Assembly: GCA_017744315.1 (NCBI GenBank)
Contig: JAGIBN010000003.1
Coordinates: 372,001-436,000 of the forward strand
DNA length: 64,000 nt
Source: Porphyrobacter sp.
GTDB taxonomy: Bacteria > Pseudomonadota > Alphaproteobacteria > Sphingomonadales > Sphingomonadaceae
Direction of reading: 5' to 3'
The position numbers and the translations under genes were made by a program. Below the pieces are notes generated by a model. The model was not told the origin of the DNA, did not search any database, and saw nothing but the letters and a program-made list of their open reading frames with translations. Below are positions 1 through 64,000 of this stretch, in pieces. Numbering within the stretch: the first letter of the stretch is position 1; every line of letters starts with the position of its first letter.

Positions 1-2
1 GG

Positions 3-128
3 ATCGACCACCTGCTGCTTTCACCGCAGGCGGCAGACCGAATGACGGGCGCGGGCGTCGACAAGGCTTATCGCGGTCGCGAGAAAGCAAGCGACCATGC
101 GCCGGTCTGGGTCGAAATCAGGGACTGA
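3..128 (+). CDS. xth: Exodeoxyribonuclease III, C-terminal fragment (truncated by window edge)
   Basis: Frame from nt 3 reads IDHLLLSPQAADRMTGAGVDKAYRGREKASDHAPVWVEIRD*, typical ExoIII C-terminus (RGxEKxSDHAPVW). Confidence 0.75.
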   Translation: MDHLLLSPQAADRMTGAGVDKAYRGREKASDHAPVWVEIRD

Positions 129-154
129 CCGCACTTCCCAGGCGGCCGTCCTGC

Positions 155-811
155 TCAGCGATAGAAGATGTGAGTATCGATGCGCGCAAGCTGCTGCTTG
201 CGGTTGGCCCAGCTCGGCTTCACGTAAGTAGCGTGAAAGAACATCGCGTTGTCGGCCGCGCACGCCCATAAGCCCTGGTGGGCAATCTGAGCGACCGCTT
301 TAGCCTTGCGCCACGCGGCAGAGTTCTCGTCGGCCTGCGGGATGCGACCGCCTCTGACGAACGAAAACTGTGCGCGCTGGGTGATGACCGAGCAATAGTC
401 GCTCGGGTAGATCCCTGACATCGCGCGATTGATGACGACTTTGGCCACGGCCAGCTGACCGTCGAGCGGCTCGCCGCGAGCTTCGAAGTAAACGGCCTCT
501 GCAAGGCACTTCATGTCGGCCGAAAGCTCGGCATCGATCGGCATATCGCCGACGAGTTCCTGGAGCGAAGCAGCCTGGCGGTAGCGCGCAGCAGCCTCTT
601 CACCGAATTCCTGAACGTCGATCGGCTGAGCCGATTCTTCAATTACGAACCGCGGTTCGTCGGCCGCGGACACATCGGTCACGACGGCAACTCCGTCCTG
701 GAGCGGAACGGTTTCTTCCTGGGCCCAGGCCCCCGTGCTGCCGGCGCCAAACATGGCAACAAAACCGGCAATGGCCGTGAGCATCGCTCCGGCCCCAAAA
801 GTCTTCGACAT
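155..811 (-). CDS. Cell wall hydrolase (SleB-type), secreted
   Basis: Signal peptide, then CLAEAVYFEARGEPLDGQLAVAKVVINR...YPSDYCSVITQRAQFSF typical of Hydrolase_2/SleB. Confidence 0.85.
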   Translation of the reverse strand: MSKTFGAGAMLTAIAGFVAMFGAGSTGAWAQEETVPLQDGVAVVTDVSAADEPRFVIEESAQPIDVQEFGEEAAARYRQAASLQELVGDMPIDAELSADMKCLAEAVYFEARGEPLDGQLAVAKVVINRAMSGIYPSDYCSVITQRAQFSFVRGGRIPQADENSAAWRKAKAVAQIAHQGLWACAADNAMFFHATYVKPSWANRKQQLARIDTHIFYR

Positions 812-1006
812 TAGAACAAAACTTAAGGCGGTGAGTGCCCCGACACAGGCCCGGGAAAGCGATTACGTACGACCCGTACCCCGCGCTCCATCTGCAGCCT
901 GCCGGCCACTCCCCGTCTGCGCGCTGGTTGGCGCGGCATCATGCCGTGCGCTTAACCGCCTACGCTGTGGGAAGTTGGGGGCCAGATAGCCAATCGCGCC
1001 ATGCCA

Positions 1007-1348
1007 TCAACGTGCGGATCCCGCCAAAGCGATGAACCGTTCTCCATCCGCGATGTCCAGTTCGACGATCCAAAGATCATCGTCCTGGCGCTTGCGACGA
1101 TCGCAATAATCCCAAAATTCTTGCGGTTTTTCAAGGTCCTGCAGGCGAGTCTGGGTCCAGGCACGGCTACCGTCGGCCTGTGGCATTCGTTCATATGCTT
1201 TGGCTGGGGCGCTGCTGGCGCAACAAACGACAAGCAAAGTCCCGGCATCGCGTTCGCCTTTTGCGATGACCGTCGCGAAACCACCCGCGGCTTCGACGGA
1301 TCGAATCAACCCGGAAACTTCGACATGAGCAGGAAGCCGCCCCTCCAT
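1007..1348 (-). CDS. DUF1491 family protein
   Basis: MEGRLPAHVEVSGLIRSVEAAGGFATVIAKGERDAGTLLVVC...; start trimmed from the 153-aa ORF. Confidence 0.7.
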   Translation of the reverse strand: MEGRLPAHVEVSGLIRSVEAAGGFATVIAKGERDAGTLLVVCCASSAPAKAYERMPQADGSRAWTQTRLQDLEKPQEFWDYCDRRKRQDDDLWIVELDIADGERFIALAGSAR

Positions 1349-1352
1349 CGAA

Positions 1353-1847
1353 TCACCTTCTGGCCCGATATCCGGGCAGACTCGACAGCGGAATGTGCGA
1401 TCGCATGAAGGTTCCAGTGCCGCGGCCGATCTCTTCACCTTCTGAATCGGTGAGATGGGCATCGGCAATGAACACCCGCCGTCGACCGCTCACCCACCGC
1501 CCTTCGGCGATCACTTCTCCGCCACGGACCGGCTTGGTGAAGAGCAGGTTGAAGCCAGTCGTGAGAAGGAACCGGTCGGTGACCATCGAATTCGCCGCGT
1601 AGAACGCGGCGTCATCCAGCATCTTGAAGTAGATCGTCCCATGCGCCGCCCCGGCAGCGTGGAAATGCTGCTCGTCGACCGTGAAGCGAATCCGCGAATG
1701 GCCTTCGCCGAGGATTTCCAGCCGGGATTCGAACAGCCGGTTCACCGGCGCTGCGGCATAGAGCGATTCGAGCGCGCGATAGTGGACGTCGGCGCCGCTG
1801 GCTCCGGCTATGTCGGGCACGTCAGGCGGCGTCGCGGTCCGTGGCAT
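1353..1847 (-). CDS. PaaI-family thioesterase (hotdog fold)
   Basis: AAGAAHGTIYFKMLDDAAFYAANS...FNLLFTKPVRGGEVIAEGRWVSGRRRVF. Confidence 0.75.
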   Translation of the reverse strand: MPRTATPPDVPDIAGASGADVHYRALESLYAAAPVNRLFESRLEILGEGHSRIRFTVDEQHFHAAGAAHGTIYFKMLDDAAFYAANSMVTDRFLLTTGFNLLFTKPVRGGEVIAEGRWVSGRRRVFIADAHLTDSEGEEIGRGTGTFMRSHIPLSSLPGYRARR

Positions 1848-2283
1848 TGGTCAACAAGCCATAGAGCGCTTCCTCGTCGGGCGCGTCGCTCAGAGCCTCG
1901 TGAACCCGCTCGTCACGCATCAGGCGCGAGATTGCGGCAAGGGCGTGAAGGTGCGTCGCGCCGCTATTTTCCGGCGACAGCAAGCCGATGACGAGATCGA
2001 CGGGCAGGCCGTCTGCCGAGGCGAAATCCGCCGGGTGGCGTAGTTTCAGCAGCGCCGCAACCGGACGGGTGACGCCAGGAAAGCGTGCATGCGGAATCGC
2101 CACGCCGCGGCCAAAGCCGGTGCTGCCGAGCTTTTCGCGCTCATCGAGATGCTCCAGCACCTGGTCGGCATCTAGGCCCCAGCTGCGGGCAAATACCGCG
2201 CTCAACTGTTCGAGAATCGACTGCTTGTCGGCAGCGTTGACGAACGCGATCGCTTCGGGCTTGATCGAAAACAAGGGACTCAT
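1822..2283 (-). CDS. ptsN: PTS IIA-like nitrogen regulatory protein
   Basis: EREKLGSTGFGRGVAIPHARFPGVTRPVAALLKL; adjacent to hpf as in many proteobacteria. Confidence 0.85.
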   Translation of the reverse strand: MSPLFSIKPEAIAFVNAADKQSILEQLSAVFARSWGLDADQVLEHLDEREKLGSTGFGRGVAIPHARFPGVTRPVAALLKLRHPADFASADGLPVDLVIGLLSPENSGATHLHALAAISRLMRDERVHEALSDAPDEEALYGLLTNATDRDAA

Positions 2284-2412
2284 GTCTCGGCTTCTCTGGC
2301 TCACATTCTGATTCGCGCCGCTTTGCGCGAGGTTGACCCCCGCGCATATCCACTTGATTTCAAGAAGAAATAGGGCAGCGTCTTCGGCCTTTCCTTAGGT
2401 CTTAGGCCGGGT

Positions 2413-2976
2413 TCAGGAAGGCTCGACCCAACCGATCGAACCGTCATTCCGGCGGTACACCATATTATGCCGCCCCGTTCCAGCATTTTTGAAGAACAGA
2501 GCGTTGGTGTGTCTCAAATCGAGAAGCATGACCGCGTCAGAAACGCTGACTTCGGGTATATCTACGCGAGTTTCTGCGATGACGGGCGGCGCGTCCGTAA
2601 CTTCCTCCGCTTCCGGTTCTTCAGCAGCGAAAATCGTGTAGGCGGCTTCTTCGGCCAGAGCGGCATGAGTGGCTTGTTCGTGCCGATCTTTCAGGCGCCG
2701 CTTATAACGTCGGAGCTGTTTCTCGACCTTTTCGGCCGCCTGATCGAACGCCAGGTGCGCGTCCTGCGCTTGGCCATGGCTCTTGAGGATCAGGCCCTGA
2801 TTGGCGTGAAGAACGATGTCGCAGGCAAAGGCTCCGGCGGGAGCCTTTCCGAAAGTGACCGTCGATGAAAGTGCGCGCTCAAAGTACTTTTGGCTGATCG
2901 CTACGAGTCTGTCCGAAGCGTGATCTTGAAGAGCCGAGCCGGTATCCATCTGATGGCCGGACACCCGAATGTCCAT
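2413..2976 (-). CDS. hpf: Long-form ribosome hibernation promoting factor (HPF/RaiA)
   Basis: MDIRVSGHQMDTGSALQDHASDRLVAISQKYF plus C-terminal NALFFKNAGTGRHNMVYRRNDGSIGWVEP. Confidence 0.9.
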   Translation of the reverse strand: MDIRVSGHQMDTGSALQDHASDRLVAISQKYFERALSSTVTFGKAPAGAFACDIVLHANQGLILKSHGQAQDAHLAFDQAAEKVEKQLRRYKRRLKDRHEQATHAALAEEAAYTIFAAEEPEAEEVTDAPPVIAETRVDIPEVSVSDAVMLLDLRHTNALFFKNAGTGRHNMVYRRNDGSIGWVEPS

Positions 2977-3033
2977 GAGTGGGGAACTCCTACTGGTTTT
3001 CGTACCTGGCCGGACAATGAGGAGACTCTAGAA

Positions 3034-3717
3034 TCAACCCGTCCAGCCCACTGAGTCAAACGATTCCAGAAAGGCTTTGTGCCGGGCGAGCTCTTCAACA
3101 CTGGCAAAATGAGGCCGCGCCGGGCGGAATTCGCGTTGGCGGGGGCGGAAAGTGGAGACTTCCACTACCGTTGTCGCCGCCTCGGCCGCCAGGGCCAGGC
3201 CGATCTGACGTCCGCCGGTGAGCTCGACATAGACTTGTGCCAGCAGTTCCGCGTCGAGCAAGGCGCCGTGCATCACGCGGTGGCTGCGATCGACGCCGTA
3301 GCGGGAACACAAGGCGTCGAGCGAATGCTTGGCACCGGGATGGCGACGGCGCGCGATCGCCAGCGTGTCGATCATGCGATCGAGCCCGACATCCGGGTGG
3401 CCACAAACGCCAAGCTCGTAGTTGAGAAAGCCGAAATCGAACTGAGCGTTGTGCGCCACAAGCGGAGAATCGCCGAGAAAGTCGAGCAGTTCGACGACAT
3501 GTTCGCGGAACCGCTTCTTGTCGGACAGGAACGAATCCGACAGCCCATGCACCTGCTCAGCGGCAAGCGGCATCGAGCGATCCGGATTGAAATAGGCGTG
3601 GAAGGTGCGGCCGGTCGCCACGCGGTTGACCAGTTCGATGCAACCGATTTCTACCATCCGGTCGCCGCTTTGAGGGTCGAGCCCGGTGGTTTCGGTGTCG
3701 AACACGATTTCGCGCAT
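3034..3717 (-). CDS. dnaQ: DNA polymerase III epsilon subunit
   Basis: MREIVFDTETTGLDPQSGDRMVEIGCIEL...HNAQFDFGFLNYEL; exonuclease motifs. Confidence 0.93.
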   Translation of the reverse strand: MREIVFDTETTGLDPQSGDRMVEIGCIELVNRVATGRTFHAYFNPDRSMPLAAEQVHGLSDSFLSDKKRFREHVVELLDFLGDSPLVAHNAQFDFGFLNYELGVCGHPDVGLDRMIDTLAIARRRHPGAKHSLDALCSRYGVDRSHRVMHGALLDAELLAQVYVELTGGRQIGLALAAEAATTVVEVSTFRPRQREFRPARPHFASVEELARHKAFLESFDSVGWTG

Positions 3718-3764
3718 GACAGGGTTATCGGGACTCGGTCCGCACCTGACAAGTGCGGCGCGGG

Positions 3765-4355
3765 TCAGCTCGTGAGCTTGTCCACCAGCCGCGCGACCGC
3801 AGCGCGAGTCTCGCCGAGCGGAGTGCCGGTATCGATCACGTGGCCTGCCCGGGCTCGCTTCTCGGCGTCCGGCATTTGCAGCGACAGGATCTGGGCAAAG
3901 CGCTCGGCGGTCATGCCGGGTCTGGCGAGGACGCGGGATCGCTGGACGTCCGCCGGGGCGGAAACCACGGCCACGGAATCGACTTCCTCCACCCCCCCTT
4001 TTTCGAACAGCAGGGGAATGTCGAACACCACCAGGGGCTGACTGGCGTGCTCAAGCAGGAAGGCCGTGCGTGCATCGCGGACAGCTGGGTGGACGATCGC
4101 TTCAAGTCGGGCGAGGGCGGTGGGATTTCCGAAGACTTCAGCACCGAGCCGCTCGCGGTCCACGCCCTGAGGGCCAGTGGTACCGGCGAAGGCCACTTCG
4201 ATCGGCGCTACAAGCGCGCCGCCCGGCCCCTGCAGGCGGCGTACAATGGCATCGGCATCAAATACCGGGACGCCCAATGCCTCAAACATCGCCGCGACCG
4301 TCGACTTGCCCATCCCGATCGAGCCGGTGAGCCCGAGGATGAACGGCCGAGTCAT
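3765..4355 (-). CDS. coaE: Dephospho-CoA kinase
   Basis: ILGLTGSIGMGKSTVAAMFEALGVPVFDADAIV. Confidence 0.93.
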   Translation of the reverse strand: MTRPFILGLTGSIGMGKSTVAAMFEALGVPVFDADAIVRRLQGPGGALVAPIEVAFAGTTGPQGVDRERLGAEVFGNPTALARLEAIVHPAVRDARTAFLLEHASQPLVVFDIPLLFEKGGVEEVDSVAVVSAPADVQRSRVLARPGMTAERFAQILSLQMPDAEKRARAGHVIDTGTPLGETRAAVARLVDKLTS

Positions 4356-5209
4356 GCGGTGAGCAGAGCTCGCAAATCGCGATCGGCGTCGCGCGGCGGG
4401 GTCTGGCCGAAGAACTTCTCGAACGCCACTGCGGCCTGGCCGATCAGCATCGAAAGCCCGTCAACCGTGCGAAGTCCCGCGGCCCGCGCCTGTTGGAGCA
4501 GGGGCGTATCAACAGGGTGAGTCACTATGTCGTAAACCACGCTTCCCGGCGGGGCGTGGCTGAAGTCGAAGGCGAGCGGCGGTTGACCAGCCATGCCGAG
4601 CGGGCTTGCGTTGACGATCACGTCGAAGCAGCCGGCTCGATCGTCGAACGCAAAGTCGGTCGGATCGGCGAAATGGGCGATGTCGACCTCGTGATGTTCG
4701 CCGCCAGGATCAAGCTCATCGAGCAGCGCCCGAGCCTTGGCCGGATCGCGCCCGGCAAGGACGATAACGACATTCTCCGCCGCCAGCGCCGCGACAATCG
4801 CCCGCGCCGCGCCGCCGGTGCCGAGCACCCGCGCCATGCGAAACAAGTGCTCGCGGTTGAGAAGGGGGCGCAGCGGTTCGACGAAACCGTCGGCGTCAGT
4901 GTTGTACCCGGTCAGCGTGCCATCAGCTTCGTGAACGATCGTGTTCACTGCGCCGATCCGCTCGGCCAGCGGATCGAGCCGATCGAGGTAAGCCATCACC
5001 GCCTGTTTGTGGGGCATGGTAACGTTGCACCCGCGCCAGTCGGGATCCGCGCGCCGCTCGCCCAGATAGGATTGAACTTCATCCGCGCGAACGTGGCAGG
5101 CCCGGTACTCAGCATCGATTCCAAGTTTGCCGAGCCAGAACCCATGGATCGCCGGAGACTTCGACTGCGCAATCGGATCGCCGATTACCTCAGCGTAAGG
5201 ACTGCTCAC
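4352..5209 (-). CDS. aroE: Shikimate dehydrogenase
   Basis: [25 protein letters not shown]...[18 protein letters not shown] start overlapping the upstream maf stop (GTGA). Confidence 0.93.
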
Positions 5210-5790
5210 GCCGGCAGTTCCGCCATCTCCCGCAAGGCGCCAAGAACCGGAAGGAGCGGCATGCCGAGGACGGTGAAGTGATCGCCCTCGATGCTTTCGA
5301 ATAACTGCACACCGAGCGCCTCGATGCGGAAGACGCCGACGCATTGCCCGACTTCGGGCCATTCGGCCGTCAGGTACTTGTCGATGAAGTCCTCCGACAG
5401 CTCACGAACCTTGAGCGTCGCGACCGCGACATGGCGCCAGACGACGACATTGTTGATCGCCAGTGCCGCAGCGGAATGAAGCTGCATCGTCCGACCGGAG
5501 AAGAACCGCAAATGCTCGGCCGCTTGCACGCGGCTGGTTGGCTTGCTGAACCGCCGCCCGTCGACAGTGAGCACGGAATCGCTCCCGAGAACCGGCCGGC
5601 CATTCCCTTCGACCGACAGCGCCTTGGCTTCTGCCAGGGCCAGCGCGATCTCCGCACCCCCGGCGTTTTCCATCCCGGCTTCGAGCGAGCGCTCGTCGAT
5701 CGCCGCAGGCCGTACTTCGAACTCGACGCCGGCGGCGCCAAGCATCGCCCGGCGCGAGGCACTCTTCGAAGCGAGAACAATTCCAGTCAT
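5206..5790 (-). CDS. maf: Maf-family nucleotide pyrophosphatase
   Basis: [26 protein letters not shown]...[18 protein letters not shown]. Confidence 0.92.
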
Positions 5791-5800
5791 ATCGACCCAC

Positions 5801-6658
5801 TCATATCGGCCCACTCACGGGCTTGGTGCCAGCTCCGGCTATTCCGGCCTTTGCCCGGCGTTCATTGAACAGCTTAATCACGGCCGCTGCGGTTTCTTCG
5901 ATCGAACGGCGAGTGACGTCAATTACCGGCCACCCATTATCGGCGAACATGCGCCGGGCAAATGCCACTTCGCGCTCGACCCGCTCTTCATCCACATATG
6001 CCGTCTCGGTCTTCTCATTGAGCGAGAGCAGGCGATTGCGGCGGATCTCGACCAATCGACGTGGGGCGGTCGTCAGGCCGACCACCATCGGATGCCGCAG
6101 CTGAAACAGCGACGCGGGCGGCGGACTTTCCACCACAAGCGGGATGTTGGCCACCTTGAAGCCACGGTTGGCGAGGTAGATGCTCGTCGGCGTCTTCGAG
6201 CTGCGCGACACGCCGGCAAGGACGATGTCGGCTTCTTCCCAATCTTCCGACGCGATCCCATCGTCATGGGCGATGGTGAACTGGATCGCGTCGACGCGGG
6301 CGAAATAGGCATCGTCCATCATGTGCTGACGGCCGGGACGACCCTTGGCTTCCTCGCCCAGGCGATCCTCAAGTGCGGCCGTCACCGTATCGAGCGGCGC
6401 GACATGTGGAAGGCCGAGCGCGCGGCACCGTTCTTCCAGCCGCCGGCGCGTATCGTCGTTGACCAGAGTATAGAGCACCAGACCCGGATGCGTGGACAGT
6501 TCCTCGACGATCCGATCGAGATGCTGCATCGAACGCACCATCGGCCAGAAGTGACGGATCACCTCCGCATCGTCGAACTGCGCCAGCGCGGCATTGGTGA
6601 TCATCTCGAGCGTCTCGCCGGTCGAGTCCGAGAGCAGATGAAGATGGAGTAGGGTCAT
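5801..6658 (-). CDS. Pyruvate,water dikinase / PPDK regulatory kinase-pyrophosphorylase (DUF299)
   Basis: [29 protein letters not shown]...[32 protein letters not shown]. Confidence 0.92.
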
Positions 6659-6958
6659 GTGGACAAGTCCCGGCATAAACCACGGGAGGGACCTCCGGAC
6701 AAGTTCGGGACGGGATTCCACCCCCATTACCCGCTGATTCGGCCACGCCTGCTTCAACAGGCTGTGGGATCTATCGACAGGCTGGGGATAGCGTGGAGAA
6801 CCAAACCTTGACGCGGAGCTCTGCGGATTCGCCCCGGTCCCAAACCCTGTTCAACTCGGGATAAATCGGGCAAGGGGCGGCCATCCCCGATATCCACAGG
6901 GCCAACAGAGTCCTGAATCCTATTTAAATCTATATATTTATTGGATTGGACCTCTCGA
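6659..6958. other. Putative chromosomal replication origin region (oriC)
   Basis: Divergent gap between DUF299 gene and hemE; AT-rich tract tatttaaatctatatatttattgga (6921-6945); DnaA-box-like TTGTCCACA (minus, 6658-6666) and ATATCCACA (plus, 6890-6898); coding polarity switches here. Confidence 0.65.
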
Positions 6959-7984
6959 ATGCCTGGCCTTCTGCTCGATACCTTGCGCGGACAATCCGGC
7001 TCCCAGCGGCCGGTTTGGCTCATGCGCCAGGCCGGGCGTTACCTGCCTGAATATCGCGCGTTGAGGGCCGAAAAGGGCGGCTTCCTCGAGCTGGTGAATG
7101 ACAGCGAAGCGGCAGCGGAAGTGACGATACAGCCGATCCGCCGCTTCGGGTTCGACGGGGCGATCCTGTTTTCCGACATTCTCGTGATTCCGCACGCGCT
7201 GGGGCAGAACCTTGCGTTCCTGGCGGGCGAGGGGCCGCACCTCTCGCCGCGGCTGGTCGATGCCACGCTCGCTTCGCTGACCGCAGCGCCGGAGCGGCTC
7301 GACCCGATCTACCGCACCGTTCGGCTGGTGCGGGAGCAGTTGGGACCCGAGACCACCCTGCTAGGCTTCGCAGGAAGCCCGTGGACGGTCGCTACGTACA
7401 TGATCGCGGGTGAAGGTAGCCGGGACCAGCAAGCCTCACGGACTCTCGCTTACAGCGATCCTGAGGCGCTCCAAGCGATCCTCGATGCGATCGTGGTTGC
7501 TAGTGTCGAATACCTGTCCGGTCAGATCGAGGCTGGAGCTGAAGCCGTCCAGTTGTTCGACAGCTGGGCCGGCAGCCTGGCTCCCACAGAGTTCGAGCGC
7601 TGGGTCATCGCGCCCAATGCGGCGATCGTGGCGGAAATCCATCGGCGCCATCCGGGCGTGCCAGTCATTGGTTTTCCCAAGGGTGCCGGTGAAAAATTGC
7701 CGGCTTATGCGCGGGAAACGGGAGTCGACGCTCTTGGGCTCGACGAGACGATCGATCCGCTGTGGGCCGACAAGGTTCTTCCCGCGGGCCTGCCGGTGCA
7801 GGGCAATCTCGATCCGCTGCAATTGTTGGCCGGCGGTGCTGGACTGGAGACCGCGGCAATCCGCGTGCTCGAGGCTTTCGCGGGTCGCCCTCACGTGTTC
7901 AATCTCGGCCACGGGATCGACAAGGAAACACCGATCGCCCACGTCGAACGACTGCTGTCGACCGTCCGCAACTGGAAGGGGTGA
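6959..7984 (+). CDS. hemE: Uroporphyrinogen decarboxylase
   Basis: RPVWLMRQAGRYLPEYRALRAEKGGFLEL... FAGSPWTVATYM. Confidence 0.95.
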   Translation: MPGLLLDTLRGQSGSQRPVWLMRQAGRYLPEYRALRAEKGGFLELVNDSEAAAEVTIQPIRRFGFDGAILFSDILVIPHALGQNLAFLAGEGPHLSPRLVDATLASLTAAPERLDPIYRTVRLVREQLGPETTLLGFAGSPWTVATYMIAGEGSRDQQASRTLAYSDPEALQAILDAIVVASVEYLSGQIEAGAEAVQLFDSWAGSLAPTEFERWVIAPNAAIVAEIHRRHPGVPVIGFPKGAGEKLPAYARETGVDALGLDETIDPLWADKVLPAGLPVQGNLDPLQLLAGGAGLETAAIRVLEAFAGRPHVFNLGHGIDKETPIAHVERLLSTVRNWKG

Positions 7985-8015
7985 CGGGCGGCTTTCCCGA
8001 CAGTAGATCAAACCC

Positions 8016-8459
8016 ATGCATGATACGCTCGCAACGCTGTACTACTGGCTCAAGGCCGGCCACATCATCTTCGTGATCTTCTGGATGGCCGGGCTGTTCA
8101 TGCTTCCGCGGCTATTCGTCTATCACCAGGAGGCCGCGCCGGATTCGCCTGAGAACGCAGTGTGGATCGATCGCGAGCGAAAGCTGCTCAAGATTATCCT
8201 CATGCCTTCGATCGTGGTCGTGTGGGTGCTGGGAATTCTTCTCGCTTACGCTTCGGGCGCCTGGAGCCAGGGCTGGTTTCACGCGAAGCTACTGCTGGTG
8301 CTCGGCCTGTCGGCCTATCACGGCTACTTGAGCGCTTATGCCGGCAAGTTGGCGCGTGGAGAGCGGACCCTGACCGGCAAACAGCTGCGCCTGCTCAACG
8401 AAGTCCCGGGGATCGCCGTGGCGCTGATCGTGATCCTCGTCATCATCAAGCCGTTCTGA
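8016..8459 (+). CDS. hemJ: HemJ-type protoporphyrinogen IX oxidase (CopD-like membrane protein)
   Basis: WLKAGHIIFVIFWMAGLFMLPRLFVYH...LKIILMPSIVVVWVLGILLA. Confidence 0.88.
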   Translation: MHDTLATLYYWLKAGHIIFVIFWMAGLFMLPRLFVYHQEAAPDSPENAVWIDRERKLLKIILMPSIVVVWVLGILLAYASGAWSQGWFHAKLLLVLGLSAYHGYLSAYAGKLARGERTLTGKQLRLLNEVPGIAVALIVILVIIKPF

Positions 8460-8626
8460 TAAAACGCGACGAGCGGTTCACCGCACTCGCTGCTATGAAT
8501 TGACGGCTTAGCGGCGAATCCATATTTGTTGTCTTACCGGCTGAGGCCGCCGTTCCGAGCGGCCGGGTCTCGCTTTCTCCAAGCCCATACGACCTGCCGG
8601 CTCCCATCTGATACTGGAATACCATC

Positions 8627-9883
8627 ATGCATTTGAAAGAACTTAAGAAAAGGGCGCCGGCCGAATTGGTCGAGATGGCCGAAGAGCTCGGCGTCGAAGG
8701 CGCTTCGACCATGCGCCGGCAGGACCTCATGTTCGGCATCCTCAAGGAAGTGGCCGAAGACGGCGAGGAAATCGTCGGCCAAGGCACGATCGAGGTGCTG
8801 CAGGACGGCTTCGGCTTCCTCCGCAGCCCTGAAGCGAACTATCTCGCCGGGCCGGACGATATCTACGTTTCTCCCAACCAGGTCCGTAAGTGGGGCCTGC
8901 GCACCGGTGACACGGTCGAAGGCGAGATCCGCGCTCCCAAGGATGGTGAGCGCTATTTTGCCCTCACGACGCTCAAGAGCGTCAATTACGACGATCCGGA
9001 TGCCGTGCGTCATCGGACCAACTTCGACAACCTGACGCCGCTCTATCCGGACGAGAGGCTGAACCTCGATACCACCGATCCGACCGTCAAGGACAAGTCG
9101 GCCCGCGTGATCGATCTCATCAGTCCGCAGGGCAAGGGCCAGCGCGCTCTCATCGTCGCCCCGCCGCGTACCGGTAAGACGGTGCTGCTGCAGAACATCG
9201 CCAAGGCGATCACCGACAACCATCCGGAAGTGTTCCTGATCGTCCTCCTGGTCGACGAACGTCCGGAAGAAGTCACCGACATGCAGCGCTCGGTGAAGGG
9301 CGAGGTGATTTCCTCGACGTTCGACGAGCCGGCTACGCGCCACGTGCAAGTCGCTGAAATGGTTATTGAAAAGGCCAAGCGCCTGGTCGAACACAAGAAG
9401 GACGTGGTGATCCTGCTCGACTCGATCACCCGCCTTGGCCGCGCTTACAACACCGTTGTGCCGAGCTCGGGCAAGGTCCTCACCGGTGGTGTCGACGCCA
9501 ACGCTCTGCAGCGCCCGAAGCGCTTTTTCGGCGCGGCGCGCAACATCGAAGAGGGCGGTTCGCTCTCGATCATCGCCACCGCACTGATCGACACCGGCAG
9601 CCGCATGGACGAGGTCATCTTCGAAGAGTTCAAGGGCACCGGTAACTCGGAAATCGTCCTCGACCGCAAGGTGTCCGACAAGCGCATCTTCCCCTCGCTC
9701 GATGTCGGCAAGTCCGGCACCCGCAAGGAAGAGCTGCTGGTGGGCAAGGACCAGCTCAGCAAGATGTGGGTCCTGCGCCGCATTCTGATGCAGATGGGCA
9801 CGGTCGACGCCATGGAATTCCTCCTCGACAAGATGAAGGATTCCAAGTCCAACGAGGACTTCTTCGCGACCATGAACCAGTAA
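8627..9883 (+). CDS. rho: Transcription termination factor Rho
   Basis: [45 protein letters not shown]; full length. Confidence 0.97.
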
Positions 9884-9989
9884 AGGGTGGGCGGGGCTCA
9901 GGTCCCGCTCAGTTCACTGATCAGCGCTTCCGGATCGGGTGACTGCACCAGTCAAACCGGTTCGGAGCGCGCTTCACTCTGGTCTTTCG

Positions 9990-10688
9990 CTATCCGAGAT
10001 GATCGGCAAAGAACGCAGCGGTTCGGCTGTCGGCGAGGTCAGCCCCTTCCTCATCGCGGCGCTTGCCCATCTCGGTCGCGAAGCCGTGATCGAGGCCGGG
10101 ATAGTCGTAGAGCGTCACCTTGGGATGGCCGTCGAGCCCCTCGTGCATGGCCTGCTGGACTTCGGGCGAAACGAAGCCGTCGTTACCAGCGATATGCAGC
10201 ATGAGCGGCCTGGCGATGGCGTGCTTTTCTCGTAGCAGGCCGTCCACGCCCACTGCGTAATAGCCGACAGTGGCGTCGGCATCGGTGCGCGCTGCAACCA
10301 TAAAGGCGAGCCGGCCGCCCAGGCAGTATCCGACCGCACCAACTTTGGGCACGCCGAGTGCATCTCGGGCATGGCGGATCGTCGCCTCGATATCGGCCAC
10401 GCCTTGGTCCTGATCGAACTGTCCCATCAGTTCGAGGGCGCGTTTGAACTCGGCCTCAACGTCGGGATCCAGTTCAACGCCCGGCTCAATCCGCCAGAAC
10501 AGGTCCGGAGCCAGCGCCAGGTAGCCAGCCTCGGCCAGGCGATCGCATTTGTGCCGGATGCCAGGGTTCACGCCGAAAATTTCCTGGATCACCACGATCG
10601 CGCCGCGTGGGGTGCTAGAGGGGCGTGCGCAGTAGGCTGAGAAGCTTCCGTTGTGCTCCAGGGTGGAAATGCTGACCGTCTCGCTCAT
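9990..10688 (-). CDS. Dienelactone hydrolase family protein
   Basis: RGAIVVIQEIFGVNPGIRHKCDRLAEAGYLALAPDLFWR...VGAVGYCLGGRLA. Confidence 0.88.
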   Translation of the reverse strand: MSETVSISTLEHNGSFSAYCARPSSTPRGAIVVIQEIFGVNPGIRHKCDRLAEAGYLALAPDLFWRIEPGVELDPDVEAEFKRALELMGQFDQDQGVADIEATIRHARDALGVPKVGAVGYCLGGRLAFMVAARTDADATVGYYAVGVDGLLREKHAIARPLMLHIAGNDGFVSPEVQQAMHEGLDGHPKVTLYDYPGLDHGFATEMGKRRDEEGADLADSRTAAFFADHLG

Positions 10689-10788
10689 ATAAGGTGCCTC
10701 CCCGCGTGCGCCGGACATTATGCCGACGATACGCCGCTCACCCAAGCGTGTTCCGCCAAGCGGCGCGCTGCGACGAAAGGCTGTTTCC

Positions 10789-11055
10789 GTGAAGGTACAT
10801 GTCGAGATCGATTGCACGCCCGAGGAAGCGCGGCGGTTCATGGGGTTGCCCGACGTCGAGAAGGCCAATGCGGTCTATGTTGATGCCTTTGCCAAGGCGA
10901 TGCAGGGGGCGGCCAACACCGAGCAGTTGCGCGACTATGCCAAGCAGCTCGCTCCGATGGGGCAGATGGGGCTGAAGATGTTCGAAAGCTTCGTCGAAGG
11001 CGCGCGCAAGGCGAGCGAACGGCCTATGGCCGACCCCGACAAGCCGGACGCCTGA
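10789..11055 (+). CDS. Small conserved protein (DUF6489-like)
   Basis: VKVHVEIDCTPEEARRFMGLPDVEKANAVYVDAFAKAMQG; GTG start, directly upstream of mnmE. Confidence 0.65.
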   Translation: MKVHVEIDCTPEEARRFMGLPDVEKANAVYVDAFAKAMQGAANTEQLRDYAKQLAPMGQMGLKMFESFVEGARKASERPMADPDKPDA

Positions 11056-11066
11056 TCAACCTTTCC

Positions 11067-12341
11067 ATGGACACCATCTTCGCACTTTCCAGCGGCTCCC
11101 CGCCTGCAGGTATTGCTGTCGTTCGTGTGAGCGGCGCCAAGGCTGCGCTGGCACTGGAAAGGCTCGCGGGGCGTCTTCCGCATCCCAGGCGCGCGAGCCG
11201 GGCGATGTTGCGTGGCCCCGAGGGTGAGTTGCTCGATGATGGGCTGGTGCTGTGGTTTCCTGGCCCGAACACCGCGACGGGCGAGGACTTGGCGGAATTC
11301 CATCTCCACGGCGGACGTGCCGTGGTCGCGGCGATAGAGCGCGAGCTTGGAAGCTTGCCGGGATTTCGCAGGGCTCTTCCAGGCGAGTTCACGCGCCGGT
11401 CTTTCGCCAACGGCAGGATCGACCTCGCGGAAGCGGAAGGTCTCGCTGATCTCTTGTCGGCTGAAACCGAGCTTCAGCGCCAGGCAGCTATTGGCATGGC
11501 GGGCGGGGTTCTGTCGCGCCGGGTCGAGGAATGGCGAGATCGCGTGCTGGGACTGTCAGCACAACTTGAGGCCGTTCTCGATTTCGAGGACGAGGACGAT
11601 ATCGGCTTGCTTCCTGTGACCTTTGGCCGAGCGATCGAGGAATTGGCCGGTGAGATCGCAGCAGCACTGTCTGCGCCTTCCGCCGAAACGTTGCGGGAGG
11701 GCTATCGGGTAGCCCTTGCGGGGCCACCCAACGCCGGGAAATCAACCCTTTTCAACGCGTTGATCGAAAGCGAAGCGGCGATTACCACGCCTATTGCCGG
11801 CACTACGCGAGATGTTCTCGTGCGTCCGGTGGCACTTGGCGGAGTGCCTTTCAGTTTCGTCGACATGGCCGGGCTGAGAGATGAGAGTTTAGATCCGGTT
11901 GAAGCGATCGGCATTGAGCGCGCCCAAGTTGAGATCGAACGAGCGGATCTGGTCCTCTGGCTTGGCCCGGAGGGTGACGGACCTGAGGGATCATGGGAGA
12001 TAGAGGCTCAGTGCGATCGACAGGGCCATCTTTCCAAACGTCTTCCACGCTATCGAGTGTCAGCGGTTACGGGTGAGAATATCGGGCAGCTCAAACAGGG
12101 CCTGATTGATGTGGCTTACCTGGCGATGCCGAAGCCGGGTGAGACTGCGCTCAACCGCCGGCAACGGCTGCTTCTTGAGGAGGCGGTCGGGTCGCTGGAA
12201 TCCGCTTCGGCTGAGCGAGATCCCTTGTTGCGGGGTGAGGGGTTGCGGCAGTGCCGTCTGGCCTTTGATCGCCTTGTTGGCCGGAGCTCGACCGAAGATG
12301 TGCTCGATGTGCTTTTCGGACGGTTTTGTATCGGCAAGTAG
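11067..12341 (+). CDS. mnmE: tRNA modification GTPase MnmE
   Basis: MDTIFALSSGSPPAGIAVVRVSG...GPPNAGKSTLFNALIESEAAITTPIAGTTRD; ends CIGK. Confidence 0.95.
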   Translation: MDTIFALSSGSPPAGIAVVRVSGAKAALALERLAGRLPHPRRASRAMLRGPEGELLDDGLVLWFPGPNTATGEDLAEFHLHGGRAVVAAIERELGSLPGFRRALPGEFTRRSFANGRIDLAEAEGLADLLSAETELQRQAAIGMAGGVLSRRVEEWRDRVLGLSAQLEAVLDFEDEDDIGLLPVTFGRAIEELAGEIAAALSAPSAETLREGYRVALAGPPNAGKSTLFNALIESEAAITTPIAGTTRDVLVRPVALGGVPFSFVDMAGLRDESLDPVEAIGIERAQVEIERADLVLWLGPEGDGPEGSWEIEAQCDRQGHLSKRLPRYRVSAVTGENIGQLKQGLIDVAYLAMPKPGETALNRRQRLLLEEAVGSLESASAERDPLLRGEGLRQCRLAFDRLVGRSSTEDVLDVLFGRFCIGK

Positions 12342-12346
12342 GCGGG

Positions 12347-12362
12347 TGTTTCACGTGAAACA
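12347..12362. promoter_or_regulatory. parS-like centromere site 1 (TGTTTCACGTGAAACA)
   Basis: Perfect 16-bp palindrome matching the broadly conserved ParB-binding sequence; mnmE-mnmG gap. Confidence 0.9.
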
Positions 12363-12409
12363 CTTTTCGGCTTTTGACCCGAAGCGCATCGCGGATTAGG
12401 GCCGCAAGC

Positions 12410-14266
12410 ATGAGTGCATTCGATGTCCTTGTGATCGGCGGCGGCCATGCGGGATGCGAGGCGGCGGCTGTGGCTGCGCGCATGGGCGCGCGTACCGGCC
12501 TCATCTCGTTCGATCTCGACGCAATTGGCGCGATGAGCTGCAACCCGGCAATCGGCGGGCTGGGCAAAGGTCATCTCGTTCGCGAGGTCGACGCACTCGA
12601 TGGCTTGATCGGCCGAGCCGCCGATGCCGCGGCAATCCACTATCGCATGCTCAACCGGTCCAAGGGCAGCGCCGTCTGGGGCCCTCGTGTCCAAGCCGAT
12701 CGGCGACTGTTCAAGGCGGCTGTCCAAGGCATGATTGCGCGGCAGCCGAATCTTGAGACGATCGCGGGCGAGGCCGCAGCGTTGATCATCGAGAGTGGCC
12801 AGGCGCGAGGCGTGGTGCTCGCCGATGGTCAGCGGCTTGAAGCGAAGGCTGTCGTTCTCTGCACCGGCACGTTCCTTGGCGGGACGCTCTTCCGCGGAGA
12901 GGAGCGCATGACCGGAGGCCGGATAGGTGAGGCCTCGGCCCAGCAACTGGCGTCGCAATTGCGCGAAGCCGAGCTTCCGATGGCGCGGCTCAAGACCGGT
13001 ACCCCGCCGCGCTTGGACGGCCGCACCATCAATTGGGGGCGGCTCGAAGAGCAGGCCTCGGACACCGACCCTTGGACCATGTCGCCGTTGACGCCAGCGC
13101 GAACCAATCCTCAGGTGTTCTGCGCGATCACCCGGACCAATGCGCGCAGTCACGAGATCATTCGCGAGAATCTGCATCGCTCGCCCCTCTTCACCGGCGC
13201 GATCGAAGCGGCAGGTCCCCGCTATTGTCCGTCGATCGAAGACAAGATCCACCGCTTTGGCGATCGGGATGGACACCAGGTGTTTCTCGAGCCCGAGGGC
13301 CTTTCCACCCACCTGATCTATCCCAACGGGGTAAGCACCTCACTTCCGGCCGACGTGCAGCTTGGCATGTTGCAGACAATGGAGGGGCTCGAGCGGGTCG
13401 AGATCGTCGTGGCCGGCTATGCGGTCGAGTACGATCACATCGACCCACGCGCCTTGGGGCAGGATTTGCAGCTCCACGCAATCCCGGGTCTCTATTGCGC
13501 CGGCCAGATCAACGGCACGACGGGCTATGAAGAGGCAGCGGCCCAAGGGCTTTACGCGGGCATGCATGCGGCAGCCGCGGTGCTTGGACGGGAACCCGCC
13601 GCGCTGGATCGCGGCAACAGCTACTTGGCGGTAATGATCGACGATCTTACGCTGCATGGCGTGAGTGAGCCGTACCGCATGCTCACGGCGCGAGCCGAGT
13701 ACCGTCTGCGGCTGAGGGCGAATAACGCGACTACCCGCCTCACTCCGTTGGCGCTCGAGGCCGGATGCCTTGGGGATGAGCGGCGCGAATGGTTTTCAGA
13801 GCGTGATGCGAAGCGGGCCCGTTGGGTCGGAGCACTTGATAGTGAGGTGAATTCTTCCGAGCTGGCTGCACGAGGCATAGCCGTGAGGCGGGATGCTGGG
13901 CGCAAGAGTCTGGCCGAGTGGCTGCGCTATCCCGATGTTGACCTGGCTGGGCTCGAACGGTGGATTGATCCGGGGCTCGACGTGCGTTCAGAGATTGCCG
14001 GCGAGATGGCGGAGGACGCCGCCTATGCGCCATACCTCGATCGGCAGGAGAGTGAGTTGCGAGAACTTCGTGCAAGCGAAGCCGTGGCGCTGGGGCCGGA
14101 CTTTCCATTCATCCAGGTTCCAGGGTTGTCCAATGAGATGGTCGAACGTTTGACATCGGCCTGTCCTGCCAACCTCGCTGCGGCCGGAAGAGTTCGGGGG
14201 ATCACTCCGGCCGCGCTTGCCGCGGTGCTCGTGTTCGCCCGGCGCCAGTCATCGGTGGCTGCATGA
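12410..14266 (+). CDS. mnmG: tRNA uridine-5-carboxymethylaminomethyl modification enzyme MnmG
   Basis: [26 protein letters not shown]...[24 protein letters not shown]. Confidence 0.96.
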
Positions 14267-14889
14267 TCGAGGGGGAGGTCGCAGCTCGGGCGTTCTGCGC
14301 AGCGCGTACTGATGCGGCGGGCATGGAGCGCCTGGAAGCGTTCGCACGCCTTTTGGCTGACGAGAACGGTGTCCAGAACCTCGTTTCCAGCGCCAGCCTG
14401 GACGCCATCTGGCAACGCCACTTTGCCGATAGTCTCCAGTTGATCGACTATGTTCCACGTGAAACAGCCGCTTGGCTCGACATGGGAAGCGGCGCGGGCT
14501 TTCCCGGGCTGGTGCTCGCGGCCACTCGACCAGATCTTGAACTAGTCCTGGTCGAATCGCGCAAGCGACGATCCGAGTGGCTTACCCGAGCGTCGCGGGC
14601 GCTGGGCCTGACAAACTGTCGCGTTTTGGGAGCCCGTCTCGAAAACGTGGAGACGTTTCCGGCCGGCGTAATTACAGCACGGGCCTTCGCTCCACTCGGT
14701 AAACTCCTACAGTTGTCAGCCCGGTTTTCCACACGCAACACAGTGTGGCTGTTGCCCAAGGGGCGGTCGGCGGCGCAAGAACTGGAGACACAGCCGCTTC
14801 CGGTGCGAGAAATGTTCCACGTGGAACAGTCGCAGACTGATGAGGGAGGGGGCATCCTAGTGGGACAAGGGACACCGAAAGTCCGATGA
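14263..14889 (+). CDS. rsmG: 16S rRNA (guanine527-N7)-methyltransferase
   Basis: [36 protein letters not shown]. Confidence 0.93.
14451..14466. promoter_or_regulatory. parS-like site 2 (TGTTCCACGTGAAACA), inside rsmG
   Basis: 15 of 16 positions palindrome-consistent with parS. Confidence 0.85.
14813..14828. promoter_or_regulatory. parS-like site 3 (TGTTCCACGTGGAACA), 3' end of rsmG
   Basis: Perfect 16-bp palindrome, parS consensus variant. Confidence 0.88.
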
Positions 14890-15662
14890 TCCGGATCGCG
14901 ATAGCTAACCAGAAGGGCGGGGTAGGCAAGACCACCACCGCCATCAACATTGCTACGGCCATGGCGGCGGCGGGATGGAAGACCCTGCTGGTCGATCTCG
15001 ATCCCCAAGGGAACGCGTCGACAGGGCTCGGCATCGAAGGCGCTCGGCGTGAGCTTTCGAGCTACGATCTCCTGGTCGAGCAAGCGAAAGTCGAGGACTG
15101 CACGGTTCCGACCAGCATTCCCGGCCTCGATGTCGTCCCCGCTACCGTCGATCTGAGCGGCGCTGAGATCGAGCTTGTGACGGTAGAGAACCGCACGGGC
15201 CGCCTCGGCGCTGCCCTGGCGGGCCACACCCAGCACGACGTCTGCTTTATTGATTGCCCGCCATCGCTTGGATTGCTGACGCTGAACGCTTTGACTGCGG
15301 CGGATACCTTGATGGTTCCGCTTCAGTGCGAGTTCTTTGCGCTCGAAGGTCTAAGCCAGCTTCTGACCACGGTTGACCAGGTCCAGCAGCGCTTCAATCC
15401 CAATCTCGGGATCATCGGCATCGTGTTGACGATGTTCGATCGACGTAACCGCCTGACCGATCAAGTTGCCGAAGATGTGCGCGAATGCCTGGGCAAGCTG
15501 GTGTTCGAGGCGGTGATCCCGCGAAACGTTCGTTTGTCCGAGGCACCAAGCCACGGTCTGCCAGCGCTGATTTACGACCAGTCCTGCGCTGGCAGTGTTG
15601 CGTACATGGCGCTGGCGCGTGAGCTTATTGGACGTCTGCCTAAAGAAAGGGTCGCCGCATGA
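14886..15662 (+). CDS. parA: Chromosome partitioning ATPase ParA
   Basis: [26 protein letters not shown]...LVDLDPQGNASTGLG. Confidence 0.95.
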   Translation: MIRIAIANQKGGVGKTTTAINIATAMAAAGWKTLLVDLDPQGNASTGLGIEGARRELSSYDLLVEQAKVEDCTVPTSIPGLDVVPATVDLSGAEIELVTVENRTGRLGAALAGHTQHDVCFIDCPPSLGLLTLNALTAADTLMVPLQCEFFALEGLSQLLTTVDQVQQRFNPNLGIIGIVLTMFDRRNRLTDQVAEDVRECLGKLVFEAVIPRNVRLSEAPSHGLPALIYDQSCAGSVAYMALARELIGRLPKERVAA

Positions 15663-16615
15663 GCGCCGAAGATCGCACCGATTCGCGGACCGCGCCCAAG
15701 CGCGGCCTTGGCCGAGGGTTGAGTGCCCTGATGGGCGAAATGCGCCGCGAGGAACCGCTGGTTTCGCCTGCGCGCGATGGGGCGTCGGGCGTGGAATCGT
15801 CTGCCTCGCCCGAAATGGATTCGTCCGGCCTCGCAAGCCTCCCGGTTGCGGCGATCGAACCTCATCCCGAACAGCCGCGACGCCACTTTGACGAGGCCGC
15901 ACTCGAGGAGCTTTCAACCTCGATCGCCAAGCGTGGTGTGATCCAGCCGGTTATCGTGCGCCCGCTGGCTGGCGGGCGCTATCAGCTCGTGGCCGGCGAA
16001 CGCCGCTGGCGGGCGGCGCAGAAGGCGCAACTCCATGAAATTCCGGCCTTAGTTCGCGATCTCGAAGAGAGCGATGTGATGGCTCTGGCGCTGATCGAGA
16101 ACATTCAGCGCGAAGACCTCAATCCCGTTGAGGAAGCGAGAGGATATCAGCGCCTGGGTGAGCGAGACGACTTGCCGCAGAGCGAGATCGCGCGTCTCGT
16201 CGGCAAGTCGCGCAGCCACGTGGCCAATCTCCAGCGCCTGCTTACGCTTCCGCAGTCCGTCCTCGATCACCTTGAGACCGGACGCCTCGACATGGGTCAC
16301 GCGCGGGCACTCGTCGGGCGCGAGGATGCCGAAGCCCTGGCGCAGCGCGCCGTCGATCAAAAGCTGTCGGTTCGCGAAGTCGAGAAGCTTTCCCGTCGCG
16401 GCGATACCCGCGTGCGGCGTCAGGCAAGGGATTCGCGTGATCCGGCCGGCGATGCGGATATCGTGGCGGTGCAGAACCATCTCGAGGAGTTCCTCGGCCT
16501 GCCAGTAAGAATTGCGGCCGACACCGATCCGCGTTCCGGCGCGGTTACAATCCGTTATCGCACGCTCGATCAGCTCGATCTGATCTGCCAGCGCCTCACT
16601 GGTGGTGGGATCTAG
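15659..16615 (+). CDS. parB: Chromosome partitioning protein ParB
   Basis: KRGLGRGLSALMGE...YQLVAGERRWRAAQKA...IENIQREDLNPVEEARGYQRL. Confidence 0.95.
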   Translation: MSAEDRTDSRTAPKRGLGRGLSALMGEMRREEPLVSPARDGASGVESSASPEMDSSGLASLPVAAIEPHPEQPRRHFDEAALEELSTSIAKRGVIQPVIVRPLAGGRYQLVAGERRWRAAQKAQLHEIPALVRDLEESDVMALALIENIQREDLNPVEEARGYQRLGERDDLPQSEIARLVGKSRSHVANLQRLLTLPQSVLDHLETGRLDMGHARALVGREDAEALAQRAVDQKLSVREVEKLSRRGDTRVRRQARDSRDPAGDADIVAVQNHLEEFLGLPVRIAADTDPRSGAVTIRYRTLDQLDLICQRLTGGGI

Positions 16616-16786
16616 CGCTGACTCCTTAAGTAAAACCCCGTAGTCGTTAACCACCTTTGAAGACCAAGCTTGAACAGCCGGGGCCGTAATGGGCCGGTTG
16701 ACGGGGGGATTTTCCCGTTCGAGTGACCGGCGCGCCTGGGGAATCCTTTCGAGGGAGCGCCGTTCACGCTTGGAAGGGGTTAACAC

Positions 16787-17287
16787 ATGAACTCGACTCT
16801 GCGTAACGCGGCTGTGGGCATGGCGATCGCCGCTCTCGGCTTCTCGACTTCCGCTTCGGCCGCCACTGCGACCGCGAATGCTCAGGCCAATATCCTGACC
16901 TCGCTCTCGGTGACTGCGACTGACAACCTGCTCGACTTCGGCACCATCGCCAACAGTGGCGTGGGCGGCAACGTGACCGTAAACGCCTCGACTGGCGCTC
17001 GCACCTGCACCCCCGGCCTGGTTTGCACCGCCGGTTCGCCGGGCGTCGCCACGTTCCACGTCGCCGGCGAGAGCGGTCTTCCGGTCGCCATCTCGTTCAC
17101 CAACCAGACGATCCAGCTGCAGAGCGGCTCTGCGCTCCTGCCGTTGACGCTCGCCAGCCAGTATTCGACCCAGGTCCTTGGGGCGAGCGGCAGTGACTTC
17201 AACGTTGGCGGCACGCTGACGCTTGCCACGAACCAGGCTGCCGGCCTTTACACCGGTCAGTTCGAAGTGGTTGTTGTTTATAACTAA
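16787..17287 (+). CDS. DUF4402 domain protein, putative pilin subunit of chaperone-usher locus
   Basis: Signal peptide; LDFGTIANSG...; C-terminal AAGLYTGQFEVVVVYN strand; followed by chaperone and usher genes. Confidence 0.75.
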   Translation: MNSTLRNAAVGMAIAALGFSTSASAATATANAQANILTSLSVTATDNLLDFGTIANSGVGGNVTVNASTGARTCTPGLVCTAGSPGVATFHVAGESGLPVAISFTNQTIQLQSGSALLPLTLASQYSTQVLGASGSDFNVGGTLTLATNQAAGLYTGQFEVVVVYN

Positions 17288-17331
17288 TCCGAACTAGCGC
17301 GTTCCGGCCGATTGCCGGTTCGCATACCTTG

Positions 17332-17368
17332 AGGCCGTTCCGCATAGCGCGGGGCGGCCTTTCTGTTT
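17332..17368 (+). terminator. Rho-independent terminator-like hairpin after DUF4402 gene
   Basis: gaggccgttccgcatagcgcggggcggcctttctgttt: AGGCCG/CGGCCT stem plus T-rich tail. Confidence 0.6.
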
Positions 17369-17456
17369 GGACGAGCCTGTTAGGGTTTACGCCGAATTAA
17401 CCGTGTCAGACTTAGGAAACGGACGAATACGCAAAACCCCTTAGGGAAAGGGACTT

Positions 17457-18293
17457 ATGCCAATCGTTCGTTTGCGCCGGTGTAGCGCCGTAATTCTTAC
17501 CGCAATGGCACTCAGCCTAGCTATGCCTGCACCGATCGCGGCGCAGGGTGACCTTCTGATTGCCCCAACCCGTCTCGTGCTTGACGGCCGGCGTGGTGGT
17601 GAAGTCATTCTGTCAAATGTTGGCAGCGAGGAGGCGACCTATCGCGTCTCGCTCGAACTGCGTCGGATGACTCCGGAGGGCAGCCTGGAGCCGGTCGATG
17701 CCGCCGAGGCCAACGTGACCGAAGCCGCAGCGCTGGAAATGATCCGCTATGCGCCGCGCCGTGTCGTCCTACCACCCGGCGAACCGCAGGCGATCCGGAT
17801 CAGTGCCCGGCCCGGCGCCGAGCTGCCTGATGGGGAGTATCGCGTGCACATGGCGTTCGCGGCGGTTCCAAAGGTTCAGCCGATCGCGTCGCCCGAGACA
17901 GCTCCAGCGGGCAGTTTCGTTGTGAAGATTACGCCGATCTACGGAATCACCATGCCGATCATCGTGCGCAAGGGGCAACTCGAGGTCGTCGCTGGGCTGG
18001 CCAATCCGCGTGTCGAAGAACTGGGCGACGGGGCTTATGCCTTTGCTGTCGACATCTCGCGATCTGGCGGGGCTTCGGTCTACGGGGATCTCCTGGTCTA
18101 CGGCAGCGGAAGCGAGCCGGTGTTCGTGGCCCGCGGTCTCGGGGTCTATCCCGAGATCGGCAGCCGTCACACGACGCTTCCGATCTCTGCCGAACAGGCA
18201 GCGGCGATGAAAGGCCCGGTGCGTGTCGAACTGCGGGCTCCGCTGGCCGACGGTGGAGCGCTCATCACGTCACTCGACGCAGTCCTGCGCTGA
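17457..18293 (+). CDS. Periplasmic pilus assembly chaperone-like protein
   Basis: Signal peptide, QGDLLIAPTRLVLDGRRGGEVILSNVGSEEATYRVSLE; PapD-like N-terminal domain. Confidence 0.75.
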   Translation: MPIVRLRRCSAVILTAMALSLAMPAPIAAQGDLLIAPTRLVLDGRRGGEVILSNVGSEEATYRVSLELRRMTPEGSLEPVDAAEANVTEAAALEMIRYAPRRVVLPPGEPQAIRISARPGAELPDGEYRVHMAFAAVPKVQPIASPETAPAGSFVVKITPIYGITMPIIVRKGQLEVVAGLANPRVEELGDGAYAFAVDISRSGGASVYGDLLVYGSGSEPVFVARGLGVYPEIGSRHTTLPISAEQAAAMKGPVRVELRAPLADGGALITSLDAVLR

Positions 18294-18328
18294 GCCGGCT
18301 CTAACCTCGGCCATCGGCGCCCACTCCC

Positions 18329-21031
18329 ATGTCCCGCCTCCGCTCCCTGCGGCTTCAGGCCGTCGCGAAACTCGCGGCGAGCTGCCTGTTGCTTTGGAGC
18401 GGAGCTGCGACCGCGCAGGAGAGCGGCTACACTCCGAGTGAGGAAGACGCGGTTCTGTTTCAGCTGCAGGTCAAGCAGTACCGCCTGATGAACGAAGTGC
18501 GCGGCTACCAAACGCCCGACGGCGTCTGCGTCGACCTCGCCGATGTCATCCAGTCGCTCGATATTCCCGTCCGCCTCGACAAGAAGTCGCGCCGCGCAAC
18601 TGGCTGGATCTTCACCGAAGAGCAGACTTTCACGCTGGACCGTGATTCCAATACAGTACAAACCATGAACACGAAGCGCGGGCTTCAACCGGGCGAAATC
18701 CATGACTCGCCCGAAGGTTGGTGCATCGATACGCGATCGCTGGGAGGCTGGCTTGGGGTCACTTTCACACCCAATCTGCGCAATTCCTCGCTCACGATCG
18801 AAAGTGACACGCGGCTCCCGTTCGTCGAAGCGATCGAGCGGCAAAGTCGCGCCGCGCGACTTCACCCCGAACGTGACCGGCCCGACCTCAGCGCTTATCC
18901 GCAGGCGAAGCAGCCTTATGCCCTGTGGCGCATGCCCTCGGTCGATGTCGTGGCGCAAGCTGACTACAGCAACGGAGGACGCCACTCGCAACTCAACACC
19001 CGTTACGAGATCTTCGCCAGCGGAGAGATCGCGCGCGCCAGTTTCGATATGCGCCTGGCGTCCGACAACGACGGGGCGCCCGATAGCCTGAGGCTGCGCG
19101 CCTATCGCATGGATCCCGACGGCCAGATGCTGGGGCCGCTCGAGGCGACGCAGGCCGTGGCCGGGGATGTCGACATGATCTCCGGCAACCTCGCCGGTGC
19201 CAGCGGCGCGGGCAGAGGCGCGTTCATCAGCAACCGCGGGCTCGACCAGTCCGATCGGTTCGGCACCACCATCCTGCGCGGCACCCTGCCCCTTGGATGG
19301 GACGCTGAGCTTTACCGCAATGGGCAGCTCCTCGCGTTCCAGAACAACATGCCCGACGGCCGCTACGAGTTCGAAGTCAACTTGCTGTTCGGCAACAACG
19401 ATCTCGAGGTGGTCCTCTACGGGCCACAGGGGCAGATTCGGCGCGAGAGCAAGGACGTCCAGGTCGGCTATGACTCGCTGCCACCCGGCACGCTCGAATA
19501 TTGGGCGGGCTTCATCCAACGCAATCACGACCTCATCTCGTTCGGCCGACCGCCCCCGGGCAGCCGGCTCGACGAAGGATGGCAATACGCCGCCGGGGTG
19601 CAATATGGCCTCGATCGCCGCACGGTGATCGGGGCAAACGCGCATTCGCTCTACTATGCCCTGCGAAGACGCGATTACGTTGAACTCAACCTTCAGCGAG
19701 CCCTTGGCCCCGTGCTGTTCAATCTAAGCGGCGCCCAGGAGTTCGGCCGAGGGCGCGCCTATAAGATTGATATGATTGGCAAAGTCGGCGAGATCAATAT
19801 CCAGGGCCAAAGCCTGTTCGTGGATGGAAGCTTCACGAGCGGATTGGTCGATCCCAGGGACAAGAGCTCGCATAGCCTGTACCTCGACACGTTCTTGCCT
19901 TCGGAACGAACGCCGATTTCCCTGTCAGGTGGCGTGAAGCACACCGAGCGGCGTGACGGCACCGAGGTCAACGATGCGGTCGCGCGCGCCTCCCTGCTTA
20001 TGCCCCGGATATCGCTGACCGGCTATGTCGCCTATCGCGACACCGTCGGTAATACCGACTGGGATGACGGAACTCGCGTCGGCGTGCTCGCCAACACGCG
20101 CTTCCTGGGCCTTACCGCGCGAGGCGAGGCTTCCTATAAGCTCAGCGGCCAGGAGACGGGCTTCGACAGGGCCACGCTGACTGTCGAGAAGAACCTTGGT
20201 GGCCTATCCGAACTGCGGCTCGACATCGAACACACTCGGCGCACGGGGATCACCGAGTTCGACCTCGGCCTTGTCCGGCATTTCCGCAAACTCGCCGTCA
20301 CGGCCAGCGGAAGCGTCGATACCGAGGGAAGCGTGGGCGCCAATATCGCGCTCAACTTCAGCCTGGGGCATGATCCGCTGACGGGCAGATGGCGCCTGTC
20401 GAGCGAGAAGCTTGCCCAACGCGGGCAGGCGGCAGTCTCGGTCTTCCTCGACGAGAACGGAGATGGTCTCCGTTCGGACGATGAGGAGCCTCTTACCGGC
20501 GTCGGCATCAATGCGGGTGCAGTGGGGTCGAGCGAACCGACCGATCAATTCGGCCATGCCATCGTCGAGGGCCTGCAGCCTTATCAAAAAGTCCTGATCG
20601 GCATCGATGAGTCGACGCTGCCGGATCCTTTCCTCCTGCCGCAGGGTAAAGGCATTGTGGTGACGCCGCGGCCGGGGGTCTCTTCGGTGGTCGAAATCGC
20701 AGTGAGCCCGACCGGGGAAGTGGAAGGCACCCTGAACGGTCCGGAGAATGTCCCTCTGGCTGGAGCCAAACTCGAACTGATCGACCGCAACGGCACGGTC
20801 GTGGCGAGCACGATCAGCGAATACGATGGGTTCTTCCTGTTCGACCGGGTGGCTTACGGCAAATATCGACTGCAGCTGGCGCCGGACAGTCAGCTGGTCC
20901 TCGGTGTCGAGGCGAACCTGGCCGACGGGATCGAGCTCGGACCTCAGCAAACCGTCGATCGCCTGGGGACCATTCGGCTCCGCTTGGCTGCGCAAATTGC
21001 TCAGGGACCGCTTGGCCGAAGCCGGCCCTGA
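18329..21031 (+). CDS. Fimbrial usher-like outer membrane protein with atypical N- and C-terminal domains
   Basis: 900 aa; beta-barrel usher-like core (ELYRNGQLLAFQNNMPDGRYEFEVNLLFGNNDLEVVLYGPQGQIRRE); C-terminal SdrD-B/CarboxypepD_reg-like repeats (FLDENGDGLRSDDEEPLTGV; YDGFFLFDRVAYGKYRLQL). Confidence 0.75.
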   Translation: MSRLRSLRLQAVAKLAASCLLLWSGAATAQESGYTPSEEDAVLFQLQVKQYRLMNEVRGYQTPDGVCVDLADVIQSLDIPVRLDKKSRRATGWIFTEEQTFTLDRDSNTVQTMNTKRGLQPGEIHDSPEGWCIDTRSLGGWLGVTFTPNLRNSSLTIESDTRLPFVEAIERQSRAARLHPERDRPDLSAYPQAKQPYALWRMPSVDVVAQADYSNGGRHSQLNTRYEIFASGEIARASFDMRLASDNDGAPDSLRLRAYRMDPDGQMLGPLEATQAVAGDVDMISGNLAGASGAGRGAFISNRGLDQSDRFGTTILRGTLPLGWDAELYRNGQLLAFQNNMPDGRYEFEVNLLFGNNDLEVVLYGPQGQIRRESKDVQVGYDSLPPGTLEYWAGFIQRNHDLISFGRPPPGSRLDEGWQYAAGVQYGLDRRTVIGANAHSLYYALRRRDYVELNLQRALGPVLFNLSGAQEFGRGRAYKIDMIGKVGEINIQGQSLFVDGSFTSGLVDPRDKSSHSLYLDTFLPSERTPISLSGGVKHTERRDGTEVNDAVARASLLMPRISLTGYVAYRDTVGNTDWDDGTRVGVLANTRFLGLTARGEASYKLSGQETGFDRATLTVEKNLGGLSELRLDIEHTRRTGITEFDLGLVRHFRKLAVTASGSVDTEGSVGANIALNFSLGHDPLTGRWRLSSEKLAQRGQAAVSVFLDENGDGLRSDDEEPLTGVGINAGAVGSSEPTDQFGHAIVEGLQPYQKVLIGIDESTLPDPFLLPQGKGIVVTPRPGVSSVVEIAVSPTGEVEGTLNGPENVPLAGAKLELIDRNGTVVASTISEYDGFFLFDRVAYGKYRLQLAPDSQLVLGVEANLADGIELGPQQTVDRLGTIRLRLAAQIAQGPLGRSRP

Positions 21032-21035
21032 CTTC

Positions 21036-21518
21036 CTAGATCCGGTCGGCGATCAGAGCAGCCAGTGCCTCGAACCCGGCCTGATCCTTAGCATCGAAGC
21101 GCGCCGGAAGCGGACTATCCAAGTCAATAACCGCAATAACAGCTCCCTGTCGGACGACGGGCACGACCAGCTCGGAGCGGCTCGCAGCATCGCAGGCGAT
21201 ATGGCCTGGGAAAGCGTGAACGTCAGGAACGAGCTGACTTTGCCCAGAGGCCGCAGCCGCGCCGCACACACCCTGACCGACGGGAATACGGATGCAGGCC
21301 GGCTTGCCGCAGAACGGGCCAAGGACCAGCTCTCCCCCGACCATGCGATAGAAGCCTGCCCAGTTGAGGTCGGGCACAAGCTGCCAGACGAGCGCCGCAA
21401 GATTGGCCATGTTGGCCACGCCATCCGGCTCGCCCGACGTCAGAGCGTCGGCAGCCGAGAGCACTTCACGGTAGAGTTCTTCCTTCGGAAGATCGCGGTC
21501 GGGAGCAAAGTCGAACAT
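21036..21518 (-). CDS. msrC: GAF-domain free methionine-(R)-sulfoxide reductase
   Basis: NWAGFYRMVGGELVLGPFCGKPACIRIPVGQGVCGAAAASGQSQLVPDVHAFPGHIACDAASRSELVVP. Confidence 0.88.
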   Translation of the reverse strand: MFDFAPDRDLPKEELYREVLSAADALTSGEPDGVANMANLAALVWQLVPDLNWAGFYRMVGGELVLGPFCGKPACIRIPVGQGVCGAAAASGQSQLVPDVHAFPGHIACDAASRSELVVPVVRQGAVIAVIDLDSPLPARFDAKDQAGFEALAALIADRI

Positions 21519-21583
21519 CGTCCGGGCTATCTAGGCGCAGATTGCGTTGCCGGAAAGGCGCCCTTGGCCTATTTCAGCGCTCC

Positions 21584-23050
21584 ATGAGGATACTGAAAAA
21601 GCTCGCCATCGGCCTTCTGGTCTTGATCGTTCTCCTGGCCATCGCAGGATGGTGGGTCACTCGCGGCGTTCCGGCCAAGCTTACGCTCGACCAGGTCACC
21701 GGTACCGATCCCACTTTGGCCGAGCCTGATCCGCAACTCATCCCGACCGTGGGCGTCGCGACGCCGATCGGCTGGCCAGATGGAGCTGCACCCCAGGCGG
21801 CGGAAGGGCTCAAGGTCAATCGCTTCGCCGAGGGGCTGAACCATCCGCGCGTGATCTACACCATGCCCAACGGCGACGTGATCGTCGCGCAGTCGAACGC
21901 GCCCGAGCGGGTGGTGGCAGGCGGCAACCCGATCACCAACGCGATCGCGGGCTTTCTCTTCCGCAAGGCGGGCGCCGCAGTTCCTTCGCCAAACAACCTG
22001 ATCCTGCTGCGCGACGCCGACGGCGATGGCGTGGCCGAAGTGAAGCGCGAAATCCGCAGTGGCCTCTCCTCGCCCTCGGGAATCGCCTGGCTCGATGGCA
22101 AACTCTACGTCGCCAATCACGATGCGCTGCTGCGCTTCGACTATGCCGAAGGTGCCGATGCCGTGACCGGCGAGCCGGTCAAGCTGATGGACCTGCCCGC
22201 CGCCGGCAACCACTGGATGCGCAACATTGTCATCAACGACGAAGGAACCAAGCTCTTCGTCGCGGTCGGCTCCGCCTCGAACATCGGCGAAGGCGGCATG
22301 GACATCGAAGAGGGTCGCGCGGCGATCCACGAACTCGATCTCAAGACCGGCAACACCCGCATCTTCGCCAGCGGTCTGCGCAATCCCAACGGCCTCGCCT
22401 GGAACCCCTGGAGCGGCGAGTTGTGGGTCACCGTGAACGAGCGCGACCAACTCGGTTCGGACCTCGTCCCCGATTACCTCACCAATGTTCCGGTCGGTGC
22501 GACCTACGGCTGGCCGTGGCTCTATTGGGGCGAGAACGTCGATGATCGCGTCGACGCGCCGATGCCGAACTTCCTCGTCGAATATAGCCGCACGCCCGAA
22601 TTTGCTCTGGGCCCGCACGTTGCTGCGCTCGGGCTTACGTTCACTCGAGAGGGCGCGCGTATGGGCGATGCTTTCAACCAGGGCGCTTTCATCGCCCGCC
22701 ATGGCTCGTGGAACCGCAAGCCCCCCGCCGGCTACGACGTTGTGTTCGTCAAATTCGACGCGCGCGGCAATCCGGTCGGCAAGCCTGTGGAGGTGCTCAA
22801 GAGCTTCCTCGCCGGAAACGGCGAGACTCACGGACGACCGACCTGGGTGGCCTGGGACAAGACCGGCGGCCTGCTGGTGAGCGACGATACCGGGAACATC
22901 ATCTGGCGGGTAATTGCACCCAGCGCGACGCCTGCGGCCGCTCCCCAGCGGCTCCAGGTGCCGCACATGCCGCCACAACGCCAGTTGATCGGCGACCCGT
23001 CGCGCGCGTTCCAGCAGCCGCCGCCCGATATCGTTCCGGGCGGAAACTGA
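21584..23050 (+). CDS. PQQ-dependent sugar dehydrogenase (sorbosone dehydrogenase family)
   Basis: RFAEGLNHPRVIYTMPNGDVIVAQSN...FASGLRNPNGLAWNPWSGELWVTVNERD...RHGSWNRKPPAGYDVVFVKF. Confidence 0.85.
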   Translation: MRILKKLAIGLLVLIVLLAIAGWWVTRGVPAKLTLDQVTGTDPTLAEPDPQLIPTVGVATPIGWPDGAAPQAAEGLKVNRFAEGLNHPRVIYTMPNGDVIVAQSNAPERVVAGGNPITNAIAGFLFRKAGAAVPSPNNLILLRDADGDGVAEVKREIRSGLSSPSGIAWLDGKLYVANHDALLRFDYAEGADAVTGEPVKLMDLPAAGNHWMRNIVINDEGTKLFVAVGSASNIGEGGMDIEEGRAAIHELDLKTGNTRIFASGLRNPNGLAWNPWSGELWVTVNERDQLGSDLVPDYLTNVPVGATYGWPWLYWGENVDDRVDAPMPNFLVEYSRTPEFALGPHVAALGLTFTREGARMGDAFNQGAFIARHGSWNRKPPAGYDVVFVKFDARGNPVGKPVEVLKSFLAGNGETHGRPTWVAWDKTGGLLVSDDTGNIIWRVIAPSATPAAAPQRLQVPHMPPQRQLIGDPSRAFQQPPPDIVPGGN

Positions 23051-23053
23051 GGT

Positions 23054-23830
23054 CTAGGTTACCGGCAGGGCCCGCCCGGCGCGGCCCGCCAGTTCGGTGA
23101 TGAAGTGCCACGCGACGCGCCCTGAGCGCGCCCCGCGGCGCTTGGCCCACTCGAGTGCCTCGGCCTCGTTCCATTCAAGGCCATATTCCTCGACGTAGCC
23201 GCGCACGATCGCCAGGTATTCGTCCTGCGAGCACGCGTGGAAGCCGAGCGAGAGGCCGAATCGATCGGCCAGGGCAAGCTGGTCATCGACCGCGTCGCGC
23301 GGGTTCAGCGGGTCGTCCTGTTCGACGTGATGTCGCGCGACGATCGCCCTGCGGTTGGAGGTCACCGCCAGTCGAACGTTGCTAGGCCGGGCCTCGACCC
23401 CGCCGTCGAGCCAGCTGCGCAAGTGGCGGGGACCGGCCGCGTCGTCGTGCGCAAAGCCAAGGTCGTCGATGAAAACCAGGAACTGCCGGTCAATCGAAGC
23501 GAGGCGGGTGAACAGTCCGGTCAGAGACGTCACGGCGTCGGTTGCAACTTGGACCAGGGCAATGCGGCCCGGGACTTCGTCTTGCGCGGCGCGGACCGAC
23601 GAGCGGACCAACGCCGACTTGCCCATCCCACGCGAGCCCCACAACAGCATGTCGTGCGCCGCATGCCCGTGTGCGAGGCGCAGCACGTTCTCGGCCGCAG
23701 AAGCCTTTTGTCGGTCGATCCCGCGCAACAATTCGAGTCGGGGCGCGTCGATACGCGTTACTGGGCGGGCAGAGGTGCCTTCCCACACATAGGCGGGGGC
23801 GGCGATCCAATCGGTGGCTTGGTCATTCAT
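23054..23830 (-). CDS. DUF815-family AAA ATPase
   Basis: NVLRLAHGHAAHDMLLWGSRGMGKSALVRSSV...FLVFIDDLGF; MNDQATDW start. Confidence 0.8.
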   Translation of the reverse strand: MNDQATDWIAAPAYVWEGTSARPVTRIDAPRLELLRGIDRQKASAAENVLRLAHGHAAHDMLLWGSRGMGKSALVRSSVRAAQDEVPGRIALVQVATDAVTSLTGLFTRLASIDRQFLVFIDDLGFAHDDAAGPRHLRSWLDGGVEARPSNVRLAVTSNRRAIVARHHVEQDDPLNPRDAVDDQLALADRFGLSLGFHACSQDEYLAIVRGYVEEYGLEWNEAEALEWAKRRGARSGRVAWHFITELAGRAGRALPVT

Positions 23831-23856
23831 CGCGGTGTGGCCTATAGCGCGCGGCG

Positions 23857-24801
23857 ATGGGCGGCAAGCAGACACCCGAATGGTTGACGGCGGACGCGGG
23901 CGGAATTGCCGGCGCAGTCGAGCTTTTGCGCTCCGGCGAGCTGGTCGCAGTGCCGACCGAAACCGTCTACGGCCTCGCCGCGCGCGCCGACAGCGAAGCT
24001 GCCGTGGCCGGAATCTACCGCGCCAAGGGGCGGCCCGACTTCAATCCGCTGATCGTGCACGTCGCTTCGCTTGAGATGGCAAGGCGCTTGGCAGTTTTCG
24101 ACGAGCGAGCCGAGGCGCTTGCAACGCGCTTCTGGCCCGGACCGTTGACTTTGGTGCTGCCAGTGGCCGTGGCTAGTCCGGTGGTTCCGGCGGTGACCGC
24201 AGGCTTGGCTACGATAGCACTGCGTATGCCCGATCACGCGGCGATGCAGGAGCTGTTGCGAGAGCTTGATGTGCCCGTCGCCGCCCCTTCCGCCAATCGC
24301 AGTGGTTCCGTCAGCCCGACCACTCCGCAGCATGTCGCGGAATCGCTAGGTTCAGCGATCTCAGCCATTCTCGATGGAGGGGCCTGCCCTCGCGGACTGG
24401 AATCGACCATTGTGGCACTGCGCGACGATGAATCCTGGCAACTGCTGCGGCACGGGCCGATCACCGAGGCTGAGCTTGCCGCCTTGCTCGGCCCACCCAA
24501 GCCGTTGGCCGACGCGCGTATCGAGGCGCCGGGACAGCTCGCCCAGCACTATTCACCCGGTAAACCCGTCAGGCTGGCCGCCGAACGGGCGGAAACGGAC
24601 GAGTTTCTGATCGGCTTCGGTCCGATTGAGGGCGATTGCACGCTTTCCGAGACCGGCGACCTCGCGCTTGCCGCGGCGCGGCTCTACGCATGTCTGCATC
24701 AGGCCGCGGCTTCCGATCGGGCTCGCGTAGCGGTGGCCCCCGTACCGGACGAGGGCATCGGAGCGGCGATCAACGATCGGTTGCGGAGAGCGGCGGCCTA
24801 G
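23857..24801 (+). CDS. L-threonylcarbamoyladenylate synthase (Sua5-type)
   Basis: LVAVPTETVYGLAARADSEAAVAGIYRAKGRPDFNPLIVHV plus Sua5 C-terminal domain. Confidence 0.93.
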   Translation: MGGKQTPEWLTADAGGIAGAVELLRSGELVAVPTETVYGLAARADSEAAVAGIYRAKGRPDFNPLIVHVASLEMARRLAVFDERAEALATRFWPGPLTLVLPVAVASPVVPAVTAGLATIALRMPDHAAMQELLRELDVPVAAPSANRSGSVSPTTPQHVAESLGSAISAILDGGACPRGLESTIVALRDDESWQLLRHGPITEAELAALLGPPKPLADARIEAPGQLAQHYSPGKPVRLAAERAETDEFLIGFGPIEGDCTLSETGDLALAAARLYACLHQAAASDRARVAVAPVPDEGIGAAINDRLRRAAA

Positions 24802-25142
24802 CCTGTTGGCTCGGCCGGAATGCTCGGCAAGAGGATCTGCATTTCGGCATAGGTGTCGCGCGCGTTGCTACAGGCGCGGCGGTCGCCATCCTGGCAGCGA
24901 TTCATCTGCTTTTCGTAGTCGCGCCGCAGCTTGCCGAGGCGTTCCTCGCGCTGGCGGATTTCGCGCCCACGCTTCTGGTCGGCTTCGGACTGGCTGGTGG
25001 TCGCAGCATCGACGCCGGCGCTGGCGACCTTGACCGGCAGGGTTACGACATCGACGGCAGTTTTCGCCAGACAACCGCTAAGCAGCAAGGCTGCGGCAGG
25101 GGCGAGCATAAGGGCGGGACGAAGGAGGGCAGGGGCAGGCAT
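24798..25142 (-). CDS. Small lipoprotein, unknown function
   Basis: Lipobox LLLSGC; charged helical region. Confidence 0.6.
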   Translation of the reverse strand: MPAPALLRPALMLAPAAALLLSGCLAKTAVDVVTLPVKVASAGVDAATTSQSEADQKRGREIRQREERLGKLRRDYEKQMNRCQDGDRRACSNARDTYAEMQILLPSIPAEPTG

Positions 25143-25224
25143 CGGCGATCCTTTCGCCGACTTCCTGCCCTATGCCAAGTGAGCGAGCAATGAACTCTTC
25201 AGCCAGGCCGCGCTCAATCGCCTC

Positions 25225-25965
25225 CTAGCCCCGCTGACATGCGACTTTGCCGGAACCCATGCGCGAAACGGTGCAGGTCGCCGAACCCGCAATGTCGACG
25301 TCGCCACTGCCGACGATCGAAACGTTTGCGGTGTTGTCGACCATCAGCTTCGCCTCGCCGGAACCCACGATCGAGACGGCGGCCGTGGTGCTGCGCATTT
25401 CCCGCGCGCGCACGGCGCCGGAGCCCGCAACCGAGACTCGCGACCGTCCTGCGCTTCCGCGTGCGGTCAGGTCGCCCGATCCGGCTACCGAGAAGTTCGC
25501 TTCGCCGACCTCCATCGAGGTGATGTCGAGTTCGCCCGCGCCCGCGACCGAACCGGCGAAATGATCCCCCTGAACGTGATCGAGATACATGTTGCCCGAT
25601 CCGGCAATCGAGGCAGCCTCGATACTGGGGAGGGCGACATAGAACGTGGCCGGCGCCAACGAAGACCAATCATGCTCCCGTCGGAATTCTTCCTTCGGCT
25701 GGATCTTGAGCTTGTCACCGTCGACGAGGACTTCGAAGCGGTCGAGCACTTCTGCAGGGCCATCTGCGTAAACCGCGTGATTTCCGCCCACAGTGACGAT
25801 CACACGATGCGGTCCGACCGTCATCACCTCGTCGAACGAGCGGACGCTATAGCTGCGGCTGTCGGCTGGCACCGCAGAGGGGGCCTGGCCCTCCTGCGCC
25901 ATTCCGATCGAAGCCCCAAAGACGGCCGCTGCGCCCAGCGAAACTGCTGCTACCAATTTCCGCAT
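25225..25965 (-). CDS. Head GIN / DUF2807 domain protein, secreted
   Basis: Signal peptide; repeated SVAGSG(D/A) coils; C-terminal SRMGSGKVACQRG. Confidence 0.78.
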   Translation of the reverse strand: MRKLVAAVSLGAAAVFGASIGMAQEGQAPSAVPADSRSYSVRSFDEVMTVGPHRVIVTVGGNHAVYADGPAEVLDRFEVLVDGDKLKIQPKEEFRREHDWSSLAPATFYVALPSIEAASIAGSGNMYLDHVQGDHFAGSVAGAGELDITSMEVGEANFSVAGSGDLTARGSAGRSRVSVAGSGAVRAREMRSTTAAVSIVGSGEAKLMVDNTANVSIVGSGDVDIAGSATCTVSRMGSGKVACQRG

Positions 25966-26029
25966 CGCAATTTCTCCCTCAACCGACGCAGGGGATATAT
26001 TCGATTACACATGTAGTCAATAATCGACG

Positions 26030-26776
26030 TTACTGAACTGGTTCGGCGGCCGGCTGGCACCTGACCGAACCGGATCCCATCTTCTTCGAGGTACAGCGGG
26101 CCGACCCGGTCACGGTGACATTGCCCGAACCCATGATGTTGGCCTGGACCTCGCCGTCAGAAGCAAAGGCCACGTCGCCGGAGCCCATGATGTTGACCTC
26201 GGCCTTTCCAGCCTTGAGCTTTTCCATCCTGGCATTGCCGCTTCCGGCAATCGACACGGTCAGCTGATCGACCTGGCCGCCGGCGAGAAAGTCTCCACTC
26301 CCGGCGATCGAGACATCAAGCTGAGAGGCGGCGATCTGCGGCGCCTCGAGCGTTCCGGAGCCAGCCACCGACACTTCCGCATCGCTCGCCATCGCCGAAC
26401 TCGTCATGCGGCCGGAGCCGACCAGTGTCAGGCTGCGCGGTGCGGGCATGGTGATCCGCACGGTGGCGGGCTTGTCGCTCCCTCCACTGCCCCACATCGC
26501 GCTTTCACGCGACACACCCAGCGTCCCGTTGTCGAGCGAGAAGCGCAGCTTGTCCGCCCCTTCGCCTTCGGCCGTCACGCGGAAGGGTGTACCTTCGGTG
26601 ATGATGACCTTGTCGGGCCCAAGCAGCGCCACTTCCGTCGGAGCCTCGCCCGTGAGGTCGAGTTCGTCGAGCGGCACTCCCTCGGCATCGAAACCCATCG
26701 AACATCCCGCGAGGGTGCCCGCAGCGGCGAACACTGCGATCGACGCAAAAGCCTTCAAGAACCGGCCGGTGTGCAT
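26030..26776 (-). CDS. Head GIN / DUF2807 domain lipoprotein
   Basis: Lipobox TLAGC; repeated SVAGSG/SIAGSG coils; C-terminal KKMGSGSVRCQ. Confidence 0.78.
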   Translation of the reverse strand: MHTGRFLKAFASIAVFAAAGTLAGCSMGFDAEGVPLDELDLTGEAPTEVALLGPDKVIITEGTPFRVTAEGEGADKLRFSLDNGTLGVSRESAMWGSGGSDKPATVRITMPAPRSLTLVGSGRMTSSAMASDAEVSVAGSGTLEAPQIAASQLDVSIAGSGDFLAGGQVDQLTVSIAGSGNARMEKLKAGKAEVNIMGSGDVAFASDGEVQANIMGSGNVTVTGSARCTSKKMGSGSVRCQPAAEPVQ

Positions 26777-26798
26777 AGCGGGTCTCCATTCCATTCCG

Positions 26799-26816
26799 TA
26801 TTACTGGTATAATACA
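26799..26816. promoter_or_regulatory. Operator-like inverted repeat GTATTA-N6-TAATAC upstream of DUF2807 gene
   Basis: Perfect 6-bp arms, close to a TATTAT -10-like element on the minus strand. Confidence 0.45.
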
Positions 26817-26884
26817 GCAAGGAGCCAGTCACAACCACGGTTCGTCGGGTTCGAACGGGGGTTCGCCGATTGATCGCAGCGCAA

Positions 26885-26917
26885 AGAAAAAGGCCGCCGA
26901 GGTTTCCCCCGGCGGCC
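26885..26917 (-). terminator. Rho-independent terminator of carD
   Basis: Minus strand GGCCGCCGGGGGAAACCTCGGCGGCCTTTTTCTTT. Confidence 0.85.
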
Positions 26918-26940
26918 CTTCAAACCCCAAAGCGCCTGGC

Positions 26941-27477
26941 TCAGGCGTCTTCGGTGGTGCTCTCGTAATACTGCGGCGCGTGGGTCTTCAACACGTCGAG
27001 GATCTTGTTGAGCGCGGCCGGCTCGTCAGTCTTTTCCATCGCGGCCAGTTCGCGCGCAAGGCGGCTGGAAGCGGCTTCGAAGATCTGGCGTTCGGAATAG
27101 CTCTGTTCCGGCTGGTCTTCCGGACGGAACAGGTCGCGAGTCACTTCGGCGATCGAAACGAGGTCGCCAGAATTGATCTTGGCTTCGTATTCCTGAGCGC
27201 GGCGCGACCACATGGTGCGCTTGACCTTCGGCTTGCCCTTGAGGGTTTCCATCGCTTCCTTGAGCGTCTTGTCGCTCGAAAGCTTGCGCATGCCGATCGA
27301 TTCAACCTTGTTGACCGGTACGCGAAGAGTCATCCGCTCTTTTTCAAAACGAAGCACATAAAGTTCGAGCTTCATGCCAGCGATTTCCTCGCTCTGCAGC
27401 TCAATCACACGGCCCACGCCGTGCTTGGGGTATACCACGTAATCGCCGACGTCGAAGGCGGGTGCGTTCGCAGCCAT
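26941..27477 (-). CDS. carD: CarD-family transcriptional regulator
   Basis: FDVGDYVVYPKHGVGRVIELQSEEIAGMKLELYVLRFEKERMTLRVPVNK. Confidence 0.92.
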   Translation of the reverse strand: MAANAPAFDVGDYVVYPKHGVGRVIELQSEEIAGMKLELYVLRFEKERMTLRVPVNKVESIGMRKLSSDKTLKEAMETLKGKPKVKRTMWSRRAQEYEAKINSGDLVSIAEVTRDLFRPEDQPEQSYSERQIFEAASSRLARELAAMEKTDEPAALNKILDVLKTHAPQYYESTTEDA

Positions 27478-27746
27478 TTATTGTCCTTTCACACCGGCAA
27501 GCCTGGGGCAGTGAGCGTCAACAGCAAAACCGGCCGCAAAGGTCTGGGAAAGCGGCCTGGCTGGTCAAACTTCTCGACGCTGCTGGAGGGGCCTGCCTTC
27601 CTTTATAGCCTGCCGCCCGACCCGAATTGGGGGCAGTTCGCCTATTATATAGCAGATTCGCACGAAAATTGCCACCCCACCCACAGGCGTGGGTGAAGAG
27701 TGAAGAATCTGGCGCGAATTGTTCGATAGCGGCCCCGCCGGGGCGC

Positions 27747-28085
27747 TTAGTCGCCTTCGCCCGGTTCAGGCGTGAAGTACTTTTCGAACTTGCCTTCTTC
27801 GCCCTTGTGATCGTCGGCGTCGGCCGGCGGATCCTTGCGCTCGGTGATGTTCGGCCACTCGGCGGAGAACTTCGAGTTCAGCTCCAGCCACTGTTCCAGG
27901 CCGCCTTCGGTGTCGGGCAGAATGGCTTCGGCCGGGCACTCAGGCTCGCAAACGCCGCAGTCGATGCATTCCGAAGGATTGATGACCAGCATGGTCTCGC
28001 CTTCGTAGAAACAGTCTACCGGGCAGACCTCGACGCAGTCCGTGTACTTGCACTTGATGCATGCATCGGTGACGACATAGGTCAT
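27747..28085 (-). CDS. fdxA: Ferredoxin FdxA (7Fe/8Fe type)
   Basis: [55 protein letters not shown]. Confidence 0.93.
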
Positions 28086-28411
28086 TGCTCAGCGTTCCCT
28101 TCTTCTTGCCGCGCCCCGTGGTCTTCCCGCGCGTCGCCGCCGCCTAGGTCCATTGGCCGCCCACCGTCAAGCGGGCGATAGCATTCGCGTGCTTCCGTTG
28201 CCGGTCCGCGACGGGTGGGAAGACGCAACAATTCGATCACCAGCACTGCCTTCGCCAGCGGGAGAGTAAGCACGTCCCCGGGCTGAACGATCAAATCCTG
28301 GCGCACCACGCGCTGCCCGTTGTGGCGGATGTGACCTTCGGCAATCCAGCGTTGGGCAACCGCGCGACTGCGGGCGAAACGCAGGAAAAACAGAAGGCGG
28401 TCGATCCGCAT
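28082..28411 (-). CDS. RNA-binding S4 domain protein (Hsp15-like)
   Basis: [52 protein letters not shown]. Confidence 0.82.
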
Positions 28412-28417
28412 CCCGGC

Positions 28418-30928
28418 CTAGCGGACGAGATCCGCCAATGCGGCAAAGGCACTACCCTGGGGAATGGGCCGGGGGGCGGATTGCGGCGCGGGCCGATCCT
28501 TGCGCGGCGGACGCCAGCTCCAGCGCACCGGAGCCGGCGGACCGAACACACCGTCGGCCAAATTGCGGGAATCACCCGGGCGGAACCCGGCGTCGCGCAT
28601 CAGCAGCCGAAAGTTGTCAGGCGTGAGTCCCATGGAAGTCGCCAGCGAGACGTCGATCGAGAAACCGCGCCCGGGAGACTTGGCCCGTTGGTCATGCGCC
28701 GCGCGAAACAGCTTCTCGGCCATGTCCACGCGGATCGCCTGGCCCCCAGCGCGGCGATAGCCGGCCGGAAGCGGGCCCTTGTGCGTGATGACGGGCTCCA
28801 TGCGCTCCTGAAGAGGCCGCCGGTCGACCCCGATGGCGCGAAGCAAATACCTCGGGGCAGGCTTGAGCAGCGCTGGGACAAACACATCGAGCGCGCCGAT
28901 CGTGACGCCAAGCCTTCGTAGGAGCGGGCGCTTGTCCTTGGAGACCTGGGCCAGCCCCGCGGTTTCACGGCCGATCGAGCCGCCGCCGCTCGCGAGGGTC
29001 AGCAGCAGCGCCCGCACCTCGCTGCCCGCCTCAGGAGACAGCGCGCCTTCTTCGATTGCCCGCAACGGAGCGAGCGGAGCCAGTGCGCTCTCCAGCCAAA
29101 GCTCGAGGGCCTCCGCCAGACGCGCCTTCTGCGCATGATCGAGCACGGCCAGCTCGCGCGCCAACACAAGCCGGGGTCGGCTCGCCGACTTACCGCGCTC
29201 GAGCTGAGCCACCGCACGACCTTGGCGCAAGATCTGGCCTTGCTCGATAGTGAGTTCGCCGAGTTCATCACGCACCAGCGCTTGCGCCTTCATAGCCAGG
29301 AGTTGCGGCAAATGCCGCTCGGCCGCCGCCAGCATGAGCTTGCGATCCTCGTGGCTTGCGCCGGCATCGACCACGAAGCGGAAGCCCTCGAGGTGACCGA
29401 TCGGCTGGTCTTCCACCATGACGCGTCCGGCCTCATCAAGCGTCACTCGCAACATTCCGGCGTCCTTCCCCACGGTCTTCATCAAAATGGCCGTCCGACG
29501 GTTCACGAACCGCTCGGTCAGCCGTTGGTGCAACGCGTCCGACAGACGCGCCTCCGCCGCCCGGGCGCGGGCGGCCATCTCATCACGCGCCAGCACCCAG
29601 TCGGGCCGCTGGCAAATATAGGCCCAGCTGCGGATCGCGGCGATCCGCCCCTGCAGTGTGTCGATGTCGCCTTCGGTTCGGTCAAGCTCGGCGATGCGGG
29701 CCGCCACAAAGTCCGCCCCGATCTGCCCACCACGCAAGTCTTCCCACAGACGGGCGACGAAGCGCGCATGCATGTCCGGCCCCTGCTGGCGGAAGTCCGG
29801 GAGTTGGCAGGTCTCCCAGAACCGGCGAACCAGGCCTGGCGTCTTGACGCCTTCGGCCATCGCGGGGTCATCCACCAACCGGCGAAGCACGGCGAGATCG
29901 ATCACCTCGGGCGCGGCCGCCAGTTGCGGCAGGTCCGGCTTGGCCTCGATATCGGCAATGAGCGTTGCCAGCGAATCGAAGCGCGGCTCCGCCTCTCGCC
30001 AGAACAAGTGTGTCAGCGGGGCGAATTTGTGCTGTTCGATGGCGTAGATCTCGTCATCGGTGAATTCCAGCGCTGCCCCGGAACGGCTGCCGCTCAGCGT
30101 ACCGAAAGTGCCGTCCTGCTGATGGCGACCGGCACGCCCGGCGATCTGGGCCATCTCCGCTGGAGTGAGCCGGCGTTGGCGCACTCCGTCGAACTTGCTC
30201 AGCGAAGCGAAGGCCACATGGCTGACGTCAAGGTTCAGGCCCATGCCGATCGCGTCGGTAGCGACGATGTAATCGACCTCTCCCGACTGGAACAATTCGA
30301 CCTGGCGATTGCGCGTCTCCGGGCTCAGCGCTCCCATGACTACTGCCGACCCGCCGCGGAACCGGCGGAGCATCTCAGCGACGGCGTAGACCTGCTCGAC
30401 CGAGAAGGCGACTACAGCCGAGCGGGGAGGCAGGCGCGAGAGCTTGCACGAGCCGGCGTGGCTCAGGGTCGAGAAACGCGGGCGCGTTTCGACCTCGATA
30501 CCGGGAAGCAGTGCGCGCACCATCGGTTCGACGGTGGAAGAGCCGAGCAGCATGGTCTCTTCGCGCCCGCGAGCGTGGAGCAGGCGGTCCGTGAAGATAT
30601 GTCCGCGTTCCCGGTCGGCGGCGAGCTGTACTTCGTCGACCGCTATGAAGCCGAGCTCGCCCGCAGACCTCGGCATGGCTTCCGCGGTGCAAAGGAAGTA
30701 GCGCGCCTCGGGCGGTTCGATCCGTTCTTCGCCGGTGATCAAGGCGACCTGCCGATCACCCTTGATTGCGCGGACCTTGTCATAGACCTCGCGCGCCAGC
30801 AGCCGCAGCGGAAAGCCGATGGCACCACTCGAATGGCCGCAAAGCCGTTCGATGGCGAGGTGGGTCTTGCCGGTATTGGTCGGGCCCAGGACGGCGCGTA
30901 ACCGGCTGTCGGAACGAGACTTGCTCAC
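28418..30928 (-). CDS. SUV3-type DEAD/DEAH-related RNA helicase
   Basis: RAVLGPTNTGKTHLAIERL...GFPLRLLAREVYDKV...LITGEER...IAGRAGRHQQDGTFGTL. Confidence 0.85.
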   Translation of the reverse strand: MSKSRSDSRLRAVLGPTNTGKTHLAIERLCGHSSGAIGFPLRLLAREVYDKVRAIKGDRQVALITGEERIEPPEARYFLCTAEAMPRSAGELGFIAVDEVQLAADRERGHIFTDRLLHARGREETMLLGSSTVEPMVRALLPGIEVETRPRFSTLSHAGSCKLSRLPPRSAVVAFSVEQVYAVAEMLRRFRGGSAVVMGALSPETRNRQVELFQSGEVDYIVATDAIGMGLNLDVSHVAFASLSKFDGVRQRRLTPAEMAQIAGRAGRHQQDGTFGTLSGSRSGAALEFTDDEIYAIEQHKFAPLTHLFWREAEPRFDSLATLIADIEAKPDLPQLAAAPEVIDLAVLRRLVDDPAMAEGVKTPGLVRRFWETCQLPDFRQQGPDMHARFVARLWEDLRGGQIGADFVAARIAELDRTEGDIDTLQGRIAAIRSWAYICQRPDWVLARDEMAARARAAEARLSDALHQRLTERFVNRRTAILMKTVGKDAGMLRVTLDEAGRVMVEDQPIGHLEGFRFVVDAGASHEDRKLMLAAAERHLPQLLAMKAQALVRDELGELTIEQGQILRQGRAVAQLERGKSASRPRLVLARELAVLDHAQKARLAEALELWLESALAPLAPLRAIEEGALSPEAGSEVRALLLTLASGGGSIGRETAGLAQVSKDKRPLLRRLGVTIGALDVFVPALLKPAPRYLLRAIGVDRRPLQERMEPVITHKGPLPAGYRRAGGQAIRVDMAEKLFRAAHDQRAKSPGRGFSIDVSLATSMGLTPDNFRLLMRDAGFRPGDSRNLADGVFGPPAPVRWSWRPPRKDRPAPQSAPRPIPQGSAFAALADLVR

Positions 30929-31140
30929 AATGTAGCCAGTGTGGGGCCGCTATGCGTCATGCGCAAGGCAATGCGCTTGGCTGTCCCGGGATTCGTCCCG
31001 CCGCAGTGCGGACTCGGCTGATCGGGGTTTAGACCAAATTAACTTTATCCCGGCACAGGCTTTTGCCAGAGTTACCGCCGGGTCGGGTCGCACTTTCCCC
31101 ACGGGATTATCGGGAAACGCGACCGCACAAGGAGGGGCGT

Positions 31141-35984
<4,844 letters not shown>

Positions 35985-36001
35985 GGAGTTTGCATCAAGC
36001 C

Positions 36002-36568
36002 ATGACCGAGTTCCGGCTCGAGACCGATCGACTGATCCTCAGGGACTGGCGCGAGGAGGATTGGCCCGAGTTTTTCCGGCTCACCAATACGCCCGCGGTT
36101 ATGCGCTGGCTTGGCTGGATGGATGAGGCCAAGCAGGTGGAGCAGCGCGAGCGTGTCGAAAGTTGCGCCGCGCAACATGGGCATTCCTTCTGGGTGGTCG
36201 AGCGCAAGGCAGACGGCGGGCATCTGTCGGGCGAGATGCTCGGGTTCTGCGGGCTAAAGCGCGCCAATGCGCCGGGGTGCCCCGTGCCCGGCAGCTTCGA
36301 GATCGGCTGGCGCATGCGTGAGGATGCCTGGGGTCAGGGTTATGCCAAGGAGGCGGCCACGGCTTCGCTCGATGCCGGCTTCGGCCGCTTCGGGGCGGAG
36401 GAGATCGTCGCGCTGACGGTGATCCAGAACGAGGCGAGCTGGGGCCTGATGACAAGGCTCGGCATGCGCCGCCGCGAGGACCTCGACTTTCCCGATGATC
36501 GCTACGAGCCCGAGTTGCGGGATACGATCGTCTATTCGATCACCGGCGAAGAGTGGAGCGGCCGATGA
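36002..36568 (+). CDS. GNAT family N-acetyltransferase (RimJ/RimL-like)
   Basis: LETDRLILRDWREEDWPEFFRLTNTPAVMRWLG...FEIGWRMREDAWGQGYAKEA. Confidence 0.88.
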   Translation: MTEFRLETDRLILRDWREEDWPEFFRLTNTPAVMRWLGWMDEAKQVEQRERVESCAAQHGHSFWVVERKADGGHLSGEMLGFCGLKRANAPGCPVPGSFEIGWRMREDAWGQGYAKEAATASLDAGFGRFGAEEIVALTVIQNEASWGLMTRLGMRRREDLDFPDDRYEPELRDTIVYSITGEEWSGR

Positions 36569-37140
36569 ACCCTGCCGAACGATTCCCATGGGCGACCATT
36601 CTCTCGTTCGAGGGCATGGAGCCGCAGATCCACGAGACGGCCTTCATCGCGCCAGGCGCGCGGATCATCGGCGACGTGACCATCGGGCCGCAGGCGAGCG
36701 TGTGGTACAACTGCGTACTGCGTGGTGACATCCATCGCATCGAAGTCGGCGCGCGCTCCAATGTACAGGACGGCAGCGTTTTCCACGTTGAGGGCCCACG
36801 GCCTGACACTGACGGCTGCCCGACGATTATCGGCGAGGACTGCGTGATCGGCCACATGGCCGTGGTGCATGGCGCTACGCTGGAGAATCGGGCCTTCGTC
36901 GGCATGGGAGCGGTGGCTATGGATGATTGCCGGATCGGCGAGGGTGCAATGCTCGCCGCGGGAGCGCTGCTCAGTCCGGGCAAAGCGATACCGGCGCGCG
37001 AGATCTGGGTCGGGCGTCCCGCCAAGTTCCTGCGCACGCAGGATGAAGCCCAGGTCGAGAAGATCCGCTTCCAGACCGAACGCTATTGCCGGCTGGCGCA
37101 GCGGCATCTGGCGGCGCTGCATGGCGAAGCCCAGGCCTGA
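36565..37140 (+). CDS. Gamma carbonic anhydrase family protein
   Basis: IHETAFIAPGARIIGDVTIGPQASVWYNCVLRGDIHRIEVG...IGHMAVVHGATLENRAFVGMGA. Confidence 0.92.
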   Translation: MNPAERFPWATILSFEGMEPQIHETAFIAPGARIIGDVTIGPQASVWYNCVLRGDIHRIEVGARSNVQDGSVFHVEGPRPDTDGCPTIIGEDCVIGHMAVVHGATLENRAFVGMGAVAMDDCRIGEGAMLAAGALLSPGKAIPAREIWVGRPAKFLRTQDEAQVEKIRFQTERYCRLAQRHLAALHGEAQA

Positions 37141-37399
37141 CTTCCCGCCCGCCGAGGTGATCCGCGCTCAGGCCGATGCCGAGGGACGCTTGGCCGTGCG
37201 TGTAACGCCCGGCGCTCGCACCGAGAGTGTCGAACTCGGCGATGGCGGCTTGCAGGTGAAAGTGCGAGCCAAGCCGCAAGATGGCGCCGCGAACGAAGCG
37301 GTGCTTGCCTTGCTGGCCGATGCTCTGGGAGTGGCGACGTCACGACTGCGCCTGTTGCGCGGCGCAACTTCGCGCAACAAGCTGGTGCAGATTTCCTAG
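37121..37399 (+). CDS. DUF167 / YggU family protein
   Basis: RLAVRVTPGARTESVELGDGGLQVKVRAKPQDGAANEAVLALLADALGV. Confidence 0.85.
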   Translation: MAKPRPDFPPAEVIRAQADAEGRLAVRVTPGARTESVELGDGGLQVKVRAKPQDGAANEAVLALLADALGVATSRLRLLRGATSRNKLVQIS

Positions 37400-38037
37400 G
37401 CCTGCCGAAGCTCAAGGCGGAGCGCGGCACCCAGCAAGGCAAGCGAGGCGAACGCCGGAATCCATGGCGCCCAGGCGGGGATCGCACCGGTGGCCAGGGC
37501 ACCGGCGATCGCGCCGAGGGCGAGGCTGCCCCACAAGGTGACGCTGGCCAGCGCTCCATCGAACGGCCGGCCTTGCAGGCGCGCGGCCAGTCCTTGCCCG
37601 AGGCGCACGAGGGCGCCGGTCATGTAGGTCACGCCGACGGCGACCTCGCCATCCTTGCGGAACATGTTGTTGATCGCGCCCATTGCGGTGACCAGGCCGC
37701 CAAGGAACACCAGCTTGCTGTCGAGCGCGTGTCCGATTGCCGCGGTGACGATCAAGACGCTCGAAAGCGCCAGGACCGCCGACTTGCGTGTGCGGCTTGC
37801 GCTCTCCGACACTAGAGCGCCTGCAGTCACGCCGCAGATGAAGCCGAAGATCAACAGGGCGGGGACAATCGCCGCGCTCGCCTGGGTGCCAATATCGACA
37901 CCGAGCCGGGTGGTGTTGCCCGACATGAACGAGACGAAGTAGCCGTCGGCGGCGAGGAACCCTGTCGCGTCGACAAAACCGGCCAGCCCGGCGACGCCAT
38001 AGGCGAGCAATCGGCGCGAGCTGTCGTAGCGGTGCAT
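37396..38037 (-). CDS. YoaK / DUF1275 family membrane protein
   Basis: GVAGLAGFVDATGFLAADGYFVSFMSGNTTRLGVDIG. Confidence 0.85.
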   Translation of the reverse strand: MHRYDSSRRLLAYGVAGLAGFVDATGFLAADGYFVSFMSGNTTRLGVDIGTQASAAIVPALLIFGFICGVTAGALVSESASRTRKSAVLALSSVLIVTAAIGHALDSKLVFLGGLVTAMGAINNMFRKDGEVAVGVTYMTGALVRLGQGLAARLQGRPFDGALASVTLWGSLALGAIAGALATGAIPAWAPWIPAFASLALLGAALRLELRQA

Positions 38038-38068
38038 CGGCCCATGATTGCGCGAGTGGCGCGGCGAT

Positions 38069-39664
38069 TCAATCGCGGATCAAGGCTCGCAGCGCTTCGA
38101 TGCGGTCGGCTTCGTGCGCTGGTTTGTCCCAGCGGATGCGGCTGATGCGGGGGAAGCGCATGGCGAGGCCCGACTTGTGGCGCTTGCTTTCGTGGATGCT
38201 GTCGAAGGCGACTTCGAACACCAGGGTCTTGTCGGTCTCTCGCACCGGACCGAAGCGATTGACCGTGTGGTTGCGGACGTAGCGGTCGAGCTCGCGCAGT
38301 TCCTCGTCGGTGAAACCGAAGTAGGCCTTGCCGACTGGCAACAGCTCGGCGCCCTGGTCCGGATCGCCGTCCCAGCAGCCGAAGGTGTAGTCCGAATAGA
38401 AGCTCGACCGTTTGCCGCTGCCGCGCTGGGCGTACATCAGCACGCAGTCGACCAGCAGCGGGTCGCGCTTCCATTTGTACCACAAGCCGGTCCGACGCCC
38501 GGCGACGTAGGGCGAATCGCGGCGCTTGAGCATCAGACCTTCGATTGCCTCGTCGCGAGCGCCGGCGCGGATTTCGGAGAGGTGCTCGAAGTGATCGGCA
38601 TCGACGAACGGAGAGAGATCGAAATGGCTGGCGGGGAGGCGCGGCATCAGGGCTTCGAGCCGGCGGCGGCGCTCGTGCCAGGGCAGGTCGCGCAAGTCCT
38701 CGCCTTCGAGCAGGAGCACGTCATAGAGCCGGACGAAGGCAGGGAAGTCCGCCAGCATCGACTTTGAAACGGTCTTGCGCCCGAGCCGCTGCTGCAACGC
38801 GTTGAAGCTCGCCGCGCCTCCGGTTTCGCCGCCCTGGTGAGCGCCGCGGACGAGGAGTTCTCCGTCGAGCACCGCTGGGATGGCGAGGGCGTCGGCCATC
38901 TCGGGAAAGCTGCCGGTTACGTCGTCGCCGGTGCGCGAATAGAGCCGCGTCTCGCCCCCCGCGTGGACGACCTGCACGCGGATGCCGTCCCATTTCCATT
39001 CGGCCACGTAGTCATCGAGATCGAGCACCGTGTCTTCGAGCGGATGCGCGAGCATGAACGGACGGAACAGAGGCCGGTTGGCGGTGTCGGGCGGATCCGC
39101 CCCCTCGGCCGCCCAGGCGAACAGTTCGACGTAGGGCGGGGCGAGGGCGTGCCAGTATTCCTCCACTTCCTCCACAGGCACCGCGAAGGCCTGAGCGAAG
39201 GCGGTCTTGGCGAGCCGCGCCGAGATGCCGACCCGCATGGCGCCGGTGGCGAGCTTGAGTAGAGCGTAGCGGCCGTCGGCGTCGAGGCGGTCGAGCAGTT
39301 GCGGGAGCTCGCTCATCACTGAAGCGCGGGTCATTTGTCTCAGTAAATCAACAGCTTCGCTTACCGATGGTGACGCCTTGGCGTCGTACTCAGGCGCGGG
39401 CCAGAGCAGGCTTACGGTTTCGGCAGTGTCGCCCACGAAGTCTCGGCTGAGCGCGAACAGGACCGGATCGACCCGCTCCATCATCAAGTTGCGGATGGTG
39501 CCGGCTTTCACAGCCGGGAAGCTCAGGCCTTCGGTCAAAGCGGCCAGTGCCCAGCCGCGATCGGGATCGGGCGTCGTGCGCAGGTAGTCGGCGATCAGCC
39601 CCAGCTTGCCGTTGCGGCTGCGGGTGTAGACCAGCGCGTCGACCAGGGCGGCAAAGCGCTCCAT
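38069..39664 (-). CDS. ATP-dependent DNA ligase (cisplatin damage response type)
   Basis: VAEWKWDGIRVQVVHAGGETRLYSRTGDDVTGSFPEMADAL...VLDGELLV. Confidence 0.9.
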   Translation of the reverse strand: MERFAALVDALVYTRSRNGKLGLIADYLRTTPDPDRGWALAALTEGLSFPAVKAGTIRNLMMERVDPVLFALSRDFVGDTAETVSLLWPAPEYDAKASPSVSEAVDLLRQMTRASVMSELPQLLDRLDADGRYALLKLATGAMRVGISARLAKTAFAQAFAVPVEEVEEYWHALAPPYVELFAWAAEGADPPDTANRPLFRPFMLAHPLEDTVLDLDDYVAEWKWDGIRVQVVHAGGETRLYSRTGDDVTGSFPEMADALAIPAVLDGELLVRGAHQGGETGGAASFNALQQRLGRKTVSKSMLADFPAFVRLYDVLLLEGEDLRDLPWHERRRRLEALMPRLPASHFDLSPFVDADHFEHLSEIRAGARDEAIEGLMLKRRDSPYVAGRRTGLWYKWKRDPLLVDCVLMYAQRGSGKRSSFYSDYTFGCWDGDPDQGAELLPVGKAYFGFTDEELRELDRYVRNHTVNRFGPVRETDKTLVFEVAFDSIHESKRHKSGLAMRFPRISRIRWDKPAHEADRIEALRALIRD

Positions 39665-39692
39665 TCAATCCATCCCCGTGCCGGGGCGAAGG

Positions 39693-40694
39693 TCAGTCAT
39701 CTTCGTCCTCGTATCCCACCAGCGCCAGGGCGCGGGCGCGGCGTTGATGGAGCTGGCACCAGCGCAGCAGTGCCTCCTCGCGGCCGTGAGTGATCCAGCT
39801 TTCGCCGGGGTTCACCTCTTCAATGGTGCGGGTGAGTTCGCCCCAGTCGGCGTGGTCGGAGATGACCAGCGGCAGTTCGACATTGCGCTGCCTCGCCCGT
39901 TGGCGGACGCGCATCCAGCCGCTCGCCATGGCGGTGATCGGATCGGGCAGGCGGCGGCTCCAGCGGTCGTTGAGCGCCGAGGGCGGGCAGACCACGATCG
40001 CGCCGCGCAGCTCGTCCTTGCCGGCATCGGTCACCAGGCGCAGGTCGCCCAGGCCTACGCCGAAGTCCTCGTAGAGCCGGCACATGCGCTCCATGGCTCC
40101 GTGAAGCCAGATGACGTCATGATGGCCCGCGCGGCGGAGCTCGGCGATCAGGCGCTGGGCCTTGCCCAAGGCATAGGCGCCGACCAGCACGCAGCGGTCG
40201 GGGTGGTCGGTGCGAGCCTTGAGGAGCTTGGCGATCTCCGCCTCGATCGGCGGATGGCAGAACACGGGCAAGCCGAAAGTGGCCTCGGTGACGAAGACGT
40301 CGCAGGGCACGACTTCGAAAGGCGGGCAGGTGGGATCGGGGCGGCGCTTGTAGTCGCCGGTTACGACCACGCGCTCTCCGGCGTGTTCGAGCACGATCTG
40401 GGCGGAACCCAGAACGTGGCCGGCGGGGACGTAGGTCACGTCAACCTCGCCCGGGAGGCGGATCGTTTCGCCGTACTGGATCGGGAGCGCCCCCTCGCGG
40501 GTCTGGTAGCGAAGTTCCATGATCGCCAGCGTTTCGGGCGTGGCGACGGTTCGGCCGTGGCCGCCGCGCGCGTGATCGGCGTGGCCGTGGGTGACCAGCG
40601 CGTTGGCGACCGGGATGGAAGGGTCGATCCAGCAATCGGCGGGGACGACATGGATGCCGTGCGGCTCAGGCCGGATCCATGCGAAGTCAGGCAT
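39693..40694 (-). CDS. Ligase-associated MBL-fold DNA exonuclease
   Basis: VPADCWIDPSIPVANALVTHGHADHARGGHG...YVPAGHVLGSAQIVLEH...VVTGDYKRRPDPTCPPFE. Confidence 0.9.
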   Translation of the reverse strand: MPDFAWIRPEPHGIHVVPADCWIDPSIPVANALVTHGHADHARGGHGRTVATPETLAIMELRYQTREGALPIQYGETIRLPGEVDVTYVPAGHVLGSAQIVLEHAGERVVVTGDYKRRPDPTCPPFEVVPCDVFVTEATFGLPVFCHPPIEAEIAKLLKARTDHPDRCVLVGAYALGKAQRLIAELRRAGHHDVIWLHGAMERMCRLYEDFGVGLGDLRLVTDAGKDELRGAIVVCPPSALNDRWSRRLPDPITAMASGWMRVRQRARQRNVELPLVISDHADWGELTRTIEEVNPGESWITHGREEALLRWCQLHQRRARALALVGYEDEDD

Positions 40695-40803
40695 GGAGTC
40701 TGAATGGGGATAAACCTGTGGAGTTCCTGTACCTCATGCGGTTGACTCCGAAAAATATTGCGATGGCTTATATTGATCGCCGAGTCGCGATATGCCATTC
40801 GCA

Positions 40804-40822
40804 TGTAAGCGGACTGCTTACA
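40804..40822. repeat. Inverted repeat TGTAAGC-GGACT-GCTTACA
   Basis: Perfect 7-bp arms, 5-nt loop, just 3' of the small ORF. Confidence 0.55.
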
Positions 40823-40851
40823 AAAGTAGCCGCGTGACCGAAGGGTTCAGG

Positions 40852-40959
40852 TTAGAAATTGAACGAATACTGGCGCGGCCAGCGGCGGGTGTGTTGGCAG
40901 ACACTTTCCCACCGACCGAAGCGCCAGCGGCGATAAGCGCGCACGAAAACGCAGCTCAT
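40852..40959 (-). CDS. Putative 35-aa basic, aromatic-rich small protein
   Basis: MSCVFVRAYRRWRFGRWESVCQHTRRWPRQYSFNF*; upstream AAAAAGGAGGTGGCT-ATG is near-perfect SD. Confidence 0.55.
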   Translation of the reverse strand: MSCVFVRAYRRWRFGRWESVCQHTRRWPRQYSFNF

Positions 40960-40982
40960 AGCCACCTCCTTTTTGTCTGAAA

Positions 40983-40997
40983 TCGGACAAGGTCCGA
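40983..40997. repeat. Short hairpin TCGGAC-AAG-GTCCGA in the small ORF leader
   Basis: Perfect 6-bp arms, triloop, upstream of the SD. Confidence 0.5.
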
Positions 40998-41121
40998 CGC
41001 CTCCGAGAAGCCCCCTGCCTCTCGCCTCGCTACAAGAGACGTTGGATCTGGAGGTCAGACAAAAATGGTCACGCGACCAAGCGCCACATCGCCGCGATTC
41101 ATTTAAATAGTCAAGTAACTG

Positions 41122-41158
41122 AACGGGCAATCCCCGAGTTTATGGGGGATTGCCCGTT
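41122..41158 (-). terminator. 14-bp perfect hairpin downstream of clpA
   Basis: AACGGGCAATCCCC-gagtttatg-GGGGATTGCCCGTT, 11 nt after clpA stop; no clear U-tract. Confidence 0.55.
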
Positions 41159-41169
41159 GATAGCGCTAT

Positions 41170-43500
<2,331 letters not shown>

Positions 43501-43658
43501 AGTTATTCAATCCACACTGGTTGGATACGATCCGAGAGTTGCGATTTTGCAAATCACCGGCTGAACGCGCACGAAACGGAGCTGCCGGTCTTCTGTTAAG
43601 GACGATATGGTGCGCCGGTAGCGCAATTGCGAGTGGGTGAGGGCCAAACGGCGGCCCA

Positions 43659-43862
43659 TCAGCTCGGCTCTCGCGGTTTGAATAAGGCGTCGGCCAGTTT
43701 TTTGTGGCTCGCCGCCTTGTCGTGGTGGGCCTTGACCCTTTCGATCTCTGCTTCGAGCAAGGCGATGCGATCCATCAGCTCGTCCTGCGAATAGGTATCG
43801 AGCAGTTCGCCGGCCAACCGGCTCGCGAAGTCACCGCGGACCCGGGGGAGATCGTCCTCCAT
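43659..43862 (-). CDS. DUF1192 family protein
   Basis: MEDDLPRVRGDFASRLAGELLDTYSQDELMDRIALLEAEIERVKA. Confidence 0.75.
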   Translation of the reverse strand: MEDDLPRVRGDFASRLAGELLDTYSQDELMDRIALLEAEIERVKAHHDKAASHKKLADALFKPREPS

Positions 43863-43978
43863 GCAGACAAAATCGAGCGCGCCCCGCTTGCTGTCAATGG
43901 GGGGTACCATTACGGCTGTGGAGCGTGGCAACAAGGCTACAGGGGGCATAGCGAATGGCCGCGGTGCAGACTGATACG

Positions 43979-44971
43979 ATGACTGCGATTGCGATCGCCA
44001 CTCCCGGCGGTCCTGAAGTTCTTGTTCCTGAGCGGCGTGAGGCCCCACGACCCGGACCGGGCCAGGTCCTGATCGAGGTCGCCTATGCCGGGGTGAACCG
44101 GCCCGACGTGCTCCAGCGCATGGGCCATTACCCGCCGCCGCCGGGTGCTTCCGACATTCCGGGGCTGGAAGTTTCCGGCACCGTTGTCGCAGCGGGGGAC
44201 GGGGCGGAAGACCTGCTCGGGAGCAAGGTCTGTGCGCTCGTAACTGGCGGAGGTTACGCGGAATTTTGCCTCGCCCGGATGGAGCATTGCCTGACCGTGC
44301 CGGAGAGCTTGTCGCTGGCCGAAGCGGCGGCTCTGCCCGAGACCTTGTTCACCGTCTGGCACAATGTGTTCGAACGCGGCTGGGCCACCCCCGGGGAGAC
44401 CTTGCTGGTCCATGGTGGCACCAGCGGCATCGGTTCGATGGCGATCAAGCTCGGCAAGCTGTTCGACCTGACGGTGATCGTGACTTGCGGCACCGAAGCG
44501 AAGTGCGAGGCGGCTCGCGGGCTCGGCGCGGACCATGCGATTGACTATCGCGCCCAGGATTTCGTGAGTGAGGTCAAGGCACTTACCGGCGGGCGGGGCG
44601 TCGATCTCGTGCTCGACATGGTGGCCGGAAGCTACACCCAGCGTAACCTCGACTGCCTCGCCGAAGCGGGGCGGCTGGTGACGATCGCGGTGCTTGGAGG
44701 CGCCGAGGCGACGATCAACATGGCAAAGCTGATGGTGCGGCGACACACGGTGACCGGCTCTACGCTGCGGGGCCGGTCCGATGCGTTCAAGGGCCTGCTC
44801 GCCGACGAGATCGCGCGCGAAGTCTGGCCGCTGATCGAAGAGGGCCGGTTGCGGCCGGCGATGGATACGGTGTTCCCGCTGCTCGAAGCGGCGGCGGCCC
44901 ATGCCCGGATGGAAGCGGGCGAGCATGTCGGCAAGATCGTGCTCGAAGTGGCAGGAGAACAAGGCGCGTGA
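43979..44971 (+). CDS. NAD(P)H quinone oxidoreductase (zeta-crystallin/PIG3-like MDR)
   Basis: VLIEVAYAGVNRPDVLQRMGHYPPPPGASDIPGLEVSG...LLVHGGTSGIGSMAIKLGKLF. Confidence 0.9.
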   Translation: MTAIAIATPGGPEVLVPERREAPRPGPGQVLIEVAYAGVNRPDVLQRMGHYPPPPGASDIPGLEVSGTVVAAGDGAEDLLGSKVCALVTGGGYAEFCLARMEHCLTVPESLSLAEAAALPETLFTVWHNVFERGWATPGETLLVHGGTSGIGSMAIKLGKLFDLTVIVTCGTEAKCEAARGLGADHAIDYRAQDFVSEVKALTGGRGVDLVLDMVAGSYTQRNLDCLAEAGRLVTIAVLGGAEATINMAKLMVRRHTVTGSTLRGRSDAFKGLLADEIAREVWPLIEEGRLRPAMDTVFPLLEAAAAHARMEAGEHVGKIVLEVAGEQGA

Positions 44972-45858
44972 TGAATTCGAGACCACCCGAACTTATGACG
45001 CGCGAGGCGCTCTACGCGCACGCCGAAGCCTATCTCGATGCGCTGGAGGCGCAGGATCCTTCGCGCCTTCCGTGGGCGGAGCAGGTGGTGTTCACCGAGA
45101 ACAATGTACAACTCGCGGTGGGCGACGGGTTGTGGAACACCATCAGCGCGCGCCGGCGGACGTACGATCTCAAGGCCGCCGATACCAAGACAGGCCAGGT
45201 CAGCTGGTTCGGCCTGGTCGAAGAACACGGCCATCCCGCGATCATGGGCTTGCGTCTTGGGATCGTGGATGGACGGATTGCCGAGGTTGAGACGGTCGTG
45301 TGCCGCTCGATGGAATTCGGGCCGTTCCCGAGCATCGAAACTTACGTTTCTCCACGCCAGCTCATGCTCGACGATGTGCCCGAAGCTCGGCGGCGCGAAC
45401 GGGCGCGGATGGTCTCGATCGCCGATGGCTATTTCGACACCCTGCAGCTCAACGACGGGACGCTGTTCACCGAGTTCACCGACGACTGCGACCGGGTGGA
45501 GAACGGCCTCCAGACCACCAACAACCCCAACATCGAAGGCTACCCGATCGCCGCGATGGGCTGTGCCGAGCAGTTCCGCCTCGGTCAGTACATCTACGAT
45601 GACCGCTTACGCGGCCGCCGCTTTCCTCTGGTCGACGAGGAGAAGGGCATCGTCGTCGCGGCGGGCTTCATCGACCATTGCGGCAAGGTGGTGGACGTGA
45701 CCTGGACCGATGGCGTCACCAAGACCAAGTCGGTGTTCCACTTCCCGCACAGCTTCGCGCTGCTGGAGATGTTCAAGATCGTCGACGGCAAGATCGCGGG
45801 TGTCGAGGCGGTGTTCGTCACCGTGCCCTACAATATGCCTTCGCCCTGGGGAGAGTAG
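44968..45858 (+). CDS. Tandem NTF2/SnoaL-like protein (DUF8021-like)
   Basis: Two-part sequence with SIADGYFDTLQLNDGTLFTEFTDDCDRVENG; RRFPLVDEEKGIVVAAGFIDHCG. Confidence 0.6.
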   Translation: MMNSRPPELMTREALYAHAEAYLDALEAQDPSRLPWAEQVVFTENNVQLAVGDGLWNTISARRRTYDLKAADTKTGQVSWFGLVEEHGHPAIMGLRLGIVDGRIAEVETVVCRSMEFGPFPSIETYVSPRQLMLDDVPEARRRERARMVSIADGYFDTLQLNDGTLFTEFTDDCDRVENGLQTTNNPNIEGYPIAAMGCAEQFRLGQYIYDDRLRGRRFPLVDEEKGIVVAAGFIDHCGKVVDVTWTDGVTKTKSVFHFPHSFALLEMFKIVDGKIAGVEAVFVTVPYNMPSPWGE

Positions 45859-45860
45859 CG

Positions 45861-46475
45861 GTGGAGCGGCTGGTCCTGCACGAGTACGCCCGGTCGGGAA
45901 ATTGCTACAAGATCCGCCTGACCGCCGCCCATGTCGGTGCCCAGCTGGAGCGGCGCGAATACGACATCATGAAGGGGGAGACCCGGACGCCCAAGTTCCT
46001 GGGCGAGGTCAACGCCAACGGCCGCATTCCCGTCCTGCAGGTGGGAGACCGCTTCCTGCCCGAGAGCAACGCGGCCTGCTGGTACCTCGCGACGGGCACC
46101 CCGCTGATACCCGAAGACCCGTTCGAACAGGCTGACGCGCTGCGTTGGCTGTTCTGGGAGCAGTACAACCACGAACCCAACGTCGCGACCTTGCGCTTCT
46201 GGTTCGGCTGGATCGGGGAAGAGAACTTTTCAGAGTTCCAGCGTGTCGCCCTGCCGCTAAAGCGGGCCGCCGGGCTCGATGCCTTGAAGCTGATGGACGA
46301 GCATCTCTCGCAAAACGACTTCCTCGTCGCCGATCGCTTTACGGTCGCCGACATCTGCCTCTATGCCTACACTCATACGTGCGAGGAAGGCGGCTATCGC
46401 CTGGCCGACTATCCTTCGGTGGGGGCCTGGCTGAGGCGCGTGGAAGCGCAGCCGGGTCACGTGACGCTCGACTGA
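45861..46475 (+). CDS. Glutathione S-transferase family protein
   Basis: LVLHEYARSGNCYKIRLTAAHVGAQLERREYDIMKGETRTPKFLGEVNANGRIPVLQVGDRFLPESNAACWYLA; GTG start. Confidence 0.9.
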   Translation: MERLVLHEYARSGNCYKIRLTAAHVGAQLERREYDIMKGETRTPKFLGEVNANGRIPVLQVGDRFLPESNAACWYLATGTPLIPEDPFEQADALRWLFWEQYNHEPNVATLRFWFGWIGEENFSEFQRVALPLKRAAGLDALKLMDEHLSQNDFLVADRFTVADICLYAYTHTCEEGGYRLADYPSVGAWLRRVEAQPGHVTLD

Positions 46476-46556
46476 CTCGGGACCGTCACAAAGTCGCGGA
46501 ACCGACCCGGTACTGCGATTCGGACGTAACAATCCCAGTGCATAGGCCCGTAGCCA

Positions 46557-47489
46557 TTGGAGGCTATCAGGGGTCTGTGGCCAATGTTGAGAAGCTACTT
46601 CCAAGGGACTGTCGGGAATAGCGGAGTCCTCACCGCGTTCCCGAACTTCGACAACCACGAACCGATCGTGCCCGAACGCTCGGCCGACGGACGGCGGCGC
46701 TTTCGGACGATCTGGATCAGCGATGTCCACCTCGGGACCAAGGGCTGCAATGCCGAGCTGCTGATCGACTTCCTCGATTCAACCGACAGCGAGACGATGT
46801 ACCTCGTGGGCGATATCGTCGACGGCTGGCGCCTTAAGAAGAAGTTCTACTGGCCCGCAACGCACAACGACATCGTCTGGCGCATCCTCAAGCGCGCCCG
46901 GCGCGGCACGCGGATCGTCTACATCCCGGGCAATCACGACGAGATGTTCCGTCAGTTCTCCGGCCTCAGCTTCGGCGGGGTCGAGATCCGCCGGGCTGCT
47001 GTCCACGAGACCGCCGATGGACGGCGCCTGCTGGTGTTGCACGGCGACGAATTCGACGGGGTGATGCTGGCGCACCGCTGGCTCGCAGTGGTGGGTGACG
47101 CTCTCTACGAACTGCTGATGGGCATCAGTCACTGGGTCAGCCTGGTCCGAAGGAGGCTTGGAATGCCGTACTGGTCGCTCAGCAAGATGGCCAAGCACAA
47201 GGTCAAGAACGCGGTCGAGTTCATCTATCGCTACGAAGAGGTGGTCGCGCGCGCGGCCGCCGCCCGCAAGGTCGACGGCGTGGTCTGCGGCCACATCCAC
47301 ACCGCGGAAATGCGCGAGCTCGATGGCGTCGAATACTACAACGACGGTGACTGGGTCGAAGGCTGCACCGCGCTGGTCGAACACTTCGACGGGCGGATGG
47401 AGATCCTCCACTGGCCCGAAGAAATCGCCCGTCGGGATGCGCTGGCCGCCCTCGCGGTTTCAGGCGAGGCCATGGCACGGGCCGCCTGA
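46557..47489 (+). CDS. UDP-2,3-diacylglucosamine diphosphatase-like metallophosphoesterase
   Basis: RTIWISDVHLGTKGCNAELLIDFLDSTDSETMYLVGDIVDGWRLKKKFYWP...YIPGNHDEMF; exact start uncertain. Confidence 0.85.
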   Translation: MEAIRGLWPMLRSYFQGTVGNSGVLTAFPNFDNHEPIVPERSADGRRRFRTIWISDVHLGTKGCNAELLIDFLDSTDSETMYLVGDIVDGWRLKKKFYWPATHNDIVWRILKRARRGTRIVYIPGNHDEMFRQFSGLSFGGVEIRRAAVHETADGRRLLVLHGDEFDGVMLAHRWLAVVGDALYELLMGISHWVSLVRRRLGMPYWSLSKMAKHKVKNAVEFIYRYEEVVARAAAARKVDGVVCGHIHTAEMRELDGVEYYNDGDWVEGCTALVEHFDGRMEILHWPEEIARRDALAALAVSGEAMARAA

Positions 47490-48526
47490 TGCGGATCGCG
47501 CTGGTCACCGACGCCTGGGATCCGCAGGTCAACGGTGTCGTCCGCACCTTGCACGCTCTGACCGACGAGCTGGTCCGGCGGGGGCATGAGGTCGAAGTCA
47601 TCGCCCCATGCCAGTTTCGCTCCTGGCCATGCCCCAGCTATCCGGAAATCCGCCTGGCCCTCGCTGGCTCACATGCGGTGGGGGAACGGCTCGCTGCCTT
47701 CCGTCCGGAGGCGATCCACATCTCTACCGAAGGCCCGCTCGGCTGGGCGGCACGGCGCTGGTGCCTGGCGCACGGTCGGCAATTCACCACCGCCTATCAC
47801 ACCCAGTTCCCCGAATACCTGGCACGCCGGTCGCACCTGCCGGCGGCGGTGTTCTGGCCATACATCCGGCACTTTCATGCGCCGTCCAGCGGCATCATGG
47901 CCGCCACCAGCACCTTGCGCGAACAGCTTGCCGCGCATGGCCTGACGCGCCTGCGGCCGTGGGGCCGAGGGGTCGATCTCGATCAGTTCGGTCAGGACAT
48001 GGCGCCGCCCGACCTGTTCCTGCAATTGCCGCGGCCGATCCAGCTCTACGTGGGCCGGGTCGCGGTCGAGAAGAACGTCGAATCCTTCCTCGCCACCCCG
48101 AACGCCGGCTCCAAGGTCGTGGTCGGCGACGGACCGGCGCTCTCGCGGCTGCAGGCGGAGTTTCCGGAGGCGATCTTCCTCGGGCGGCAGAGCGGCCGCG
48201 CCCTGGCGGCATGCTATGCCGGAGCCGACGTGTTCGTGTTCCCGAGCCGAACCGATACCTTCGGCCTGGTGATGATCGAGGCGCTGGCCTCGGGAACCCC
48301 GGTTGCCGCCTATCCCGTGCCGGGCCCGATCGACGTGCTGACGTCCGAAAGCGGATGCATGGCCGAGACGCTCGAGCAAGCCATTGCCGGAGCCTTGCAG
48401 CTCGATCGCGCTCGATGCCGGGAGCATGGTCGCAGCTTCACCTGGGAAGCGAGCACCGACCAGTTCCTGGCCGCCCTGACCCCGGAATGCCCCCAGCAGG
48501 CGCCGCAAGAGTTGCGTGCTGCCTGA
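47489..48526 (+). CDS. GT4-family glycosyltransferase
   Basis: MRIALVTDAWDPQVNGVVRTLHALTDELVRRGHEVEVIAP...FPSRTDTFGLVMIEALASGTPVAAYPVPGP. Confidence 0.92.
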   Translation: MRIALVTDAWDPQVNGVVRTLHALTDELVRRGHEVEVIAPCQFRSWPCPSYPEIRLALAGSHAVGERLAAFRPEAIHISTEGPLGWAARRWCLAHGRQFTTAYHTQFPEYLARRSHLPAAVFWPYIRHFHAPSSGIMAATSTLREQLAAHGLTRLRPWGRGVDLDQFGQDMAPPDLFLQLPRPIQLYVGRVAVEKNVESFLATPNAGSKVVVGDGPALSRLQAEFPEAIFLGRQSGRALAACYAGADVFVFPSRTDTFGLVMIEALASGTPVAAYPVPGPIDVLTSESGCMAETLEQAIAGALQLDRARCREHGRSFTWEASTDQFLAALTPECPQQAPQELRAA

Positions 48527-48582
48527 GCTGCGGCGAGTTTGCTTGCCGTTTGCGGGTAAATTCCCTACATCATCCCCGTGTC

Positions 48583-48615
48583 GGCCGCTCCGTGAGGGGC
48601 GGCCCTTCTTTTTCT
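48583..48615 (+). terminator. Rho-independent terminator/attenuator between glycosyltransferase and DUF1013 gene
   Basis: GGCCGCTCC-GTGA-GGGGCGGCC-cttctttttct. Confidence 0.8.
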
Positions 48616-48629
48616 ACCGGAGAGAAACC

Positions 48630-49334
48630 GTGGCCCAGCCCACTCCCCTGATGCCGCACGCGACCGCTTCCTGGTTGGTCGACAACACCGCGCTGAGCTT
48701 CGAACAGATCGCAGAATTCTGCGGCCTGCACATCCTCGAAGTCCAGGCGATGGCCGACGATCTTGCCAGCTCGAAGTACACCGGCCGCGATCCGGTCCAT
48801 TCGGGTGAGCTCAATCACAACGAGATCGAGAAGGGTCAGGCCGACCCGAACTACAAGCTCAAGATGCAGCGCGCGCCGGTCGACGTCAGCCGCACCAAGG
48901 GCCCGCGCTATACGCCGGTGTCCAAGCGCCAGGACAAGCCCGACGGCATCGCCTGGATCATCCGCAACCACCCGGAGATTTCCGACGCGCAGATCGGCAA
49001 GCTGATCGGCACGACGCGCAACACGATCAATGCGATCCGCGAGCGCAGCCACTGGAACATCGCCAACATCCAGCCGAAGGATCCAGTCACGCTCGGCCTG
49101 TGCTCGCAGCGCGAGCTCGATGCCGCTGTGGCCAAGGCAGCGAAGCGCGCTGCGGCCGGCGGCGAGGCAGAGATCGCCGTGGCCGAAAGCCGCGACGAGC
49201 GTGCCGTGCTGATCGAAGAGCTGCGCGCCGAACGTGATGCATCGGCCAAGGCTGCCGTCGAAGCCGCGCAGGAAGCCGAGGCCGAAGCCTGGCTCCTTGC
49301 CAAGCGCGCTGCGGAAGCCAACGCCGACGATTGA
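48630..49334 (+). CDS. Cell cycle transcriptional regulator TrcR-like (DUF1013)
   Basis: TASWLVDNTALSFEQIAEFCGLHILEVQAMADD...IQPKDPVTLGLCSQRELDAAVAKA; GTG start. Confidence 0.85.
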   Translation: MAQPTPLMPHATASWLVDNTALSFEQIAEFCGLHILEVQAMADDLASSKYTGRDPVHSGELNHNEIEKGQADPNYKLKMQRAPVDVSRTKGPRYTPVSKRQDKPDGIAWIIRNHPEISDAQIGKLIGTTRNTINAIRERSHWNIANIQPKDPVTLGLCSQRELDAAVAKAAKRAAAGGEAEIAVAESRDERAVLIEELRAERDASAKAAVEAAQEAEAEAWLLAKRAAEANADD

Positions 49335-49355
49335 TCCCTCGCGATCGACGCAAAG

Positions 49356-49393
49356 AAAAAGGGCCGGTCCCCCGCGGGGCCGGCCCTTTTCTT
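49356..49393. terminator. Bidirectional Rho-independent terminator
   Basis: aaaaaGGGCCGGTCCCCcgcGGGGCCGGCCCttttctt between convergent genes. Confidence 0.88.
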
Positions 49394-49411
49394 ATGCGGC
49401 TTTGATTGCGA

Positions 49412-49870
49412 TCAGCCGGCGAGCGTCACGCGCTGATCGTCCACCAGGTCCAGTGCCGGGGCAGAAGTGCCCTTGGCAGCCTTGAGCGCGTCAGGCGCGA
49501 AGCGGCCGTTGACGTTCGCGCCCTGCTCGATCGTCAGGGTTTCGTAGTGCACGTCCCCATCGATCCGCGCGCTGCGCAGGATCACCAGATCGCGCACAGT
49601 AATGGTGCCCTTCACCGTTCCGGAAAGGCGCGCGGCATCGGCGTTGATCGCGCCTTCGATGCGGCTCGATTCGCCCTGGACCAGTGAGGTGCAGGCCAGG
49701 TCGCCCTCTACGGCTCCGTCGACGTGCAGATCCGCCGAGGCTTCGATATCGCCCCGGATGGTCACGTCAGCGCCGATCACAGAGAAAGTCGAACCGCCGT
49801 TAGCCACGGGCCGCACCGATTTTCGCGGTGCCGGGCTCGGGAGAGTCGGTTCGGGCTTCTTCGAGAACAT
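49412..49870 (-). CDS. Bactofilin (polymer-forming cytoskeletal protein)
   Basis: STFSVIGADVTIRGDIEASADLHVDGAVEGDLACTSLVQGESSRIEGAINADAARLSGTVKGTI. Confidence 0.9.
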   Translation of the reverse strand: MFSKKPEPTLPSPAPRKSVRPVANGGSTFSVIGADVTIRGDIEASADLHVDGAVEGDLACTSLVQGESSRIEGAINADAARLSGTVKGTITVRDLVILRSARIDGDVHYETLTIEQGANVNGRFAPDALKAAKGTSAPALDLVDDQRVTLAG

Positions 49871-50999
49871 GAGGGGCAGTCTCCAGGAAAGGACGCGGAT
49901 TGACCGCGCGGCCATTGATGCGGACCTCGAAATGCAAGTGCGGTCCAGTCGATCGACCCGTACTACCGATAGCGCCGATCACATCGCCGGCTTCAACTTC
50001 CTGGCCGACGCGGGCGCGCCAGGCCGACATGTGGGCGTAACGAGTCATCAGGCCATTGCCGTGGCTGACTTCGATTACTTTTCCGTAACCGGACTTGATG
50101 CCCACGAACGAAACCCGGCCCTTGGCCGCGGCATGGATCGGGGCGCCGATATGGCCGCGGAAATCGAGCCCGGCATGGAGCGCCGCGCCGCCGGTGAAGG
50201 GGTCGCTGCGGTAGCCGAAGCCCGAGGAGATCATGCGCATGTCGGCCGGCATGACCTGCGGAATACCGGTAAGGCCCTGCTCAAGCGCGTCCATCCGCGC
50301 GAGGCTGAGACCAAGGCGCTGGAAGCGCGGATCGAGCGAGCCATCGCTTTCGGTCGCAAGCTTCTGCAGCGGACCACCCTGGGCGGTGCGCGAGGCGGCG
50401 AGCATGGTGCGGGGATCGAGGCCAAGTTCGCGGATCGCGGCTTCGGCGCGTGCGGCGCGGCGGTCGGCATAGCGGGTCAGGCGTTCGACGAGGGCCAGCT
50501 GGCGCTGCTCGATGCGGGCGATGGACGCCGCTTCGGGCATCAGCGCGCTGACCTTTTCGACGGTCTTGGCGGCTTCGTCAGTGCTGTCGCTGACGGTGTC
50601 CTCGGCGACGACGTCGTCGGGAAGCATCGGCAGGACCTTTTCGATGAAGTCCATGCGCCGGCCCACGTCCGAAGCGACTTCGTTCACGTCATCGCTATAG
50701 GCCTTCACCCGGCTCTCGGCCGAGGCGACGTGCGCTTCACGCTCGAGCAGCGAGAGCCGCTCGGAAACCGCCTGGTACTGGCTGATTGCCATGACGCCCA
50801 CCGACAGGCCCCAGCCGCCGACGACGGCGACAGCGATGCCTGCAGCAATCATCTGCATACGTGAAGTAATCGTGATGAAACGGACCTGGCCCTGCGAGCG
50901 CATGAAGAACTCACGCTCCGGAAACCAACCCCGCACGCGGTCAAGCAGACCGCCCACGGTTGCGTTTGTCAAAATTCGGACCCCGACTTTCCCGTACAA
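49800..50999 (-). CDS. M23 metallopeptidase with N-terminal TM and coiled coil
   Basis: SGFGYRSDPFTGGAALHAGLDFRGHIGAPIHAAAKGRV...GSTGRSTGPHLHFEVRINGRAVNP; TM near N-terminus. Confidence 0.9.
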   Translation of the reverse strand: MYGKVGVRILTNATVGGLLDRVRGWFPEREFFMRSQGQVRFITITSRMQMIAAGIAVAVVGGWGLSVGVMAISQYQAVSERLSLLEREAHVASAESRVKAYSDDVNEVASDVGRRMDFIEKVLPMLPDDVVAEDTVSDSTDEAAKTVEKVSALMPEAASIARIEQRQLALVERLTRYADRRAARAEAAIRELGLDPRTMLAASRTAQGGPLQKLATESDGSLDPRFQRLGLSLARMDALEQGLTGIPQVMPADMRMISSGFGYRSDPFTGGAALHAGLDFRGHIGAPIHAAAKGRVSFVGIKSGYGKVIEVSHGNGLMTRYAHMSAWRARVGQEVEAGDVIGAIGSTGRSTGPHLHFEVRINGRAVNPRPFLETAPHVLEEARTDSPEPGTAKIGAARG

Positions 51000-51204
51000 G
51001 TCTTGGCGGGCTCGCTACCCCGTTGGCGTTAATAGAGTCGAATCAGAATCTTGGCCTTTGGGTCGAGTCGATCCCGATTCACGACGAGTTGTGTCTGATA
51101 GCAAAATCAATCCACAGCCCCTCGGAAATGTAACCGATTGACTTGAATCGAATCGACATTTCACCGGACTGACAGCGGGGCGTAACGATGCTACAGGCCG
51201 CGCC

Positions 51205-52479
51205 ATGTCGACCCAGCTTCAGACCGCCGCAAACCACGACGAAACAATCGCTACCCTGGCGAAAGCTGGGCGTGCAGCTCAGCGCAAGCTTGCGCGTCTC
51301 GATAGCCCGGCGAAAGAAGCCGCCTTGCGCTCGGCCGCGGCAGCACTGCGGGCCCATGGTTCGCGGATTCTCGAAGCCAATGCGCGCGACATCGCGGCGG
51401 GTGAGGCGAACGGTCTTTCGCCTGCGATGCTCGACCGCTTGCGGCTCGATGAAAAGCGCCTTGAATCAATTGCTTCTGCGGTGGAGGCGGTCGCTTCTCT
51501 GCCCGATCCTGTCGGTCAGGTCATCGACCGCAGCGTGGCTCCTGCCGGGATGGAGCTGAGCCGGATTCGCATCCCCATCGGCCTGATCGGGATCATCTAC
51601 GAAAGCCGCCCCAACGTCACGGCTGACGCGGCGGCGCTGTGCCTGCGCAGCGGCAATGCGGTATTGCTGCGTGGCGGGAGCGAGGCGGTCAATTCGAACC
51701 GCGCGATCCATGCGGCGCTGGCGGAGGGATTGGCTGCGGCAGGGGTTCCTGCAGAGGCCGTCCAGCTCATGCCTACGCAGGATCGCGAGGCGGTTGGCGC
51801 CATGCTGCGCGCGGCGGGCCTGATCGACATGATCATTCCCCGCGGCGGCAAGGGCCTGGTCGAGCGCGTACAGAACGATGCGCGCGTGCCGGTGCTCGCC
51901 CACCTCGATGGCATTTGCCACACTTACGTCCACTCCTCCGCCGACCCTGAGATGGCGACGACGCTGGCGCTCAACGCCAAGATGCGCCGCACGGGCATCT
52001 GCGGGGCGATGGAGACCCTGTTGCTCGATGCGAACTTCCCCGCGAGCGGTCAGGTGGTCGGCGCTCTGCTCGATGCCGGTTGCGAGGTGCGCGGCGACGC
52101 GCGGGCGCAGGCGATCGATCCCCGTATCGGCCGCGCCAGCGCCAACGACTGGGATACCGAATACCTCGATGCCGTGCTTTCGGTGGCGGTCGTCGATGGG
52201 CTCGACGCGGCGCTCGACCATATCGAGCGGCACTCCTCGGGCCATACCGACGCGATCCTGACCGCCGATGCCGACGTTGCGGAGCGTTTCCTGGCCGAAG
52301 TCGACAGCGCGATCGTGATGGTCAACGCCTCGACCCAGTTCGCCGATGGCGGCGAGTTCGGGCTCGGCGCGGAGATCGGTATCGCCACGGGGCGGCTCCA
52401 CGCGCGCGGCCCGGTCGCGCTCGAAGGACTGACCACCTACAAGTGGCAAGTCCGCGGTCACGGCGAAGCGCGCGCTTGA
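51205..52479 (+). CDS. proA: Glutamate-5-semialdehyde dehydrogenase
   Basis: RIPIGLIGIIYESRPNVTADAAALCLRSGNAVLLRGGSEA...MVNASTQFADGGEFGLGAEIGI. Confidence 0.96.
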   Translation: MSTQLQTAANHDETIATLAKAGRAAQRKLARLDSPAKEAALRSAAAALRAHGSRILEANARDIAAGEANGLSPAMLDRLRLDEKRLESIASAVEAVASLPDPVGQVIDRSVAPAGMELSRIRIPIGLIGIIYESRPNVTADAAALCLRSGNAVLLRGGSEAVNSNRAIHAALAEGLAAAGVPAEAVQLMPTQDREAVGAMLRAAGLIDMIIPRGGKGLVERVQNDARVPVLAHLDGICHTYVHSSADPEMATTLALNAKMRRTGICGAMETLLLDANFPASGQVVGALLDAGCEVRGDARAQAIDPRIGRASANDWDTEYLDAVLSVAVVDGLDAALDHIERHSSGHTDAILTADADVAERFLAEVDSAIVMVNASTQFADGGEFGLGAEIGIATGRLHARGPVALEGLTTYKWQVRGHGEARA

Positions 52480-52526
52480 AGCACACCGTCCTGTCCGCCT
52501 AGACCTGCGGCGAACAGGAGAGTCCG

Positions 52527-53579
52527 ATGCGTTACAACCAGTTCGGCCACACCGGCCTGATCGTTTCCGAGCTTTGCCTTGGGGCGATGACTTTCGGCAC
52601 CAATTCCGGCCGGTTCGGCCATATCCATGGCCTCGACCAGGACGCCTCTACCGCCCTGGTGCGGCAGGCGATCGATGGGGGCATCAACTTCATCGATACG
52701 GCCAACGTCTACACCACCGGCCAATCGGAGGAGTTCGTCGGTGGCGCGCTCAAGGCGCTCGGGGTGAAGCGTTCGGATATCGTGATCGCCACAAAGGCGA
52801 TGGGCGCGATGGGTGAAGGGCAGAACGACGCCGGCACCGGCCGCAAGCACCTCCTCGACCAGATAGACGCCAGCCTCAAGCGGCTGCAGCTCGATCACGT
52901 CGACCTGTACCAGATCCATGGCTGGGACCCGGTCACGCCGATCGAGGAGGCCCTGGAAGCGCTCAACGACATCGTCCGGTCGGGGCGGGCGCGCTACGTC
53001 GGCGTTTCGAACTGGGCCGCGTGGCAGATCGTCAAGGCGCTCGGCATCTCCGAACGGCGCGGCTTTGCGAAGTTCATATCGCTCCAGGCCTACTACACCG
53101 TCGCCGGGCGCGATCTCGAACGCGAGCTCGCCCCCATGCTGCTGAGCGAAGGTCTGGGCCTGATGGTCTGGTCGCCTCTCGCGGGCGGGCTCCTGAGCGG
53201 AAAGTACGACTTCACGCCCGAGGGAACCAGCGGCGAGGGACGGCGGGCGAACTTCGATTTCCCGCCGGTCGATCTCGACCGGGCGGGTGCGCTGGTGGAA
53301 GCCATGCGCAAGATGGGTGACAAGCGCGGCGTCTCGGTCGCGCAGATTGCGCTTGCCTGGCTGCTCTACCAGCCGGTCGTTTCGACTGTCATCATCGGAG
53401 CCAAGCGCGCCGACCAGCTGTCGGACAACCTCGCCGCCTGCGAAGTCGAGCTGGATCAGGCCGAACTCGCCGAGCTGGGCGCCCTCAGCGCCTTGCCGCG
53501 CGAATATCCGGGCTGGATGCTCCAGACGCAGGGGACCTACGTCAGCGGCAGGGTCTCAGAGCGCCGCCGGCCTAAGTGA
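52527..53579 (+). CDS. Aldo/keto reductase
   Basis: GHTGLIVSELCLGAMTFGTNSGRFG...INFIDTANVYTTGQSEEFVGGAL. Confidence 0.92.
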   Translation: MRYNQFGHTGLIVSELCLGAMTFGTNSGRFGHIHGLDQDASTALVRQAIDGGINFIDTANVYTTGQSEEFVGGALKALGVKRSDIVIATKAMGAMGEGQNDAGTGRKHLLDQIDASLKRLQLDHVDLYQIHGWDPVTPIEEALEALNDIVRSGRARYVGVSNWAAWQIVKALGISERRGFAKFISLQAYYTVAGRDLERELAPMLLSEGLGLMVWSPLAGGLLSGKYDFTPEGTSGEGRRANFDFPPVDLDRAGALVEAMRKMGDKRGVSVAQIALAWLLYQPVVSTVIIGAKRADQLSDNLAACEVELDQAELAELGALSALPREYPGWMLQTQGTYVSGRVSERRRPK

Positions 53580-54229
53580 AGCTGACCGGGCTCCTCGGCG
53601 GCAGTTTTAATCCGGCGCACGGCGGGCATCGGGCGATCAGCCTGTTCGCGCTCGAAGCGCTCGGGCTCGACGAGGTCTGGTGGCTCGTCTCGCCGGGGAA
53701 TCCGCTCAAGCCGGTGGCCGGCATGGCGCCGCTGGCCACGCGGGTGCAGTCGGCGAGGGCCGTGGCCCGCCGCGCGCCGATCCGGGTCACCGCGATCGAG
53801 CGCGAGCTTGGCACGCGCTTCACGATCGACACGATTCGCGCACTCAAGCGACGGTTCCCCCGCCGCCGCTTCGTGTGGCTGATGGGGGCCGATAATCTCG
53901 CCCAGTTCCACTTGTGGCGAGACTGGCGGAGGATTGCCCGCGAGTTGCCGATTGCGGTGATAGCCCGCCCCGGTTATGATGCAGCCGCCCTCGCGAGCCC
54001 CGCGATGGCCTGGCTGCGGCGCTACCGGTTGTCCGCAGCTGGATTTCGAAACCGGGGTGGATGGAGCGCTCCCGCGCTGATTGAATTGCGTTTCGACCCT
54101 GATCCACGGTCCGCCACAGCGGTACGCCGATCGGATCCAGACTGGGCCAGCCGTTACATCGGACTATCGGCCAGGGACGGAGTGACGCATTCCCCAATTC
54201 ACGATGCTTCAAGGGCAGATGGCGCATGA
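53576..54229 (+). CDS. nadD: Nicotinate-nucleotide adenylyltransferase
   Basis: LTGLLGGSFNPAHGGHRAISLFALEALGLDEVWWLVSPGNPLK; GTG start overlapping AKR stop. Confidence 0.93.
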   Translation: MKLTGLLGGSFNPAHGGHRAISLFALEALGLDEVWWLVSPGNPLKPVAGMAPLATRVQSARAVARRAPIRVTAIERELGTRFTIDTIRALKRRFPRRRFVWLMGADNLAQFHLWRDWRRIARELPIAVIARPGYDAAALASPAMAWLRRYRLSAAGFRNRGGWSAPALIELRFDPDPRSATAVRRSDPDWASRYIGLSARDGVTHSPIHDASRADGA

Positions 54230-54363
54230 CGCGCTGTGCGCCCATGCCTCATCGTCCGATCCCGAAACCAGGAGCATGACCTGCTGCGATGACCCTCGAA
54301 GGAACCGGGGCGCAAGCCCGGCCGGAACCAACCGGCTTTTCGACCATCGTTCACCTGACTGAT

Positions 54364-54735
54364 ATGCCCAGCACCAACTCACCCACCGACGGAACCGTTC
54401 ACTCGCTGGTTCTTCACCAACTGGATGAAGACCAGGCGCAAGACGTTGTTTCGATCCCGCTTGAGGGCAAATCGAGCATCGCCGACTACATGGTGATCGC
54501 TTCCGGCCGCTCGACCCGCCAGGTCGCTGCCATGGCCATGAAGCTTGCCGAGCGGCTGAAGAAGGAAGGCCACGGCACGGCCCGTATCGAGGGGCTGCCA
54601 GCGGCCGACTGGGTGCTGATCGATGCCGGCGACGTCGTCGTCCACTTGTTCCGGCCCGAAGTGCGCAGCTTCTACAGCCTGGAACGGATGTGGGGCTTTG
54701 GCGACGAAGGCGCACCGGCCGCTGGCCGAGCCTAG
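54364..54735 (+). CDS. rsfS: Ribosomal silencing factor RsfS
   Basis: DYMVIASGRSTRQVAAMAMKLAERLKKEGH...DWVLIDAGDVVVHLFRPEVRSFYSLERMW. Confidence 0.95.
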   Translation: MPSTNSPTDGTVHSLVLHQLDEDQAQDVVSIPLEGKSSIADYMVIASGRSTRQVAAMAMKLAERLKKEGHGTARIEGLPAADWVLIDAGDVVVHLFRPEVRSFYSLERMWGFGDEGAPAAGRA

Positions 54736-54772
54736 GATATCCTTGGAGCGCATGGGTCGCTAAGACCGGCTC

Positions 54773-55195
54773 ATGCAGCTCCACGTCATTGCCCGCGGCA
54801 AGATCGCCCGCACGCCTGAGGCGGAGCTGGTCGATCGCTATGTGAAGCGGATCGCCTGGCCGCTGAAGATCACCGAACTGCCCGAAAACGGCGGGCGCGT
54901 GCCCGATCCGCCAACACCTTATCGGACAATCCTGCTCGACGAGCGCGGCTCGCAGATTTCCTCCGAAGAGCTGGCTGAGCTCCTGCGCGACTGGCGCGAC
55001 AATGGTATTCGCGAGACCCGCTTCATCATCGGACCGGCCGATGGTCACGGCCGTGCCGAGCGCGACGCAGCCGATCGCCTGGTCGCGTTCGGGCGGGCGA
55101 CCTGGCCGCATCTCCTGGTCCGCGCGATGGTCATGGAGCAGCTGTTCCGGGCTACGAGCATCCTCGCCGGCCATCCCTACCACCGGTCAGGATAA
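54773..55195 (+). CDS. rlmH: 23S rRNA pseudouridine1915-N3-methyltransferase
   Basis: MQLHVIARGKIARTPEAELVDRYVKRI...FIIGPADGHG. Confidence 0.93.
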   Translation: MQLHVIARGKIARTPEAELVDRYVKRIAWPLKITELPENGGRVPDPPTPYRTILLDERGSQISSEELAELLRDWRDNGIRETRFIIGPADGHGRAERDAADRLVAFGRATWPHLLVRAMVMEQLFRATSILAGHPYHRSG

Positions 55196-55204
55196 GCCCT
55201 GCGC

Positions 55205-56434
55205 GTGAACAAGTCCGTCACCTTCGTCCTGACCTTGCTGCTCGCATCGAGCGCCGCGGCCCTGCACGGGCAGGCCGGCGATCAGGACGCCAATCAACTT
55301 CGGACCAGCATCGGCGAGACGCGCAGCGCCCTGAGGCAAGCGTTGGGCGAGCGGCGCAACGCCCAGGCCCGTAGCGAGCGGTTAGAGCGCGAGGCAGAGA
55401 CGATGCGCGATGCCGCCGACAAGACCGCCGGGCAGGCCGCGGCTCTCGCCGCCCGAATTCAGGAGGCCGAAGCTGGCATCTCTGCGGCAGAGTCGCGTCT
55501 GGATCTGGCCAACAGCGAGCGTGCCCGCCTACGCGAGGAACTCGGGCGGGAGCAGCAGCCCATCGCCCACCTCACCGCCGCGCTCCAGCAATTCGCGCGG
55601 CGCCCGCTGGCGCTGTCGATTCTTCGTCCCGGATCGGTCAGGGAGACGGTCTACTTGCGCGCCATGCTCGACAGCGCGACCCCCCAGATCGAAGCGCGTA
55701 CGGCCGATCTGCGAGGCAGCCTCGCGCAGATGGCGCAGTTGAGCAAGGAAGCGGAGGAGGCGCTCGCGACCTTGCGTGCGGAAGAGGCGCGTCTCGCGTC
55801 TCGCCAGCGCGAGTTGGCGGCGCTCGAGGCGACGCAGCGGCTGGCTCTCCGCACGACCAGCAGCAACGCCGACCGCGAGGCGGAACGCGCCCTCGCGCTG
55901 GGCGAACAGGCGCGGGATCTCGATGCCCTGATCGGGGAACTCGACCGGGCGGGCAGCCTGCGAGCCCGGCTGGCCGCGCTCCCCGGACCGTTGATGCGCC
56001 CGGCTCGACCGGGAGAGCCGGGCCTGACCGACCTTCCCGCTGAAACTCCGCCGGATGCGTCGGCAACGGCCCCGCCGGCGCCCTATCTGCTGCCGGTAAC
56101 GGGCCGCACGATCATGGGTTTCGACGTCAGGCAGGCGGGCAGTGTTAGCCGGGGGGTCACGTTTGCTCCCAGGGGCGGGGCGCAAGTGGTCGCACCGGCG
56201 GCAGGGCGCGTGGTCTTCGCCGGGCCGTATCGCGGTTATGGCCGCATCGTGATCATTGAGCACCGCGGTGGATGGACCAGTCTCGTCACCGGCTTGGCGA
56301 GAGCCGATGTCTCCGTCGGAGAATCGGTCGTCTCCGGCGCCCCCCTCGGAGTCGCCGCGCAAGTCGATCCGCGAGTCACTCTCGAGCTCCGGCGCGACGG
56401 CGAACCGGTCAATCCTCTGCCTTTCGTCGGGTGA
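55205..56434 (+). CDS. EnvC-like murein hydrolase activator (M23 domain)
   Basis: Signal peptide, coiled coil, degenerate M23 domain (PAAGRVVFAGPYRGYGRIVIIEHRGGWTSLVTGL). Confidence 0.85.
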   Translation: MNKSVTFVLTLLLASSAAALHGQAGDQDANQLRTSIGETRSALRQALGERRNAQARSERLEREAETMRDAADKTAGQAAALAARIQEAEAGISAAESRLDLANSERARLREELGREQQPIAHLTAALQQFARRPLALSILRPGSVRETVYLRAMLDSATPQIEARTADLRGSLAQMAQLSKEAEEALATLRAEEARLASRQRELAALEATQRLALRTTSSNADREAERALALGEQARDLDALIGELDRAGSLRARLAALPGPLMRPARPGEPGLTDLPAETPPDASATAPPAPYLLPVTGRTIMGFDVRQAGSVSRGVTFAPRGGAQVVAPAAGRVVFAGPYRGYGRIVIIEHRGGWTSLVTGLARADVSVGESVVSGAPLGVAAQVDPRVTLELRRDGEPVNPLPFVG

Positions 56435-56514
56435 AATCCGGCGTTTACCAGCCTCATCTGGCGTTAAGGGGTCCGGCGCGATAAATTGAGGCAGCCATTC
56501 AAGGAATACGATTC

Positions 56515-57864
56515 ATGAAGCTTGCCCCGAAGTTTGCCGGGACCGTGCGCGCTGCCGCGCTGGTTACGGCCGTTGCGCTGCTTCCCGCCACGACCGCGGT
56601 GTTCGCCCAGGTCGAAAGCCGCTCTTCCCCTGAATTCGCCAAGCTCTTCGCCACGTATCAGCGGATCAAGTCCAGCTATGTCGAGCCGGTGGATGACGAA
56701 GTCCTCATCCGCGGTGCGATCGACGGAATGCTCGCCGCGCTCGATCCGCATTCCGCCTATCTCGATGGCGCCGCGCTCGAGCGGCTCGAGACGATGATCG
56801 ACGGCAATTACGAAGGTCTCGGCATTTCGGTGCAGATGGACGACGGCGCGGTAAAGGTCGTCTCGCCGTTCAAGGGCAGCCCGGCGGATAAGGCCGGGAT
56901 CAAGGCCGGCGACTATATCACCCACATCGAAGGCAAGCTGATCTTCGGGCTGGAGCTTGATGAAGCGGTCAAGCAGATGCGCGGACCGGCGGGCACGGCG
57001 GTGCGGCTGTCGATCTTCCGTCCCGGACGTGAAGAACCGTTCGACGTCAGCGTGACGCGCGGCGTGGTCGAGCTGGAGCCGGTTACGTTTGAGCTCAAGC
57101 CTGGCGGCATCGGCGTGATCAGCGTCAACGAATTCAGCCGCGACGTCGGCGTCGACGTGAACAACGCGATCGCCTCGCTGCGTCGCGATTCCGGCAATAA
57201 GCTGACCGGCCTGGTGCTCGACCTCCGCAAGAATCCGGGCGGTTCGCTCGACGAGGCAGTGGCGCTCAGCGACTTGTTCCTGACCGAAGGCCAGATCGTC
57301 TCGCAGCGCGGCCGCAACCGTCGCGATTCGGTCTATTATGAGGCCGAGAGCGTCTATCGCGGCGACGCTGCGGCGGGGCTCCCGATCATCGTGCTGATCG
57401 ATGCCGGTTCGGCCTCGGCCAGCGAGATCGTCGCCGGCGCTCTGCAGGATCAGCACCGCGCCCTCGTGATGGGCGAGCGCAGCTTCGGCAAGGGCAGCGT
57501 GCAGACGCTGCTGCCGCTGACGCGCGATTCGGCGCTCAAGCTCACCACGGCGCGTTACTACACCCCGTCGGGACGCTCGGTGCAGGAAGGCGGGATCGAG
57601 CCCGACATCCGCGTGCCCCAGCTCAGCGACCCCGACGCGGCCAAGCGCTCGCAGTACCTGATGCGCGAGAGCGACTTGCGCGGCCACCTGGTCAACGAAG
57701 TCGCGCTTGAGGACGATCAGCTCGAAGCCGACCGGCTCGACGATCCGCGCTTCAAGCTGACGGCGGAACAGCTCGAAAAGCAGGGCATCGACGACTTCCA
57801 GCTCGACTATGCGCTGCGGACGCTGCGTCGTACCGGTGGTTCGGTGATTGCACGGAGCAACTGA
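56515..57864 (+). CDS. ctpA: S41 family C-terminal processing peptidase
   Basis: LDPHSAYLDGAALERLETMIDGNYEGLGISVQMDDG...LIDAGSASASEIVAGALQDQHRALVMGERSFGKGSVQT. Confidence 0.95.
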   Translation: MKLAPKFAGTVRAAALVTAVALLPATTAVFAQVESRSSPEFAKLFATYQRIKSSYVEPVDDEVLIRGAIDGMLAALDPHSAYLDGAALERLETMIDGNYEGLGISVQMDDGAVKVVSPFKGSPADKAGIKAGDYITHIEGKLIFGLELDEAVKQMRGPAGTAVRLSIFRPGREEPFDVSVTRGVVELEPVTFELKPGGIGVISVNEFSRDVGVDVNNAIASLRRDSGNKLTGLVLDLRKNPGGSLDEAVALSDLFLTEGQIVSQRGRNRRDSVYYEAESVYRGDAAAGLPIIVLIDAGSASASEIVAGALQDQHRALVMGERSFGKGSVQTLLPLTRDSALKLTTARYYTPSGRSVQEGGIEPDIRVPQLSDPDAAKRSQYLMRESDLRGHLVNEVALEDDQLEADRLDDPRFKLTAEQLEKQGIDDFQLDYALRTLRRTGGSVIARSN

Positions 57865-57883
57865 GTTCAGCTACGCCGCTGCG

Positions 57884-58354
57884 ATGAACCCTTCGCAAAA
57901 GCTCGCGCAGCGCCTGGCGCTTGGTGTGCCCGCCCTGTTGCTCGCGGGCGCTTATATCTCGCAGTATGGCTTCGGCCTCTACCCGTGCGAGATGTGCTGG
58001 TGGCAGCGCTATCCGCATTTCGCGGCGGTGGGGCTGGCTTTCCTTTCCACGATGGTGCGTCCCCGGACTCTGTGGATCGGCCTCGCGGGTCTGGCGGTGC
58101 TTGTCTCCGGTTTGATCGGCGCTTTCCACGCGGGTGTGGAGTACGGCTGGTGGCAAGGCCTGACCAGCTGCTCCGGCCCCTTGGGCGCTGCGGGAGGGGA
58201 TCCTCTCGATGCCCTCCTGAACGCGCCGCTCGTTCGCTGCGACGTGCCGGCGTGGACCCTCGCGGGAATCTCGCTCGCGGGTTTCAACGCTCTGATTTCA
58301 GTAGTTTCAGCGATGGCGATCTTCGTTCTTCTGGCTAAAGGTCGTCGGGCATGA
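57884..58354 (+). CDS. dsbB: Disulfide bond formation protein B family
   Basis: ISQYGFGLYPCEMCWWQRYPHFAAVGLAFL. Confidence 0.88.
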   Translation: MNPSQKLAQRLALGVPALLLAGAYISQYGFGLYPCEMCWWQRYPHFAAVGLAFLSTMVRPRTLWIGLAGLAVLVSGLIGAFHAGVEYGWWQGLTSCSGPLGAAGGDPLDALLNAPLVRCDVPAWTLAGISLAGFNALISVVSAMAIFVLLAKGRRA

Positions 58355-58878
58355 CCGATCGCGCACAAATGATCCGGGTGGACCAGGCCGGCGAGTATGG
58401 TGCCACGCGCATCTATGCGGGTCAGCTCGCCGTGATGGGCGATCGCGCCGCGCATTCGGGCGAAATCCGCGCGATGGCGGAACAGGAAGCGGGCCATAAG
58501 GCAGAGTTCGACGCGCTCATGGCTAAACGCGGCGTACGCCCTACGGCGCTGCAGCCGGTTTGGTCGGCTGCCGGTTATGCGCTCGGCGCCGTCACCGCGT
58601 TGATCGGGCCAGAAGCGGCCATGGCCTGTACCGCTGCCGTCGAAACCGAGATCGATCGCCACTATTCGCGCCAGCTGGAAAAACTTGCGCAGGACAAGGG
58701 AACGGCGGAGGATGATCCCGAGCTTGCCGACATGATCGAGCGGTTCCGGGAAGACGAGCGGGCCCACCACGACGCGGCTATCGCGGCGGGTGCGGAGCGG
58801 GCGCCAGGCTATCCGCTGCTTTCCGCCGCGATCAGGCTCGGCTGCCGGGCGGCGATCCGCCTGTCGGAGAAGATTTAG
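58351..58878 (+). CDS. coq7: Demethoxyubiquinone hydroxylase family protein
   Basis: MIRVDQAGEYGATRIYAGQLAVMGDRAAHSGEIRAMAEQEAGHKAEFDALMAKRGVRPTALQPVW. Confidence 0.93.
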   Translation: MTDRAQMIRVDQAGEYGATRIYAGQLAVMGDRAAHSGEIRAMAEQEAGHKAEFDALMAKRGVRPTALQPVWSAAGYALGAVTALIGPEAAMACTAAVETEIDRHYSRQLEKLAQDKGTAEDDPELADMIERFREDERAHHDAAIAAGAERAPGYPLLSAAIRLGCRAAIRLSEKI

Positions 58879-58978
58879 GGGGAACCAGGGGCGCTATCGG
58901 GGCGCTTCACTAAGGGTTCACGGGCCAGAGCGCCTATTAGGATATTGCGGGGGCTTTCTCCGCCGGAAGGAACGGACA

Positions 58979-59572
58979 ATGACTCGCCTGCTTCCCTTGG
59001 CTGCTGTGGCCGCTTCGATCGCCGTGCTGCCTGTGCCCGCCGCGGCTCAGGATCAGGCCGGAGACAAGGTCAACTCGGTGATCATCTACGGCGATGACGA
59101 ATGTCCACCTTCGGTCGATGGCGAGATCGTGGTCTGCGCCCGCATGGACGAAAGCGAACGCTACCGCATTCCCAAGCCGCTGCGTGAGAGCAACAGCCCG
59201 GCCAACCAGGCCTGGGCCCAGCGCGTACGCTCGTATGAGACCGTGGGGGCTTTCGGTCCGATGTCCTGCTCGCCAGTTGGTGGCGGCGGGCAGACCGGTT
59301 GTACCGCGCAATTCATCGAGGCGGCCTATGCGGCAAAGCGTACCGGAAGCGACGTTCGTTTCAGCCAGCTGATCGCCGAACAGCGCGATGAGCGGCTTGC
59401 GACCATCGATGCCGAGGCGGCCGATACGCAGGCACGCGTCGAACAGGTCGAGAAGGAATACATGGAGCGCCAACAGCGCGAACAGGAAGCGGCTGGCACG
59501 CCGGCTCCCGCTGCCGCTCCGACGTCCGCTCCGCGCACGGTCGATCCGCTGGCCATTCCACCCTCTCCGTAA
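58979..59572 (+). CDS. Secreted protein of unknown function
   Basis: Signal peptide; IYGDDECPPSVDGEIVVCARMDESERYRIPKPLRES; coiled, Ala/Pro-rich C-terminus. Confidence 0.65.
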   Translation: MTRLLPLAAVAASIAVLPVPAAAQDQAGDKVNSVIIYGDDECPPSVDGEIVVCARMDESERYRIPKPLRESNSPANQAWAQRVRSYETVGAFGPMSCSPVGGGGQTGCTAQFIEAAYAAKRTGSDVRFSQLIAEQRDERLATIDAEAADTQARVEQVEKEYMERQQREQEAAGTPAPAAAPTSAPRTVDPLAIPPSP

Positions 59573-59618
59573 GAGCGTTTGACGCGGTCTTAACGCGTTC
59601 CCGTTAGTTGCGGGGGCG

Positions 59619-60755
59619 ATGAATGCTTCCGCCACCTTTCCCTCGCGTATCCTGACCGTCTTCGGCACCCGGCCGGAGGCGATCAAACTCTTTCCCCTGG
59701 TTCACGCGCTGGAGGCCGATCCGCGCTTCGAAAGCCGGGTCTGCGTCAGCGGGCAGCATCGCGGCATGCTCGATCAGGTGCTGGCGATATCGGGGGTGGT
59801 GCCGGACCACGACCTCGATCTGATGCGACCCGACCAGTCGCTCGATTCTCTGACGGCGGCACTGCTAACCGGGCTAGGCCAGGTCATGGACGCAGAGCGG
59901 CCTGAATGGGTCGTCTTGCAGGGCGATACCGCTACGGCCATGGCCGGCGCGCTCGCGGCCTACTATCGAAAGATTCCGGTCTGCCACGTTGAGGCCGGGC
60001 TGCGCAGCGGCAATATCCACCACCCCTGGCCCGAAGAAATCAACCGCAAGATCATCGGCACGATCGCGGCTCTGCACTGCGCCCCGACAGAGACCGCCGC
60101 CGAAGCGTTGCGGCGAGAGACGGTCGATCCGGCGGCGGTCCATGTCACCGGCAATACCGTGATCGACGCGCTGCACTGGATCACTGCGCGGATCGCCTCG
60201 CAGCCCGAACTCGCCGCGGGGCTGAGCGATCTCGAGCGGCGCTTCGGCGGCAAGCGGGTGATCGGCGTCACCAGTCATCGCCGGGAGAACTTCGGCGGGG
60301 GCATGGAGGCCATAGCCGGGGCCATTCGCCGTCTCGCCTCGCGTGAGGACGTGGCGGTGATCTTTCCGGTCCATCTCAATCCCAACGTCCGCCAGGTGAT
60401 GAATGCAGAGCTCGCCGGGCTCGACAATGTCGCGCTCATCGAACCGCTCGATTACCCGCACTTCGCCCACCTGCTGGGCCTGGCGACGCTGATGCTGAGC
60501 GATAGCGGCGGTGTGCAGGAAGAAGCGCCGGCGCTGGGCAAGCCGGTGCTGGTGATGCGCGAGACGACCGAGCGGCCCGAAGGGATCGAGGCGGGCACGG
60601 CCAAGCTCGTTGGGACCGACGAAGACCGCATCGTGGCCGAGGCCGAACGGCTGCTCGATGATCCCGCCGCTTATGCCGCGATGGCCCGCGCCCATAATCC
60701 GTTCGGCGACGGTAAGAGCTCTGCGCGGATCGTGGAATTGCTCGCACGAACTTAA
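59619..60755 (+). CDS. wecB: UDP-N-acetylglucosamine 2-epimerase (non-hydrolysing)
   Basis: ILTVFGTRPEAIKLFPLVHALE...CHVEAGLRSGNIHHPWPEEINRK. Confidence 0.94.
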   Translation: MNASATFPSRILTVFGTRPEAIKLFPLVHALEADPRFESRVCVSGQHRGMLDQVLAISGVVPDHDLDLMRPDQSLDSLTAALLTGLGQVMDAERPEWVVLQGDTATAMAGALAAYYRKIPVCHVEAGLRSGNIHHPWPEEINRKIIGTIAALHCAPTETAAEALRRETVDPAAVHVTGNTVIDALHWITARIASQPELAAGLSDLERRFGGKRVIGVTSHRRENFGGGMEAIAGAIRRLASREDVAVIFPVHLNPNVRQVMNAELAGLDNVALIEPLDYPHFAHLLGLATLMLSDSGGVQEEAPALGKPVLVMRETTERPEGIEAGTAKLVGTDEDRIVAEAERLLDDPAAYAAMARAHNPFGDGKSSARIVELLART

Positions 60756-60822
60756 CGTTACCGCTTCCTTCACCCTTTTGCGCGAAAGCCTTCGGGCAGA
60801 AATTCCAGCGAAGGGGCTGTCA

Positions 60823-62124
60823 GTGCGCGGTGAAGTTCAACCCACGGTCAGTGTCATCGGGCTCGGCTATATCGGCCTTCCCACTGCCGCGATCGTGGCG
60901 CGCGCCGGTATGCGGGTGCGCGGTGTCGATGTTTCGCAAGAGGTCGTCGACACTATTAACCGCGGCGCGATTCATATCGAGGAAGTCGATCTCGACGGGT
61001 TGGTGCAGGGCGTCGTCCAGCGTGGCCTGCTTTCCGCCGCGACCGAGGTCGAGCCGGCAGACGTGTTCGTCATCGCCGTGCCGACGCCCTTTGCGAAAGA
61101 CGGCAAGCACACGCCCGACATCTCTTACGTACTCACCGCAGCTCGCAGTGTGGCGAAAGTGCTCAAGCCGGGCGACACGGTGATTCTGGAATCCACCTCG
61201 CCCGTTGGCACTACCGAGGCGATGCGCGATCTGATCGCCGCCGAGAGACCGGACCTGCGCATGCCGGGCCTGTGCGAGGGCATTCCCGACGTCTCGCTGG
61301 CCTACTGCCCGGAACGCGTACTGCCGGGCCGGATCCTGCAGGAACTGACCGACAACGACCGTTCGATTGGCGGCGTGACGCCACGTTGCGCGCGCAAGGC
61401 GCTGTCGTTCTACAAGCGCTTCGTTCGCGGAACTTGCGTCACCACCGATGCGCGCAGCGCGGAGATGACCAAGCTTGTCGAAAACGCCTATCGTGACGTC
61501 AACATCGCCTTCGCCAACGAGCTGTCGATGGTGGCCGACGCCATGGACCTCGACGTGTGGGAGGTGATCCGCCTCGCCAACCGGCATCCGCGCGTGAACA
61601 TCCTTTCGCCGGGCCCCGGCGTGGGCGGCCATTGCATCGCGGTCGACCCCTGGTTCATCGTCCACGGCGCGCCGGAACAGACGCCGCTGATCCGCACGGC
61701 CCGCGGGGTTAACGACGCCAAGATCCATCACGCGATCGCTCGCGCGGCTTCGCTTGTCGAAGCGCATCCGGCGGCGCGGGTCGCCTGCCTCGGCCTGGCG
61801 TTCAAGGCCAATATCGACGACTTCCGCGAAAGCCCGGCCCGCCTGGTCGCCGCCACCCTCGCGCGGCGCTTTGGCAGCCGTATTGCGGTGGTCGAACCTT
61901 ATGCCGCCGAATTGCCGCGCGAGTTTGAGGGCACCGGCGCCGAACTGGTCGACATCGATACTGCCCTGGAAAGCTGCGACGTGTTGATTGTGCTGGTGGA
62001 CCACGACGTGTTTCGCTCGGTTCCGCTGGCGGAGCGTGCGGGCAAGGCGGTCTACGACTCGCGAGGAATCTGGCCGGACCAGCCCGCTGCGGAAGAGCCC
62101 GAGGCGCTGCGCAAGGCTGGGTAA
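60823..62124 (+). CDS. wecC: UDP-N-acetyl-D-mannosamine dehydrogenase
   Basis: VSVIGLGYIGLPTAAIVARAGMRVRGVDVSQEVVDTINRGAIHIEE...GPGVGGHCIAVDPWFI; GTG start. Confidence 0.92.
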   Translation: MRGEVQPTVSVIGLGYIGLPTAAIVARAGMRVRGVDVSQEVVDTINRGAIHIEEVDLDGLVQGVVQRGLLSAATEVEPADVFVIAVPTPFAKDGKHTPDISYVLTAARSVAKVLKPGDTVILESTSPVGTTEAMRDLIAAERPDLRMPGLCEGIPDVSLAYCPERVLPGRILQELTDNDRSIGGVTPRCARKALSFYKRFVRGTCVTTDARSAEMTKLVENAYRDVNIAFANELSMVADAMDLDVWEVIRLANRHPRVNILSPGPGVGGHCIAVDPWFIVHGAPEQTPLIRTARGVNDAKIHHAIARAASLVEAHPAARVACLGLAFKANIDDFRESPARLVAATLARRFGSRIAVVEPYAAELPREFEGTGAELVDIDTALESCDVLIVLVDHDVFRSVPLAERAGKAVYDSRGIWPDQPAAEEPEALRKAG

Positions 62125-62125
62125 C

Positions 62126-62158
62126 AAATCCTCCCCGAGACAAGCTCAGGGAGGATTT
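62126..62158. terminator. Inverted repeat / terminator-like hairpin after wecC
   Basis: AAATCCTCCC-N13-GGGAGGATTT, perfect 10-bp arms between convergent genes. Confidence 0.6.
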
Positions 62159-62163
62159 GAAGC

Positions 62164-62565
62164 TCAAGCTCCCGGGTAGCGCTCGAACTCCGGCAGCGCT
62201 GCGAGGTCCTTCATCCACGGCAGCCTTTCAGCCACCTGGATCTGCGCGCCGGGCGGCATCGCAGCTGCATCGTCGAGCGTCGCCGACTGAATGTCGACGA
62301 TGCCCGGCAGCATCCCGGCGTTGCGATAGAACAGGCCCGTGCCGCAGGTCGGGCAGAACTGCCTTTCGGCGCCGTTCTTGCCGTTGTAGGTCGTCAGCTC
62401 CCCTTGCTGGAGATGGAACTGGTCTTCCTTCACCGCGAGCCAGGTCACCATCGGGGCCCCGGCGGCGGCACGACAATCCGTGCAGTGGCAGACGGCGTTA
62501 TGCGCCGGCTCCCCTTCGAACTCGTAACGCACAGCGCCGCATTGGCAGCCTCCGGACTTGGCCAT
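62164..62565 (-). CDS. GFA family (Mss4-like) protein
   Basis: SGGCQCGAVRYEFEGEPAHNAVCHCTDCRAAAGAPMVTWLAV...FCPTCGTGLFYRN. Confidence 0.9.
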   Translation of the reverse strand: MAKSGGCQCGAVRYEFEGEPAHNAVCHCTDCRAAAGAPMVTWLAVKEDQFHLQQGELTTYNGKNGAERQFCPTCGTGLFYRNAGMLPGIVDIQSATLDDAAAMPPGAQIQVAERLPWMKDLAALPEFERYPGA

Positions 62566-62630
62566 GATTATCCTCCATCGCGAATCAATGAGCGGAACAT
62601 ATCAGGAACGACCAAGTCCGGAAAGGCGTG

Positions 62631-63437
62631 CTAGACGAGCGAGATATCCGGCGCGTCTTCCTGCTTCATGCCCACGACGTGGTAGCCGGAGTCCACATGG
62701 TGGACTTCACCCGTCACCCCGCTCGACAAGTCGCTGAGCATGTAGAGCCCAGCGCCGCCGACATCCTCGATCGTGGTGTTGCGGCGGAGCGGCGAGTTCA
62801 GCTCGTTCCACTTGAGGATGTAGCGGAAGTCACCGATCCCGCTCGCTGCGAGGGTCTTGATCGGGCCAGCGCTGATCGCGTTGATGCGGATGTTGTCCGG
62901 GCCGAGATCGTTGGCGAGGTACTTCACGCTGGTTTCCAGCGCGGCCTTGGCCACGCCCATGACGTTGTAATGCGGCACGACCTTTTCCGCGCCGTAGTAT
63001 GTCAGCGTCAGGATCGAACCGCCGTTCGGCATCATGGCCCGCGCGCGATTGGTCACCGCGACGAGCGAATAGGCCGAGATGTTCATCGTCATCAGGAAGT
63101 TGTCGAGGCTGGTGTCGACGTACTTCCCGCGCAGCTCGGTCTTGTCCGAAAAGCCGATCGCATGGACGACAAAGTCGAGCGTGTCCCAGCGCGACTTCAA
63201 TGTATCGAACGCGGTGTCGAGCGCTTCCATCCGCGACACGTCGCAATCGAAGCAGAAGTCCGATCCGAGCTGTTCGGCCAAGGGCCTCACGCGTTTTTCG
63301 AGAGCTTCCCCCTGATAGGAAAAGGCCAGTTCCGCGCCGTGCTCTCGCAACTTTTGCGCGATGCCCCAGGCCAGCGATTTCTCATTCGCGAGGCCCATGA
63401 TCAGCCCCCGCTTTCCAACCATCAATCCAGATGTCAT
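62631..63437 (-). CDS. fabI: Enoyl-[acyl-carrier-protein] reductase FabI
   Basis: LMVGKRGLIMGLANEKSLAWGIAQKLREHGAELAFSYQGEALEKRVRPLAEQLGSDF. Confidence 0.95.
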   Translation of the reverse strand: MTSGLMVGKRGLIMGLANEKSLAWGIAQKLREHGAELAFSYQGEALEKRVRPLAEQLGSDFCFDCDVSRMEALDTAFDTLKSRWDTLDFVVHAIGFSDKTELRGKYVDTSLDNFLMTMNISAYSLVAVTNRARAMMPNGGSILTLTYYGAEKVVPHYNVMGVAKAALETSVKYLANDLGPDNIRINAISAGPIKTLAASGIGDFRYILKWNELNSPLRRNTTIEDVGGAGLYMLSDLSSGVTGEVHHVDSGYHVVGMKQEDAPDISLV

Positions 63438-64000
63438 CGGCTTCCCTTCCCAGCCTCCGTCATCGCATTCTCCTTGTCGCTCTTCGCGCCGTTTCGTGTG
63501 CGAACCCGGTTGTCGACCTGGCCTATGCGATCCTCCTCTTCTTCGGGAGTTTCGGCCAGCGCGGCGTTGAGTTCGGCGCCCATCACCATCCCTAGGCCCA
63601 CCAGCCAGAAAAAGAAAAGCACGATCATGAACCCGGCCAACGAACCGTAGGTCAGATCGTAGGCAAAAACGCTGCGCAGGAGTGGCGGCAGCGCCAGAGT
63701 GACGCCAGCCCACCACACCGTCACCAGCAGCGCGCCGGGCCACTTGGGATAGCGCGGCTTGCGATAGGCGGCGGGGGTCAGGATGTAGAACAGCAGGTAG
63801 AGCGAGACGTAGAGCCCTGCCGCCGTCACCATGCGCGAATAGGTGAGCGTACCCATCGCACCATCGAGTTCGGGCACCCAGGCGGCAATGAATTCCTGCG
63901 CCGCGCCGATCATGACTTGCGCGAGCAGGCTCAGCATCAGCAGGACCACCGCGGCAAGGATAATGCCGGTCGAAAAGACCCGATATTTCCAGAACGCCTG
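63434..64000 (-). CDS. YihY/BrkB family membrane protein (5' end beyond window)
   Basis: VSLYLLFYILTPAAYRKPRYPKWPGALLVTVWWAGVTLALPPLLRSVFAYDLTYGSLAGFMIVLFFFWLVGLGMVMGAELNAAL; frame open to window edge. Confidence 0.85.
   Translation of the reverse strand, partial: QAFWKYRVFSTGIILAAVVLLMLSLLAQVMIGAAQEFIAAWVPELDGAMGTLTYSRMVTAAGLYVSLYLLFYILTPAAYRKPRYPKWPGALLVTVWWAGVTLALPPLLRSVFAYDLTYGSLAGFMIVLFFFWLVGLGMVMGAELNAALAETPEEEEDRIGQVDNRVRTRNGAKSDKENAMTEAGKGSR

Follow-up and report, generated by a model that had tools for sequence, protein, structure and literature searches.

The 300-bp divergent intergenic gap between the DUF299 gene and hemE (positions 6659–6958) is, with high confidence, the chromosome origin, oriC, of the Porphyrobacter sp. 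strain from which the window, i.e., the whole 64,000-nucleotide stretch of DNA analysed, was taken. This prediction is based on the position of the gap, the GC skew, the proximity of parS sites, and the conservation of the flanking gene pair. Location, conservation, the AT-rich element, parS, and skew were all observed in the present analysis, and the start point of the chromosome is thereby fixed for this genome, with precise, testable elements. Since a hemE-adjacent origin has already been published for Sphingomonadaceae (PMC4741004), the gap is a new case of a known origin type, a further example that is ordinary for the family. The less expected part of this origin is a putative methylation-type site whose spacing from the start signal is fixed family-wide, and it is this GAKTCG site that merits a specialist's attention.

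Position of the predicted origin in the chromosome

The window corresponds to C11:372001–436000, located on a 590-kb contig of a 3.65-Mb, 17-contig assembly. The gap is flanked on the left by the DUF299/Kinase-PPPase gene (COG1806, RP001 type; 5801–6658, minus strand; PF03618, E 6.5e-94) and on the right by hemE (6959–7984, plus strand; PF01208, E 4.7e-110). According to Pfam, the genes farther to the left, maf, an aroE-type gene (shikimate dehydrogenase), coaE, and a dnaQ-like gene (exonuclease), are all on the minus strand, and hemE is followed on the plus strand by hemJ (UPF0093), rho, mnmE, and mnmG (GidA), in agreement with the orientations given in the earlier note. After mnmG come rsmG-like, parA-like, and parB-like genes, whose names were taken from their sequences only: the putative parA (14886–15662, plus strand) has the start ANQKGGVGKTTTAIN, and the putative parB (15659–16615, plus strand) was named from its position as well.

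The divergent arrangement of DUF299 upstream of hemE was found in 76 of 77 Sphingomonadaceae loci, i.e., in 35/35 of a first set and in 41/42 of a second, named set, the latter being mostly Sphingomonadaceae by title, with a few genomes that may occur in both sets. A class-wide draw of 20 loci showed the same arrangement in 18, but of 33 other loci, which include many with Rhodobacterales titles, only 15 had it. Moreover, inspection by eye of hemE-upstream regions revealed in many of them, across the class, a box, a CTACTAC/CAACAAC-like tract, and AT-rich DNA in the same order. Two class members, L101 and L106, have neither the divergent DUF299 gene nor a box/AT-rich element before hemE, which makes it probable that their origin is located elsewhere. 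Two further records, L145 (titled Bacillus sp. 2B10) and L137 (titled Microvirga sp. SRT01), carry a hemE 66–68% identical to that of the window and a Sphingomonas-type upstream region, and are likely mislabelled or contaminated.

The cumulative GC skew, to which the earlier note had pointed as a check on the origin, has its minimum beside the gap on the contig and near hemE in a closed relative. For the strain itself, the skew was computed on the 590-kb contig alone; the minimum lies at ≈ 1.5 kb in the window (−2364) and is hardly deeper than a second low at 6 kb (−2355), to the right of which the curve climbs. In the closed single-contig relative G517 (2.94 Mb), for which 40 stretches of 20 kb were sampled, interpolation places the minimum at ≈ 1,525,000, within 6 kb of hemE (1,530,571). 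The mean skew of this relative is −0.013 in the left replichore (18 of 21 stretches negative) and +0.013 in the right one (16 of 19 positive), and its skew maximum is ≈ 107 kb off the antipode.

Only three parS-like sites (≤ 2 mismatches) were found in the whole 3.65-Mb assembly, and all of them are 5.4–7.9 kb from the hemE end of the gap: the exact site TGTTTCACGTGAAACA at 12347–12362, a site with one mismatch at 14451–14466, and a site with two mismatches at 14813–14828. The places of parS were listed for 14 single-contig relatives; 13 of these have a parS cluster downstream of hemE at a distance of ≤ 20 kb, and the exception has its parS sites 73–77 kb away from hemE. Note that two relatives, G520 and G337, gave 57 and 21 parS-like matches (≤ 2 mismatches), many of them exact and spread over the chromosome, against 1–9 in each of the other genomes searched.

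It is hardly credible that the origin of this chromosome adjoins dnaA, as in many other bacteria. The single dnaA gene is located on another contig (C12:290264), where a shallow local skew low is indeed found nearby (40 kb examined), but this contig carries no parS-like site with ≤ 2 mismatches, the only box (≤ 1 mismatch) upstream of dnaA lies ≈ 2 kb away with no box cluster, and the skew minimum of G517 is at hemE. The claim of the earlier note that the DUF299–hemE gap is the chromosomal origin thus agrees with the skew and parS data and with the conserved right box and block described below. Skew and parS together fix the origin to a few kilobases, not to the base.

DnaA-box-like words and the predicted unwinding element

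The box-like 9-mers reported earlier, TTGTCCACA (6658–6666, minus strand), which overlaps the DUF299 start codon, and ATATCCACA (6890–6898, plus strand), are both present, as is the TTATCC core at 6858 (minus strand; GGATAA at 6858–6863). Additionally, CTATCCCCA (6783–6791, minus strand) resembles a weak box, its core TGGGGAT being present in 6/6 genus sequences. The conservation expected of these words held for the right, unwinding-proximal box, whose TCCACA is kept in 35/35 of the first family set, and for the following 29-bp block, TCCACAGGGCCAACAGAGTCCT[GA]AATCCT (6893–6921, plus strand), in which 6/6 genus members are invariant except in one column. It did not hold for the left box, TTGTCCACA, which is common to ≈ 8/76 relatives and conserved only in close ones, so that family-wide conservation covers one box only, plus weak ones.

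TTGTCCACA and ATATCCACA (≤ 1 mismatch) form the sole box pair within 300 bp on the 590-kb contig, which has 30 boxes. At the same time, box words are not clearly enriched either in the window (7 against 3.1 expected, a number reached by 6 of 100 shuffles) or genome-wide (181, fewer than the 194 hits of the reversed pattern), and closer pairs occur on other contigs (C1:22594/22660, C2:89475/89563, and C9:290556/290590). The gap itself contains two boxes at one mismatch and weak ones, and close pairs of such words exist elsewhere too. Box density was therefore rejected as a proof of the origin, the words being few, imperfect, and not clearly more frequent than chance would give; DnaA boxes alone would not pick out an origin, and it is their combination and context that do so. 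One of the distant pairs, G000:C1:22594-22668, consists of an exact TTATCCACA and a one-mismatch box 66 bp apart and is possibly the origin of a second replicon.

Both the 300-bp gap and the AT-rich stretch within it were found as the earlier note had described them. This stretch, the predicted duplex-unwinding element, occupies 6921–6945 and has A or T at 22 of 25 positions; 25-mers with at least 22 A/T make up only 0.002% of those on the 590-kb contig. On the plus strand, the segment between the right box and this element is 9% G and 38% C, and in the family as well it is C/A-rich and G-poor.

By analogy with well-studied bacteria, DnaA would bind the box at 6890–6898 together with the weaker left boxes (6783–6791, 6658–6666, and partial ones), then spread over the C/A-rich, G-poor segment and open the AT-rich stretch at 6921–6945, where helicases would be loaded and from which forks would depart both ways. 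ParB bound to the parS sites 5–8 kb away would then segregate the new origins.

It might be argued that the gap is mainly a divergent promoter/leader region of hemE and DUF299, with the true origin elsewhere within the same 20 kb. The gap is indeed divergent and intergenic, a promoter-like TTGAC motif stands 13–14 bp before the conserved GANTC site considered below, and differences of a few kilobases are beyond the resolution of skew and parS. However, no sigma-70 promoter pair was found in the gap, which holds a 25-mer whose AT content is among the highest on the contig; the divergent linkage in the class-wide loci often comes with a DnaA box and an AT-rich tract beside hemE; and the proven Caulobacter origin occupies the same site. 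This makes the promoter/leader explanation very improbable. As for RNA, an Rfam search of the window gave no match, and one weak terminator-like stem was seen, which could arise by chance. A structured RNA, CcnA, is reported at the Caulobacter origin (PMC8959179), but the predicted fold of 6831–6958 is no more stable than its shuffles (z −0.58), so a CcnA-like structured RNA in the gap is unsupported.

GANTC sites at a fixed position before the box

The gap taken as the origin contains five GANTC sites in 300 bp, and contig windows of this size with at least five sites form 12 clusters only, the contig density being 1.87 per kb, lower than the 3.25 that base composition predicts. These sites are located at 6714–6718; at 6736–6740, in a GATTCG context; within the GATTCG at 6826–6831 (plus strand), which represents a conserved GAKTCG of the CcrM/GcrA type 67 bp before TCCACA; at 6908–6912, 15 bp after the start of TCCACA; and 7 bp beyond the latter, at 6915–6919, a site that most genus members and a few other sequences share. 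In the two Sphingomonadaceae sets, the number of GANTC in the 300 bp upstream of hemE averages 5.1 and 4.6, a density ≈ 10-fold that of neighbouring coding DNA (0.4–0.75 per 300 bp). Three Sphingomonas loci (L146, L147, and L160) have 12 GANTC in these 300 bp, far above most relatives.

Spacing was counted in 53 sequences for which a TCCACA close to hemE served as the anchor. A GANTC site was found 65–69 bp before TCCACA in 51 of them, with a chance of 0.9% per five offsets, and 14–16 bp after its start in 36. In the 51 fixed sites, G follows the motif in 49 cases, and the middle position is occupied by G (27) or T (24), never by A or C, with the flanking columns near random. At least nine changes of this middle base were counted on a HemE tree, so the fixed site is not merely part of a frozen block. 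TTGAC or TCGAC stands 13, 14, or 19 bp upstream of the fixed site in 45 of 51 sequences (in the window, TTGAC at 6808–6812, plus strand, 13 bp upstream). Sphingomonas-type sequences outside this group mostly carry GAKTCG on the minus strand, ≈ 150–180 bp before hemE. No paper describing a fixed GANTC site in sphingomonad origins was found among the main texts of open-access articles reached by keyword.

The genome has one ORF with a RAMA domain (CcrM-type, 393 aa) and a GcrA match, and among 14 control genomes the RAMA domain was found in Caulobacter only. A conserved GAKTCG thus occurs together with a putative CcrM-type ORF, so named from its RAMA domain, and with a GcrA match. For Caulobacter, methylated promoters carrying YGAKTCG are the proposed targets of activation by GcrA (PMC7987155). 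We infer, less surely than the origin itself, that the conserved GANTC sites are methylated by a CcrM-like enzyme and act as a GcrA-type promoter element or as an initiation-timing mark. A consensus search of the gap (Caulobacter-type, ≤ 1 mismatch) found neither CtrA sites, full or half, nor an IHF site, so the timing of initiation probably comes from other inputs, methylation being one candidate.

The more specific proposal, that CcrM methylation at the GAKTCG ≈ 67 bp before the box and at the box-proximal GANTC gates initiation in Sphingomonadaceae, or gates a transcript on which initiation depends, is speculative, and we consider it rather unlikely. If it were true, both GANTC sites would become hemimethylated on origin firing and remain hemimethylated until the return of CcrM, which would limit initiation to once per cycle, and methylation gating would serve where the origin has no CtrA sites. 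Alternatively, the gap is the origin but its GANTC sites have no methylation role and arise as by-products of the conservation of the origin, a reading that competes with the methylation part only and that we regard as a real possibility, though short of even probability. GANTC motifs have already been noted in the Caulobacter origin and in close relatives (PMC3973325), depletion or overexpression of CcrM is reported to leave Agrobacterium ori1 unchanged (PMC11514494), and in Porphyrobacter's own genus the near-box sites fall inside an otherwise invariant block, all of which would suit by-products. On the other hand, the site at −67 keeps GA and TC wherever it is found (51/53) amid near-random flanks and in spite of its changing middle base, and the 10-fold GANTC density over coding DNA also speaks against by-products. 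With a GANTC site fixed family-wide and no recognised CtrA sites, this origin offers a direct test of whether methylation times replication in alphaproteobacteria outside the Caulobacter model.

Comparison with known origins and control systems

The proven origin of Caulobacter crescentus, Cori, lies between the same two genes, hemE and COG1806/DUF299, as the earlier note stated and as PMC1914354 bears out; it shares with the gap an AT-rich region and GANTC motifs, and its DnaA boxes, weak ones among them, have box-like counterparts in the gap (PMC1914354, PMC3973325). Five CtrA sites and one IHF site are known in Cori (PMC1914354), and none was found by consensus in the gap; such sites belong to Caulobacter-type control and are not required for membership of the hemE–DUF299 kind of origin. 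At ≈ 300 bp, the gap is shorter than in most class members (median ≈ 450 bp).

For most Sphingomonadaceae, origins are predicted to be adjacent to hemE (PMC4741004), and those of Sphingopyxis granuli TFA and other members of the family in DoriC resemble the gap in location, gene order, and, as predicted from comparison, DnaA boxes and a DUE. TFA belongs to another genus, and the fixed GAKTCG site and its spacing do not appear in the consulted passages of that paper (PMC4741004).

Similar to the basal unwinding system (BUS), the gap has a box, a GC-rich spacer, a strand-biased C/A-rich segment, and then AT-rich DNA. The rule published for BUS calls for at least three contiguous 3′-NAN-5′ DnaA-trios within 16 bp of a DnaA box (PMC8287927), whereas three contiguous trios in the window start 18 bp after the box, narrowly outside this limit, and a strict DnaA-trio assignment was therefore rejected. 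With ≤ 2 box mismatches allowed, 19 of the 77 Sphingomonadaceae loci had a BUS-type arrangement, against 3.2/77 in the shuffled control, as did 10 of the 20 class loci.

The conserved GAKTCG, together with the RAMA-domain ORF and GcrA, resembles GcrA/CcrM-regulated promoters (YGAKTCG), but here the base before GAKTCG is not restricted to C or T, and a recognisable −10 element is absent. In the gating role proposed for them, the GANTC sites would be like the Dam/SeqA system at E. coli oriC.
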